Shown here: positions 1 to 64,000 of the stretch, one piece after another
Numbering within the stretch: position 1 is the stretch's first letter
Layout: each line of letters begins with the position of its first letter
Origin: Achatina immaculata
Lineage: Eukaryota > Mollusca > Gastropoda > Stylommatophora > Achatinidae
Assembly (NCBI GenBank): GCA_009760885.1
Contig: CM019691.1
Coordinates: 30,684,314-30,748,313 of the forward strand
DNA: 64,000 nucleotides
Reading direction: 5' to 3'
Program-made: the position numbers and the translations under genes
The notes under the pieces: model-generated
Databases searched by the model: none
What the model saw: only the letters and a program-made list of their open reading frames with translations
What the model was told of the DNA's origin: nothing

Positions 1-810
1 ATATTCATGTGACACCTGGATATATGTATATACAAATGGATCTGCACACAATGCCATAAAGAATGGAGGGGCAGAAACACATATTGAGTATCCAAACAAC
101 ACCACTGACAAGATTTCCATACCCACTGGAAAATACTGCAACAACTATGATGCAGAAGTTAGGGCAATTATTGCTGCAGTTGAAAAACTATCAGACTCCA
201 GAATTGATACGAACCTTAGTAATTCTCACAGATGCAAGATCAGTATTGGAAGCTCTTCAGTGCAACAAACTACCAGACCTTAAAGATGCCTTGTCAAAAA
301 TTGGCTTACAACATGGAGTCACCTTGCAGTGGATTCCCTCCCACTGTGGGATACCAGGCAATGAGAAAGCTGACTGTCTGGCCAAAGAGGGCACTGAAAT
401 GGAGCAGCCAGACATACCAATCACCTATAATCAGAAGAAAAGCATGATAAAAACCTACAGGAAGCCACAAACACCACCACATGATGACTATCACATGCTA
501 AACAGAAAGGAACAAGTCACCATCTTCTGTCTCCGAACAGGACACAGCCGACTCCGAAGTCATATGTATACAAAGTTTAAGGTTGGTACTACTAATCTAT
601 GTACATGTGCCCAGGTGCCCCAAACTGTGGAACATATCCTCCAGAACTGCACCAACTACGAGACATTGAGAAGTAATTACTGGCCCAGTGAAACCACTAA
701 AGAAGATAAGCTCTAAGGTTCCATACATGAATTACAAAAAACATTGAAATTTGTCAAAGAGACAGGTCTGCAGATATAGACAGACAGTGCGAATGAAGAA
801 GAAGAATTTA
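1..810 (+). mobile_element. 3' end of a non-LTR retrotransposon: RNase H domain and Cys-containing C-terminus, frameshifted
   Basis: This is the last part of the pol protein of a LINE that carries a RNase H domain (Jockey/I/CR1-like grade). The frame open from nt 2 reads YTNGSA near 29-46, where active enzymes have YTDGSA, so the first catalytic Asp is an Asn. It continues through YDAEVRAI (the catalytic Glu) and is then replaced by the +63 frame near 190-235. That second frame gives LTDARSVLEAL and WIPSHCGIPGNEKAD, the classic RNase H third and fourth motifs, followed by LRTGHSRLRSH and a CTCA...HILQNC cysteine/histidine cluster. It stops at 714-716. A short GAA run at 793-808 looks like the microsatellite tail. 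The 5' part lies outside the window. The frameshift and the D-to-N change make it a dead copy. Confidence 0.85.
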
Positions 811-990
811 GCACACTGAGAGAATAATAATTCTCAGTTAACAATTAATTGTTCATTATTAGCATTTGTGAGATTCTTTAATGTTGCAGTAGTTACTTCT
901 GCTACTCCCCTTGATATCTTGAGTTTTGTGGTTGAAATTAATTTTGATGTATTTTGTCCAATGTGAAGTGTTTTACATAATTCTCCACAG

Positions 991-1072
991 AATGATCAGA
1001 CTCTTGATGACTTATTCAGTAAGTCTCTAAAACTACAGGAGGCCAATGCCCCATCAGTTTCAAATGAGCCAG
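991..1072 (+). CDS. Internal coding exon of an unrecognised host gene
   Basis: A short open segment (reads NDQTLDDLFSKSLKL and onward) is bounded by a good acceptor, ttctccacag, ending at 990 and a donor, gtaaaa, starting at 1073. It is 82 bases long, starts in phase 0 and leaves one base over. This phase fits the start of the exon at 3890 exactly. The sequence is hydrophilic and looks like a disordered or helical segment. I do not recognise the family. Exons between this one and 3890 cannot be excluded. Confidence 0.5.
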
Positions 1073-2010
1073 GTAAAACTCAACAGAAGGGTCACTATGG
1101 AGCCTGGTTCTTTGTGTGTACGTATTAACACACTGACTTATTGGCAGACTGCTTAATGTTTAACCGTCAGAGAGTTGAATTATTAGTACCATGATCTGGA
1201 GCTGTGCAAAAGTTTAGCTGACACCTGCATATGCACCTCAGACAAGATGGAGGAAACAAAATTTACTTTGACAAATTTATAGCATATTTCTTTAAAAAAT
1301 CAGTATAAAGTAATATCTTTGCTCTAGATATCCTACTCCAGCCTTTTCTATCCCATGTCAAAATAATATTTTAATATTCAAAAACCTTCTTAAAAAATTT
1401 CTAATCAGAATTACACATAAAAAACATTAAATTATTTTACTCGTGAAATTAATCAGTTCTGCTTTTATTAAAAAATGTTTATAGTAATTAGAATGTGAAG
1501 AATAAAGGACATATAATGATTGTGCATAGCATTACGCACTAAGAAAGATCACAGCACTGGTGTATGTTAATCCACAGTGCAGATGAGGGTCCTTAGAAAC
1601 ACTAAATGTTAGCTATGCTAGAATAAACAATAAGTGTTTAAATAAATTAAAATATGTAACAATGAACAACAAATCCTGATCACAGGTGAAAATCAACATC
1701 TGTCATGTGTAATTCCTATGAAAATGTGAAATAAGAATTGGAAACTGTGATGCCATGAAATAAAAAAAATTCACTTAATATTTGATAGTATTTACTTCAG
1801 CAGACAGCACCCTGAAATTTTATTGGTGTTTCATACATATACAGTAATTACTTGCTTATTTATTTATACTTCATTGATTAGGTCTTAGATATTAGCCATA
1901 TAAGTTCATAGACACTTTCTATATCTGTTGTATGACCTGATAGTGCAGAGATATGTTTTTGTGGAGTGCATTATTATGGCCACATATTATATGTCATTAT
2001 ATGAGTAAAT

Positions 2011-2102
2011 TTAAAATCTTCCCTCCTCATAAAAATTATAAAATTATCTGATAAATTTAGATCAGATAATTTTGTTATTTTTATGAAGAGGGAAGATTTT
2101 AA
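2011..2102. repeat. 92-bp imperfect palindrome (hairpin) in intron
   Basis: The left arm taaaatcttccctcctcat and its continuation are repeated in reverse complement on the right as atgaagagggaagatttta, with a seven-base centre (aaattta). Arms are about 42 bp with a few mismatches. It is most simply a small MITE or fold-back relic. A hairpin RNA from the intron transcript is conceivable but nothing proves it. Confidence 0.7.
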
Positions 2103-2251
2103 GTTTCTGATGTTTCAGGTTTCTGTCTAAATCTTGGGCAGTTATATAAATATGTGAGAGAAAGTTTTCTAAAAATTAACATATTTTCTCCTCTTTCATG
2201 AGACTGACTGCTTAATGCACTGTTACTATTATACAACCATCATTATAAATA

Positions 2252-2577
2252 ACATCTTACATCCTTCCTGTGCCTTTAAACGTCACACAGGGCTTGCATA
2301 GTTGTTTGCCAAGTTTTCCTGTTCTCGGTGAGTCTTTCAACTTCATCAAGGGATGTTATGCCCAGTAAACTGGCTTCTCTTAACAATGTCCTCTTTAGAG
2401 TTTCATGCGGTCGACCTCTTTTTCTTCAGCCTGTTGTGCTCCACTTGATAGCTTTCTTTTGGTATTCTCTGATTGTTTCTTCTCATCACATGGCCTACAT
2501 ATGTCCATCTTCTTTTTCTGATCACCCATGAGATAGGTTATTGTTTGCTCATCTGTCCTATCTTTGTATTGTTTAAA
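2252..2577 (-). mobile_element. RTE-B 3' fragment (reverse orientation)
   Basis: On the minus strand this matches the 3' end of the element at 9600-10245 and the copy at 51045-51600. It carries the decayed coding end with the remains of RRW-x-YVGHVM and a K-R-GRP block, then the conserved 3' UTR around gtgcc...aaacgtca, and a tail near aacatcttac. It is truncated and full of indels. It sits in the host intron. Confidence 0.65.
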
Positions 2578-3409
2578 TTATATATAACAGTTCAAAGAAA
2601 AATGCTTTCATGCATTCTTATACAAGAATGTATAAGATTCTTGTATGATTGTATCAATGACTGTAGGGTATCTACTATTTCCCAGTCTTTATAAGCTATC
2701 TGTTTTAAAGCATTTACACATGATTATTGACATTAGTATGAGGCAACTTTCAGAATTGAAAAACCGAATCACATGATTTTCTGCTTCATTTTATAACAGC
2801 TGAGTAGGATACCAATGTTTAGATTGATTAGAAACAAATTCTATCAACTAAATACTTTCACTATTTTTAAAAACAGTGATTACTAGTTAATTAATTAGGA
2901 AGGAGAATCATCCATGTGCTCAGGACACATCCACAGGTGCTCCAGTCTCATCTTCAGTATCTCCTTCAGCATTCAGTAATAGATTACACCCATTCTTTGT
3001 TGGCTGACCATTTGTCTGGGGCTCTTAATGTATCATTAATTTTTTGCCACCTCACTTAAACCACTCTCCCCCCCCACCTTCCCAAACTCCTTCATTCTTG
3101 GCAATGATACCGATCTACAGTTGCCAGTGAAGCCCTTTGTTTGACCAGCTTTTCTTATAGCACTGAAGATGTCAGCTTGATCCATTGCCTGCCCTTTCTC
3201 CATGACAGCTGAGTCTGCATATGACTGGTTCTTTTATTTCCCCTAACACCTGCGTGGTCCCTTACAAAAATGAATGTGATACAATGAGTCTATGACATCT
3301 GCAGAAGTTTGAATCACTGTTATTTTAGAGATTCAGCCTGAATTTAAAAAGGGATGGTGACTGCAGTAAATAAATTTAAATAAATTTTTAAAATAATTTT
3401 TAAATAAAT

Positions 3410-3586
3410 AAGGTAAATTGAGGTGTATGGTGGAGCTTTACAAAGTGAGGGAGGGAGTGAGTAAGGTGAGAAAAAAACGAATAGAAAGTATGAGAATCAC
3501 TATCATACTTTCTATTCGTTTTTTTCTCACCTTACTCACTCCCTCCCTCACTTTGTAAAACTGCACCATACACCTCTATCTACCTT
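3410..3586. repeat. Long near-perfect palindrome, member of the FB fold-back family
   Basis: Two arms of about 83 bp (3410-3492 and 3503-3586) are reverse complements with only a few mismatches and a ten-base centre. The outer edge, aggtgtatggt...tttacaaa, is the same edge seen in the FB repeats at 8.8, 17.8, 30.1, 47.7 and 58.4 kb. So this is probably a short, highly homogenised FB copy. It could extrude as a cruciform. Confidence 0.85.
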
Positions 3587-3889
3587 ATGAATTTAAAAAG
3601 CACCAGTGTTATCATGCAACAGAATTTATTTCATTTTAATTATTTATTCAGAGATATCTTTGATTTTTTTTCTTTTCCTTTTTTCTTCTTCATATGTACA
3701 CTGTATATCCTAAATTTAAATAATTTGAGGTTTCTCTCATGCACAGAAACATATAACAGAAAATTTGCTTTAACAGTTTTACTGTATTTCATTTCCCATC
3801 TTTCTTCCTTTTACTAATGATAAAAATTGCTTGCTGTGTTATTTTTCACCTTATATTTCTATGACTTAATTTTCTATTTCTTTTAACAG

Positions 3890-4167
3890 TGCCAGATAAA
3901 ACAACAGCCAAGGGTGGAAGTCATCTTCAGACGCTCATCTCCAAATATCGCAGTCACAGTGAGAAAGAAGAGACAACTCCACAGCGAGCTGCTAAACCCT
4001 TATCTGGAGTTATCCCTCAAAAGTTGGTTTCAAAAAGTGCCTTTGATGGGACTGCACCTAAAGTATCCATAAGACACAACAATGGTACAGAATTCACAGC
4101 AAGCAAAAGACTTCCAGCATCTCCTTCATCCAAATCTTCCTCTTTTTCACTCTTATCACAAAAATGA
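3890..4167 (+). CDS. Terminal coding exon of the same unrecognised host gene
   Basis: The acceptor ttttaacag precedes 3890. The first two bases complete the codon left open by the 991-1072 exon, giving NEPVPDKTTAK across the junction. The frame stays open for about 92 codons to a tga at 4165-4167. The protein end is Ser/Lys/Pro-rich and probably disordered, with HLQTLISKYRSHSEKEE near its start and SKSSSFSLLSQK at the C-terminus. No catalytic motif or membrane segment is visible. The low-complexity make-up prevents naming a family. Phase continuity is the main argument that it is real. Confidence 0.55.
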
Positions 4168-4959
4168 ACTTTCACACAAGCTTTGTCTGGAGAGAATGCT
4201 ACTGCAGTATCACTGCATCACTAGATCATCCCCTTACATACAAATTAACTTGCAAATATCAGTATCTGCTAGGAAAAGCAGCTCTTATATAGGCCTGCCT
4301 GAAACCAGAAATGAATGTCAAGAGAAAAAATAATGGTCCTAGAATGAATGCGGAGATTATTAATCAATTCTTTCTTGACTTTTTCTTTGTTTTTAATGTA
4401 AATTTTGTTTCTCATGCGATGGCAGGAAGTATGCCAGTTTGTCATAATATGTGAATGATATTTAACTCTGAGTTTGTTTTTTTTTGCTCTTAATCAACAA
4501 GGAACAGCATGATCTCTTTTTTATCTCTTCTTCCTTTCCTGGTGTCTTAGTAACACCAAGATTGCAGCACACGTAAAACAAAGAAAGTAAAGCAGCCGGC
4601 AGAAAATACTCATTACACTGACCATATAGTTCTAGAATTATTTAAGAAACTTTCACGCAAGAAAAAAAAAACCATAGATATCAGCTAATTGGTTATACAT
4701 GCTTTTTTCATTAATTTGTAGCTGCACCTAAAAGCATTTATTTACCATGTGAACAGAACAGCTCACATTTTTCCCTGCTCATGATCATTCTTGTAATGGT
4801 GATACACTGAAAATACTGACAATTCAATGTTCATGTCACACATGTTGCAAGAGGATCCCTTTCATTAAAGATTTTCTGCAGAATTTTAAAGAAATAATTG
4901 TTTAAAAAAACATCTAAAAACTTTTCTGATTATCACACATTAAAAAAATTTTTACTTTA
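4168..4959 (+). other. Probable 3' UTR and downstream DNA of the host gene
   Basis: No coding potential is visible here. I see no clear aataaa before the duplicated block. The first aataaa is at about 4998-5003, inside the 219-bp repeat, and is copied again at about 7103-7108 on the far side of the RTE-A insertion. Confidence 0.3.
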
Positions 4960-5178
4960 ATATATATCTCCATTTTGACATTAATCCTGTGTGAAAAATA
5001 AATCTTAATTTTGTGTACTTAATATTAATTTTCAGCTATGTAACACTATCTTTATAACATTAGAAAGCTGAATTCATTTAATTACCTATTATTATATGTT
5101 TGTTAAATATTCACTAATGCTGACTATATTCATCTGCTGTCTTTCTATCTCAGCATAACTATATTCATTATTATTACA
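4960..5178. repeat. 219-bp direct repeat, left copy (long target-site duplication)
   Basis: This block recurs at 7065-7283 with a constant offset of 2105 and a single mismatch (a at 5128, g at 7233). Matching stops abruptly at both ends: 4959/7064 and 5179/7284 differ. The two copies exactly bracket the 5'-truncated RTE-A element. Confidence 0.9.
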
Positions 5179-7064
5179 CCAAATCACAACGGCTTAAAGA
5201 ACGAGTTTTAAGTAATTATGCACAAAAAGACAAAGAAGTGAAGGAATCATGCCGTCAAGATAAACGTCAGTATTATGACAACTTAGCAGAGACAGCAGAG
5301 AAAGCAGCATATACAAATGACATGAAAACCATATATAAAATCACAAAGCAGATGACAGGTAACTTCAATACAAGATGTGAAAGTGCAGTAAGAACACAAA
5401 ATGGACAACTGGTCAGTGGAGAAAGAGAAAAAATTGAAAGATGGAGGGAACACTTTAACACCCTACTAAACAGAACACAAGCAGCACAAGCAATAGATAT
5501 ACCTGAAGCAAAAGCGGAACTAAACATCAATACAGGACCAATAACAATAAATGAAGTAAAAGAGGCGATAAAGATGCTAAAATCAGACAGGGCACCAGGT
5601 GAAGATGAAGTGACTGCTGAGATGTTGAAAGCAGAAGAAACAGAAACACAAAAACAACTTTGCCGGATATTACAACAAATTTGGGATTTAGAAAAAGCCC
5701 CAGAGGAGTGGAAAACTGGTCTTATAGTAAAACTACCAAAGAAGGGTGACCTCAGAGATTGCGGGAACTGGAGAGGCATTACCCTACTGCCACTCACTAG
5801 TAAAGTATTTTGCAGAATAATCATCAACAGAATTGTACCAATACTTGAGGAAAAACTTCGGAAAGAGCAGGCAGGATTTAGGAAAGGAAGATCATGCATA
5901 GACCATATATTTGTACTTAGACAAATATTAGAACAGGCAAATGAGTGGCATAGCACAACATATGCATTATTCATAGATTTTGAGAAAGCCTTTGACAGTG
6001 TCAACAGGGATGCACTGTGGAAAATCCTAAGATGGCATGGCCTCCCCCATAAAATAGTTAATGTAATCAAAGCCCTATACGAGGGTTTTCAGTGCAAAGT
6101 TATCTGTGGAGAACATACCTCCAGCAGCTTTAGGGTACAAACAGGAGTGAAACAGGGATGTGTACTATCACCAACATTATTTATCTTGGCAGTAGACTGG
6201 TTAATGAAGGAGGCAACATCAGACAAACGCAGAGGATTACAATGGACCCTTAACACAGTGCTGGAGGACCTTGACTTTGCGGACGACATTTGTCTATTAT
6301 CAAGCAGTCACAAAGATATGCAAGATAAAATAAACAAGTTAACCCAGAATGCAAACAACATAGGACTAAAGATCAACGTAGGAAAGACAAAATTAATGAA
6401 GCAAAATGTGAACAACAGAAATGTACTCAGAGTAGATAACAAGTTAGTGGAGGAGGTCAACGAATTTGTATACCTTGGCAGCAGAGTAGTAGAAAATGGA
6501 GACAGCACAGAGGACATCAACAGCAGACTTACTAGAGCAAACCAGGCTTTTGCAATGCTACAGAATATATGGAAATCAAATAAACTAAGCATAAATATGA
6601 AAATCAGGATATTTAAGAGTAATGTTCTAAGTGTACTACTCTATGGTAGTGAATGCTGGAAAATCACCAAAACCATAGAAAACAAGTTGAATTCTTTCCA
6701 GACTAAATGTTTACGTAGAATTAAAAAAATATTTTGGCCAAACACCATAAGAAATAACATCTTATTGGCAGAAATGCAGATGAAACCACTGACAACAATT
6801 ATTGAGGAAAGACGCTGGCGATGGTTGGGACATGTGCTCAGAATGACTGACAACTCACTACCAAAAATAGCACTAAGATGGACACCACAGGGGAACAGAA
6901 GTAAGGGTAGACCAAAAGAGACATGGAGAAGAACAACAGAAAGGATGTTGAGCAATAGAGGGCTCACCTGGGCAAGAGCAGAAAAAAAGGCGAAAGACAG
7001 GCATTTGTGGAAAACCCTTGCGGAAGCCCCATGTGCCCTGGGCACTTAAGGTTCAGAGAGAGAG
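5179..7064 (+). mobile_element. RTE-A: 5'-truncated RTE-type LINE with an open reverse transcriptase
   Basis: The insertion is 1886 bp. It starts inside coding sequence with the left repeat copy and ends after the stop with gttcagagagagaga, a short (GA)n tail like the (GA)n tails of the other RTE-A copies. The upstream apurinic endonuclease half is missing, so it cannot move alone. Its near intact frame and the one-mismatch flanking repeats suggest recent insertion, just downstream of the host terminal exon. Confidence 0.9.
5181..7049 (+). CDS. Reverse transcriptase (C-terminal two-thirds of an RTE-clade LINE protein)
   Basis: The frame is open from 5181, before the first Met codon at 5238, so the start is an artefact of 5' truncation. 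In order it shows: a linker; the fingers with EEWKTGLIVKLPKKGD and NWRGITLLPLTSK; EQAGFRKGRSCIDHIFVLRQ; motif A FIDFEKAFDSV near 5970-6003; GVKQGCVLSPTLF; the catalytic FADD of motif C near 6275; and the thumb. The C-terminal block RRWRWLGHVLRM and RSKGRPKETWRRT is typical of RTE elements, and the protein ends CALGT. All RT catalytic residues appear present. The endonuclease is absent. At about 622 residues it compares with roughly 1000 for full-length relatives. It would act by target-primed reverse transcription. Confidence 0.9.
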   Translation, partial: KSQRLKERVLSNYAQKDKEVKESCRQDKRQYYDNLAETAEKAAYTNDMKTIYKITKQMTGNFNTRCESAVRTQNGQLVSGEREKIERWREHFNTLLNRTQAAQAIDIPEAKAELNINTGPITINEVKEAIKMLKSDRAPGEDEVTAEMLKAEETETQKQLCRILQQIWDLEKAPEEWKTGLIVKLPKKGDLRDCGNWRGITLLPLTSKVFCRIIINRIVPILEEKLRKEQAGFRKGRSCIDHIFVLRQILEQANEWHSTTYALFIDFEKAFDSVNRDALWKILRWHGLPHKIVNVIKALYEGFQCKVICGEHTSSSFRVQTGVKQGCVLSPTLFILAVDWLMKEATSDKRRGLQWTLNTVLEDLDFADDICLLSSSHKDMQDKINKLTQNANNIGLKINVGKTKLMKQNVNNRNVLRVDNKLVEEVNEFVYLGSRVVENGDSTEDINSRLTRANQAFAMLQNIWKSNKLSINMKIRIFKSNVLSVLLYGSECWKITKTIENKLNSFQTKCLRRIKKIFWPNTIRNNILLAEMQMKPLTTIIEERRWRWLGHVLRMTDNSLPKIALRWTPQGNRSKGRPKETWRRTTERMLSNRGLTWARAEKKAKDRHLWKTLAEAPCALGT

Positions 7065-7283
7065 ATATATATCTCCATTTTGACATTAATCCTGTGTGAA
7101 AAATAAATCTTAATTTTGTGTACTTAATATTAATTTTCAGCTATGTAACACTATCTTTATAACATTAGAAAGCTGAATTCATTTAATTACCTATTATTAT
7201 ATGTTTGTTAAATATTCACTAATGCTGACTATGTTCATCTGCTGTCTTTCTATCTCAGCATAACTATATTCATTATTATTACA
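7065..7283. repeat. 219-bp direct repeat, right copy
   Basis: This copy is identical to 4960-5178 except at 7233. It follows the (GA)n tail of RTE-A directly. Confidence 0.9.
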
Positions 7284-7416
7284 TGATATGATGATACTTA
7301 TATGAGATTATGTTTCACTAATTCATGTGGTCCTTGCTGTCGATAAACAACAACTTTCTTTATCTCTTGCTTTTTCTGGCATTTCTCTTCATTTAATTTT
7401 CCTTAAATTTCAGCTT

Positions 7417-7592
7417 ACCTGCTGGCTTCTCTGACTGCTGGCTTCTCTGACTGCTAGCTTCTCTGGCTGCTAGCTTCTCTAACTGCTAGCTTCTCTGACT
7501 GCTAGCTTCTCTAACTGCTGGGTTCTCTGACTGCTAGCTTCTCTGACTGCTAGCTTCTCTAACTGCTGGGTTCTCTGACTACTGGCTTCTCA
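7417..7592. repeat. 16-bp minisatellite, about 11 units
   Basis: Repeats of ctgctagcttctctga with small variants (ctgg/ctag, taac/tgac, ggtt) run head to tail. Confidence 0.9.
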
Positions 7593-8754
7593 AGTATTTG
7601 GATTTGTTTGTTTCCCCTCATAATTTTGACTGTTGTGCAAATGTCCTGCAACTTAACTGTGAATTTTTTTCCTTTATTTTTCTTGTTACCCAAACCATCA
7701 ACTGCTTATGTTTGTTTAACCCTTTTGTACCCATTTTTGAGAAGGTGAAGACCCACTTTATACTCTAATTTGTTTGCAGCCTTTATTTTGTAATTTTGTT
7801 TCATTTAGATTTTTTTTTCAGATTTTTTGTAGCATTGTATTATATAAATTAATAAAAGACATTTTATTGCATAAACTAATAAATTACATGAAAGAGTTAC
7901 TTATTCCTTTATGTAAGAAATGGATAAAGAAATTTGTTGATAAAATATGCCAGTTACTGAAGAAAACTTTAATATAGGATTGGAACACCAAAACTGGTCA
8001 GCTAAAGAAATCTTTGACACAGGATCATCATCATCATCTTGTGTCATCTCCATTCAGAAGATTGTCTGCATTGGTCCTCTAACTTGCTCTCTCCCTTGTT
8101 TTCATAATGCACCTGGCCAGAACGAACCAGGTTTGTCTCTTTAATGACATGGAATAGGCAAGGTGAAAGATGTTTATTTTGTTTCCTTTGTCGCAAGCTT
8201 TGATCTTGATTTTATGCTGTGTCTTTGTAGCATTTCCTTTACTACTACAGTCTTTTATCTGTAATGATCTTTTTTCTTTTTTTCATTTCTACATCTTTCT
8301 TTAGCCTCTGTTTTTCATTATCTCAGCTATAGTTTGCTATTTTTATGTTATTTTGTTCAGATAGATTTGAATTTCCTTATTGTGTGTGCATGCATCTTGC
8401 ATTGTGGATTTTCTGCTTTACATTATATTACCAGTGCAGATCTAGAATAATCATCTTGTCACATAATCTTATTCAGTCTGAACAGAAGGATTAATAGGGC
8501 AGAACAACATTATCTGCTGTTTATTTGTTCATGGCTTCTTATGTTCATTCTAAGCGCTCTATGTTTTTGGTGTTCTTTTCTACAGTTCTTCTCAGAGCCT
8601 CTTTTATTCAACAGTGTAGCTATAATAACATGATTACTATAGTGTAGATATAATGTCATGATTACTATAATATCAAACTTACAGTTGCTATAGTATTATG
8701 CTAGTTGCCGAGTATTCATTGTTATCTCATTGTATAACTTCAGGCTAGTTAATA
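7593..8754. other. AT-rich intergenic DNA
   Basis: I see no gene here. Short open stretches at 7774-8144 are T-rich and lack recognisable motifs. Confidence 0.4.
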
Positions 8755-9195
8755 ATAATCTCATAATGAAGTATGTGGAGGCATATGGTCCAGTTTTACA
8801 TGAAGATAGAAACTGAGCAGAAACGAGAATGGCAGAAAGTAACATGAGCACAAATAGATGACAAATTAAACATATTGTGCCTGTCTTTCTTACAAAGAGG
8901 ATACCAAAAAAAAAAAAAGTTAAGTGTTTTAATTTTTCATCTGTTTTTCATGCTTTTTATCTGCTGTGTTGATTTTGTATGCGATCTGTGAAAAAAAGGC
9001 TTTGGCTGTAATATTGGATTATTATATGTTCTTCATTTATACATTCTCGTCTTACTTTCTGCCATTCTTGTTTTATGCTCACTTTCCTTACTTTGTAGAA
9101 CTGAACCACACACTTTCCTCTACTTAATTACAAGAACCAGTTTTACCAAAGTCATCATTTCTCTACTATAATCTCATAATAATTTTTTTTACCTG
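8755..9195. mobile_element. FB fold-back element, two inverted halves
   Basis: The left half (from about 8765, catatggtccagttttac and onward) is the reverse complement of the right half ending near 9170 (gaactgaaccacacac). Between them lies a T-rich unique core. The right half contains ggctttggctgtaatattgg, a decayed form of the GCCGAAATATTGG motif shared by the family. No coding capacity is visible. Confidence 0.7.
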
Positions 9196-9239
9196 TACTA
9201 CAATCGTATTCTTTCAGCAAAGTTTAAAAGAACGTTCAT

Positions 9240-9360
9240 AGTACTGTGAAGTTTTAACTGTTTTGTACTGTGAAGTTTTAACTGTTTTGTACTGTGAAGT
9301 TTTAAATGTTTTGTACTGTGAAGTTTTAACTGTTATGTATTGTAAAATTTTAACCGTTTT
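9240..9360. repeat. About 24-bp minisatellite, 5 units
   Basis: The unit gtactgtgaagttttaactg plus tttt is repeated five times and decays toward the right end. Confidence 0.9.
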
Positions 9361-9599
9361 TCTCCAGAAATAAACACAAGAAAACATTAATCCCTTACTT
9401 GTTCGTTCAGCTTATTTCATTTCTTGTAAGCTAAAAGGATAATCACATTCTCCAGAACATTCTTTCACAAATAATATTCAGCCAAACAGAATATGCAGTC
9501 TTTTGACATGACACTAGAGAAAGCTAAGAAAGAGAAGCAAGTAAGTAGAATCTTACTGTGCCTTGTACAGTGAAAGCACAGACTAATTAACCGTAGATG

Positions 9600-10245
9600 A
9601 TACAGCAACACAAGTAACAAATACTTGTCAGCAAAACGTTACTTTGTTATGCACTTAGTAACTGCATTCATAGAACAGGATGGTGACACCAGAAAGGAAG
9701 TTAGAATTAGAATTGCAAAAGCACCATTGATCTTCAAGAATCTTGAGAACATATGGCATTCAAAAGTTATAAGCACAAAAACCAAGCTAGGACTATTCAA
9801 TTCTAATGTAATATCCACCCTCATTTATGCATGCGAAAGCTGGAAGGCAACTAAAGAAATAGACAATAAATTAGACTCTTTTGAAAACAAACGCCTAAGG
9901 AAAATACTCAGCATCAAGTGGAATGAATTCAAGAACAATGCAGAGATAAGACAGATGACTGAACAACAACTAGTCTCATGGGTGATCAGGAAAAGGAGAT
10001 GGACATATGTTGGTCACGTGATGAGAAGAAACTGTCAGAGAATCCCAAAACAAGCTATAAAATGGAACACAACAGGCCGAAGAAAAAGAGGCAGACCGCG
10101 TGAAACTCTGAAGAGGACATTGTTAAGACAGGCCAAATTAACAGGCATAAAATCCCTTGAGGAGGTTGAAAGACAGGAAAAATTGGCGAACTACTTTGCG
10201 AGCCCTATATGACGTTTAATGGCACGAGAATGATATAAGATAAGA
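9600..10245 (+). mobile_element. RTE-B: 3' end of a second RTE-type LINE
   Basis: The frame 9625-10212 encodes the thumb and C-terminus of an RTE reverse transcriptase: LFNSNVISTLIYACESWK, LDSFENKRLRKIL, RRWTYVGHVMRR and KRGRPRETLKRT. The RT catalytic core is absent because of 5' truncation. The 3' UTR gacgtttaatggcacgagaa leads into a tail of ataag-type repeats near 10230. It is distinct in sequence from RTE-A but has the same architecture. The same 3' end recurs reversed at 2252-2577 and 51045-51600. Confidence 0.85.
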
Positions 10246-10960
10246 TATAAGAACTGCATTCACCCAGGTAAGGAAAACAACAAAAGGGAGGTAACATGAA
10301 TGACTGAACAGCCACAGGGGGTCAGCCGTCTCATCGATCAAACAACAGCACTAAACGTTGATGTACACAGCAAGCAAAACCAGCAGTGACCAAAATGCTT
10401 CAGCAAATTTAATATGAGAAACAATGAGGGTGGAATTCTGATGAATGATGGAATATGAATATCAATGCACAACATGAGAAATCAACAAAACAATAGCACA
10501 GAAAAGTGTTCCGACGAACACGAGTTCGCCATAGGAATGTATACGTAGCCCCCCCACCCACACACACACACACTCACTAAGCTCGCTCACTCACTCACTC
10601 ACTCACATCACAAATTCATCCAAATTGAAAAAAAAGACAAAAACTACACAGCAACGTGACTAACAATCTCTCATGTGTTCTAAAAAGGACAAGCAGGCAC
10701 ATATTCTTACATAAAAATAGACGAACCAACAGACACATCTACTCCCGGTTAGCTCTCACGAACTTCTCCAATATCCGTGAAAGAAATCTCAGCCGGACAA
10801 AGCCTACCCAATCATCATGCAGCTTGAATTAACTGCGGAGCTGTCCAGACAAGGGCACTCACTCTGTCATGTGAGTGTCATCGTTCAAAACCTTTTTATT
10901 TCCCATATACTGGAACATATTGGAACAACAGAATCATCGATGAATTTTTTTTTCCATTTT
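10246..10960. other. Non-genic DNA with a CA/CACT microsatellite
   Basis: No gene is seen. At 10548-10605 a poly-C run passes into (CA)n and then (ACTC)n. The stretch 10660-10900 could be degraded upstream sequence of the Penelope-like end that follows, but I cannot align it. Confidence 0.4.
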
Positions 10961-11100
10961 TTTTTTTTTTTACTTAGCCTTCAAGCGAATTTATATTTTA
11001 TCTTCATTCTCTATTTCCTGTGTGTTTTTGTATGATCAAGGTTCACACCGAAACGTCACAACTATGTGTTCGTTAAGCAATAAAGCTGTTCCTACTTTTT
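10961..11100 (+). mobile_element. Penelope-like element 3' end (pLTR-like terminus)
   Basis: The sequence from the T-rich tract through tatgatcaaggttcacaccg, aaacgtcacaac and aataaagctgttcctac matches both arms of the Penelope-like element at 28.8-30.0 kb and the fragment at 41.5-41.98 kb. It includes a hammerhead-like segment at 11027-11060 and an aataaa close to the terminus. No protein remains. Confidence 0.75.
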
Positions 11101-12204
11101 TCATAGTAATGAGTATAAAGCACATTTTGAAAGAAATTAACTACATATAAGATTCTAATCTAAAATTCGGCATCTAAGGGGATATGTTTAAACGAAAGAA
11201 AATAATAATAATACTAATAAATAGAAAAACATAATAAAAATAGATGGATAGGAATTGAGGCCAGCCATGAATTCTAATCAGCCGTTTTGTTTCTTTTATA
11301 TGTAATAAATACTCAGCCTTTCTTTTTTTTTTAGTTTGGTAGAAATGTGTTTGTAAATAAAAATAAAATTGTTTAAAATTTTCAGTTATCCAGTTTTACA
11401 GTTTCTGGCTGTGAGTTTCTGTCTCGTGTCAGGACGGAATGAGATTTGTCTTAGTATATTCTGCACATTGTGCAGTGCTTATAATCAGAATTCTGCTAGT
11501 ATCATGTCATTCATTAAGTACTTTGTGAAGTCGACAAAATAGGCAACTAGACTTCTTGGTGGAGCTCGGTAGCTAGTATCATAGAAGAGGTGGGACGAGA
11601 GGAAGGGAGAGGCAAGGAAAGAAGGGATAAGGAGGCGTACTCAAACTGAACGAAATATCAGCTGGTGACCCATAGTTAAGTGCTTGCGCCAGGGTTGGCG
11701 AGTCTGTTCTACCACTCACGGTGCCAACCTGGAAACAGACAGTAGTCTGGCCAAGTGAAAAGGGATGGAAATGGGAAGGTGAACCGATGTTTAAAATACG
11801 CCGAGCCGAAGTTGGATGTGTCAAACCGAACGGCGAGAATATCACGATCTAGCAGCTAACTGGGGCACAATTCAACCAACGTCTTTTTTCGAGAGCGAAC
11901 GAATAGGAGTAAGATTAGATTTTCATGAACTCTGCCCCTTCCATGCCATCCTTCTCTTCCTCGATGGCATCGAATTCATTTACTTTGGTTGTACATTTAA
12001 ACTTGCTTCTGCTTCGCCTCTTTAGCTTTTCTTTCCATTTTTTTTTTGTTCTGAAATTTTTGTCCACGTCTCCTTCTCACTTTTGGTCCCAGAATAAAGG
12101 AGAATGAATAAGTAAAGTGAAGAGTATTCAAGTTGAAGGCCACAGTTTTACTGATAATATATAAGATTTAGAACAGTTTAGAAAACAGTACAGGTTTCCA
12201 TAAT
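11101..12204. other. Intergenic DNA, possible R1 repeat fragment
   Basis: I see no convincing gene. The stretch at about 11640-11770 contains cttgcgccagggttggcgag, which resembles part of the dispersed R1 repeat at 38.9 kb. Small open frames here lack motifs. Confidence 0.35.
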
Positions 12205-12400
12205 CTAGACCAGGGTTTCTCAGCCGAGGTTCCTGTGAACCATAGAGCCAAGCAAAAAGTTATTTTCACCCCTGAATACATAAAAAAAAACTTTATTGAG
12301 AAATTTTGGTAGAAAGAAGTATGAAAGAAGTTACTCTATAGCTTAAAAATATTGGTTGGTTTTTAAAATGTTTTATTTTTCATTTTATTTAAGTAAAGGT
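12205..12400 (+). mobile_element. R2: hAT-like non-autonomous element fragment
   Basis: It begins with ccagggtttctcagccgagg, which resembles hAT termini of the type CAGGGTTTCTCAACC. The inner stretch gaagttactctatag...ttaaaaata and ttttcattttattta recurs at 33.8 and 49.5 kb. It is non-coding. Confidence 0.5.
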
Positions 12401-12500
12401 AAAGGTAATCCTCTCGTGCCTTAGAGGCACATAGGGCGATCATGTCTCATTCTGCACATTCGCTATGTTTCCCAATCGCTTCTCTAATTCGAGAAATTAT
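12395..12500 (-). mobile_element. LINE 3' end with GGTAAAGGTAA-type tail
   Basis: The sequence aaggtaaaggtaat followed by cctctcgtgccttagaggca matches the start of the 42-bp minisatellite at 40.37 kb. It also broadly resembles the RTE-B-like 3' UTR (tcgtgcc...cacatagggc). It is read as a reversed LINE 3' end with a short tandem tail. Confidence 0.4.
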
Positions 12501-12664
12501 GATATGATACCCAAAGAGATGCAATGCTGGGGGGAAGAGGTGGGGGGGGGGGGGTTGGGAAGATCAAAAGATCAATGAAGGACAAGGGAAAGGAAGGCGC
12601 CATGAGAACCAACTAAGCGATTTTTTTTTTCAGTTCGGTGAGAGGGTTGGGGGTTGTCATCGTC

Positions 12665-12752
12665 ATTTGTACTCCTAGTGGGGCATAAGGCGTCACCAAG
12701 GGGTGGGGCATAAGGCGCCACCAAGGGGTAGGGCATAAGGCGCCACCAATGG
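12665..12752. repeat. 26-bp minisatellite, 3 units
   Basis: The unit ggggcataaggcgccaccaa plus ggggt is repeated three times with single-base variants. Confidence 0.85.
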
Positions 12753-13315
12753 GTTCTCCAGCCTGATGCCCCACTAATGAATGCTCTGTTAAAAAAAATA
12801 GGAGTGGAACAAAAAATCTGTTCTTGAGGAAGTGGTTGAAAAAGAAAACATGGAATGTGTCTGGAAAAGTCTGGGAACTACTGATGCAGTTGACAGGTAT
12901 TACACTTTCTCAGTCTCACTCTGGATTATAATACTGAAATTACGATGGGATCACAAATATATATTTAGCGGGATAAAAAAAAAAAAAGGTCATGCGCAAA
13001 ACACTTCTGCTTGTAAAACCACGCAAACAAAGAACGAAATCTGTGCCGATATTAAAAATGCCAAACTAAGATGCTTGTCTATACAGCAGCAACCAGTTCC
13101 CATTAACTCATGGTCCGCCGCCTTTACGACTTGCAATTATATGTTCATTATATTCCATTCCCACGTGAAGGGATCGCCCCGGAAAGCGTTGGTCGGTTAA
13201 CCGTTATTCAAGCCGCGGTTGTGAACACAATGCAATCCTTAACGAAGAGCTCTGCAATCAATAGATCGTGGATGAGACTTGGCGGAAGCTAGCCTGGGAG
13301 ACAGGGCCCATGGTC

Positions 13316-13403
<88 letters not shown>

Positions 13404-13412
13404 GTCTGTCTA

Positions 13413-13452
<40 letters not shown>

Positions 13453-14215
13453 CACATACAATCTATCGAGCCGTTAGTAATATCAGACGTCTATAGGCGC
13501 TAGAAATGTTTCCATGTATGTTCGTCTCATGTTACATAACGAAAACATTAGTACAGACAGATAGCACACGATATGCTCAATACAACTCTGACAGGAAGTC
13601 ACGTTTCTTATCGCAGTCAGTATTATCTTCTTACTAAACGTTGTTTTTCTTGTGATGTTTGAGAATAAGAGAACATGTAGTAATTTCTAGATAATATGTT
13701 CCTCTAATACAAAATCATTCGCAGAAAATTCGATACGTACGAAATAAAATAAAAATGAGAAAAGCTGTATATGTGATAGGAACAAGACTAGCTTTTCTTC
13801 AAAACGTTATCATTTTTATGCCTTTTTTTTCTTCTTAACTGGTAGTTAAGTGGTGTCAGGCAGACAAGTTCCGACAAGTCAGTGAGAACTGAATCAGTTT
13901 ACCCTGCGTGGGAAGACGGAAGAAAAAGTGGACTGGTCATCTCATCAGAATGAGATGTTACTGAAGATTTGTGGGGGGGGGGGGGGGGGGGAAGATACGT
14001 GATATGTTGTTACTGTATTTTTTATGCTGTTATTAGTGTTTACATGTTGTTATTATTGTTCATTTCTCTTTACTGGCCCCTTGGCAGATTTCACCGCCTT
14101 GGTGACAAGTATCTGAAATACCGGAAGAGAGTTGTCCGGATGAAGGAATTATGGGAATTCTAAATAAATCGCGGATGGAGGTTATGTATTTTATGCAGTC
14201 AAAGTGGAAGATGTT
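12753..14215. other. Non-genic DNA with large microsatellites
   Basis: The interval holds (ATCT)n grading into (GTCT)n at 13316-13449 and a 20-base G run at about 13972-13991. The open frames across the ATCT tract (YLSI repeats) are artefacts. A stretch around 13860-13960 is unassigned. Confidence 0.6.
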
Positions 14216-14628
14216 TTTTTTAATGCAGAAGACATTCATTCATTCATTCATTTATTTGCATGTCCCTTGCGGAACTTTGCCTCCATAACACCACTCCTAT
14301 AGTCTTATCGGTTGTGAGCAAGATGGCCTTCTGCTGATGCATCCATTTGTAGATCATCAACGATGTCTTGCAGCCGTCTTCGCCTTGGTTTTCCTCTCTT
14401 TCTTTTTCCCATTATGCACCCTTCCAAGACAGTTTTCTCTAGATTATCATGACGTTTAATGTGTCCAAAATATTTAAGTTTTCTCTGTTTAATCCTCTTT
14501 ACTAGCCAGCCATCTTCAATATTAAGTTCTTGTAGTATGGATATATTTGTTCTTTTTTGTGTCCATGGTATTTGAAGAACTCCTCTGTAGCATTTACAGA
14601 AGACATTAGTAATGTAAATATAAAACAT
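14216..14628 (-). mobile_element. RTE-C 3' end (reverse)
   Basis: On the minus strand the frame reads IPWTQKRTNISILQ, ELNIEDGWLVKRIKQRKLKY, FGHIKRHDNLEKTVLEG and KRKRGKPRRR, then DIVDDLQMDASA. This is the C-terminal region of a third RTE-type family, downstream of the RT core. The tail on the low-coordinate side is (CATT)n, that is (AATG)n on the element strand. It is truncated upstream. The same block recurs many times in the window. Confidence 0.85.
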
Positions 14629-15589
14629 TGTTTGGCGCTAAACGATTACTATTTTGTAGGCAAATATGGAGAAATGCGAAAGAAAGTATTGTTCGGGGAT
14701 AAACTTTTACTATTTTGTTGGAAAATATGAGAAAAACAGTGTAACAGAAGACAAGATTCTGACCGAAGTATTAGAATTTTTTTACGAGAGAAGAGTATTA
14801 TAAATTTTCCAGAACATACAAGTACCTAATGCCAGCCATGCTGGTTCCACTGGCAAGCTTAGAAGAAGAAGAAGAGGATTATGTGATAATTTTTCGTCAA
14901 CCTTCTTCGTTGCACGGAAATTTTATAAACCGTAAATATAAACTCCACAAAACTCGCACGTCCTGGACCAATCGAGTGATTGTCTACGACTTTTGGGAAT
15001 GTGTCAATTAAATTAATGAAATCTTTCCAAAGAGAGGTATAAATGAACGAATCTGAGCCTCTATGCGCAGTCACTCACTTGTACAAATAACACTTCAAAA
15101 TCCTTAAATCTGTGCCTGGCCTCTCGGTTCATCACACAGAATTTACAGTGATGAAATGAAAACGAGTTTTAAAAAATCTAATCAGTTCTTGTTTTTGCGG
15201 TTTTCTTTAGCACATCCTCGTGAATATTTCTCATTTCTTGATTTATAGAGTATTCCCCCCCCCCCCCCCCCCCTTTTTCTCTGTTGTCATCAACATCGCC
15301 TTCATTAACTCGAAGATCCATCGTTATTATCCTCCTCGTTACACGTGTCATTACCAATCATTTTCTCCTTTCTTTCCTTATTTGTTTCTGTTTTTTTCCC
15401 ATTTATTTATAACGTTGTCTTTATTTAAGCTCTGGGCAGTGTTGTAATTAGAGTTAACAGCCCTTGAGTTATCTGGCCAAGCTCGTAGTTTTCTCAGTAT
15501 TCGTGGAGTTCTTTGTGTAATTAAAATAATCATTCCGTCTTAATCATCTTCCTCTCTTTTGGTGTTTTAAGTTTATGGAGCCTGTCAAA
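14629..15589. other. Intergenic DNA
   Basis: A GAA run at 14858-14876 preceded by ccactggcaagcttag may be another LINE tail. A poly-C run lies at 15246-15262. No gene is recognised. Confidence 0.4.
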
Positions 15590-16331
15590 TTGTCTTCCGC
15601 CATGCGTGCGTTGTCAGTGTTTTATATGTGCTTTGTTAATTCATTCACTACCTGTCGTGCCAGATGATTTCTTCTTGGCCTTCCTTTTTTCCATAGGATT
15701 TTCTAGTTGTTATCCAATTTTCTAACTACTGTCTTCTCATGACATGTTCAAGAAATTTTGATTGCATTTTTCTTATATGTTTAACGTGTTTTCTTTGTTC
15801 TGAAGCTTATGCGAAGTCGTCTTCATTGTTTTTTTTTTTTGCTGTTCAGGCTTGTTGCATCCTTCTCCTTAATATCATTATTGTTGGTTCCAGTTCCTTA
15901 TCTGTTTGTTAACTGTCCACATTTCACAACCATACAGCAATATTAGCTTTATATAGAACTGTTATACTATTTGTCTCACTTATATCTTATATCTTCTTGC
16001 CCTTTCTATCTGTGATTTGATTTTACTTGTGCGTTTGTCATCAGTCGAAGTAGATGCATTTATTTACTTTTGCCAATATCTTGCGGTTCTAAAGGATGTT
16101 GCAATTTGGTCAACTTACTCTAAAATTACGTTTGCTTGCTGCTTAATTATAATCCTCTTTATTATTCGTCTCTTCCACTGTTTTCTGCAAATTGCTTTCA
16201 TCTTCAGCAACTGGAGAGGTATCATAAGCGTATCTCATTTTAGTGATGTTATAGCCTCTTATGTTTAGTCCCTTCAGATCTGTAGTGCCTCTGAAGTTTT
16301 CACTGTATAACGAGAATAGATCAGGTGACAG
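15590..16331 (-). pseudogene. RTE-D reverse transcriptase relic, downstream part
   Basis: Minus-strand translation near 16143-16335 reads VTLSPDLFSLYSENF, GLNIRGYNITKMRYAYD and VAEDESNLQKTVEE. This is the RT segment from the SPDLF block to the catalytic box. The box is YAYD where YADD is needed, so it is dead. The sequence toward 15600 contains decayed thumb and C-terminal sequence. Stops and shifts are frequent. The N-terminal continuation lies at 17309-17800, beyond an insert. Confidence 0.7.
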
Positions 16332-17308
16332 TGTAACAAATGATAATTCTGTTGCAGAATGGGAGCTTGACACCCGGCTGTTGTGGTCAAAAGTTCTTGA
16401 CCACAGATCAGCTGTTTAAGCAAGCACAGAGTGGGATATCTCCGTGTTCCGATTGGCTAGTTGAGTCATGAGGTCTGAACTTGTATGATGCACGAAACAG
16501 ACTTCTGGGGAGATGTGGAAGAGATAGGCGGTGTGTTAGTGTGCTCTGGAATGTTTGTTAGGACGGTTGCTTTGTAATGTAAGTTTGTGGTTGGTTGTCC
16601 TTTTTAGGACAGATATGTGGTAAAGTTAGTATGTAGTTTTGTAAATGGATTTGTCCTTTTAAGGACAAGTATCGTAAGTTATCATGTCGAGTTGTGTGTT
16701 TGATTTGTTCCCTTTTGGACAAGGATGGATTCTTGACAGAAGGGTATGTTGGAGTTCGGTATTTGGAGGTTAGCGTGTTTTTCGACGTTGTGTGATTAGT
16801 GTGAGTGTCCCATGGCGATGTTATTCGCCCGGACAGCTTTTCGGGTATTTATTACTGATTTTTCCATCACTTTCAGTCATCACGTTCATTTACAACGCTC
16901 ATTTACAATTTTGGATTTCCATCATTAAACTCTTGTGATTTTTTGTAACTGCTGGAATCCTGTACTGTTTGAATCTATGTTGAGTGTGCCAATTGTTGTG
17001 CTAGTGTTGAGTTGTTACTCATGTAAACTGGTCATGTCCGTGTATTGATTTGTAGTGATATGTTTTTTTATCATGGGTTGTCGTTGTTACACGGTGTATA
17101 TCAATGCAACGTCTCGTTGTCACTAGTGTAGCAGTAATCCAATAACTGCTCTGTGAATAGTGATGTGAAATATTCAGTCAAATACTAGTTCTGCTGGTGT
17201 GTAACACATCTGCACCTACAGCATAGTTGAGTAGGCAATACGCCAAATAGCTGTCATACATTTATAGTAGTGCCGTAATAAGCACAGGGGACACATATCA
17301 ATACTTTT
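16332..17308. mobile_element. About 977-bp unidentified insert splitting the RTE-D relic
   Basis: The RT reading is interrupted exactly between RQRCVL (right side) and SPDLFS (left side), so this block is foreign to the LINE. It begins tgtaacaaatg and ends near tttatagca, compatible with TG...CA ends, but no clear target duplication is seen. It contains three spaced copies of a short palindromic motif, gtccttttaaggac and variants, near 16599, 16656 and 16708. No coding capacity is visible. A solo LTR or a non-autonomous element are both possible. Confidence 0.5.
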
Positions 17309-17800
17309 ATAGCAGGACACATCTTTGTCTTACGCTTCTTGTTATGCCTTTGCTCTCATTACTGCACTTCGATTCATTTATATATTCTTAATAATTCTCA
17401 TATCAGTCTCCATATCTTCATCTGTATGAAGTTTCAAGTATTTAAATCATATCGTCACGCTCGCCTCACTCTCTCGAAAGCTTTCATGTAATCAATGAAG
17501 CAGAAATACACTTTTTTAAAGTCTAAAAATAGTTATATTATTGTTATTAAAATTGCAAAATCATTGCTTGTACTTTTTTTCATCCACAAAACCACATTGT
17601 TCTATGTCTTATATCGTATTCTCAAATTAATGATCTGCAACAGTATTTTTATGATACAGCTCATAAAACTAACTGTGAGATGTTGATTGCATTTTGTTGT
17701 TCCAGCTTTCTCTGGGATGACAATGAAAACTGATCTGGACAGATATGATGGTATATATCCGGTGTCATAGACTGTATTTAGCAGACTAATTACTTTTTCT
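17309..17800 (-). pseudogene. RTE-D reverse transcriptase relic, upstream part
   Basis: Minus-strand reading gives VYFCFIDYMKAFERVRR near 17460-17515, which is RT motif A. Decayed palm sequence follows up to GITRSVRQRCVL at about 17310. Upstream, remains of the QCGFVDEK block are visible near 17590. Multiple stops and frame changes show an old, dead copy. It belongs with 15590-16331. Confidence 0.65.
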
Positions 17801-17814
17801 ATACCAGAAATGAC

Positions 17815-18365
17815 GACTGCGGTAAAACTGGTTCTTTGTAATCAAGTAGTCGGGGGTGTATGGCTCAGTCTTACAAAGAAGACAGAAGTGGGAGGAAAGT
17901 ACGCAGAAACGAGAATCACTGAAAGTAAGATAAGCACGGATAATAAATGAAGAAAATACAACCCAATATTTCGACAAAAGCCTTTTCCAAGGATCACATA
18001 CAAAAAGAACACGAGAAAAAAAAAACGCCAAAGAAAAAAAACAAAAACAAAAACAAATAGATGTGCCCGACTTTCATACAAAGAGGATAAAAAAAAAGCT
18101 ATGTGTAATATTTCCTCTATTTTTGATGTTTTCTTTTCAACTTTTCATCTATTTTGTGTGTGTGTGTGTGTTTTCATCTGTTGTGTCGTTTGTGTATGTG
18201 ATCCGTGAAAAAGAATTTTGCCGAAATATTGGATTGTTGTATGTTCTTCATCTATACGTGCTCATCTTAATTTCTGCCAATCTTGTTTCTTCCCAGTTTC
18301 CTCATTCTTTCTTTTTATTAAACAAAACCATACACCTCCAACTACTTTAAAAAATACCAGCATCG
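17815..18365. mobile_element. FB fold-back element, largest copy
   Basis: The left half (about 17815-18000, read in reverse) and the right half (about 18195-18365) share cgaaatattgg, attcttcat..., a stretch like tgcttatcttactttc, and the outer edge ccatacacctccaactac. The centre is A-rich then T-rich with (GT)n. Both halves carry the GCCGAAATATTGG-type motif pointing outward. No frame with domains is present. Confidence 0.75.
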
Positions 18366-18884
18366 TCTAATGGCATAATTATTTTCCTTGTGTTGTTATT
18401 TGGTGCAGTTGCCTTGCTTGCTTGCTTGCTTGCTTGCAGCTACTCCAGTGATTTCTGCTCGCGTATTGGGGGTTCTTCAATACTGATGTTGATACTGAAT
18501 TATTCATTCTCTGGTCATTACACAGGTGTCTTATGTACTCTGGCATGATTTCCTTTTTTTTTTTTCTCCTCATAATAATTTTACGCTCACTATTCTTTTA
18601 ACAACAGGCTTCCGAGCAAACCGTTATTTTGTTTCGTTAAAAGCTAACAGTTCTTTATGTAGTAACATTTTGTAAAATCTGCGCTATAGGTCTGTTTTAA
18701 AATCTTGTCTAAGACGTTTTTTTCTTACATTCTCTAGATAGTCATGTTTCTGTACTGCTTGTTTAGGCCCAGATTATGTGCAGCTTCGTGCACAAAATGT
18801 GAGGGGAACGTATCGAGTAACAGTGAACGGCTAGCGGAAGTACAATGTATGACGTCAGAGATAAAAAAAAGGTGGGGGGGGGGG

Positions 18885-18929
<45 letters not shown>

Positions 18930-19651
18930 GCACGACGGACACCAGCAATGTGTGTCAGTTGTACAAACTATTGCTGTTCGTGAGTATTTGGGCTAAAACT
19001 CAGAAGCCTGCATCATATACACTGAATAAGGTGACAGCTGAAGTAATAAGTGACAGTGTGTTCGGTAAGTGAATCAGTGAATACATTGATCTAGCATTGA
19101 TATGTGGAATGTGACAGCCAAGTGTGTGTGTGCTCTGGTGAGAACCGCCCCGCAAGAGCTACCAGCGATGTCTGGCGAGGTTCACAAAACTAAGCCTATA
19201 TCAGTTCAATACCCATAAATTATTGTGAGTTCTCCTATAGAGATCATCTCTTTCATTTCCCTAGTGTTGTTTTTTCATATCTAAGTTAAACAATCATATA
19301 GTACTGTCCCATTCTGGGCCTATTTTTACATGTAAAAAAAAGGGATGATTTCTTTCTATAATGTAATTCCCAAACTGCAAGTCTTTTAATCATAGTCTTC
19401 TGAAGTTTATTATTATTTTTTATTATATATATTCCAAAATATTTATATGTGCGTATTATAAAAGATTTTCTACGTGTATTCTGAGTTAGCTGCATAGTAC
19501 TGTACGAAAACACAGCACGCTTCGTTTCTGTGTTTCCTGCTCTTTCTCTGACTGGACCGTAACGTAATTATTTGATCTATGATTTGATCTGTTCTTTCTA
19601 AATACTGTCTGAGAGCTGCAGTGCAGGAAGAGATGATAGGGAGTCAGAAAG

Positions 19652-19653
<2 letters not shown>
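18366..19653. other. Intergenic DNA with microsatellites
   Basis: (CTTG)n lies at 18408-18438. A G-run followed by (GA)n lies at 18872-18927. The open frames across the GA tract are artefacts. No gene is recognised. Confidence 0.5.
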
Positions 19654-19683
<30 letters not shown>

Positions 19684-19684
19684 A
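19654..19684. repeat. (ACA)n microsatellite
   Basis: A perfect run of aac triplets. Confidence 0.95.
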
Positions 19685-19807
19685 TGCCATATTCACTTAT
19701 TATTAATGACTTGCTAGTGCCTCGCTGTTGTCAATTATGCTTCTTCATTTGTTGTTGTTGTTGCTCATGTTGTTTCTAATCAGATTAATTGCTCTTTTTT
19801 TCGTGCG

Positions 19808-20350
19808 CCTTTTCATCATCATCATCATCATGTTGTGCCGTGCCGACTGGCATTGGCTATTATGTTTCTCTATAATACACGATTCTTTATGCAGGTCGTG
19901 TTCACACACCATCTCGTCAAACCATACAGTATAATTTCTCCCAGCCGTCCCTGGCTCTTCTTCCCTCTGTTTTTCCTGTTGTTGCAATATTTTCAGTGCC
20001 CCATCTTCTCACTACATGTCCTATGAAAATACAGTCTCTCTCTCATATTCTTTTTTTTTTTTTTGACAAGATTTTTTCTGTCTCTCCCACTCTTCTAATA
20101 CATTCCTCATTAGTAATCTTTGCTGCCCAGGGAATTCACAACATTCTTCTGACAAGCCACATTTCTGTTGCTTCCAATGATCTTCGTGCGGACCTGCCTA
20201 TTGTCCATAATTCACTTTCATATAATAAAACGCTTTTGCTCAATCCGTTGCAATATTTTTTTATGATCACCCTCTGGGGAGAAGGGCAAGAAAGGAACTG
20301 AATGGATCCAAACTTAATGTGCAATAACAGAGAATTCAAGCTGGCCATTG
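19808..20350 (-). mobile_element. RTE-type LINE C-terminal relic with (ATG)n tail
   Basis: The minus strand carries SVLLYESELWTIGRSARR and LEATEMWLVRRML, then in other frames decayed versions of the glycine/arginine block, down to a (CAT)n run at 19808-19828, which is (ATG)n on the element strand. YGSE-W-T and LEATEMWFLRRML are standard thumb motifs of RTE-like elements. Frameshifts break it. The same tail type is seen at 47135-47150. Confidence 0.7.
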
Positions 20351-20829
20351 CAACTTACTCCACTTCAAGTCCAAAGCTAGCTTTTTGGGGATATTCGAGT
20401 CTTCAGATGCCACGACTGAAGATCGCAGTCATGTGGAGATCTTACATCACAACTGCGCTGAGATTGGAGATGCTCAGTCACCTTAAGGTTTTCCCGATCT
20501 CTATGACTAATTGGGAGCTGTAAACCTTACAGATGTACCTGTAAATTTACGAGTTTCAGAGGTTCAAGATAGTAATGGAAGAAAGCAATGAAAAAAAAAA
20601 CAACGTTTTTTGATATTTTTCTACACCTGACACATCAATCTGTGTGAAAGAGAAATATGATAAACGTGCACCTGGTATAGCCTGATATTTTCATTTGTGT
20701 AATAAAGAGGAGTTTCTCCTTTATCACCCCGACTTTTTATACAGGGAGATGTTTTAGAAACCAGTTTTTTTTTTCTTCCCGGACAAGCGCTGAAGAAATA
20801 TCGGACATTTTCGCCACTGGGTTTTCAAT

Positions 20830-20925
20830 CCTTCTTCTACTCTTCGTCGTCGTCGTCGTCCTCCTCCTCGTCCTCCTCCTTCTTGTTCTTCTTCTTATTT
20901 TTCTTCTTCTTCTTTTTTCTAAGTT
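20830..20925. repeat. Pyrimidine triplet microsatellite
   Basis: Runs of gtc, tcc and ttc triplets directly precede the Tigger relic. Confidence 0.9.
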
Positions 20926-21684
20926 TGATGAAACGTTTGCCTTCAAGGATCTACATTTCAAAGGCTGAAGCATATGATGATGTAAGGCTAGGAAAAGACT
21001 GGATAACGGTGATGCATCTTGCCAACTTCTCCCGAGACTTTAAGCCTAGTAAGCCTTTGGCGATTTATCACTCCGCCAATCCGCTGGCTTTAAACAGAAT
21101 TGTAAAATCTAGTCTTGGTGTGTATTACAAACAGCAGAAAAGACAGCTCACGTATGCTGTGAAATGTTTGTCGAATCTTGGCGATATAGAAAATTATTAC
21201 AAGACGAGGAACTTGGCTTTTAAAGCGTTAATAATTATAGATAAAGCCCCAGGCATCCACCGATAATAGCTGAGCTCAACCCAAATGTGAAATTAATCTT
21301 TTTAGCCGTCAAAAACCGCATCACTATTACAGCCACTAGATTAAGACGTGATTGCAACAATTATAGCTTTTTTTACCTAAGCCCAACATTTCAGATGCTA
21401 ATCGAAGCTACCGAAGGGGAAGTTACTGGGGCTTTAACACAATTTTGGAAGAAATCAAATATAAAAAAAATGGTATCGACAACGTTGTAGAAGCTTGGAG
21501 CAATGTATCCATACAATGTTTGCATTTCGTTTGACGGAAATTTATTTATAGTTCATGATTTCGAAGGTTGCGAACCTTAAAGGGAAATAACAGGAATCAC
21601 TGTCAGCTAGGTTCAGATAGCAAAACGGGTGGCGTACGAGGAAGCTGAACATGAAGATCTTTCAAGGAGTGAAAGATTACAGCT
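20926..21684 (+). pseudogene. Tigger/pogo-family DDE transposase, 5' segment before an RTE-A insertion
   Basis: The frame reads LPSRIYISKAEAYDDVRLGK, DWITVMHLANFSRDFKP, IYHSANPLALNRIVKSSLGV and YYKTRNLAFKALIIIDKAPG. Tigger/Jerky-type transposases have the order ...LPSRT...ITVM-CAN..., then LDNAPGH. Here the Asn of that box is Lys. Further on, IIAELNPNVKLIFL and FQMLIEATEGEVTGALTQFW continue the family pattern with shifts. VAYEEAEHEDL near 21629 is the acidic region. The N-terminal CENP-B-like DNA-binding part is absent. It is an old dead copy, resumed at 21953. Confidence 0.8.
21674..21684. repeat. 11-bp target-site duplication, left copy
   Basis: agattacagct here is repeated at 21942-21952, bracketing the RTE-A fragment. 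Confidence 0.85.
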
Positions 21685-21685
21685 C

Positions 21686-21729
<44 letters not shown>

Positions 21730-21941
21730 CCTTAAGTGCCCAGGGCACATGGGGCTTCCGCAAAAGTTTTCCACAAATGGCTGTCCTTTGCCTTTTTTCT
21801 GCTCTTGCCCAGGTGAGCCCTCTATTGCTCAACATCGTCTCTGTTGTTCTTCTTCATGTCGCTTTTGGTCAACCCTTACTACTGTTCCCCTGTGGTGTCC
21901 ATCTTAGTGTTATTTTTGGTAGTGATTTGTCAGTCATTCGG
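21685..21941 (-). mobile_element. RTE-A 3' fragment inserted in the Tigger relic
   Basis: A (CT)n tract (the (GA)n tail in reverse) is followed by gaaccttaagtgcccagggc and the C-terminal coding region, broken off at cagtcattcgg. It is about 257 bp, severely 5'-truncated, with a clean 11-bp target duplication. This proves it arrived after the Tigger element. Confidence 0.9.
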
Positions 21942-21952
21942 AGATTACAGCT
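21942..21952. repeat. 11-bp target-site duplication, right copy
   Basis: Same agattacagct as at 21674-21684. Confidence 0.85.
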
Positions 21953-22345
21953 ACTCAGGCCTTTCACCTTGCTTTGGACCAATGTTTGAAACTCCCTGCG
22001 ATGCTAATGACATAAGGAGACAGATAAGAATAAGAAGAACATGATGTTAAAGAGCTTCTAGATGCACAAACTGATGATCTCACTACTGAAGAGTTACTCC
22101 GGATGGACAAATTCAAGACAAAACGGAGACAATGACGAAAATGAACAGCTGAAGACCCTCCCACGACAATTAAATCATCTTAAGCGGTTTCAGTGGCCTG
22201 AAGATAAGGATTATAATGCCGAAAGAAGGACAATAGTCACTCGGGGTATTAAGACAAATTTGTAACCATGCAAGCAGCTGCTGTCTGAAAAGAGAGTACT
22301 CACAAAGCAAAAGAACACTAGATGCGTTTTTTAAACCACTAGCAG
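21953..22345 (+). pseudogene. Tigger/pogo transposase, C-terminal segment after the RTE-A insertion
   Basis: Readable pieces include ELLDAQTDDLTTEELLRMDK and, toward 22300, KRVLTKQ/AKEHLDAFFKP-like sequence. These match the usual Tigger tail ending in T-LDAFF. Several frameshifts and stops occur. It continues the relic from 21684. Confidence 0.65.
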
Positions 22346-22602
22346 AAAAAGCTTAAATATTTTGGACACGTTAAACGTCATGAGAATTTAGAGAAGACAG
22401 TCTTGGCAGGGTTACATACTGGGAAAAAGAAATAGAGGAAGACCAAGGCGAAGATGGCTGCAAGACATCGTTGATGATCTGGCAAATGAATGCATCATCA
22501 GCAGGACATCTTGCTTACAACCGAGAGGTCTACAGGAGAGCTGTTAGGGAGGAACAGTTCTGCAAGGGACATGCAAATGACTGACTGACTGAGTAAAAAA
22601 GC
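22346..22602 (+). mobile_element. RTE-C 3' end with (TGAC)n tail
   Basis: The sequence runs from ttaaatattttggacacg through the KYFGH-type and glycine/arginine block to ctgcaagggacatgcaaatg and gactgactgactga. Small indels break the frame. It begins where the Tigger relic fades. Confidence 0.85.
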
Positions 22603-22691
22603 ACATAAAAGAAGACAAACAAAGCACAACAATTCACATCTGATGTTACGTCATTTCATTCTGAGCCAAGTGCAGAAGACAGCAACCCTTT

Positions 22692-23010
22692 ATCCTACAT
22701 TCATTCATTTGCATGTCCCTTGCGGAACTTTATCTCCCTAATACCACTCCTGTAGGCCTCTCGGTTGTGAGCACGATTGCCTTCTGCTGATGCATCCATT
22801 TGCAGAACATCAACGATGTCTTGCAGCCATCTTCGCCTTGGTCTTCTCTTTCTTTCTTTTTCTCATTATGTACCCTTCCAAAGACGGTTTTCTCTAGATT
22901 ATCATGACGTTTAATGTGTCCAAAATATTTAAGTTTTCTCTCTTTAATTTTCTTTACTAGCTAGCCTTCTTCAATATTAAGTTCCTGTAGTATGGATATA
23001 TTTAATTTTT
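22692..23010 (-). mobile_element. RTE-C 3' end, opposite orientation
   Basis: From (CATT)n and tttgcatgtcccttgcggaa this reads as the reverse of the preceding copy, extending to ttcctgtagtatggatat. Tail-to-tail arrangement with 22346-22602; about 90 bp separates them. Confidence 0.85.
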
Positions 23011-24344
23011 TTTTATCCTACAGTTCACAGCAAATTCACAGCAAAAACTTTTCAACACGCAATTCCACTGCACACTTCAAGACTTTTCTAAAGGTACGGC
23101 GGTATATTTATCGCGGGATTATTCTATTTATTAGTTATTTATTACTGAAAATACTGTGGCAACTTTATTTTCATTTCATGTCCTTTTTGAAGTTTCGAAG
23201 TTTGTGTGTTTTCCCTCCAACACCTTTTTCCCATAACGCCTGTTTTTTTTTTATAGCATGAATTTACACAACACGAGGTTTTTTATAACGAAAGTATAAT
23301 GCTGTAGGAAAACAGGCTGTACTTCAACAGACATCCACGAAATATTGCGTCTTTTCAAGGCAGCTTTTTCATTGGGAAACGATTTTGCTTCGAACATTTC
23401 CCCAGAGGAGGGTAGCAGCCATATTTATCTTCCAGAGTTTAAATAACGACACGGAACATGCATTACCAAGATCAGAAAAAGCATCATCTATGAAATTGCT
23501 TAAAGTTTTATGACTGGTGTGCATTCATGCAGGACACGTCGTTATCATGCGCTATCTGGCCATTTACTTGGCACGACGTTTTTTTATGCTTGAAAGTTAT
23601 GTTCTCTCTTTCTCTTCCCCTCTGTTTCTCTCTTCACCTCCTCTTTCTCTCTCCCACTCTCTCTTCCTCTCCCCTCTCTCCGTCTCTCTCCCTCCCTCTC
23701 TCTCCGTCCCTCTCTGTCTCTCGCTCTGTCTCTCTCTCTTTCTCCCCCCCCCCTCTCTCTTTTCTCGCCCTCTTAAATACGAATTTTTGAAAATAAGATC
23801 CGAAAATTTGTAGGATAAAATGAATGTTTAAAATAAAGAAATTATGTCAGTATACAAATAATGTAAAATATCGGACCTGTAAAATAAAGATTGCGAGGAA
23901 AAAGGGATGGCAAGATAATATTAAGGATCGAATGAAAAGACAGAGATATTAAAAAGGTACATCATGACAATTTACTCGTCATGCAAATGGAACGAAGCCT
24001 CTCTTTCGATACTTTGTAGCATTATTTTTTTAAAGTAATACGGGAGAGAAGCAAACAGATAAATGAAAGATAGTTTATTCTGTTCACTCCATTGTAAATC
24101 CCGTAGTTTTCATAACAATCTTATCATTTTATAAATATTTGCTACATTTCGATATAGGTTATGTATATATTTACTTGACATACAGTATCACTGATGATTA
24201 CATTTTCGGTTTACGGAATTATCACTTTACAGCAGTAGGGAAGGATTGGCCGGATAAGTACTGACACGGTCATTTGGTTTGACATAAGTGTGGAACAGAA
24301 TCCACTCATCACCCCACGTAAATCAAGGTTCTCTCCCTTGCCAC
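23011..24344. other. Intergenic DNA with a CT-rich tract
   Basis: The tract 23595-23770 is nearly all C and T. Open frames across it are low-complexity Ser/Leu/Pro. Nothing else is recognised. Confidence 0.5.
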
Positions 24345-24422
24345 GGAGTTTACGGACTGTGCTAGAGTTTACGGACTGTGCTAGAGTTTACGGACTGTGC
24401 TAGAGTTTACGGACTGTGTTGG
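24345..24422. repeat. 21-bp minisatellite, about 3.5 units
   Basis: gagtttacggactgtgctag plus a is repeated almost perfectly. Confidence 0.9.
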
Positions 24423-24527
24423 CATTCCCTTTCACAGTTATGGACTTGTCCGACGTGCGGTGATGATAGCCCCACAGCATTTCAACATTTTCATTTTATA
24501 GCACACTTCCGTTAACATCTTTCTCTG

Positions 24528-24650
24528 AAATCTTACACCCTTCTCGTGCCGTCTGGCGTCACATGGGCTCGCAGAGTGTCTCGACACGAGTCACTTATTC
24601 GCGGCGAGCCATTTCGATGGCTTATGGGTCAGTTTATTAGACTGGTTTAT
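24528..24650 (-). mobile_element. RTE-B-like 3' end (reverse)
   Basis: cttctcgtgccgtctggcgt followed by cacatgggctcgcagagtg parallels the RTE-B end (attctcgtgcc...gtcatatagggctcgcaaag in reverse). It is a diverged relative, about 120 bp. Confidence 0.5.
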
Positions 24651-25059
24651 ATTAGATACATTCCTTATCAACATAAAACTACGAAGTTTACAAGACATAA
24701 ATAACTGGTATTGCCGAATCTGTTAATGTGATGTGCTTTTAAACACTGCATAACGATTTCACAAAACGTTTTAATGAAAAACGAAAAGTCTTAATACAAA
24801 TTCAACAATACTGTTTCCTTTCCTTTCCTTTCCATTTCTTTTTTTTTTTTTTTGGAATGAACTATAACATTTATTTGCCATTAAAAGATACAGAGACATT
24901 TACAATCTGTATGAGATCATGACATTAAAGTGTATGACAGAAGAAAGGGACTCACAATAATAGTCTGAGCAATATCATGGGTTGATTTCTCTACTTCAAA
25001 CTTGTCTTTTTTTATTCCTGGAACTACGAGCTGATGCTCTTTGCAGCCGATGCTGTAAA

Positions 25060-25300
25060 GATACTGAGACACAGCGTCGTGTCGGCGTGGTAGCGGGCTA
25101 TGTCAGCTACTTTTTCTGTCCCGGAGTGCAGCTAAAAAGCAGGCGGTGTGCAGTACTTCTTTAGCAGACTCCACCACCATGAGGACTATGGCGATCCCTG
25201 CCCCGTTAGCCAGGCTGGGCCTAACACTGGGAGTACCAACGGAGAGGTGAGATAGGGTCTTGGTCAGCTATGGGTCGCTGACTGTCAGATCGAACAGTCT
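25060..25300 (+). repeat. R1 dispersed repeat, copy 1
   Basis: It shares with 32010-32330 the blocks agctaaaaagcag, cctgccccgttagccaggct-like sequence and agggtcttggtcagctatgg. No protein and no tRNA-like head were recognised. Confidence 0.65.
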
Positions 25301-25887
25301 TCGCCCCCCCCCCCCAACCTCCCCAACTTAAAGCATAAAACCCAAATATAACAGTTCATATTTCGACCTGTTAGTTTCTTATATATTAGATCGAATCAAA
25401 TAAAAGTTAAAAAATGTAAATAAACTTTCCGAAAGAAAAGATAGATTTCCCTTAATAATATCAACGTTAGCATCAAGTTCAGTGATTTCAGTAAGCACTG
25501 TCATGCCACTGTCTCTAAGAAGTAAACGGAGAATAGCACACATGAAGATGACGACCACGCAGGAGGCTACTCCATAGAAGATGTGCCTTTATCATCTTAT
25601 TCTTGTTAGCCAAAAGTCTGAACTCCTCGTGAAATATGTGCAGTGTTCGGCACTGAGTGCATGTGCAAGGCTCTACTCTACAACTGGGTTACGAAGTTCA
25701 AGACCGACATAATATGACGCTGAGAGTACTGGCAAGCACACAAAGGATGAGGTTCACTGGTAGATGAGAAGTCAGAGCAAAGGATTTTTTTTCTCTTACT
25801 GGAATTCAGGTGCTGGTTCACAAAGCAATGGAACAATATTGATAAATAAGGAATGTTATTTTTCCTGTACGAAATAATAACTTTCCT

Positions 25888-26045
25888 TACGTGGCTTTGT
25901 TGATACCCAGAATGTTACTGACTTCTGTGTTATGTGGCTTTGTTGATACTCAAAAATGTTACTGACTTCCGTGTTGCGTGGCTTTGTTGATACTCTGAAA
26001 TATTACTGACTTCCGTGTTACGTTGCTTTGTTGATGCTCAAATAG
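25888..26045. repeat. About 49-bp minisatellite, 3 units
   Basis: The repeating core is gtggctttgttgatactc, then atgttactgacttccgtgtt. Confidence 0.9.
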
Positions 26046-26181
26046 CAGCCCTCCAGAAAGTTTACTATTTTCAATGTTGTGTTATCTTATTCTGTCTGGA
26101 CAGTGTCAGGTAAAGTCTGCTTGTTCGGTTGTTCACAGAAATGGCACTGACAATGCTGACTATTGATTACAACCTCTCCCC

Positions 26182-26186
26182 CCCCC

Positions 26187-26231
<45 letters not shown>

Positions 26232-26478
26232 CCTTTAAGAGCCCAAGGGAGATGGGGTTTCCGCAAGGGTTTTCCACAAACACCTGTCGTACGCCTTTTT
26301 CCCCGCTCTTACTATTATTAACATCCTCTATTACTCAACATCCTTTCTGTTGTTCTTCTCCACGTCTCCTTTGGTCTACCCTTATTCCCGTAACCCCGAC
26401 GTATCCACCTCAATGCTAGTTTTGATGATGAGTCACCAGTCATCCGGAGTACATGTCCCAGCCATTTTATGCCCTTCT
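26182..26478 (-). mobile_element. RTE-A 3' fragment with (GA)n tail (reverse)
   Basis: A poly-C and (CT)n tract to about 26228 is followed by gaacctttaagagcccaagg and the C-terminal coding region up to about 26475. It is truncated and diverged. Confidence 0.85.
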
Positions 26479-26489
26479 CTATTACAAGG

Positions 26490-26625
26490 AGGATACTGAA
26501 AAGGTAAGTCTAATTTTTCATCTAATTTTGTTTGTTTGTTTTGTTTTTATCTTTTGTATTGTTTTTGTATTTGATCTTTGAGAAAGGATCTGCCGAAATA
26601 TTGGATTATTGTATTATAATTATTA
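26490..26625 (+). mobile_element. FB half element
   Basis: ttacaaggaggatactgaaa, a T-rich stretch and ctgccgaaatattggattat match one half of the FB family. The inverted partner is missing. Confidence 0.6.
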
Positions 26626-26639
26626 AAGAATATTAAAGA

Positions 26640-26990
26640 ATATTATGATGCCATAACAATTGGAAGTTATGAAATACCAGAGATTAGATATGCTGATGAC
26701 ACAGTATGACTGTCCACAACACAATAGATATGACACAGTATGTCTGCCCACAACACAATAGATATGACACAGTATGACTGCCCACAACACAATAGATATG
26801 CTGATGACACAGTATGACTGTCCACAACACAATAGATATGACACAGTATGACTGCCCACAACACAATAGATATGACACAGTATGACTGCCTACAATACAA
26901 TAGATATGACACAGTTTGACTGTCTACAACACAAAAAGGAATGGAAAAAAACTACTTATATCAGTCCGTAAGAATAAACCATAGCTTTGC
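26640..26990 (+). mobile_element. RTE-C reverse transcriptase palm fragment expanded by a minisatellite
   Basis: gaagttatgaaataccagag encodes the sequence before the catalytic box (YEIPEIRYADDTV), as in the 52.6-kb copy. The YADD segment is then repeated in tandem. After the array the LINE sequence resumes with acaaaaaggaatgg, corresponding to TQKGM-EK. Confidence 0.75.
26686..26934. repeat. 34/40-bp minisatellite derived from RT motif C, 7 units
   Basis: Units start agatatg(ctgatg)acacag and end cacaacacaat. Two units keep the six-base ctgatg that completes YADD; five lack it. The minus-strand open frames of repeated SYCVISI-type sequence are artefacts of this array. Confidence 0.9.
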
Positions 26991-27014
26991 TTTTGTGAAC
27001 AAGCTGAACTGTTC

Positions 27015-27170
27015 TAGTGTTAAATGTGAAGGGTCTGGTGGAGTGAACTGATATACTTAGGAACACTGCTAAATGTCAAGGGTCTGGTGGAGTGAACTAA
27101 TATACTTAGGAACACTGTTAAATGTCAAGGGTCTGGTGGAGTGAACTGATATACTTAGGAACACTATTCA
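27015..27170. repeat. About 50-bp minisatellite, 3 units
   Basis: The core is aaatgtcaagggtctggtgg followed by agtgaactgatatacttagg. Confidence 0.9.
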
Positions 27171-28616
27171 AGAATTTAGATACTAAAGGTTGATCTGTAA
27201 TATTTTCTCCTACAAGTTTGTTTCTTGTTACACAAGTAGAAATAGCTGACACCCATGCACTCAACTCCACCACTAGACAATAGCAACACAGGAGAAATCA
27301 CAGGCAATCTTCCAACAGAACCCAATGTTGAGTCATTCAACAAGAAGGTAATTGTACAACTAGTTAACAAGTTTATTTATGAGGAAAAATGGAAGCTGAC
27401 CGATGAGGATGGAAGATTCAAGAATTTGAATATGACGGGCTCTACTCCCCGCCAAGAACTCAGTTTACCGTGCGGGGAGGAAGTGGACAATTCTAATAGC
27501 TAGGATAGGGCTACCATCATTAAAAAATCAAACAAAATGTTGCCATACTTACTTAACATCGGAATACCTCAAGTGTAAAAAAAATCCACACATCAGCAAC
27601 CACAACTAGTAATCTCACATCTGCAACCACAACTAGTAAGCTCACATCAGCAACCACAAGTAATAAGCTCACATCAGACCAAAAAGGTAAAAGACTGCCA
27701 TCAACAATAACTGAGCTCACATTCTATACTGACAACTTCCATTACTGTTCAGCCATAGGAAGGACAGCAATTATTACTTTCACTACATGAGGCGAAATCG
27801 CTGAATAACTGTTATACACGTCGCCCAGAATACATCAAGTCATTATTTAAAAAAAACCGACTGAACAAGTCTATAAAAATCTCCCTATCACAACATTCTG
27901 AACACACTGATCAAGCATGAACATCTTCCTAGGTAGTCTTCATGCTAACATGACCTACTGGGCTCTACATAATCCTAATCATCAGTTATCCTGCTTGGTC
28001 AGCTCTATCTCTTTTATATTACTAGGATATTCTCAGCCCCTATCTAGAAGCTTCTGTCTCGAGAAGTCTTAACCTTTTTTTTTTTTTTAAAGACGACGAA
28101 AACAACAGGCCGTGACCCGGTGGTACTGCAAACTGGACCCGTAACGAGATGTAGACCTTACCCCAGGCATTCAATGTGCAGGGCAGGCCTCAGGTACATC
28201 GTTTGTTCCAAAATAAACAAAGTATAATTCTACAAAGCGTAGAACTACACTTTGATCTTAGCCGTGAGAAACATTGTTTACTTAACCTTCAACTGCTGTG
28301 AAAATCTTAGTTTCTAACAAAAATTTTTTCTGCCCAAATGAACAGTTTGTTGTGACTGTTTTTAACATTACTCCGAGCCAACAGTCACTTTTTCACCAGA
28401 ATTGTGTCTAAGTTGGCGTCAAAACATGATCTATAACATCCCAGTAGGACAGTTATTGATTTTTCTTCGTCCGTAGGTCATTGAAAGTTCACATTCGCCA
28501 GGGGAAACAATTCATAAGTTGTCACGATATAACAAAATTATGTCCCTTAGATTAAGCAATCTAGCTTTTTATTTCTACACTTCTGTCGCAAGAACAGCAA
28601 GAGCAAAACCTTTATC
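27171..28616. other. Intergenic DNA with a short tandem repeat
   Basis: 27588-27680 holds three units of a roughly 30-bp repeat around cacatcagcaaccacaac. A frame at 27255-27503 encodes a hydrophilic 82-residue stretch (MHSTPPLDNSNTGEITGN and onward) that I do not recognise; it could be chance. No gene is called. Confidence 0.4.
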
Positions 28617-28769
28617 TTAATGCAAAGAATTTAGAGAAGACGGTCTTGGAGAGGAAACCAAGGCGAAGATGGCTGCAAAGACATCGTTGATGATCTGCGA
28701 ATGGACGCATCAGCAGCAGGGCATCTTGTTTACAACCGAGAGGCCAACAGGAGAGCTGTTAGGGAGGCA
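28617..28769 (+). mobile_element. RTE-C 3' end, left of the nested Penelope-like element
   Basis: tttagagaagacggtcttgg, the reading for RRWLQRHR-like and DASAAGHL-type sequence and gagagctgttagggaggca mark the RTE-C C-terminus. It is cut by the Penelope-like insertion and resumes at 30079. Confidence 0.85.
28757..28769. repeat. 13-bp target-site duplication, left copy
   Basis: tgttagggaggca, repeated at 30079-30091. Confidence 0.85.
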
Positions 28770-29182
28770 GAATGTATAAAATCGGAAAAAAGTAGGAGCA
28801 GCTTTATTACTTAACGATTACAAAGTTGTGACGTTTCGGCGTGAGCCTTAATCATACAAAAACATACAGGACGAAGAAATAGAGAGAGGAGATAAAGTAT
28901 AGATTCACATGAATACTGTTTAAAAAAATTTTTTTTTAAAGGAGTACTTAGCTGTAAATTGTAAGGCGTGTCTTGCATCTTTTGCAAACGATGACATATA
29001 TCACATTTCGGGACTCGCATGTGAATCCCTCATGAAGAGTGAGGATAGTTTTGGGAAAGGTGATTGTTTTCGTTTTCCAAACTACAGGGCAGGTAACGCA
29101 GCGGGGGCGGTTACATTTTCTGGTGTCAACATATGTAAGGCTCTGCTTCAAGTGGCTGTGGACGAGGATGTCCTTAAGGTTT

Positions 29183-29501
29183 GGCTCACGTTTGCGAGTC
29201 CCGAAATGTGATATATGTCATCGTTTGCAAAAGATGCAGGATAACATATATCGGTGAGACTGGCCTCAGATTAGGGGACCGCATGCAAAAACATCTGTAC
29301 GACATCGCTCAGCATGCTTCGAAACCAGTCCCAAATCATTTCAATGGCCCCAACCACAGAGGCAAATCTGATTTTCTGGTAACAGCCATTAAACAATGTC
29401 ACGCAGATGACACAACCCGCCTGGCACTTGAGAACCGCTGCATTCAAAATTATGGGACGCTGGAACCACATGGGTTAACCTCGCTGTTTAGTTACACGTA
29501 A
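29183..29501 (+). pseudogene. GIY-YIG endonuclease domain of a Penelope-like element (5'-truncated)
   Basis: The frame encodes CESRNVIYVIVCKRCRITYI followed by GETGLRLGDRMQKHL. This is the GIY-YIG arrangement (VIY, then about ten residues, then YIG), with the Arg downstream that is normally catalytic. It continues to LALENRCIQNYGTLEPHGL, the usual C-terminal end of Penelope-family proteins, and stops at 29499-29501. In complete elements this nuclease follows a reverse transcriptase and nicks the target. Here only the endonuclease remains, so it is not an autonomous gene. Confidence 0.85.
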
Positions 29502-29930
29502 CATCATCTTCTTCAATCATTATAGTACCTCTCCACTAAATCCACCCCTTCTTACTTTTCAAACTTCCTCACAGCATCACTCTGCAACCCCGCTATTTTC
29601 TCTGCAACCCCTCTTCTCTGCAACCCCTCTTCCCCAATCACCTGTTTCAATTTCTCCTAGCTGGGCCAGTAGTGCGTTACTCTCTCTTTCCCCTCCCCGG
29701 TTCCCCATCCACCACCCCCAGTTACAATCCACCGACCACATGTCACAGGTCTCTATTTAAACAATTTCCACGTCCTGCCAGATCCATTCCTGACACACAC
29801 CACCGGACAAGCCACACCTTGCAATTTACAGCTAAGTACTCCTTAAAAAAAATTTTTTTTTATTTAAACAGTATTCATGTGAATCTATACTTTATCTCCT
29901 CTCTCTATTTCTTCGTCCTGTATGTTTTTG

Positions 29931-29965
29931 TATGATTAAGGCTCACGCCGAAACGTCACAACTTT
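29931..29965 (+). other. Hammerhead-ribozyme-like segment of the Penelope-like terminus
   Basis: tgattaaggctcacgccgaaacgtcacaa (29933-29961, quoted in two parts: tgattaaggctcac, gccgaaacgtcacaa) shows a GGC/GCC stem, GAAA, then cgtc. The sequence ttgt before and acaa after can pair. The box in place of CUGAUGA has eight bases rather than seven, so activity is uncertain. Mirror copy at about 28830-28855. Confidence 0.4.
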
Positions 29966-30078
29966 GTAATCGTTAAGTAATAAAGCTGCTCCTACTTTTT
30001 CCCGATTTTATACATTCTGGTATCACAGCTTTACTGCAGTGCTTAGTGTATAGTTGTATAATTATACACCAATTACTG

Positions 30079-30114
30079 TGTTAGGGAGGCAAAGTCCCGC
30101 AAGGGACATTAAAA
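30079..30114 (+). mobile_element. RTE-C 3' tail, right of the Penelope-like element
   Basis: tgttagggaggca, then aagtcccgcaagggacat and aaaatgactgac, continues the LINE interrupted at 28769. The second copy of the 13-bp target duplication is 30079-30091. Confidence 0.85.
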
Positions 30115-30270
30115 TGACTGACTCTATATTTTTCATTTATATGTTCTCATCTTACTTTCTGCTATTCTTGTTTCTGCCCACTTTCCTAACTTTATCTTTT
30201 TTTGTAAAACTGAACCATACACCTCTATCTACATTCAGTACATCCCAGTCATCGCCAGCATCTTTCCTCA
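30115..30270 (+). mobile_element. FB half element
   Basis: atgttctcatcttactttct through aaaactgaaccatacacctc to ctacattcag matches the outward half of the FB family. The partner half is missing. Confidence 0.7.
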
Positions 30271-30474
30271 GTAATCGAAGTCAATGGCTTCGTCTGCGTT
30301 TCTGTCATTAATGTGTTATTTCTCATGGTGTTTGCCAAAAATATTCGTTACAACGGATTACAATATTACTTTGAAAAAGACACTGACGGCTTAGCCGTTG
30401 ACAGGAGTATACATGTTGTTTGTTAACTGAAAAAGAAATAAGAGCTGAGATTGTTGTTTTACCTTACCGTTGTC

Positions 30475-30735
30475 TTCAGCTCTTAAGAGCATAACAATAC
30501 TCACTGGCTTTTAAGAGCATAACCATACTCACTGACTCTTAAGAGCATAACAATGCTCACTGTCTCTTAAGAGCATAACAATACTCACTGAATCTTAAGA
30601 GCATAACCATACCCAATGGCTCTTAAGAGCATAACAATACTCACTGGCTCTTAAGAGCATAATCATACTCATTGGCTCTTAAGAGCATAAGCATACTCAC
30701 TGACTCTTAAGAGCATAACCATACTCACTGGCTGA
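30475..30735. repeat. 28-bp minisatellite, 9 units
   Basis: The unit is ctcttaagagcataacaata followed by ctcactgg, with small variants. Each unit contains the palindrome ctcttaagag. Confidence 0.95.
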
Positions 30736-32009
30736 TAGAACATGTGTTTTCAGCAGATACCTTTCTCCATTCTGCCTCCTGCCTCATTCATGTCCCCACA
30801 AACAAGTTATACTCCGTATGTTTCTATAAATATTGTTTATAAGCCAGAAAGTAAAGTAGCTGGGGTTTTATTTTAGATCGTTTTTTCCTCCGTTCTGAAA
30901 GGAATAATAATATTTCTTAGCTATTTTTGTCATAAAAGAGCATTTAGCCTGTGAGCTAGAAATATTAAAAAAATCCCCCAGTAATCTTGTTTGAATCTCC
31001 AGCTCGTTGGGGCATTTGTATGACTGTATTCCGCTTCGCAAGAGCATTCAATCGGCTGCTACAACAAAGGGAAAAGAGGAAGCCACAAATGTTCTAAATC
31101 TTCCATTTTAACAAAATATCCAAGAAAAAAAAAAAGATCCGAAATCGATGACAGAAACGTTTTCGCTTCAAGTGATACCATGTATAGTTATTATGTTTGG
31201 TTGCATGACTAGAATGACGAAATGTGGAAAATACGAACATAAATTTGAATTCAAATGAAAACGAGTGAAAAAAAAAACAGCTTGTGATCCTTGAGCAGAG
31301 AAACATATGAAAGAGGATACGAATAATAATAAATCATATCGCTGTAACATAAATTAAGTTAAATTTGACACTAAAAGAATTGAAAATAATCGATTTCCTT
31401 ATCAAAACAAGTCGTATATTTGGTTATATAATTAGAAAGCAAAATATATTTTTTGATCACGGGAGAGTATTTCAAGCACTACGTTAAAGATACACCAAGG
31501 AGGGCGTCGGGAATGTAATATTTCCTTTCTTTCTTTCTTTCTTTCTTTCTTTTTTTCTTTTTTCATGTTCATCCATTTGTTTCTTATATGCTTTTGTCTT
31601 GGTCTTCTTTGGCATCGCTGGATTATTTCTGAAATATTCCTCAAACTAAATCATTATGTCATGGGTTCTTTTCAATTATTTTTTTCCTGGCTTTCACTAT
31701 TCGTTTTTTTTCCCTGACGAATTTATTTCTGTCTCTGGTTTCTGTAATAAGTATTCTATTGTACATCCTTTTGTTTTGGTGGCCTTATTTCACTTCACAC
31801 CCTTGGTGTAAGTTTCTGGAGGTATTTCCCTGGATCTGCTTAGCTATTTAATTACAGAGCTTGCTTTTAGAGATATACCCAAAGTTAGATTCGATTTCGA
31901 ATTCAGTCATTTAGAGTACTCAGTATTCTTCTTCTTCCTCGTTTCTTCTTCTTCTTCTTCACGACTTCTTCTTCTTCTTGGAAATTTCGAGTTTGTGTTT
32001 TTACACTAG
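30736..32009. other. Intergenic DNA
   Basis: A (CTTT)n tract lies at 31526-31552 and TTC clusters at 31925-31980. No gene is recognised. Confidence 0.5.
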
Positions 32010-32330
32010 ATAAGATGAATGTATTGAGACAACCCCGGATGGGATCGGAAGAGGATTCTGGGAGTGGGGGTAGGGTTCTTTCCCTTAGTGGAGCTAAAAA
32101 GCAGAGGTGTACAATGCTTCTTTACAGGCTCCCTCGCTCCGAGGACTACGCGATTCCTGTCCCGTTAGCTAGGCTAGAACGATTACTGAGGTTACAAACG
32201 GAGAGTTGGGACAGGGTCTTGGTCAGCTATGGTTCACTAACCTTGACGCTGGCATGTCAGCTATGGGGCCCTGGTTGCCAATCCGACAATGTCTTCGTTC
32301 CCATCCGTATTTGAAAGAATACTTAAAAAC
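32010..32330 (+). repeat. R1 dispersed repeat, copy 2 (most complete)
   Basis: It contains agctaaaaagcagaggtgta, cctgtcccgttagctaggct and agggtcttggtcagctatgg, shared with 25060-25300 and, reversed, with 38920-39050. The 99-codon open frame across it is not conserved in the other copies, so I do not call a protein. Confidence 0.7.
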
Positions 32331-32439
32331 TGGCATTCGGTGCGTTCTTTCATCATAACTTTCATGTTCACAATTCACTTTTCTATGAGACATGAAATGA
32401 CATTTTAGATTTATTAGTGTCTGTTGTTCTTTAGAAATT

Positions 32440-32500
32440 TGGCGAACTATCATGGTGACGTTTAACGACACGGTAAGGATGTAAGATGTAAGATTGTTCT
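32440..32500 (+). mobile_element. RTE-B 3' terminus
   Basis: tttggcgaactatcatggtg, then gacgtttaacgacacggtaa and atgtaagatgtaagat match the RTE-B UTR and tail. Confidence 0.7.
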
Positions 32501-33059
32501 TTACTATTGTTGACTATCTACGGCTTATGATGAAGATTAATACTATTTCCATCCTAATCATGTTCACTTTCCTCATTAAGTTCACGTTCTTGCAGGAGCG
32601 ATTCTTGAACAAAAATCTCTTGCTATCCATGATATAACCGAATAACACGAGATGTCGTTCATTCGTAGTGTACTACATAAGACTTCACTATATTTTGTTT
32701 TGTCAAGAGCGTTTGCCTCTCATTGTTTCTCAGTAGCCCTAATCGTCTTTCACTGCATTCTGTATTTCATACAGTTCAAAGGGATCGCGTTTTGTCTATT
32801 GAAATCTTGATTTCCCGTGTTTTCTGTTTTGTCAACTTTAGATTAGAATTTATCATAGAATTAATCGATTCTTTCATCTTCATATTAATGGTTACGCACC
32901 TGTATAACGGTTACGTGAATGACTTTGATCTTGGTCATTAACTTTACAGAACTGTTTATGAATCAGCAACCATGCGCGGCTGGTGTGGTTTATAAACATG
33001 AGAGAATGGTTGTCCCAGCTATCTAGCTACACATGCAGCTCATGGATCATTTGCAGGTT
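32501..33059. other. Intergenic DNA
   Basis: Short T-rich open frames only. Nothing is recognised. Confidence 0.4.
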
Positions 33060-33362
33060 GGACAACCTGCTTTGTAGTATCTTCTCTTGTTGTTGTTGTT
33101 ATTGTTGTACTTATTATTCTTCTTTTCCTCCTCCTTTTCATTCTTCTTCCTCCTCCTCCACCTCTTCTTTCTTCTTTTTTCCTCCCTCTCCTCCTCTCCT
33201 TCTTCTTATTTCTCTTCTCTTCCTCCTCCTCCTTAATTTTGTTCTGTCTCCTCATCCTCCTCCTTATTCTTCTTTTTCTTTCTCCTCCTCTTCATCCTCT
33301 TTTCTCTTCTTTCTCGTCCTCCTCTTCTTCCTCCTGCTTCTCCTCCTCCTTCTCCTTCGTTT
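33060..33362. repeat. 300-bp polypyrimidine tract
   Basis: Almost entirely TTC, TCC and TTG triplets. The Ser/Phe/Leu-rich open frames on + and Arg/Lys/Glu-rich ones on - are low-complexity artefacts. Confidence 0.9.
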
Positions 33363-33779
33363 ACAGGTGGCTATAACAGGCGAGTGTCTCTATTAATTAT
33401 GTTATTTCCTTCAGGGTCTTTTTCATCTCAGAAGTCAGCTTTATAAAGCCACGCTATGAGAAAACTCTATCCTTGTATTAAGTTAATATTCCCCTCTTTA
33501 ATTTACTTTAATGGATATTATGAAACTTTGTGGTTTATCGTCTTTCAAAGTTCTCTAAAGGTTTTTTTCGTGAGGTTAATAAATAATAATTAAAAAAAAT
33601 ATTATGTCAGCTTCTTCGAGGATATCTTCAGAAAACCTTACAACTGTTCGTGGACTCCTACCATTATGGGAAGAGCCAAATCTCAGTATTGACTAAAGCT
33701 TCTATCTAATTACTGTCTGTGATCACGTTCACATAATCGCACTGATCCTTCATACAACATAACAGATGAACTTTTCATT

Positions 33780-34020
33780 ATAACTGAGTAACTATTTCAT
33801 TCCTGAATTATTTTCCACGATGTGCCAGAGTAAGTTTGATGTAGGAATTTCGAAATAAATAAGAAGGAAGGAAGTTACTCTACAGTTTAAAAACAAGGGC
33901 CAGGTTAGAAATGAGTTACTTTTCATTTTATTTATATTTGGTCTAAATATCACTCCAGGCATTGAACTGCAGAGGTGTGCAAGATCTCCCAAGCTGTGCC
34001 AGTGTTGATCTGGGGCAAAA
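33780..34020 (+). mobile_element. R2 hAT-like repeat, copy 2
   Basis: gaaggaagttactctacagt, then ttaaaaacaagggccaggtt, ttttcattttatttata and aggtgtgcaagatct are shared with 49440-49690 and partly with 12260-12400. Confidence 0.6.
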
Positions 34021-36099
34021 GAGTTACAATTATTGCATGTGACCGCCCTCTTTGAACTTTGAACATCGGTTTCTTATCTGGAACACGCGAATTCTAATCA
34101 TGGTAAATCCGTGTATCTCTTTTTTTCCCCTGTTGGCCGTAAATTAAAAACTATAGCTGCACACTCTGTGATATGCATATATAAATATATGATGTAGAGT
34201 GCACTCTATATAAGCAAGCAGTAACCCGGAAGTAACAAAGTATCACATTCAGAGGACACGGTGAAACTGTAACTGACAGATGACAAATTAAATGGGCAGA
34301 ATTTTTTCATTTTGAACACAACTTGCTAGGGCTGCTTTATTATTATTATTATTATTTAGCGCTCATTCATCATTCACTTATTGTTTTTTTTTTTATTTCC
34401 AGATAAGAAAGGCATCCTTTATGTTTAACGTGCATTATGAAAATCTCTTCTTTTGTGGTTTTGGAGCCGGTAATCATTTTTCTGCATTCTGCTTGTCACG
34501 TGACGTCATTTATTTTCGCTTCCGTTCATAGCGGCACCGGCCATTTCAGCAATCTGCGCTAATTGTTTAGATAATGTTTAGATATTTAAATAAGAAAAAT
34601 GATAGAAGGAAAAAAAAATAGGAAGATGAAAGAGAGCTGTAGTTGTTATCATAAGTTCCTACAGAGGGGACTGTACTCAAAATACTGGAAACCTTTCGGC
34701 ACCACATTTTCTTATCGCCTTTGGACAACAGAAACGATGTTATTAATCTACATAATATATCTTTGATGTGATCATCAACAATCAGATAAACAAACAAAAA
34801 AAACCCGCACGAGAGTGAAGACTCGTTTTTGTACTAACTCTTTAATGCAGAGATCAGTATTTGATTTATAACCTATAGATCAGTACTCTCCAGACACTTT
34901 TTCTGGCATTGTTATATATTGTTGTCCGCCAACTTGAACATGTAACATTTTTAACAGGTTAAAAAAAACCTAAAACAAACCAGTACCACATTTTATAAAG
35001 AATTTTTAAAAACACCGTTCTCACTTAGCACTTTGGCAAACAGTTATTCCGGTATGATCAAGGGCAGAGATGTGTTAACTCTTCCACCATCCAAAGAAAA
35101 AAAACAAGACTCACGGAAATATATATATATATATAAACACAGTTGTCATGTTTTTACCAGAAAATGACAGATCAGTTTTATAGTGCATCTTAAAATTTGA
35201 AGTTCCAAAGCATAGAACAAAATAATTATTCATTTTTATTTTTTGTAAACAAAGTCCTCCGAATAGACCGGGGGGGGGGGGGGGGAGGAGGAGAGAAAGA
35301 GGTGGGGGCGTGAGGAGAAGGCAGAGGTGTGTTTGAAAGGTTAAATCGTTTGCTATCTATTTTTCAAAGTGTAGTTGTGATATTCTATTTATATAGCGTT
35401 TTAATTGTTTGTTTTATTTAATCACATTTTCGAGCCTTCTGTGTACTGTAAGAGTTTTGTGAAGTTTTGGAACGATCATTTAATACAAGAAAGGACAAAC
35501 AACCTTTAACAAATTATTGTGCCTACAGTAACAAGACAACTTTCTTCTAAAATGTTTAAAACACGTCTACACAAAATACTGGTTCAGGTTTGGAGAAATG
35601 AAACATACTTGTCTAAGAAATTCTTTTCGACATAGCATACCGAAGGGTTAAAATTGTTCGCCGTTGTGAGCGTATTATTTAAGTCTAACGAAAGGTCAGA
35701 GTTTAATTGTGCCAAAGATAAGTGATGCAGAAAAGAATTAGTGAGCTCCGCCTGTAGTCTGTGGCAGAAACTTATATAATCCGGTCCAGGAAGGTAATGT
35801 TTACTAACACTCGCCTGCAGAACGTCAAATTTAGTGAACAACAATATTTAGAATAGCCCGTGTGGTTACCTGGGCCCACATTTAAAGCTTGGAAGAAAAG
35901 AATATTACCACAGCCACCTTCCCCGTTATGTCGCACGTGGCGACTAAGAGTGCTGGGGGATAGACCAACGACCTGCTCCACGGAGAAAATTGAGACACTA
36001 CAGAAACACGGAAAGGAAACCCAGAAAACTTTATCTGGGAAAAGGAAGGGACTCTTTTATCTTTTATCAAAAAGCGCACGAATTTATGTGTTCAAAGCG
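34021..36099. other. Intergenic DNA
   Basis: A cAMP-response-like site, cacgtgacgtca, lies at about 34496-34508; alone it proves nothing. A poly-G run is at 35268-35286. Open frames at 35584-35981 (-) and 35860-36132 (+) overlap and have no recognisable domain. Confidence 0.35.
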
Positions 36100-36355
36100 G
36101 AAAGGAAGCTGCAAAACCGACATCCCAACTGAGTACCAGGAAACCTCTGACCATTGCGTGTTGGACATGGAATCCTCAGGAAAATAGAAATCGATGAAGA
36201 CCTAGAAATACTTGTAGAGGGAAAATTATGACAGTGCTTAAAGATAAGATATACACATGGAAGAATGCAGAGAGTAAATCCAAGAACAAGGACGGCTGGA
36301 GAGCCTTTACCTATAGCCTGTGCTCTCAAGGGAGTGAAAGGCGGTGATGATGGAT
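36100..36355 (+). mobile_element. RTE-G C-terminal relic
   Basis: aaaaccgacatcccaactga, accattgcgtgttggacatg and gaacaaggacggctggagag match the piece at 46070-46395 (decayed forms of TSITRQALTWNPQG and QEQGRLEKLYL). It ends ggtgatgatgg. Confidence 0.6.
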
Positions 36356-36794
36356 ATTTAGAATCTCAATATTATTCTTATGATTGACGGAAAATTACAT
36401 ATAAACATCCAAATGAGCGTAATAAATATCACCTGCTTCCTGACACATATAAGAAGTACAAGATCGGTTTCAAATAAAAAATACAAATGTGTGATAACAT
36501 GTGGTAAAATAAACATATAAACATAGACCGACTCATAATATTACATTAGCTCAACGTTGACTGTACATATTACGTGTCACGCATATACACGTGGCACATT
36601 ACACGCAGGCATCCAGTATAACGCAGTAAACAATGTGAATCTCTAATTAGTTATTCATCAAAAAGATAATATTCATCGTCACAATGACACCTACTCATTT
36701 GTTCCGTTCAAAGAATTTACTGTTGTCACTGATGCCTTTTAGTTGTGTCAGTTTTTCTGTTTCCACGAACTGCCTCTGGGACCTAAAATTTTGA

Positions 36795-37125
36795 GAGAGC
36801 ATCTCATGATATCAAGTTTCGACAGACAACCTCATCACATCACATTTGGAGAAATCACTGCATCACATGAAGTTTCGAGAGATCATCTCATCACATGAAG
36901 TTTGGAGAGATCATCTCATCACATGAAGTTTGAAGAGATAATCTCATCACATGAAGTTTGGAGAGATAATCTCATCACATGAAGTTTGGAGAGATAATCT
37001 CATCACATGAAGTTTGGAGAGATAATCTCATCACATGAAGTTTGGAGAGATCATTTCATCACATCCAGTTTAGAGACACCATCTCATCACATCAAGTTTG
37101 GAGACACCATCTCATCACATCAGAG
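36795..37125. repeat. 28-bp minisatellite, about 12 units
   Basis: The unit is atctcatcacatgaagtttg followed by gagagata, very uniform in the centre and more variable at both ends. Confidence 0.95.
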
Positions 37126-37315
37126 TGGTTAAATGAAGAAATATCAGGGAAATATCACTTCTGAGATCAAGATACGTTAAATTTCAGAAATACAATAATA
37201 ACGACAGACAACTGATAGAAGTTATATATTAATAGTATTTCCAAACAGTTTACCACTTTCATGTTTCATTGTTTTGGAGTCATTGGTTTTATTTATTTGG
37301 TGTTATTAATCAGTT

Positions 37316-37550
37316 TTTTTTTAAGCCAGTCATTTGCACGTCCCTTGCGGAACTTGCCTCTCTAACAGCTCTCCTATAGGCCTCTCGGTTGTAAGCAAGA
37401 TGGCCTGCTGCTGATACATCCAGTCGCAGATTAACAACGATTTCTTGCAGCCATCTCCGCCTTGGTCTTCCTCTCTTTCTTTTTTCCATTATGCACCCTT
37501 CCAAGGCGGTCTTCTCTAAATTATCATGACGTTTAATGTGTCCGAAATTT
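37316..37550 (-). mobile_element. RTE-C 3' end (reverse)
   Basis: On the minus strand, the frame gives MEGCIMEKRKRGRPRRRW, LQEIVVNLRLDVSAAGHLAY and NREAYRRAVREASSARDVQM. It starts after agccagtcatttgcacg and fades near ttatcatgacgtttaatgtg. Confidence 0.9.
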
Positions 37551-38919
37551 TTTGGAAATACTCGTTTATAATGTAAAAGGTGGATGGAGCATGTCCAACA
37601 ACAACTGCAGGTTATATGAATTGTTGATGAAGTATCTATGGCTCACGGCAGTTCCAGTGAAAAAAAATGTCATTCGGAGTCATCACATGCTCAGAAACAA
37701 CAGCAGCGTGTATATCCGAAGCCAAAGGGTAAAGAAAAAGGCGAGCAAAGTTGAAAGGAACGCCAGTGATATTTCTTTTGAACATATTTATTTACTTCCA
37801 CTTCAGATGGAAGAAAAACAAGAGAAACGTTTCTGTATAAGTTTAAGAACGGAAAATAAAGTGACAGCTTTACCGCTGTGACATTTTTCCAAGGCAGATT
37901 CACAAGTTAATGAAGGGACCCTACAAATGTTTGAATGCCAGACGATAGTGTCCGTACCATACAATGAGGTGTTAGTGACTTAGCGCATCATTGCATTTCT
38001 TCTAATCCGTCATCGCTAACGTTTTTAGAATATGCTAAATCTGAGCCCTTTTTGTCTGGATGAACTCCAAAAGTCTCTCGCATTTTCTGGTAGCATAGAA
38101 TCTGCGACAGACAGTAACCCTCAGGGCAGATTTGGTTGCAGTGTTCTGCCCCAGTTTAGACACTTTGTATGTTCTGTAGCCCAGACTCTGCCCGTGTATA
38201 GACTATTCGATTTAGGAGAGGGGGATATTCATTATATACAGGTAATATGAAAGCCTGCAGTGGTCATTTCTTATGAATTTGCTTATATCTCTGTAAATGA
38301 TAATAGACTGATTGACTGACTGACTCTGTAACTGATTAACTCTTTACAGTTCATATGTTTCAGTAGCTCATTCTGATTAAAATAAAATTATGCAATATGT
38401 GATCTTATATTGTGTTATTGCTACTTGTGTTTTTCAATGGTTTTTTTTTTTGTTTTTTTTGTTGCTTTCCCCGAGAAACAGTCCATTTACGCTTAGAATT
38501 AGACTTGCCTTGACTTTTGTAACTGAATCCAACGATCTTCTGTTGTGCTTTCTCGGACAAATACTCATCAAATCCCACACCATCGAACACAGTCTTATGA
38601 AGGCCAGGTTCACAGAAAGATAATTCTAAGAAATACTTAATGTCAGGATTCCATTTGTTTGTCTGTTTGTTTGTTTATAGTCTACACGATGTTTGAAGCT
38701 GAGCAGTTTCAGGAACACCTAATGTCCCAGGGGACTTTTTTGTCTTCATAACTTCAAGAACATGATGCGAGGGAACAGGGGCTAATCTACAGGCAAGGGG
38801 TCAAACTTTGAGAGCGTAAACATGAGGACAAGGTTTTTTTCTAAAAAAAAACATGATTACCACTTAATATTTAATTCACTTAAAAGAACTAATTTTGGAG
38901 GTCAGATGACATTATTGCG
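37551..38919. other. Intergenic DNA
   Basis: Frames at 37552-37881 (109 codons) and 38032-38250 show no domain. A short (GACT)n run is at 38306-38327. No gene is called. Confidence 0.4.
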
Positions 38920-39050
38920 CCAGGGCTGGCGGACCATAGCCGACCAAGACTCTGGTCCCAACTCTCCCTTGCTGCATCCAGCAACAGGCCCAAGGTGGTT
39001 AACGGGACAGTGATCTCTGTAGTTCTCATGGCTATGGAGTCTGTGCAAGG
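38920..39050 (-). repeat. R1 dispersed repeat, copy 3 (reverse)
   Basis: gcgccagggctggcggacca followed by tagccgaccaagactctggt is the reverse of the R1 block agggtcttggtcagctatgg. The copy is partial. Confidence 0.6.
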
Positions 39051-39299
39051 AGTAATGAAGTTGTTTTTTTTTTAGTTCCAGTGAAGAAATGAAAAAAGTA
39101 GCCGCAGTAACTCACTCTCCATTCAACACAGTGACGTGCCTGAACACTTTCACCGCGCTGGCTACAAAGAAGATCATGCTCATGGTTCCCAGGACATAGA
39201 ACAACAGCAGCAGCAGCAACAGCGAAGCTTATTATCCATACACAGAAATCTTGGAATCCTTGTCATAATGACTCAGTTTTCACTCATATCTCTGTTTAT

Positions 39300-39590
39300 A
39301 TAGTCAGCCATTTGCTTGTCCCTTGCGGAGCTTTGCTTCTCTAACAGCTCTCCTGTAGGCCTCTAGGTTGTGAGCAAGATGCCCTGCTGTTGATGCATCC
39401 ATTAGCATATTATCAACGATGTCTTGCTTCCATCTTCGCCTTGATCTTCCTCTCTTTCTTTTCCCCATTATGAACCCTCCCAAGACTGTCTTCTCTAAAT
39501 TTTTATGACATTTAATTTGTTCAAAATATTTAAGGATTGATGTTTAATCTTCTTTATTAGCCAACCTTCTTCAATATTAGGTTCTTATTT
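39300..39590 (-). mobile_element. RTE-C 3' end (reverse)
   Basis: agtcagccatttgcttgtcc, ttgcggagctttgcttctct and tcttgcttccatcttcgcct are the standard reversed RTE-C end. Decayed. Confidence 0.85.
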
Positions 39591-40374
39591 ATGTAGAACA
39601 ATGAGAAATATAACAAAACCATGAGTGAAAAACAATATAAGCCTTAAATAGAACACAAGCTGATGGCACACTCACACTATAGAGAACACAATATAGAAGC
39701 TTGTTCCATAAAAAGTCAGGTGACAGGGAAATGCCGCAGGGCACAGAAACAACTGGTGAGGTGGACAGGTTGTATCTATGAAGAATATAAAGGAGAAAAC
39801 TCAGCCAGACACACGATTACTGTTAAAGGAAACCACCACAAACAGGAAAGGTATAGAAAACATTGCTACGACACAAGTATTGTAAATTCTCAATGAGTTT
39901 AGTGAAAACAAAAATAAAAACTGCCAATTGATGTCAACAATGATCGATAATTACCCAAACGATCTGCTAAAATCCATCTTCACGTCCATACCAGTAAGGA
40001 AAGAGACGAACAATACGAATTTCGAAACTCCTAACTCTTTCATGTCATATTCAGAAAACTTCTGTTACAAATTAAGAATGAGAAAAACAATGAAATAGAA
40101 AAAAAAACAAAACAAAACTGATGAGCAGCGCTGGTTTTGTTGAAGGAAAAGCATTACAAAGTGGGTTGTGATAGAAAAATAAGAAAGCAAGAGTAAAAGT
40201 TAAGTTTACTGATTCACTTGTCACTGTTATATAAATGTGCCTCCAATTGCAATTTATTGCAATAAACTATAGAACTAGTACAGCTCTTGAATATGAGCAA
40301 TGTGTGTGTTCAGAATGAAGGAGTGTCCTTTATTTTAAAAAAATGCCCTTTGCCAATGTAATCCTTGATTATTT
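39591..40374. other. Intergenic DNA
   Basis: The 39663-39896 frame (77 codons, Lys/His-rich) has no recognisable motif. Nothing is called. Confidence 0.4.
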
Positions 40375-40890
40375 AGGTAAAGGTAACCCTGCCATGCCTT
40401 AGAGGCAAATAGGGATATGGTGTTAGTGCCCTTATTTTTCTTAGAGGCAAATAGGGAAATGGCGTTAATGCTCTTATTTTCCTTAGAGGCAAATAGGGAT
40501 ATAGTGTTAGTGCCATTATTTTCCTTACAGGCAAATAGGGATATGGTGTTGATACTCTTATTTTGCTTAGCGGTACATAGGGATGTGGTGTTAATGCCCT
40601 TATTTTCCTTAAAGATACATAGGGATGTGGTGTTAATGCCCTTATTTTCCTCAGAGGTACATCGAGATATGGTGTTGGTGCCCTTATTTTCCTTAAAGGT
40701 ACATAAGGATATGGTGTTGGTGCCCTTATTTTCCTTAAAGGTACATAGGGATATGGTGTTAATGCCCTTATTTTCATTAGAGGTATATAGGGATATAGTG
40801 TTAATGCTTTTATTTTCCTTAGAGGTACAAAAGGATACGGTGCTTAGAGGTACACAGGGATATGATGCTAATGCTCTTATTTTCCTTCAC
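40375..40890. repeat. 42-bp minisatellite, about 12 units, open on both strands
   Basis: The unit is ttagaggcaaatagggatat followed by ggtgttaatgcccttatttt cc. It starts with aggtaaaggtaaccctgcca, the LINE-tail sequence also seen at 12395. Because 42 is a multiple of three, both strands stay open (173 codons on +, 134 on -), giving repeats like MVLVPLFSLEVHRD and KIRALTPYPYVPLR. There is no upstream exon or promoter evidence for translation. Confidence 0.95.
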
Positions 40891-41469
40891 TCTGTGCATA
40901 TAACGTTTTTGTTCTCTTGTCGTGCCATCATTTTTTAATCAATCAACAGCTACGTTTTTATTATAATTATTCCTATTTTTGTTATGATAGAACATAACAT
41001 GTTATTTCCTTTGTCTCGTTTTTTTCCCTCGTGCACAAAGTCTGCATTGTACTTCAAGTTTCTCAGCACAGACCTGTGTTTGTTTTCTATCTGAATTTGT
41101 TTTGTTTTTCCTTCTGGGGCATCTTTATTTATTTTCTGCGTATCTTTGATCCATCTTGCTGCCTTTTATTTAATATTTTAAATTCATTTTAAAGTTCATT
41201 TTGTACTTGATTGCTTTCTAATGCAAAAAAAAGTCTATCCAAACTCAAGAAAATGAAATATAGATATGTCTCCACAGCACTGAAAGATAACAGAAAGTAA
41301 TAAAGAGAAAAGAATAAGATTGGCAGGGTGTTATTCAGGAATCTGTTCAGAAAAGAAAAAGTGCAATATCTATTTTGTACTATTGCACAGAACAGAAAAC
41401 TAGACTGTAAAAGGCCGAAGAGAAGGATAAATGCAGCAGAAATGTAGATCTACAGGAAAGTAGATGTGC
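40891..41469. other. Intergenic DNA
   Basis: AT-rich; nothing is recognised. Confidence 0.5.
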
Positions 41470-41827
41470 ACTAAGTTCCCACTGTTTTCTTACTTGTAAC
41501 ACATAGTTCAGAACCTCTTTACAGCATCAGATTACAACCCCTCTACCCCAGCTATAATCACCTATTCCACCTTCTCCCGGCTAGATTATCATTGTATCAC
41601 TCTCCCTCCCCTTTCCACGGTCCCCTCCCCTCACCTCCTTTACGATCTATCACACATCACAAGTCTCCATTTAAATATTCTCTACCATGCACACATCTGA
41701 ACACAGGCTCTTTCGAGACACAGCTTCTTGCAAATCACAGCTAAGTGCTCCATTCATTTTATTTTGTTCTTTTTTTCCATTCCTATTTTTTTACATAGCA
41801 TCCATGTGAATTTATATTTCATCTTCT

Positions 41828-41866
<39 letters not shown>

Positions 41867-41978
41867 TTTCTCGTCCTATGTGTTTTTATATGATTAAGGT
41901 TCACACCGATACGCGACAGCTGTGTGTTCGTTAAGTAATAAAGCTCCTCCTACATTTTTCCTACTTTATACAGGAAAG
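41470..41978 (+). mobile_element. Penelope-like element 3' UTR and terminus
   Basis: cagcatcagattacaacccc, cacctattccaccttctccc, tcacagctaagtgctcc, then a (CT)n tract and tgattaaggttcacaccg match 29540-30016. The hammerhead-like core is damaged (cgatacgcgac in place of cgaaacgtcac). Confidence 0.8.
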
Positions 41979-42004
41979 TAGATACAGGAAAGTAGGTCTT
42001 ACAT

Positions 42005-42325
42005 CGAGGACAACGAAAAGCGCAGATGTGCAAGTATTAGAACAACCAAAAGTGAACCTAGAATTTCTCAAGGAAATATGGATCAGGAAAACAGAATGTG
42101 TACTTTGGCCACATCAAAAAGAACTGAAGAACATACCAGAAGGAAAAGTATACGGGAAAAAATAGCGAGATGCAGACGGAGGTGCAGGCTGGGAAGATAA
42201 CACACGAGAGTTAGCAGGATACAGTCAGACACAGTGCACTATCAGGACGAGGGTGAGAGGAAAGTAGAGATTCTTTACCACCAACCTTCCTACAGAAGAC
42301 GCTACACGATGATGATGAAAGATAA
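42005..42325 (+). mobile_element. RTE-H C-terminal relic with ATG-type tail
   Basis: Readable pieces include LEFLKEIWIRKTECVLWPHQ and NIPEGKVYGKK in the positions of the usual GH...GK-EGKR-RGR block, ending acacgatgatgatgaaag. Heavily decayed. Confidence 0.5.
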
Positions 42326-42427
42326 ACTTGCGCTGGTGATTAAATGTACGAGATGAATTTAGAAATATAACAATTCAGGAAATATTAACAATATAGCAAT
42401 TTTCTAATTGCCCCCCCCCCCTCCAAT

Positions 42428-42454
42428 ATATATATATATTTATATATATCTGAA
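42428..42454. repeat. (TA)n flank, low side of RTE-A
   Basis: A TA tract follows poly-C and abuts the RTE-A 3' end directly. Confidence 0.85.
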
Positions 42455-43611
42455 TCTTAAGTGCCCAGGGCACATGGGGCTTCCGCAAGAGTTTTCCACA
42501 ATTGCCTGTCCTTCGCCTTTTTTTCTGCTCTTGCCCAGGTGAGCCCTCTATTGCTCAACATCCTTTCTGTTGTTCTTCTCCATGTCTCCTTTGGTCTACC
42601 CTTACTTCTGCTCCCCTGTGGCGTCCATCTTAGTGCTATCTTTGGTAGTGAGTTGTCAGTCATTCGGAGCACATGTCCCAACCATCGCCAGCGTCTTTCC
42701 TCAATAATTGTTGTCAGTGGTTTCATCTGCATTTCTGCTAATAAGATGTTATTTCTTATGGTGTTTGGCCAAAATATTTTTCTAATTCTTCGTAAACATT
42801 TAGTCTGGAAAGAATTCAACTTGTTTTCTATGGTTTTGGTGATTTTCCAGCATTCACTTCCATAGAGTAGTACACTTAGAACGTTACTCTTAAATATCCT
42901 GATTTTCATATTTATGCTTAGTTTTTTTGATTTCCATATAGTCTGCAGCATTGCAAAAGCCTGGTTTGCTCTAGTAAGTCTGCTGTTGATGTCCTCTGTG
43001 CTGTCTCCATTTTCTACTACTCTGCTGCCAAGGTATACAAATTCGTTGACCTCCTCCACTAACTTGTTATCTACTCTGAGTACATTTCTGTTGTTCACAT
43101 TTTGCTTCATTAACTTTGTCTTTCCTACGTTGATCTTTAGTCCTATGTTGTTTGCATTCTGAGTTAGCTTGTTTATTTTATATTGCATATCTTTGTGACT
43201 GCTTGATAATAGACAAATATCGTCCGCAAAGTCAAGGTCCTCCAGCACTGTGTCAAGGGTCCATTGTAATCCTCTGCGTTTGTCTGATGTTGCCTCCTTC
43301 ATTAACCAGTCTACTGCCAAGATAAATAATGTTGGTGATAGTACACATCCCTGTTTCACTCCTGTTTGTACCCTAAAGCTGCTGGAGGTATGTTCTCCAC
43401 AGATAACTTTGCACTGAAAACCCTCGTATAGGGCTTTGATTACATTAACTGTTTTATGGGGGAGGCCATGCCATCTTAGGATTTTCCACAGTCAAAAGCT
43501 TTCTCAAAATCTATGAATAATGCATATGTTGTGCTATGCCACTCATTTGCCTGTTCTAATATTTGTCTAAGTACAAATATGTGGTCTATGTATGATCTTC
43601 CTTTCCTAAAT

Positions 43612-43613
<2 letters not shown>
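42455..43613 (-). mobile_element. RTE-A, 5'-truncated copy inserted in a (TA)n tract
   Basis: Minus strand. The C-terminal frame 43359-42457 is open for 300 codons from MKQGCVLSPTLF through FADDICLL to CALGT, nearly identical to the 5.2-kb copy. Upstream, a one-base loss near 43490 (FEKAFDCGKS in place of FDSVNRD) separates it from GFRKGRSYIDHIFVLRQ in another frame. It begins abruptly at about 43613 next to (TA)n. It lacks the (GA)n tail; TA repeats stand there instead. Confidence 0.9.

Positions 43614-43647
<34 letters not shown>
43614..43647. repeat. (TA)n flank, high side of RTE-A
   Basis: A pure TA tract at the truncation point. It mirrors the tract at 42428-42454. Confidence 0.9.
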
Positions 43648-43650
<3 letters not shown>

Positions 43651-44296
43651 AAATTGCCCTTCCCCACCCCCGACATAAGTCCCACATTAGGAAACACTAC
43701 CACACGCGCAGTTCGTAGTACACAAAGTCCGGATACCAAATGAGATGGAGAATCCGACAGAAGTGACCAACATAGCCAGAACAATAGAAAGACCAACATA
43801 GCCAGAACAATAGAAAAACTCACAGGTAAGTATATAACAACCCCCCCCCCCCTAGACAAAAAACAAAACAACTTGAAAATGAGTGAAAATCTTTGAATTC
43901 TCCTTATGAAATCATCAACCAAGAAATAGAGAAAAAGAAAATATTTAGAAAAAGTTGGAAAAGTCTTGGAGAAATTGTATCACCAAAATAAGAGATAGAA
44001 TGTGCGGTGGTATCAGACAGCGCTCGTTACAGAGATCAACTTGTCCACAGACTCTTAAGTGACTCTGATCGTTGACTTTGTTAACACTGTCTTTTCTCTG
44101 CTTCAGACTTCTGCTATTAAACAAAAACATTCATAAATATTTCTAATTTATATTTACATTCACATTTAAATTTTAATATAACAAATTATGTTCTTAACTT
44201 AGATCTCTGTCCATGTTTCTTTTAATAGACAAAGAGTGTCTCAGCGACAAAATATATTAGAAATCCACAGATATAACATAGTACTACTCTTTAGAG
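43648..44296. other. Downstream region of the GPCR gene
   Basis: A 26-bp tandem duplication (gaccaacatagccagaacaa plus tagaaa) lies at about 43767-43818 and a poly-C run at 43842-43852. The rest, on the minus strand, is probably 3' UTR and flank of the GPCR. Confidence 0.4.
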
Positions 44297-45074
44297 CTAC
44301 AAAGCAACAACAGGGACAGCATCCTGCTTCTGCGTATTTTTTCTTACTAAAGTAGTGTATTCAGTGTACGAGTGAAGAGTAATCGGTCGCTGTGCCGTGT
44401 CAAAGCCGTGGCAGCAACATTTTTTGCAACAGCTAAACTTGTGGAAGATAATTTTAAACTTGCTGCGAAAGTTGTCGCTGAATATGCAGTATAAAACTGG
44501 GTTGGCAGCAGAGTTGATGTATGCTAGAGTTGTAGTGAAGACGTGAAAAACCCAGGTCTTGTCAAAGCCAGCACTGGAGAACGTGTTGTAGAATAAAAGA
44601 ATTTGATGCGGAGAGTAACTGAGGAAGTAGATGGCGACACTAGCCATCAGCATCTTAACCACCCCCTTCCTGGCGCGAATTGCTTCGTTTACAGCACGTG
44701 GTCCACGCCTGCTTGTACGTAACGAAGAGTTAAAGCCGCTGCTGTTCCGATGAAGTTTTTCCACGCCCACAAATAAACGTTTACCAATAACAGTGTAGCA
44801 AACAACTTGAATGATAAGAGGTCCAAGATAGAAGAGAGCACACTCTGTGTATTTGAAGATGCGGTTGTAGACTTCATGTTGGCTTCTGTTCGTATGAAAC
44901 TGAGTGATGCAGAAGTCTTGAGGTGGGGTCTCCGACAACCGAAGCACACGATTAAACACAGTAGTGGGCGTGGCGCAGAGTCCAGAGAAGAGCCATATAA
45001 GGATAATGACGATAAAAACTCTCCTTTTCGTACACAGGATGTGGGCTTTGATAGGGAACACGATGGCAATGTAC
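44297..45074 (-). CDS. Class A (rhodopsin-like) neuropeptide-type GPCR, last exon: TM4 to C-terminus
   Basis: The exon starts after the acceptor ttcttcttgttctccag with G-TAC-ATT, so it completes an Arg codon and gives R-YIAIVFPIKA. This is the end of TM3 (DRY) and ICL2. Then follow TM4 (VFIVIILIWLFSGLC), an ECL2 Cys in DFCITQF, TM5 (CALFYLGPLIIQVVCYTVI), an Arg-rich ICL3, TM6 (MLMASVAIYFLSYSPHQIL), and TM7 with NSAANPVLYCIFS (NPxxY) followed by DNFRSKFKIIF as helix 8. A Cys cluster, CCKKCCC, is a likely palmitoylation site. The C-tail ends QDAVPVVAL. The TM6 toggle position is Tyr, not Trp, as also in orexin/allatotropin-type receptors. The ligand is unknown. The frame is intact, so this looks functional. 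Confidence 0.9.
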
Positions 45075-46069
45075 CTGGAGAACAAGAAGAATTCATTTCA
45101 TCAAAGATTTTAAAATGCTGTTATAATTAATTGTATCTTGTCTTCATTCACACATTTCGGAGACTGAATACAGGAACTGATCTAATATCATACAAAATGC
45201 ACCCTTCTTGGCCCAGTATAATATCGTTACATTTTCCAACATTTATGATCTCCTCTTGTTGTTTCTAATATGTGTTTCTAAAAAATGATAACTCATTCAC
45301 TGAGGCGAGTTATTATTGTCGAAAAACATCGACTAATCTAGCAAAAGAAATAGATGACACAGGGTATTACGAATTATTCGTCCTGCACATTATCATAATG
45401 AACACATACATGACAGGAGAAAGTAAGATCTAAAACTGATAAAATAATAAGCATTTTCTAACATACTTTAGGGAAACCTTGAAAGAAACAGTGCAAGCGG
45501 ATGACAGCGATGTAGATGGTTGGGCAATTTTAAGAAGATGGCTGGTTTCAGCTATCCTGGGTGCACTATGAAAGCCAAGAACCTGAACAAACTGAAAGAC
45601 CAGTGCGGCCATCATTTCCTGGGGAGACGGCATAGGGTGATAAAGAATCGACTTTCGGATGAGAAGTAGCAAGTGATTTCCTTCACACTGCATTGTGATA
45701 CTTGGAGAATGGTCTTGGGTTGGAAGAAACTGATCAAACTTCTGACTCAAATAGCTCAACATTAAACGCACACATCTGCAGCCCTTAATCATCAACACAT
45801 TGCACAGTAACAATATACTTGAGTGTCTTGAAATGAATGCGTGGATCAGTCAGTAACACTTTTCATCTAAGTTAGTCTTGGGATAAAATTATGATATACT
45901 TAACTCTCTTTCAAATGATGTTCATCCATCATGCCAATCTCTCTGTCAGTTTTTTTTTTTTCAAAGAAGGCAGGTGCAAAGATTTTACAGACGATTTCAT
46001 GATTCAAAATATATGTGAGCTATGTAACATGTGAGCATATATTTGTTATGAGCATAATAGTTTATAAAC
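45075..46069 (-). other. GPCR intron sequence with one long unassigned open frame
   Basis: The minus frame 45813-45430 is open for 127 codons (MLLCNVLMIKGCRCVRLMLS, then HSPSITMQCEGNHLLLLIRK and MMAALVFQFVQVLGF). It does not match TM2 or TM3 in any frame. It may be chance, a retro-fragment, or an exon of another gene. Confidence 0.35.
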
Positions 46070-46395
46070 ATTAAATGGCAAGATAAGACCAGGAACGAGG
46101 AGGTCTGGGAAAGAGCAGGGCAAGAGTCTATGAATTTACAAATCATGTCTAGAAAATGGAAGTGAATTAGCCACAAACCAGACACCAGCATAACAAGGCA
46201 GGCACTGACATGGAACCCCCAGGGAAATAGAAATTAAGGAAGGCATAGAACTACCCGGAGAAGGGAAATTATAAAAGTTCTCGAGACGAGGGATACACAT
46301 GGAAGTAAGTAGAGAACAAATCCAAGAACAGGGAAGACTGGAGAAACTTTATCTGTGGCCTATAGGGAAGGAGTGACGGGCAATGATGATGAGAA
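46070..46395 (+). mobile_element. RTE-G C-terminal relic
   Basis: Pieces read KTRNEEVWERAGQESMNLQ, SRKWKWISHKPDTSITRQ and ALTWNPQGNRN. They correspond to the RRWRWIGH...ALTW-PQG-R block of an RTE-like element, ending gcaatgatgatgagaa. Frame breaks occur. Confidence 0.7.
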
Positions 46396-46562
46396 TGAAC
46401 ATATGATGTATATAACATATGACCTATTTAACATATAATGTATACATATGAGCTATTTAACATATGGGCTATGGAACATATGATGTATGTAACATATGAG
46501 CTATTTAACATATGATGTATGTAACATATGAGCTATTTAACATATGAGCTATGGAACATATG
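46396..46562. repeat. 16/17-bp AT-rich minisatellite
   Basis: Alternating aacatatgatgtatgt and aacatatgagctatt units, about ten in all. Confidence 0.9.
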
Positions 46563-47134
46563 TTGAACAAATTGAATTAATAAATTTTTAAAGTAGATTG
46601 TGTTATCAAAATGGGCACGTATTGAAGTTGATATTTTCTTGAAAGTGATGACAGTTTATATTCATTAAAACTTCAATTAATTCTGATGGATAAGAAATTT
46701 TAACTAATAATTGGATTATTTCAAACAAGTTTTTAAAAACTGTTTTGTGTATGTTTATATACTTAGTTTTATATATGTATACACACAAAATATTTGTATG
46801 TTAAAGGACTTCACTGTTTTAACTGAAACTCATGTGTCGAGAAAGCCCTCTCGAAAGGAGGGTAACACAATTCCAGATAAATGTCAGTAAATAAGACAGT
46901 CTACGAATTCTACAGGCAGCCAAAAATAACTGTTAACACTTCCTGGCAATTTGTTAAAAGTCAGCATTGACATTTCTAGATCAACGGATGTGAAGTTTGT
47001 TAGCGCATGCGCTGATTAGTCGGCTATGTCAACCGTGGTAGAAGATATCCATCTTTGACGAACATACTGTTGTATATATTTTTCTATGTTATGTGTGGAA
47101 TGTTGTACTCTGAAAAATGTGAAAACGTAGTAAA
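46563..47134. other. Intergenic or intronic DNA
   Basis: The palindromic site tagcgcatgcgctga at about 46999-47013 matches an NRF1-type promoter motif, but no gene start is visible beside it. Otherwise nothing is recognised. Confidence 0.3.
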
Positions 47135-47476
47135 TGTTCATCATCATCATGTGACGTCTCCCACACGGCTGCAGTGAATCTCCACTCTTCTCCGTTTCTT
47201 GTCTTCTTAGAACACTAAGCCACATTTGTCACTGTCCACCTCTTGATGTTGTCCATCCGTCTACATCGCTGTCGTCCTCTTATTCTTTTCCCTTCGATAC
47301 TGCCTTCAAGCAGGGTCTTCAGTATAGTATTGTGCCTTATGACATGCCCAGAGTATGTCTTGTTTTTATGATTTTATTTCTCTTTTCACTTCTAGTTGGT
47401 TTAGCATTTCGTTGTTTCTTTTCTTCTCTGTCCATGGGATGCGCCATATTCTTCTGTATATCCACGTTTCATGGGC

Positions 47477-47480
<4 letters not shown>
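47135..47480 (-). mobile_element. RTE-type C-terminal relic with (ATG)n tail (reverse)
   Basis: On the minus strand, ETWIYRRIWRIPWTEKKRN, NNEMLNQLEVKREIKS and a decayed GH-x-x-R...EGKR-RGRQR-RW-DNI block can be followed through frameshifts to a (CAT)n end at 47137-47150. It is related to the 19.8-kb relic. Confidence 0.75.

Positions 47481-47540
<60 letters not shown>
47481..47540. repeat. (CT)n(AT)n compound microsatellite
   Basis: CT repeats pass directly into TA repeats. Confidence 0.95.
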
Positions 47541-47542
<2 letters not shown>

Positions 47543-47619
47543 ATAGAAGGATGTAAGTAAATCGTTATTCTGTGTGACCTGCTAAGAGTAGGTTAGCTGA
47601 ATCTAGTCTGGGATTCACT

Positions 47620-47885
47620 TCAAATCCTGCTATAAGACAAATGACAACTGCAATAAAATTGCTTCTAGTAATAAAGTTAGACAAAAGTGTATGGTTCCGT
47701 TTCACTAAGGGATAGAAAGAATGAGGAAAGTGGGCGGGAACAAAAGTGGGAGAAAGCAAGATGAGTACTTATAAATGAACATACATCAATCGAATATTTC
47801 GGCCATTGTCTTGTTCAAGGACCACATAGAAAAACAACATATAAGATAAAAACACGAGAAAGAGGTGAAAAGTTAAACACTAAGC
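47620..47885. mobile_element. FB half element
   Basis: gacaactgcaataaaattgc, agtgtatggttccgtttcac and aatatttcggccattgtc match the inward half of the FB family. Confidence 0.7.
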
Positions 47886-48281
47886 TCTTCTAAATGTTGG
47901 AGAAATAGTCTGCTCGAAGTAAACTCAAGAAAAGTCCTTCTCAGAGTGGACCCTCTCCTCTCCCCACCCCCCCCCCCCCCGCCCAGAAGGGTACTTCTAG
48001 GACTGCACCACGAAATAGACAACTCGAAAATCTACCTGCACCCACGCGAAAAAAAAAGAACTGGTTTCTCGATAATGTCGCTTCTCGGAGTGGGCCCACT
48101 TACTTCTCATAGTAAATTCAGTAAATAGTCTTCTTGGTACTGGTATAGCAGCGGCCTGCTTCTGTTAATAAAATTAACTGGTGGCATCTCTTGGACTAGC
48201 TGCGGTGTTCTGGTCTTGATAACCGAGCCTCTATTACAACTATCGTTTTCTTTTGTTATTTCATATACAATTTCTCTCTCT
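47886..48281. other. Degenerate relatives of the 50-kb minisatellite, poly-C run
   Basis: gaaatagtctgctcgaagta, aaatagacaactcgaaaatc and ttctcagagtggacc echo the unit at 49.9-50.3 kb. A poly-C run is at about 47968-47981. Non-coding. Confidence 0.4.
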
Positions 48282-48538
48282 CTCCCTATCTCTCTCTCTC
48301 TCTCTAAAACGTAAGTGCCAAAGGAACATGGAGCTTCCGCATGGGTTTTCAACAAAAGCCTGTTCTTTTCCTTTTTTTTCCGCTCTTGCCCAAAAGAGCC
48401 CTCTGTTGTTCAACATCCTCTCTGTTGTTCTTCTCCATGTCTCCTTTGGTCTACCCTTACTTCTGTTCCCCTGTGGTATTATTTTTGTTACTGAGTTGTC
48501 AGTCATCTGGAGCATATGTCCCAACCATAGGGCCGGTA
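48282..48538 (-). mobile_element. RTE-A 3' portion of a 5'-inverted insertion
   Basis: After a (CT)n tract, aaaacgtaagtgccaaagga begins the reversed RTE-A C-terminus, reading WRRTTERMLNNRGLFWARAE and GNRSKGRPKETWRR. It stops near gtcccaaccatagg, where the orientation switches. Confidence 0.85.
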
Positions 48539-48800
48539 GCCATACCCGGTAAAAAATCTATCAAAGTGCTACAGAAACAGAAACAAGGGAAAAACAAAAG
48601 TAGGTGGATGGGGAAACGCATATTAGGAAACTGAGCCCATGAAGGTTGTGGATGAAAGCCAGCAACTGGAAATCCCCAGACCGACTGCAGACCTCCTGGA
48701 GCCGAAACACAAGGTGCAAATAGGCAGCTGGAATGTAAGAACACTTAATCAAACTGAAAAAATAGCACAAACCATCAAGGAAATGCACATGTACAAAATA
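48539..48800 (+). mobile_element. RTE-A 5' portion: start of the endonuclease, inverted relative to the 3' portion
   Basis: The plus strand encodes DESQQLEIPRPTADLLEPKH followed by KVQIGSWNVRTLNQTEKIAQ and TIKEM. GSWNVRTL is the N-terminal motif of RTE apurinic-type endonucleases. It ends abruptly near 48800. This is the only piece of the element's 5' end in the window. Confidence 0.8.
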
Positions 48801-49439
48801 TAAATAATTTAATGCATAACTGAAAAGAAACTCTCTTCCATATCTCTTCACGAAGCAGTAGACCTTGGTGTTAGTGTGATATGAAACTAAATAAATACAT
48901 AAATCGATAGGTTTGTGACAGTTTTTGCCATTTTCTAACCAAACAAGTCTTCGTTTGCTTAACTGCTGGAAGACTTTTTGCACGAGTTAGGAAGTCACGT
49001 ACGAGAATACGCTCTCTCGTGAGATCCCGGGACCAGATAAATTTTATAAGCGCCATGTAAATATGGCGGAATGTTGATGGATTTCTAAATATTGTAGAAT
49101 AACGGCAGCCAGTTTAGTACAAGCCGTGGAAGCGTTGTTAGTTCATGATATTTGTGTGTGGGCATAATTCTTATTTGGAGATGTGCTACAAGTTTTTCTT
49201 CAACTATACAAGCAAAGCAACGTTTTCTGCCTGCTTTACTCTTTATTGTGTCTTACTTATGTTCCAATGAAGAGAGTGCACAAGCGTTGATCTTGTGTCA
49301 GATCTTCCTCAGTGTCTCCTATTTTTGTTAATTTACTTTTTAAAAAAAATGAGAGTCACGGCAAATAGAGTTATATGCATTCATCTATGACTACATCAAA
49401 AATGATATTTTACTCGCCTTTATTCATGCGTGATCATAT
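48801..49439. other. Intergenic or intronic DNA
   Basis: No gene is recognised. gccatgtaaatatggcgg near 49052-49069 is a small palindrome-like motif. Confidence 0.4.
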
Positions 49440-49690
49440 TAGAACATTTGTTAGCTATTTCACTCGCGAATCAATTCCTTTGTTCTGTCAGAGTAAGTCT
49501 TGATGATAAATTTTAGCACAAAGAAACTGTGAGGAAGTTACTTTCTATAATTTAAAAATATGGTTGGGCCAGAAATGTGCTACTTTTCATTTTATTTATA
49601 CTTTGCCTACGTATCTCTCTGAGCATTTATTTGCATAGGTGTGCAAGATCTACCAACACTGCTGGTGTTTTGGAGTGAAGTTGTTTAATC
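49440..49690 (+). mobile_element. R2 hAT-like repeat, copy 3
   Basis: aggaagttactttctataat, ttgggccagaaatgtgctac, ttttcattttatttata and aggtgtgcaagatct match the copy at 33780-34020. Confidence 0.65.
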
Positions 49691-49914
49691 TTGAAAAGTT
49701 GAATTTAAAGATCTTCTCCAGTATTCTTTTTTAAAATTCTTTATTCTTGCTAATATTTTCATATCTTTCCCCATCTTATTGTTGTCTTATCCCCCAGGCA
49801 ACTGAAAAGAAAATCCGTTTTTTTAAAACAGAGATCGATATGATAATAAAACTTAAGTATGGAGACGGACAGAGAGTTGGCTAGTGTGGCTTGGAGTAGA
49901 TTCCACAGACAAAC

Positions 49915-50290
49915 AGGTTTCTCAGAGTGAACCCAAGATACCGACTACTTGACCTGGACTCGAAGTGGATTCAAGAAATAGACTACTCGAAGTTGATTCA
50001 AGAAATAGACTACTCGAAGTTGATTCAAGAAATGGACTACTAGAAGTTGATTAAAAAAATAGACTATTCGAAGTTGATTCAAGAAATAGACTACTAGAAG
50101 TTGATTCAAGAAACAGATTACTCAAAGTCAACTCAAGAAACAGATTACTCAAAGTCAACTCAAGAAATAGGGTACTCGAAGTGGATTCAAGAAACAGACT
50201 ACTGGAAATAGATTCAAGAAATGGATTACTAGAAGTCGATTCATGAAATAGACTACTGGAAGTGAATTCAAGAGGTAGACTACTGAAAGT
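49915..50290. repeat. 27-bp minisatellite, about 12 units
   Basis: The unit is gaagttgattcaagaaatag followed by actactc. Since 27 is a multiple of three, the minus strand stays open (SSLFLEST-type repeats); I treat that as an artefact. Confidence 0.95.
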
Positions 50291-51044
50291 CCCTTCCTTC
50301 CGTCCCCCACACTTTTTTTTCACATCTTACTTCGTCATGTTTACATTCTCTTCTTTTATCATCCATCGTTTTGTGTTCTTATCTTTATCTTATCTTTCAC
50401 TGTCTTTCATCATTTTCAGGCTCTTTTCTTTAGATACCCGCCTGTCTTTTCGTGTCTCTCTTTCCCTAACATTTACCTGCTGTTTTCCCCGTCTTTTGTT
50501 ACATTTTATACTTCTCTTCAACTTCTATCACATTTTTTTTTCCACTTCTGTCCATCTTTTACTACATTTTCTATTTCTGCCTGCGATTTTGTCTGCGCAA
50601 ATTTTATTTCTTTCCGCTTATTACTACAGCCCGCCCTTCCACCATATTTGCTTGGTTTATTACATTTTCTGTATTAGTTGGTGTTTTATTACATTTTCTG
50701 TTTCTACTTCTGACCAGACAGCACTAATCGATAAGAAGACTTAATCCTTGAAGTTCTGTTCCAACTTGTCCTAGTCAATAAAGTGAGTTATAACTTGGCA
50801 TTCCTTTCATTCGTCACCCAACACTTTTTCGTTTCGCATTATCTCTGAGATTAATATATAGATTAATGAAATAATCATTAATAATCTCAGACAGTACTGA
50901 TCTTTTTCTTTTGCAAAATGAATACTCGCTCCCCCTCCCTCCCCTCCCCCCCCCCAAAAAAAAATATATCTCATTGTCGAGCCAAACTTCCGGTGGTGTG
51001 CTGTTTCAGAGTGTCAGTGATGACCTGGCCTCATTGCCTCTTCA
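50291..51044. other. T-rich DNA without recognisable genes
   Basis: The open frame 50262-50744 (+) is Phe/Ser/Leu-rich low complexity. A small inverted repeat (ctgagattaat... and ...attaataatctcag) lies at about 50848-50890. There is a C/A run at 50937-50962. Confidence 0.5.
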
Positions 51045-51600
51045 ATCTTATCTTATATCTTATATCCTTCCTGTGCCGTTAAACGTCACATACGGCTCGC
51101 AAAGTAGTTTGACAGTTTTTCTTGTCTTCGGCGAGTCTTTCAACCTCATCAAGAGATTTTATGACTGTTAATTTGGCCTCTCTTAACAATATCCTCTTCA
51201 GAGTTTCACGCGGTCTGCCTCTTTTTCTTTGGCCTGTTGTGTTCCACTTGATAGCTTGTTTTGGAATTCTCTGATCATTTCTTCTCATCAAGTGACCAAC
51301 ATATGTCCATCTCCTTTTCCTGATCACCCATGAGACCGGTTGTTGTTCAGTCATCTGTCTTATCTGCATTGTTCTTAAATTCGTTCCACTTGATGCCGAG
51401 TGGCATTTGTTTTCAAAAGAGTCTAATTTCTTGTCTATTTCTTTAGTTGTTTTCCAGCTTTCGCATGCATAAATGAGGGTGGATATTACATTAGAATTGA
51501 ATAGTCGTAACTTGGTTTTTATGCTTATAACTTTTGAATTCCATATGTTCTCAAGATTCTTGAAGCTCGATGCTGCTGAAACTAACCGAGCATCAGGGAT
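51045..51600 (-). mobile_element. RTE-B 3' end (reverse)
   Basis: After tcttatcttatatcttatat (the tail) and ccttcctgtgccgttaaacg, the minus strand reads KRRWTYVGHLMRRNDQRIPK, GQRKRGRPRETLKRILL and LTVIKSLDEVERL. It extends to about 51600 with a shift near 51370. It is the best partner of the 9.6-kb copy. Confidence 0.9.
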
Positions 51601-51794
51601 GCCTCTTCAATAGTCTCCTCTTTTGTTTCCAGGAGCCATATTCTGCATTATAGTTCTCGCGTGTCCATCGTGTAGTTTTGTGATTCGAACACGCGTCTGT
51701 AGTTTCCCTTCTAATGCAAAATGTGACAGATACATCACAGTTTTGTATGATTAATCTGGAAATGTAAAAAGGATTTTAGACTTCAGAGAAATTA

Positions 51795-51885
51795 AAACTG
51801 GTCAGAGAATGGCCAAGACTCGAACGACGGACTCTGGTTGCCTAGCTGCGAGAAGGCAACACATTATACACTCGGCTACCTCCTA
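51795..51885 (-). mobile_element. tRNA-derived SINE head
   Basis: On the minus strand, ggaggtagccgagtgtataa resembles a tRNA box A (TAGCCGAGTGG), and gtcgttcgagtcttggc, about 40 bases further on, resembles box B (GGTTCGAATCC). The order and spacing suit a Leu/Ser-type tRNA-related SINE. Arms do not pair well enough for a functional tRNA. Confidence 0.65.
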
Positions 51886-52559
51886 TCTCGTTTACAGCAC
51901 TCTTCGTCTGCAAAACTGCATGTTAACAAATATCTGAGTTATCTACTTATCTACAGATTTAAATCCGTTTAATGTTGACAGAAGGTAAAAACAACAGTCA
52001 GTCTTGAGTTCACGCTGGTACACATCAATGGTGAAATATATCTGTCAACTCTTTCCAGCAAGAGGTATATGTGTAGCTGAAGGTAATGACTTGGCAACGG
52101 GACAAAGGGAGAAACAGAGTTTCTCGTAAAACATCCCTTTTTTGTTTGTTTCTTTGTTACACAAACTTTTCGTAGCAAAATATGGAAACACCGATACAAA
52201 GCACATGTTGGAAAATAACGCAGTAGGAAACAATGAGTACTTAAGGGAAAAAAAAAACCCCACAGAACATAAAACCCCAATTGATTAGACAAAAAGCCAC
52301 TAACGTTGGGCCACGAAAAGATCCAGAATGCTGCTTTTTGTCATTTCTTATAGCAGTCAAAAAAAAATCAATTACATCTACGTGCTTCTACCATGTTTTG
52401 CTAATGGTGTCAAGTCGCAAAAGAAACCCGTGATTTAAAATATCTGCTTGCTGATTAAAGCCTCCATGATTATACCCGGCACTTTTTTTCCTATGATACG
52501 AGTAGTTACATACTTTCGCCTTACTTACTTAACTTGTATGCTGAAAATACAATGTGGAA
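51886..52559. other. Intergenic or intronic DNA
   Basis: A minus open frame at 52292-51969 (107 codons) ends in no recognisable domain. No gene is called. Confidence 0.4.
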
Positions 52560-53390
52560 TGTTTGAGAAGATGTAGACAAAGAATATTACGGTGCCATAA
52601 AAACTGGAGGTTATGAAATACCAGAGATTAGATATGCTGATGATCGCCCACAACACACAAATGAATGGAAAAACTAATTATGTCGGTCTCCAAGAATAAT
52701 GAAGAGCAAAACCTCTATCTTAATGCAAAGAAAACTAAATTGATGACAACAGATAAAACAAACAAGGCAGCCGAAATATATATCAATGATGAAAAATTGG
52801 AAGAGGAGGAGAGTTTTGAATATCTTGGATCATTACTAACTAATAATGAAGATACAATGAGAGAAATAAAAAGGAGGACATTATCGCTCTCAAAAAAATA
52901 AAACAGCCAAAGAAGCTCTGGAGAGGAACAGACAGAAATACAAAAATAAGATTTTTAAGAGCATGCATCTTCCCCGTCGCAATATATGCATGTGAGACCT
53001 GGACACTTAACAAAACAGCTGAGAAACACATAAATGCCCTTGAATGTAAATGCTACAGAAGAGTTCTTCAGATATCATGGACACAAATATATCCATACTA
53101 CAAGAACTTACTATTGAACAAGGTTGGCTAGTAAAGAGGATTAAACAGAGAAAACATAAATATTTTGGACACATTCATGGGAATTTTGAGAACACGTTCT
53201 TGGAAGGATATATATAAAGGAAAAAGAAAGAGAGGAAGATCAAGGCGAATATGGCTGCAAGACATCGTTGATAATCTACAAATGGATGCATCAGCAGCAG
53301 GGCATCTTGCTTACAACCAAGAGGCGTACAGGAGAGCTGTTAGAGAGGCAAAGTTCTGCAAGGGACATGCAAGTGACTGAATTACTGAGT
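52560..53390 (+). pseudogene. RTE-C reverse transcriptase, palm to C-terminus (longest copy)
   Basis: It starts in the palm with KTGGYEIPEIRYADD near 52595-52645, then a deletion of the following TVLL-type sequence. It continues with KNNEEQNLYLNAKKTKLMTT, EIYINDEKLEEEESFEYLGS and LLTNNEDTMREIKRRT. Thumb pieces ACIFPVAIYACETWTLNK and HINALECKCYRRVLQISW follow, then KYFGHIHG, KRKRGRSRRIWLQDIVDNLQ and YRRAVREAKFCKGHASD. At least four frame changes make it dead. It defines the order of the many short RTE-C fragments. Confidence 0.85.
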
Positions 53391-53869
53391 ATAGTTGCTG
53401 TTAGGGACTTTATTCGAGATGAGAAAAAAAGAGGTACATTATGTTAATTGTTTCAATCATTAAAATAAAAAAAAAAGCCGTGATGATCCATGACATATTA
53501 TCAGATTGTAAGATGTAGTATCTACACTATTTCACCGAGACTTTAATCCATCCATGAATATATGTGTATGTCAGAGGAAACGAAGGAAATCATAGACTTG
53601 CTAGTGAAGGCGCTGGAGGGAAGCCGTCGAGCGATGGACCGGGCTGATATTCGGAACGCTCTTTCAGGGGCGGGACGAGACAAGATTCAGGCGGTAAATG
53701 TGACTCACTGACATTAACTAGACTGCGGAAACTGCAAGTCAAACAGGCAAACAGAGGGCAGCCAAGCAAGAAGACTATGCCAGGAGCCAAAGAAGACTAG
53801 TCAACCAGCACAGAATTGGTGTCGTCAGCCGACGCACATTGGGGGCTATACTGAAAAATAGATCAACTG
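53391..53869. other. Unassigned, relatively GC-rich stretch
   Basis: 53580-53860 is richer in G+C and Arg codons on + than its surroundings and leads directly into the GACT array. It could be the 3' end of an unrecognised LINE whose tail seeded the array. No motif is certain. Confidence 0.3.
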
Positions 53870-54235
53870 TCGAATAACTAACTGACTGACTAACTAACCG
53901 ACTGACTGACTAACTAACTAACTAACTAACTAGCCAGTCAGCTATCCAACCAGCCAGCCAGCAAGTCAACCAACCAACCAACTAGTCAACCAGTCAGCCA
54001 AACAGCCAACTAGCTAGCCAGCCAGCCAACCAACCAACGAACCAATAAATTAACCAACCAACCAACCAACGAACTAACTACTCCGCCAGACAGCTAATTA
54101 ACTAACAAACTAGCTAGCTAGCCAATCAATCAACCAACTAACTAGCTAACTAACTAGCCAGGTAGCCAACTATCTAACTAGTTAGCTAACTAATTAACAA
54201 ACTGAATGACTGATTGACTGACTTACTGGCTATAT
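53870..54235. repeat. Degenerate tetranucleotide array
   Basis: About 365 bp of 4-bp units: actg, acta, ccag, ccaa, gctag and mixtures. The register is mostly kept while the unit drifts. Confidence 0.9.
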
Positions 54236-54689
54236 ATGTATTTTCACTGACATCTGAAGACTGAGATAACTAGTTTTGGACTCATATGGACTTTCTGAGC
54301 AATAAATGTCAATAATAATAACTCTTGTCGTTTCAAAGACGATTCTGAAGAATACGAATGTTAGCTGTTTGTGAAACTTGTGAAGTTAGACTTTACAGAA
54401 CAACAACTTTTAGTGCTTTTTCTGCCAAAATTGGATTCGTATACTCATCCACGTTAAGAACGAAACTGTGTTTGTTTTGCTCGATCAAGTCTTTTTGCAT
54501 TTGCGTTCCTGTCTTTATGTCTTGTATTCGTTACTTCTTCAAATTTAGAGCACTTCTGTCTACACTGGTTCTTAACCTGGAACAGTCTTTCACTGGTTAT
54601 TCCTAGTCCTCAAGGTGGATAGAGAAAAATAAATAATTCCCGCGTGTAAGTTTTGGTCAAACTCTTCACTTCATTCATTCCACAGGACA
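54236..54689. other. Intergenic or intronic DNA
   Basis: Nothing is recognised. An 82-codon plus frame at 54358-54606 has no domain. Confidence 0.4.
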
Positions 54690-55592
54690 TTGCTGGCGAG
54701 ATTCTTCGGATGCCGCGCGTGGAGTGAAACTCCTCCCGGCCAATGAAAAAAATGCGAAAAAGAAATTAGGGTTGCCGTGCGGCGCCGATGTGAAAAGGTG
54801 ATGGAAAGGATAACGTGAATTTTAATCGGTATTTCCAGTAGCATCGCGACGAGAGTTACTTATACCACGGCACCTCTGGTCTAAAGGCAGGCCATGGCCA
54901 GTATACACCCATACTGGTGAAATATGCCTAAACCGGCTTAAACCAGGGGTGAAACTTGATGGCTACTCATGTCACGGTAACCCCGCTCTAGAGGTCAGTC
55001 ACGTCCTAAACACGCCCATACTGGGATAATACGCCTAAACCGGCTCAACCCAGGAGTGAAACTTACTAGTGGGGAGGATTCGTCCTCCTCGACAAAAGCT
55101 CCGTCCTGGTCACATCTAGGAAGGGTAACGGCCACGACCACAAAATACTGAAGTCGGAGACACTGGACCAGTGCAGTCTAGATAGGCAACCACCTCTCAC
55201 CCGGTGGGGGTTGTAGGTGTATCCTAATCACGCTGAGATTTTCCAGTGAGAAAGTCCAACGCTGGACTGGATGGGCAACCATCTCCCACCCAGCGGGATT
55301 ATACTGACATCCAAAACACGTCGAGGTTTTTCGGTGAGAAAGTCCAACTCTAGATTAAACTGGTGCAACGAAAACCACAGTGTCACGCAATCCCGCTTCT
55401 GAGACCCACCAAGAATACAGGGTCAAGCCCTGCGATACTCTAAACCTCTTGTGGTCCTCTCGGGGATCTCGTGTGGTCCTTTCGGGGACCCCAGGGGGAA
55501 AACGGGACCTATCGAGGACTACAGGAGTAAATTCAGTAGGATCACAGGGCGGTCTTGGTGGTAGAACCGAACGAAGAAGAAGAAGAAGATTC
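54690..55592 (+). mobile_element. GC-rich repeat element with internal duplications and (GAA)n tail
   Basis: This 900-bp block differs sharply in base composition from its flanks. It contains two roughly 105-bp imperfect direct repeats (about 54851-54957 and 54960-55066, both with cctaaaccggct and gtgaaactt). It also has two roughly 90-bp repeats (about 55170-55350, both with gtgagaaagtccaac). It ends with accgaacgaagaagaagaag. Such 5'-UTR-like tandem units plus a GAA tail suggest a LINE-derived non-autonomous element. No protein is evident. Confidence 0.55.
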
Positions 55593-56229
55593 ATTACACA
55601 ATCTCCTTGCGTGTGCGTTTCGATGTAATTTCACAAATTCCCCATCTAATATTTGTAGCAGGGTATGACTTCCACCTAACAGGCATGCTTCAGTCCTCTC
55701 AGTCTTCAGCTGATGAGTGTTCAGATTGTATGGAAGGTTACTAAATTACAGCACCTCAGAGTCGGTCACGTGTTCCTGTCACATGATATTCTCATGACTT
55801 AAATGTGTTGTTTAAGTTTCTGATCCATGTAAGAGCACATAGGTCCGATAAATCAGATCTTGTGTTTACAGGTGTTAATTTTCCATTGTACTTTTGCTAC
55901 TTTTCTTAGACTTTGTACAAGGTAGCAGTTTTGCATTCGTGTGCTGACTTTTTGAGTCTAGATGGAAGATGGTCTCGCACTTGTATATTAAAGAAACAAG
56001 TAAAACAAAAACACAAAAAAAGAATGGCAGTGCGTACATTCGAGACTTTTTCATTGTGTGTGCGACAGACATAGATACGGCGAGACGGGCAGAGGCAGAC
56101 AGAAAGACAAATAGATAGACGGAGAGAAGACATATAGACAGATGGATGGATGAATAGACGGACGGACAGACAAACACAGTTAAGAAGCCAGTAAGAAATA
56201 GAATCAGTGAAACGTATACATACACTCAC
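55593..56229 (-). other. Putative GPCR intron
   Basis: A degenerate tetranucleotide stretch (agac/gaca/gatg) lies at 56060-56170. Open frames through it are artefacts. Confidence 0.35.
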
Positions 56230-56331
56230 CAGAATAATGTTGGATATTAGCCCAAAGAAATAAAATCCGAAGAAAGCAATGATTGCTTCCAAGCTCTGCT
56301 TCTTGCACATTGTAATATACGAATGGTTGTC
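56230..56331 (-). CDS. Candidate GPCR exon with a TM1-like segment
   Basis: The minus strand reads CDNHSYITMCKKQSLEAII then AFFGFYFFGLISNIIL. That is a short polar stretch, then a hydrophobic helix with an Asn in the place of the conserved TM1 Asn (G/S-N). It ends at a consensus donor, ctg/gtgagtgt, at 56229. An in-frame stop upstream at about 56332 coincides with ctgtag, which could be an acceptor; alternatively the Met at 56310 is the start. Same strand as, and 11 kb upstream of, the GPCR last exon, so it may be its first TM. No exon for TM2-TM3 was found between them. Confidence 0.4.
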
Positions 56332-56484
56332 ACAAAGACGCTACAGCGATATACACTATATAGGGGAGACAACTATAAGATCAAGTGATTAAAGGGTCAG
56401 CGTTTTGCACAGACAATGTGGCCAGATTCAGCACAGTAACTCTAGCGTTTCTTCTGTATACTGAAGTAGAAAGAAATAGTGTAT

Positions 56485-56700
56485 ACCAGGGGTAACCAAA
56501 CTTACGTAAGGTAAGAGGCACATTGGATGAACTACAGATGTTTGAGAGCTAAAAAGTACGAACAAATATTACATAAACTGTTTTAATGTTATACTCACAT
56601 TTTATTACGGACATGCTTTGTAAATATTAAGAAGTGCATGTAGTAATAATTTTTATTAATTATCAGCACCGGCTTGTACAATTACCGATTTTCCGGCATA
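56485..56700 (+). mobile_element. hAT-like non-autonomous element fragment
   Basis: It starts ccaggggtaaccaaacttac, close to the hAT consensus end CAGGGGTSSSCAAAC, followed by gaggcacattggatgaacta. No transposase is present. Confidence 0.55.
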
Positions 56701-56814
56701 ATTCCTTGTAATCCTTGAGGACGTGGAATTTCTTTAATCCCTGACATCTGAATTACCAGTCAAATTCTTGAGTATATTCACTCAAGATGAACATAAAACT
56801 TATGTTTTAATCCA

Positions 56815-56849
<35 letters not shown>

Positions 56850-57705
56850 ATTAAGAGCCAAAGGCACATAGGGCTTCCGCAAGGTTTTTCCACAGATATA
56901 TGTCCTTTGGCTTTTTTCCGCTCTTGCCCAAGTGAGCCTTCTATTGCTCAACATCCTCTCTGTTGTTCTTCTCCATGTCTGCTTTGGTCTACCCTTACTT
57001 CTGTTCCCCTGTGGTGTCCATCTTAGCGCTATTTTTGGTAGTGAGTTGTCAGTCATCCGGAGTACATGGCTCAACCATCTCCGGCGTCTTTCCTCAATAA
57101 CTGCTGTCACTGGCTTCATCTACATTTCTGCCAACAAGATGTTATTTCTTACGATGTTTGGCCAAAATATTTTTAAAAATTCTTCATAAATATTTAGCCT
57201 GGAAAGAATTCAGCTTGTGTGTGTTTTTTTTTAATAGTTCTTGTGATTTTCCAGCATTCACTTCCATAGAGAAGTACATTTAGAACATTACTCTTAAATA
57301 TCCTGATTTTCGCCTTCATGCTTAGTTTTCTAGTTTTCCATATAGTCTGCAGCATTGCAAAAGTCTGGTTTGCTCTAGTAAGTCTGCTGTTGATGTCCTC
57401 TGTGCTGTCTCCATTTTCTACTACTCTATTGCCAAGATATACAAATTCGTTGACCTCCTCCACTAACTTGCTATCTACTCTGAGTACATTTCTGTTGTTC
57501 ACATTTTACTTCATTAACTTTGTGTTTCCTAAGTTGATCTCTAATCCTATTTTTCTAGCATTCTGAGATAGCTTGTTTATTTTATATTGCATATCTCTGT
57601 GCCTGCTTGATAGTAGACAAATGTCATCTGGAGAGCCAAGGTCACTGTGTCGAGGGTCCATTGTAATCCTCTGAGTTTATTTGATGTTACCTCCAATCCG
57701 GTTTA
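56815..57705 (-). mobile_element. RTE-A, diverged 5'-truncated copy
   Basis: After (CT)n(CA)n and attaagagccaaaggcacat, the minus strand reads WRRTTERMLSNRRLTWARAE, SKGRPKQTWRR and ERRRRWLSHVLRM. A one-base change of frame follows, then SNVLNVLLYGSECWKITR and NNRNVLRVDSKLVEEVNEFV. It reaches decayed FADD-region sequence at about 57640. It is clearly older than the 5.2- and 42.5-kb copies. Confidence 0.9.
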
Positions 57706-58349
57706 TACCTGGTAAATAATTATGAAGCCTGAATGTTTTTATTGTTTTATGTTAATTGTGGTGTAGAAAGAAGCGTACCCAAAATATTTCCCCGAACTGC
57801 ACATTTTACGCCAGAGGCTGCCTTTCGCTCGCCTTCCACAGTCACCCGTGTTCTATCACAGATTGCAGCGCATACATTGCAGGGAATCTCACAGGCTGGG
57901 CATGAATGGAAGCGAAGTAATGGAATTCTGTGCTAGTATAGTGAAGGAAAGCAATGTACTACTACAATGACTAACTAAAATGAGAAATGTAGAGAGTTAT
58001 ATAGACTAAGAGATTGACGCTCCTTAGCTTGGTTACTTGGTTAGACTGGTTACTGGAACAATAATGAGAGTGTCCTGACTGCAGTGACGCTACCTCATGA
58101 TATCAGTACAACGCAATAAGAGAGTAATAGTGCTACGTATTATACATACTGAAATGAAGTAAGAGTGTAGTATGTTGAGAAGAAAAAAAAAACTACAGTA
58201 AGGTTCCACGAAGTTTAGAGGTAATGTAAGCTAGAGCTTATGGCAAAGAGACTGAGTGATGCGAATACTGACTGAGCGTAGGCATAACAAAATACGGGAT
58301 TTATTTTTCACGTGAGATCGAGAAGGTGGCAGCTAATTATGCGAGGAAT
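57706..58349. other. Intergenic DNA
   Basis: A 67-codon frame at 57733-57936 has no domain. Nothing is called. Confidence 0.4.
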
Positions 58350-58470
58350 CAAAATCCTGCAACAGAAGCGATCAAACTGAAGTGACAACTGCGGAAAACC
58401 TGGCTCTCGTAATGAAGTAGACGGAGTTGCATGGTTCAGTTTTACAAAAGATAGAAAAATCCTCTTCCAG
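58350..58470. mobile_element. FB half element
   Basis: gaatcaaaatcctgcaacag, gacaactgcggaaaacctgg and catggttcagttttacaaaa match the edge of the FB family. Confidence 0.65.
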
Positions 58471-59504
58471 TTTCCTGTTTTCACTGAAGAGAACAAAAGG
58501 GCAGTTACCGTATTACAATGACAGAAGCAATAGTGTTACGTCTTGCATAGACTGCGTAAAGTAGTGATGTAATGTTGCATCATGAAATGAGTTCAGTAGT
58601 GGAACAGTATATTACAGATGCCTTCGTAAGACTGAATGTGTAGTGACAGGGCTTGTCTCTTTCATACTAGGATAAGAGTACTCTATGACAAACATCATGA
58701 TCGATTTAGTGGGAAAAAAGGATATAATGTATGAAAGATTTCACAATGAGATCGAGTGAAAGAGTAATGTATGACAGATTACATAAGAGGTAACAGGCCA
58801 CATACGATAACACACACACACACACAATGAGGGGGCGGGGTCCAGTTTGTTTATCGGTCCAGGGTCCAGAGGGCTTACCTTGTTTTAAAAGAAAGGAGAA
58901 AAAAAAGGGGGGGGGGCGAGAGAGTTTGCCTTATTTTAAAGGGGTCCACAGTCTGAATGGCAAATCAGTAGGGTACGCGGGGGGGGGGGGGGGGTGTTGA
59001 GAGAGGAGGGGGGATAAATAATTTTACATCATCTTCGAAAATTCCTATCGAAGGACCTCGATATACAGTAACAATATATGGATAAAATGGCATGGTGAGG
59101 GAGTGGCTTTAGGTACACTGGCCCCTACCTGTTATTTCAAAAAATAAGAATTGCGCACAACGCTTTAATATATTAGTCAAAACAGATTAAACATCCCGAT
59201 AGACAAACGCGAACTGGACATATTTCCTGCTCTGTTTATATATTGGCAAGGACAGCATGACATGATCGTCATAACAGTTTGTTTCTAGGCTACAAAATTT
59301 GCATTTATCATTTTAAAATTAAAACAAAAAATAGCGCTCTCTTAATCTTTCTGTGGGGAAAAAAAAACAAACTCAGCCGTGCGGTTTAAAGGTCCACAGA
59401 GTTTGTGTGTATTTTTGATGCGTTTGATCGTCTCTTAACCCTTAATAATAGGTTTTTCAGCATTTGTATTACCCTAATGGACATGAACTTTGTTACAGGT
59501 CTTA
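58471..59504. other. Intergenic DNA with poly-G runs
   Basis: (CA)n lies at 58811-58827 and G-runs at about 58906-58916 and 58979-58994. No gene is recognised. Confidence 0.5.
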
Positions 59505-60255
59505 AACCCCTCATACAAAGTGCTGATACATCCTTATTATATATCATTGTGTTTGAAATTGGATGTAGTCTGATATTCTATAGTTTAATATGACATTTTC
59601 GAATCTATTTGACTGTAGACTCACAAAATATGAATAAAGTACGAAATAAAATTGTAACAAAAATATTAGACTGTACGCTTTGGCGTAGAAGGGGAAAAAG
59701 TAATGGAATGTAAGAGAGCAAATTGACTGTTTTATTAAAATATAACTATATCTACATCTACATAACATACTCAAATATGAAGTCAATCTGACCAATAATA
59801 ATGAAATGACAAGGTTTTTACATTGTCAATACTCGAAGTAAAATCATTAGGAGAAAAAAAAAGAATGTCAATACTCGGAGTAAAATCATTAGAAAAAAAA
59901 AGAAACTTGTCACATTCAGAAACTTGACTAAGTCATTATGAGAAGTGTTGATACATCTTTATTATACATTATTTTGTTTGAAATTGGATGTAGTTTGATA
60001 TTTTAAAGCTTAAACAACATTTTTGAATCTATGTGACTGCAGGCTCACAAAACATTAATAGGTACGGAATGTAACAAAAATACTGACAGTACACTTTCAT
60101 ACAGAAAAGAAACAAAAGTAATAGAAAACTGAATGTTTTATGAGAAATATATGACCATTTTGCACATTATATTCAAATATGAAGTTAATCTGACCAATAA
60201 TAATGAAATGTCAAGGTTTTTATATTGTTAATACTCGGAGTAAAATCGCTAAAAA
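59505..60255. repeat. Diverged tandem duplication, unit about 400 bp
   Basis: 59510-59880 and 59945-60255 align along their length: aaattggatgtagt, gactgcaggctcacaaaa/gactgtagactcacaaaa, tctgaccaataataatgaaa and aatactcggagtaaaatc. It adjoins the piggyBac-like relic and may be its 3' flank. Confidence 0.85.
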
Positions 60256-60399
60256 AAAAAAAAAAACTGACATTATAAAATGAATAAAACAAAACAAATC
60301 ATTTATGTACCGAGATCTTACTGATTATCTGTGATTTCAGGATCCATTTGCATGTTTGGAAAAAAAATAAAACATAGGCTTTGTTGTAACAGGCACATT

Positions 60400-60960
60400 A
60401 TCACATAATTATCCCCATATTTCCTAACTCTCCAACAAGTTCTTCAGCAAAATCTAAATGTCCATGATTAGATAGTCTTTGGAATTCTTTTATGTCTGGT
60501 TTCTTGTTCATCTTATCCTGAAATAAAATATATGTACTTACCCTTGCAAGCGTGGAAAAAAATGAAATTAAAAAATTACAACATTTATTTGTTTTTCTCA
60601 AAGCATTATACATGTTTATCACGTGATCACTTTTGTCCATCCCATCTGTATACTCATAATCTCAGACAAGTTTTGGCTGTCTAACAAATATTTACCTAAA
60701 CGTATGTTATTTCTTCTAACTAAACTGTGTCCTTCAGTTTTGTGGATTGCTGACATCAAAGCTACAGCCTTGTTATCCCTCCGCTGCACTGTGAGAACTT
60801 CATAACTCCTTACCCACCTCATGTCCCCTCTGGCAGAATTCTTCCTTTCAGAAAACATAAGTAAATGTCACATTTCTGACATCTAGCACCTGTTACTTCT
60901 TTTACTGGTCTGATCACAGAGTTTTCATGGGGGCGTGGCTATCCATCATCCTTGTCATAA
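60400..60960 (-). pseudogene. piggyBac-like transposase relic, C-terminal part
   Basis: Read on the minus strand: ARGDMRWVRSYEVLTVQRRD, NKAVALMSAIHKTEG, then after a deletion MGWTKV and, one frame on, MDKSDHVINMYNALRKTNK, STYILFQDKM and HLDFAEELVGELG. This is the piggyBac order (RDNK-V-LST-H, then MGGVDKSDQ-x-YN-LRKT-RWW, then LDFREEL). The Trp pair is lost. Just upstream another frame reads RPVKEVTGARCQKCDIYLCF, like the C-terminal zinc ribbon but misplaced. So the locus is rearranged or contains two fragments. Confidence 0.65.
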
Positions 60961-61014
60961 CTGAAAGTTCTGAAATCAAATAAAATATTCATAATAAATC
61001 TAATCTGAATGTAG

Positions 61015-61092
61015 AGAGGAAAAAAGGCAAAGGATCGGCGTTTGTGGAAAACCTTTGGGGAAGCTCCATGTGTCTTGGCACTTAAGGTTCAG

Positions 61093-61125
<33 letters not shown>
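61015..61125 (+). mobile_element. RTE-A 3' end with (GA)n tail
   Basis: gaggaaaaaaggcaaaggat, gtggaaaacctttggggaag and gcacttaaggttcag lead into (GA)n. A very short 5'-truncated insertion. Confidence 0.9.
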
Positions 61126-61131
<6 letters not shown>

Positions 61132-61439
61132 CAGAAATTACTTAGAGAATAAGTAGCTATTTCAGAGCAAAGAGCATATAAATACTGGCAGAAATGTAGG
61201 TAGAAGTTAGAACAACCTGACACTGCTGAAACACATTGCAGAATCTCATTCAGCTTTCTCATCTTATAACTAAGACCCTACATTCACTATCAATAACAGA
61301 CTGCTCACAGTTATAAACCACGCATTATCTGCCTTAATTTGTTGTAAATAACAATATATAATATTGTTAAAATAGCCTACGGTTATTAGTTATTATAAAC
61401 AAAGTCCCAATAAAACCACTGAGTCAGTAGTAAACTTAC

Positions 61440-61561
61440 CTTAGCACGTGTGTCGCATTTGTTGGTCTAATATTTTCTACATCAAAGCAGTGGCTGTCGT
61501 CTGATGACTTCTCATGTTTCCACTCCTCTCCATCACTTGAATTCAGAACAGTTTCAGGCTC
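61440..61561 (-). CDS. Possible exon, acidic; may belong to the piggyBac-like locus
   Basis: Minus strand: acceptor ttcatattag, then EPETVLNSSDGEEWKHEKSS, DDSHCFDVENIRPTNATHVL and a donor gtaagttt. It is 122 bases and fully open in one frame. Acidic N-terminal segments of this kind occur in piggyBac transposases. It precedes the relic on the same strand, but the link is inference. Confidence 0.3.
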
Positions 61562-63229
61562 CTAATATGAATTTGATTAGATATTCGCGAAATATAATGT
61601 AGACACTCGAGCTTTGAACCGATAGTAAGCAAGCCAACCTGGCGGATGTGACGGGTAATTTTAACTGTAAGATCATATAAAACATCATTTTTTTTCTCCA
61701 TGAAAAGTGATATTGTGAATTTTTTGATAAATAAAAGTGTTTAGAATATTAAAAATAAAAATAAACTACTTTTATATCACCAAAGCCATTGGACAAGAAT
61801 GTCCGAAATTCTATGTTCGTATTTTTTTTATTTAAATAATATTTATGTATTTATGTTTCAGATTTTAATCATGTTCTTTTCAAGTAAATCAGGTGCCGTA
61901 TGGTTTAAGTTCATCTTGGCTCAAGTTTGTCCATCCTCATCCTTGTCTTCCTCCTCCTCTTCTTTCTCTCCTCCTCCTTGTTGTTATTGTTCTTCTTCTT
62001 ATCTTCCTCATCCACATCCCCCTTTTCTTCTTCTTCTTCTGATGCTGCTGTCATCTTTTATCGTCACAGAGAATCCCTACATCGCGTCAGCACTTCACAG
62101 ACTTTTCTGCCAATAAACTCTCATCATTTTACTTATTGTTTTTCAGCTTTTTTTTAAACAAATAATTTTAATCGTTTCATTTTTTCACTCTCTCCTCTCC
62201 AACTTCTGTGGCCGCTTCATCAGTTTATCTGTGATAACAATTGCAGACAACACTCTATTGCTATCGCTCTTATTCTCTTTTGTTCAAGTTCTCTTTCTGC
62301 GAATGTGTTCTGATGGACATCGAATTTTCACGAGTCTAAGATGAAAAAAAATTAGCAAAATGTACGCATAATTCAACCCTTGTCTTACTTTTTTTTATGT
62401 ATAAATTAATTTTTTATATACATGTACAGGAATGAATCTTCCAGTCGATACGCTAGTTATAACTGTATTGTGCTTTTTTTTTTGTAATGATTTTGTTAGT
62501 TTTTTTTACCTCGCGTTTGTTTCGGCCATTCATAAAAGAGCGGAGATTGCAGCTCTGGTTTATCAGAAATAATGGCGCACAGCTTAATAGGACGTTATCG
62601 ATTACACGGTGTGAAATCTACATATAACAGCTAATTATTGTGCAGATATTAATCTATTTGATCCGAAATATTTATTGCATGTGTGGGCAGAATTGGAATC
62701 GCCCACTCCTGGGAGCTGTTAGGACGTTCGATATAAAGAGCTTACAGCGTCAACATTACACGCTTCTCTCCTCTCTATTTCTGACCCTATGACGCTTTTC
62801 CCGCAGGAAACTTATAATTGTAAATCCGATTACAACGTTTCTTTTTTCGGCTAATCGACTATACTGGGATAATCTGTTATGTAAAAATTGCATGTTATCA
62901 TTCATATAATATATAGGAAATACATGCTATTTGCGGAGATTTCTCTCTTTTGGTCGTGCTTGGCGTAGAGGTTTCGCTCTTTCGTATTATTTCTCTCTTC
63001 TTCGCCTCACCTTATTTCTAAAAGATCGATTCTTATACACATAGTGCTTACTAATCGGTGAAAGAAAAAAAAGACACTTAGAATACCAATATTCGATACA
63101 GTAGGAACAGAATCTAGATTCTGTCCGGAGTTTGGACACTTCTGAAACGATCGGAATACGTCATTTATGTGGATCGGGTGTATTTATGCGCTTATGTTAA
63201 TATAATTTAGAGTCATTTTTACACTGCAC
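61562..63229. other. Intergenic DNA with a pyrimidine tract
   Basis: 61925-62050 is TTC/TCC-rich; open frames across it are low complexity. No gene is recognised. Confidence 0.45.
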
Positions 63230-63790
63230 ACTGGGCAAGTCCGTTAAGTTCAGCTCAGTGCAGTACGCTTTCGGCATCACAGCAAAGGAGAACATCCCTT
63301 AAGTGCTCCGCCGCCTGTGTCAGTGGCATCTCCTGGAAAGCGCAAGAACCGTCCAAGGTCATATCCATGCGCAATGATGCAAAGTGTGATCCGTGCACGA
63401 TGTACGCGTATATTTCGGCATATGTCCCCAGGTGGGGTCCACTCACAACCACCTCTAAGCATTTATAGGACGAAAACCTTCCACAGAGCACAGCGGAATG
63501 CATCAGCCATGTTTATCAATGACATTTACAATACCGATCACTGGCGGCGAAATCCATGCACCACTGAAGGTCACAGCTCACAGTGACGCCCTGAGTGCAT
63601 AACTCAGTAGCTAGGGGCGCCAAACCAGACTCCCAACCCACAGAACAACGAAACCGACGCAGACAAAACGTAGAGAAAGGCAAACGAAGGCACAATCTGC
63701 AACTATCATATTCGCCCTTCCGCCATGTTGGAGCCGGAAGTACGTAAGTGAGTTCGCTTATCAGCACGGGGATTAAAACTCTGCTCATTC
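63230..63790. other. CpG-richer island-like stretch
   Basis: This block has visibly more CG dinucleotides and G+C than its surroundings. Overlapping frames on both strands (63317-63586 +, 63503-63255 -, 63788-63516 -) have no recognisable domain. It may be a promoter region or another GC-rich repeat. Confidence 0.4.
63718..63745 (-). promoter_or_regulatory. YY1-like and ETS-like promoter motifs
   Basis: ttccgccatgttggagccgg followed by aagtacg holds a GCCATNTTG-type YY1 site and a CCGGAAGT ETS site within 25 bp. This pairing is common at housekeeping gene starts. No transcript can be inferred from the window. Confidence 0.3.
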
Positions 63791-64000
63791 AGTCCATATT
63801 TGTCATATCGCTGAGGATTAGGCCACTCTCACTATACTGTATATGTATTTATGGTGTTCGTGTGCATGTGTGGTGTATGTTTGTGTAAGTCAGTGTAACA
63901 CTAAAGAAACTATTACAGAAATCTGCAGAGACTTAAAAAAAAATGTAACCGATTAAATAGATAACCTGGGGTTAGAAACTGATGACTTTAGCAAGTGGAA
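63791..64000. other. Right edge, nothing recognised
   Basis: AT-rich sequence with GTGT-rich words and no gene features. Confidence 0.4.

What the first reader, a model, noticed from the sequence alone, without database searches (positions are those of the whole stretch)
4960..7283. 219-bp direct repeats exactly flank a 5'-truncated RTE LINE
4960-5178 and 7065-7283 are identical but for one base and end exactly at the element borders. LINE target duplications are normally about 5-20 bp, and another copy of this same family at 21.7 kb has 11 bp. A 219-bp duplication implies either very widely spaced nicks with fill-in, or insertion by a recombination or repair route. Because it carries an aataaa, it also duplicates a possible polyadenylation signal of the adjacent host gene.
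Basis: seen in the sequence. Interest (0 to 1): 0.8.

Follow-up and report, generated by a model that had tools for sequence, protein, structure and literature searches.

The report
LINE insertion with unusually long duplication
A recently inserted jumping-gene fragment, in what looks like a snail or slug genome, is flanked by a 219-base copy of its landing site instead of the usual 11 or 12 bases, a rare but already known outcome of this kind of insertion.

Summary
4960-5178 and 7065-7283 are 219-bp direct repeats with one mismatch that abut a 1,886-bp 5'-truncated RTE-type LINE at both borders. The 219 bp has two matches in the 1.65-Gb assembly, both here, so it is target DNA, not part of the element.

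I measured target-site duplications (TSDs) of other copies. Of 27 close relatives whose 5' end was reached, 22 have 8-14 bp (mostly 11-12) and 5 have none that I could find. Of 16 other copies in 264 kb, 6 have about 6-13 bp, 3 lie in (AT)n, 7 show none. No other copy showed a long TSD in unique sequence.

So this copy is an outlier, yet its junctions look like ordinary target-primed reverse transcription: the family's cleavage signature within 2-4 bp of the repeat start, a (GA)n tail, 5' truncation, 3-nt microhomology. Best explanation: a normal first nick, completed from a second-strand nick about 219 nt away. Long TSDs are a known minority class of LINE insertions: 1 of 25 in wild-type DT40 cells, at most 10% over 100 bp in HeLa. 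Rare, not new in kind.

The parts
4960..5178 (+). first copy of the 219-bp duplicated target DNA
   Evidence: two matches in the assembly
4946..4964 (+). probable first-nick region: T stretch about 10 nt before T|A in an AT run
   Evidence: starts 4962 and 4964 score in the top 0.26% and 0.20% of window positions; literal start 4960 only in the top 16%
5176..5178 (+). 3-nt microhomology (ACA) between target and element at the 5' junction
   Evidence: three longer copies end ...ACA at this point; alignment to a longer copy starts at 5176
5179..7064 (+). 5'-truncated RTE-type LINE, 1,886 bp, including the (GA)n tail
5181..7049 (+). open remainder of the LINE ORF, 622 aa and stop: RVT_1 and DUF6451
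7050..7064 (+). short 3' UTR: GGTTCA followed by GA repeats
   Evidence: same end in the 39 relatives
7065..7283 (+). second copy of the 219-bp duplicated target DNA
4997..5002 (+). AATAAA in the first repeat copy; its duplicate is at 7102-7107
3890..4167 (+). possible terminal exon of a host gene (pyrimidine-rich tract and AG before it, TGA stop at 4165-4167)
   Evidence: reading of the sequence only, no homology test

Best explanation
A recent retrotransposition of a young, multicopy RTE-type LINE, probably in a gastropod. The element's endonuclease nicked the bottom strand at its usual kind of site (T stretch, about 10 nt, T|A; here in an AT run at about 4960-4964). Reverse transcription started there from the (GA)n 3' end and stopped early (5' truncation). 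The top strand was then not cut about 11-12 nt away as usual, but was completed from a nick about 219 nt downstream. Filling in that long stagger left the 219 bp on both sides, and the 5' end was joined at 3 nt of microhomology. Shown: the repeat, its borders, its absence elsewhere in the assembly, the junction features, the family's TSD lengths. Inferred: the order of events and the distant second nick. Unknown: what made that nick (the element's enzyme, replication, damage or repair).
For: 219-bp repeat bordering the LINE on both sides; only two matches in the assembly; family signature at starts 4962/4964 (top 0.26% and 0.20% of window positions); same GGTTCA(GA)n end as 39 relatives; 3-nt microhomology at the truncated 5' end; close relatives make 8-14 bp TSDs in 22 of 27 cases; the youth of the copy (last 280 bp identical in 39 others; 2 mismatches in 1,611 bp to the closest full-cover copy) fits 1 mismatch in 219. 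Long TSDs are known in LINE assays (PMC5223499 and PMC2666801, passages).
Against: No empty allele or reads were available. The literal repeat start (4960) scores worse than 20 of the 22 family sites used for the matrix; only a 2-4 bp shift rescues it, and seven starts were looked at. No second long-TSD copy was found, so there is no second case to show the same route.
Confidence: 0.83

Rival explanations
1. A 219-bp tandem duplication existed first, and the LINE inserted exactly at the junction of its two units without making a TSD of its own.
For: Some copies of this family show no TSD that I could find: 5 of 27 young relatives and 7 of 16 in the 264 kb. Young copies lie in tandem repeats more often than random DNA (8 of 39 versus 70 of 1,000).
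Against: It needs insertion at one exact base of the 219-bp unit, and no TSD as well. A normal 11-12 bp TSD would leave an extra 11-12 bp that is not there. No further unit of the 219 bp exists in the assembly.
Confidence: 0.07
2. The LINE cDNA was captured at a broken chromosome end during repair, and repair synthesis copied the 219 bp; the element's own nicking was not involved.
For: The literal start 4960 is a mediocre match to the family's nick signature. Microhomology joining at the 5' end is also typical of end joining.
Against: The 3' end is complete, with the family's (GA)n tail, where capture often loses the end (recalled). A good signature lies within 2-4 bp. A 3-nt microhomology lies within the 0-4 nt of other truncated copies with short TSDs.
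Confidence: 0.06
3. Assembly artefact: one copy of the 219 bp was written twice.
For: The raw reads were not available.
Against: The copies differ by one base and their edges fall on the LINE ends. The structure spans only 2.3 kb in a 111-Mb contig of an assembly with 145 contigs. No other contig carries the segment.
Confidence: 0.03

Closest known systems
RTE clade of non-LTR retrotransposons (Bov-B, Schistosoma SR3, lepidopteran RTEs)
   Same: Endonuclease plus reverse transcriptase, no RNase H match, very short 3' UTR of simple repeats, Tn-TA nick signature, family TSD of 11-12 bp like the 10-12 bp reported.
   Different: This one copy has 219 bp. Placement is by features and sequence similarity; I built no tree.
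Long target-site duplications of LINEs in cell assays (human L1; zebrafish ZfL2-2 in DT40)
   Same: 5'-truncated insertion with a direct repeat of hundreds of bp, a minority in repair-proficient cells: 1 of 25 ZfL2-2 in wild-type DT40 (1,228 bp); over 100 bp never above 10% in HeLa, but 57%, 91% and 79% in XPA-, XPC- and XPD-deficient cells.
   Different: A natural germline insertion in an invertebrate RTE family. The repair state of the host is unknown.
C. elegans Rte-1 (founder of the RTE clade)
   Same: I recall that its first described copy was reported with a direct repeat of about 200 bp.
   Different: Unverified recall: two searches did not show that report (listings) and I read nothing of it.

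Membership tests
RTE clade non-LTR retrotransposon | AP-endonuclease-like domain before the reverse transcriptase | tested here: met
   Met in a nearly full-length copy of the family (L019, Exo_endo_phos E 1.1e-14); lost by truncation in the copy at issue
RTE clade non-LTR retrotransposon | Reverse transcriptase domain | tested here: met
   RVT_1 E 1.3e-39
RTE clade non-LTR retrotransposon | No RNase H domain | tested here: met
   No RNase H match in the 622-aa remainder or in the two long ORFs of L019
RTE clade non-LTR retrotransposon | Very short 3' UTR of di- or trinucleotide repeats | tested here: met
   15 nt after the stop, GGTTCA plus GA repeats; same end in 39 relatives
RTE clade non-LTR retrotransposon | Place in the RTE clade of a reverse-transcriptase tree | not tested
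   No tree was built
[quoted passage not shown]
[quoted passage not shown]
   Strong at 4962 and 4964, weak at the literal start 4960
[quoted passage not shown]
   One assembly only; no other contig of it carries the segment

The most novel reading that the evidence does not exclude
This RTE family finishes insertion in two discrete ways: a fixed 11-12 bp stagger made by its own enzyme, and a rare outcome with a stagger near 200 nt set by host chromatin or replication (a nucleosome linker or a lagging-strand end). Long-TSD copies would then show how the host supplies the second nick, and would sometimes duplicate gene ends such as a poly(A) region.
Probability: 0.12. Interest if true: 0.55.

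Novelty: new member of a known kind. Interest (0 to 1): 0.3.

Why it matters
How LINEs cut the second strand and finish insertion is not settled. A natural insertion with a 219-bp stagger, in a family whose normal stagger is mostly 11-12 bp, suggests that completion can be uncoupled from the usual second cut outside cultured vertebrate cells. The assembly has 1,022 candidate copies, so the frequency and length distribution of such events could be counted directly. A 219-bp repeat around the element could also let recombination remove it and leave one copy (the idea is from PMC5223499, passages).

Tried and rejected
3' transduction or an LTR-like terminal repeat as source of the 219 bp: rejected, because the segment occurs only at these two places and is not at the ends of the other copies examined.

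A second long-TSD case: a 95-bp repeat (97.9%) around 4,682 bp in L006 was looked at and not accepted. A third, diverged copy lies inside the insert, and the left copy is about 2 kb from the nearest LINE ORF. It is not fully excluded.

Motif at the second nick: the scores that one search prints for boundaries 5176-5182 used the filled site, so they do not apply to the empty site and are not used. One search prints the right context without a score.

Doubtful rows that I counted: L028 and L030 lie in short tandem repeats. There, longer imperfect matches also reach the borders (41 bp at 93% in L028, 44 bp at 89% in L030). I count the exact matches next to the tail (11 and 12 bp). L040 is counted as 13 bp, read from the BLAST row, with about 40 nt of extra sequence at its 5' junction. 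L053 is counted as none, though a 7-nt match lies 2 nt off. 170a (7 bp) was read by eye.

Rows dropped: one search scored only 40 of 1,022 candidates, ours included, all 100% identical over 280 bp. Of the 39 others, 10 were not followed to the 5' end: nine whose 3' flank looked like a tandem repeat (L023, L027, L031, L036, L037, L039, L042, L049, L050), and L047, whose flank equals that of L048. Two of the 29 followed (L033, L060) ran past the fetched DNA. In the 264 kb two fragments without a 3' end (30243-30345 and near 201451) were left out. TSDs well over 320 bp could be missed where the fetched flank is short (L053 has 75 bp upstream). In one search I entered the wrong junction for L052, so its low value there is an input error; one search has the right one (12 bp).

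Literature: searched the held library; one search returned nothing. I read passages, not whole papers, of PMC1291365, PMC13295347, PMC5223499, PMC2887409, PMC2666801, PMC4245944, PMC1852546 and PMC3747384.

Full report
Observation. 4960-5178 and 7065-7283 are 219-bp direct repeats with one difference (5128 A, 7233 G), and similarity stops at once outside them. Between them lies a 1,886-bp LINE copy on the + strand that touches both repeats. Searched against the assembly (1.65 Gb, 145 contigs; the window is C1:30684314-30748313), the 219 bp has two matches, these two. It is target DNA, not part of the element.

The element. The 622-aa open remainder matches reverse transcriptase (RVT_1, E 1.3e-39) and DUF6451. 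It aligns to residues 378-998 of a 999-aa relative at 61% identity; the missing part would hold the endonuclease. A nearly full-length copy of 3,191 bp downstream (in L019) has the endonuclease (Exo_endo_phos, E 1.1e-14) and RVT_1 in separate open frames, with no RNase H match in the two long ORFs scanned. The 3' UTR is GGTTCA plus GA repeats. These are RTE-clade features as described in papers of which I read passages (PMC2887409; PMC1852546). I built no tree. The host is probably a pulmonate gastropod, an inference: a receptor exon in the window is 84% identical to a Candidula unifasciata protein.

Age. The last 280 bp are 100% identical in all 40 places scored, ours and 39 others, out of 1,022 candidates. 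Over 1,611 bp further 5' the closest of the seven compared copies that cover all of it (L061) has 2 mismatches. The two repeat copies differ at 1 of 219. This fits one recent insertion.

How unusual is 219 bp? I fetched the 3' flanks of the 39 relatives and the 5' sides of 29. Of the 27 whose 5' end was reached, 22 have TSDs of 8-14 bp, mostly 11-12 (17 of 20; 5 of 7). In 5 I found none (L035, L041, L043, L053, L056). With mispaired flanks a match of 10 bp or more arose in 0.4% of 702 pairs. Two of the 22 (L028, L030) lie in tandem repeats where longer imperfect matches (41 bp at 93%, 44 bp at 89%) also fit. Of 16 other copies with a 3' end in the 264 kb, 6 have TSDs of about 6-13 bp, 3 lie in (AT)n where length cannot be read, and 7 show none. 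So 28 other copies have a measurable TSD, taken as 14 bp or less in each. The 95% upper bound for long ones is about 10%. The present copy was picked because it is long, so it does not enter that estimate.

Junctions. A matrix from 22 other insertions has a T-rich stretch around -13 to -11 and T just before the TSD. This is the Tn-TA pattern reported for RTE elements (PMC13295347, passages). The A at +1 is partly built in, because it can also be the last base of the GA tail. Here starts at 4962 and 4964 score in the top 0.26% and 0.20% of window positions, but the literal start 4960 only in the top 16%, below 20 of the 22 sites left out one by one. A slip of 2-4 bp in the AT run would reconcile this; that is an inference. 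At the 5' end three longer copies have ACA where the target also has ACA, a 3-nt microhomology. Other truncated copies overlap by 0-4 nt, and three have extra bases instead (1 in L061, 2 in L034, about 40 in L040). So tail, truncation and 5' joining are ordinary, initiation probably so; the distance to the second-strand end is not.

Mechanism. [quoted passage not shown] RTE-clade elements peak at 10-12 bp (PMC4245944, passages), as here. Long TSDs occur as a minority. One of 25 ZfL2-2 insertions in wild-type DT40 had 1,228 bp. TSDs over 100 bp never exceeded 10% of HeLa L1 events, but made up 57% (XPA), 91% (XPC) and 79% (XPD) in repair-deficient cells and 3 of 9 in complemented XPD cells; the authors propose use of a distant unrelated nick (PMC5223499, passages). 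I take the same account: normal first nick, completion from a nick about 219 nt away, fill-in. What made that nick is unknown.

Rivals. A prior tandem duplication would need insertion at one exact base and no TSD of its own. Repair capture fits poorly with the complete 3' end and the nearby signature. An artefact is unlikely in a 111-Mb contig with a base difference between the copies. None can be closed without an empty allele or reads.

Host gene. An ORF ending at 4167, with a splice-acceptor-like start before 3890, looks like a terminal exon. The first AATAAA after its stop is at 4997, in the repeat; ATTAAA lies before it at 4864 and 4939. The first repeat copy stays upstream of the LINE, so loss of the signal is not expected. 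Any effect is untested.

Literature limits. My searches cover only the held open-access library. I recall, unverified, a repeat of about 200 bp around the first C. elegans Rte-1 copy; if right, even the RTE case has a precedent. I make no claim that long RTE TSDs are absent from print.

Verdict. A real, well-bordered, rare insertion outcome, and a new member of a known kind.

Noticed in passing
3' flanks L023-L061: Young copies lie next to tandem repeats more often than random DNA: 8 of 39 flanks versus 70 of 1,000 random 200-bp windows, p 0.005. The 39 are all identical over 280 bp and include one duplicated pair.
   Followed up: partly
42449-43613; L019:2314-5504; 255754-258135 of window plus L003-L022: Three copies sit inside (AT)n runs, like the AT-rich nick site of the copy at issue, so AT dinucleotide repeats may be a favoured target.
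   Followed up: partly
48303-48806: A copy with an inverted 5' piece (element positions 85-370 on the other strand), like the twin-priming inversions of L1.
   Followed up: no
L047 and L048 (C3, 1.48 kb apart): Two copies of the 3' end with the same 3' flank (200 bp compared), so a LINE and its flank were duplicated together.
   Followed up: no
L035/L068 and L052/L096: L035 carries an internal tandem overlap of the element and no TSD; L052 is inserted into another copy of the same family.
   Followed up: no
L040/L098: A 13-bp TSD followed by about 40 nt of extra DNA that seems to hold an inverted copy of the TSD at the 5' junction (the inversion read by eye).
   Followed up: no
L006:4468-4562 and 9245-9339: A 95-bp direct repeat (97.9%) around 4,682 bp that contains another LINE on the - strand; a third diverged copy lies inside.
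   Followed up: partly
44297-45097 (- strand): A receptor-gene exon (7tm_1), 84% identical to a land-snail protein and related to sequences named neuropeptide receptor 15.
   Followed up: partly
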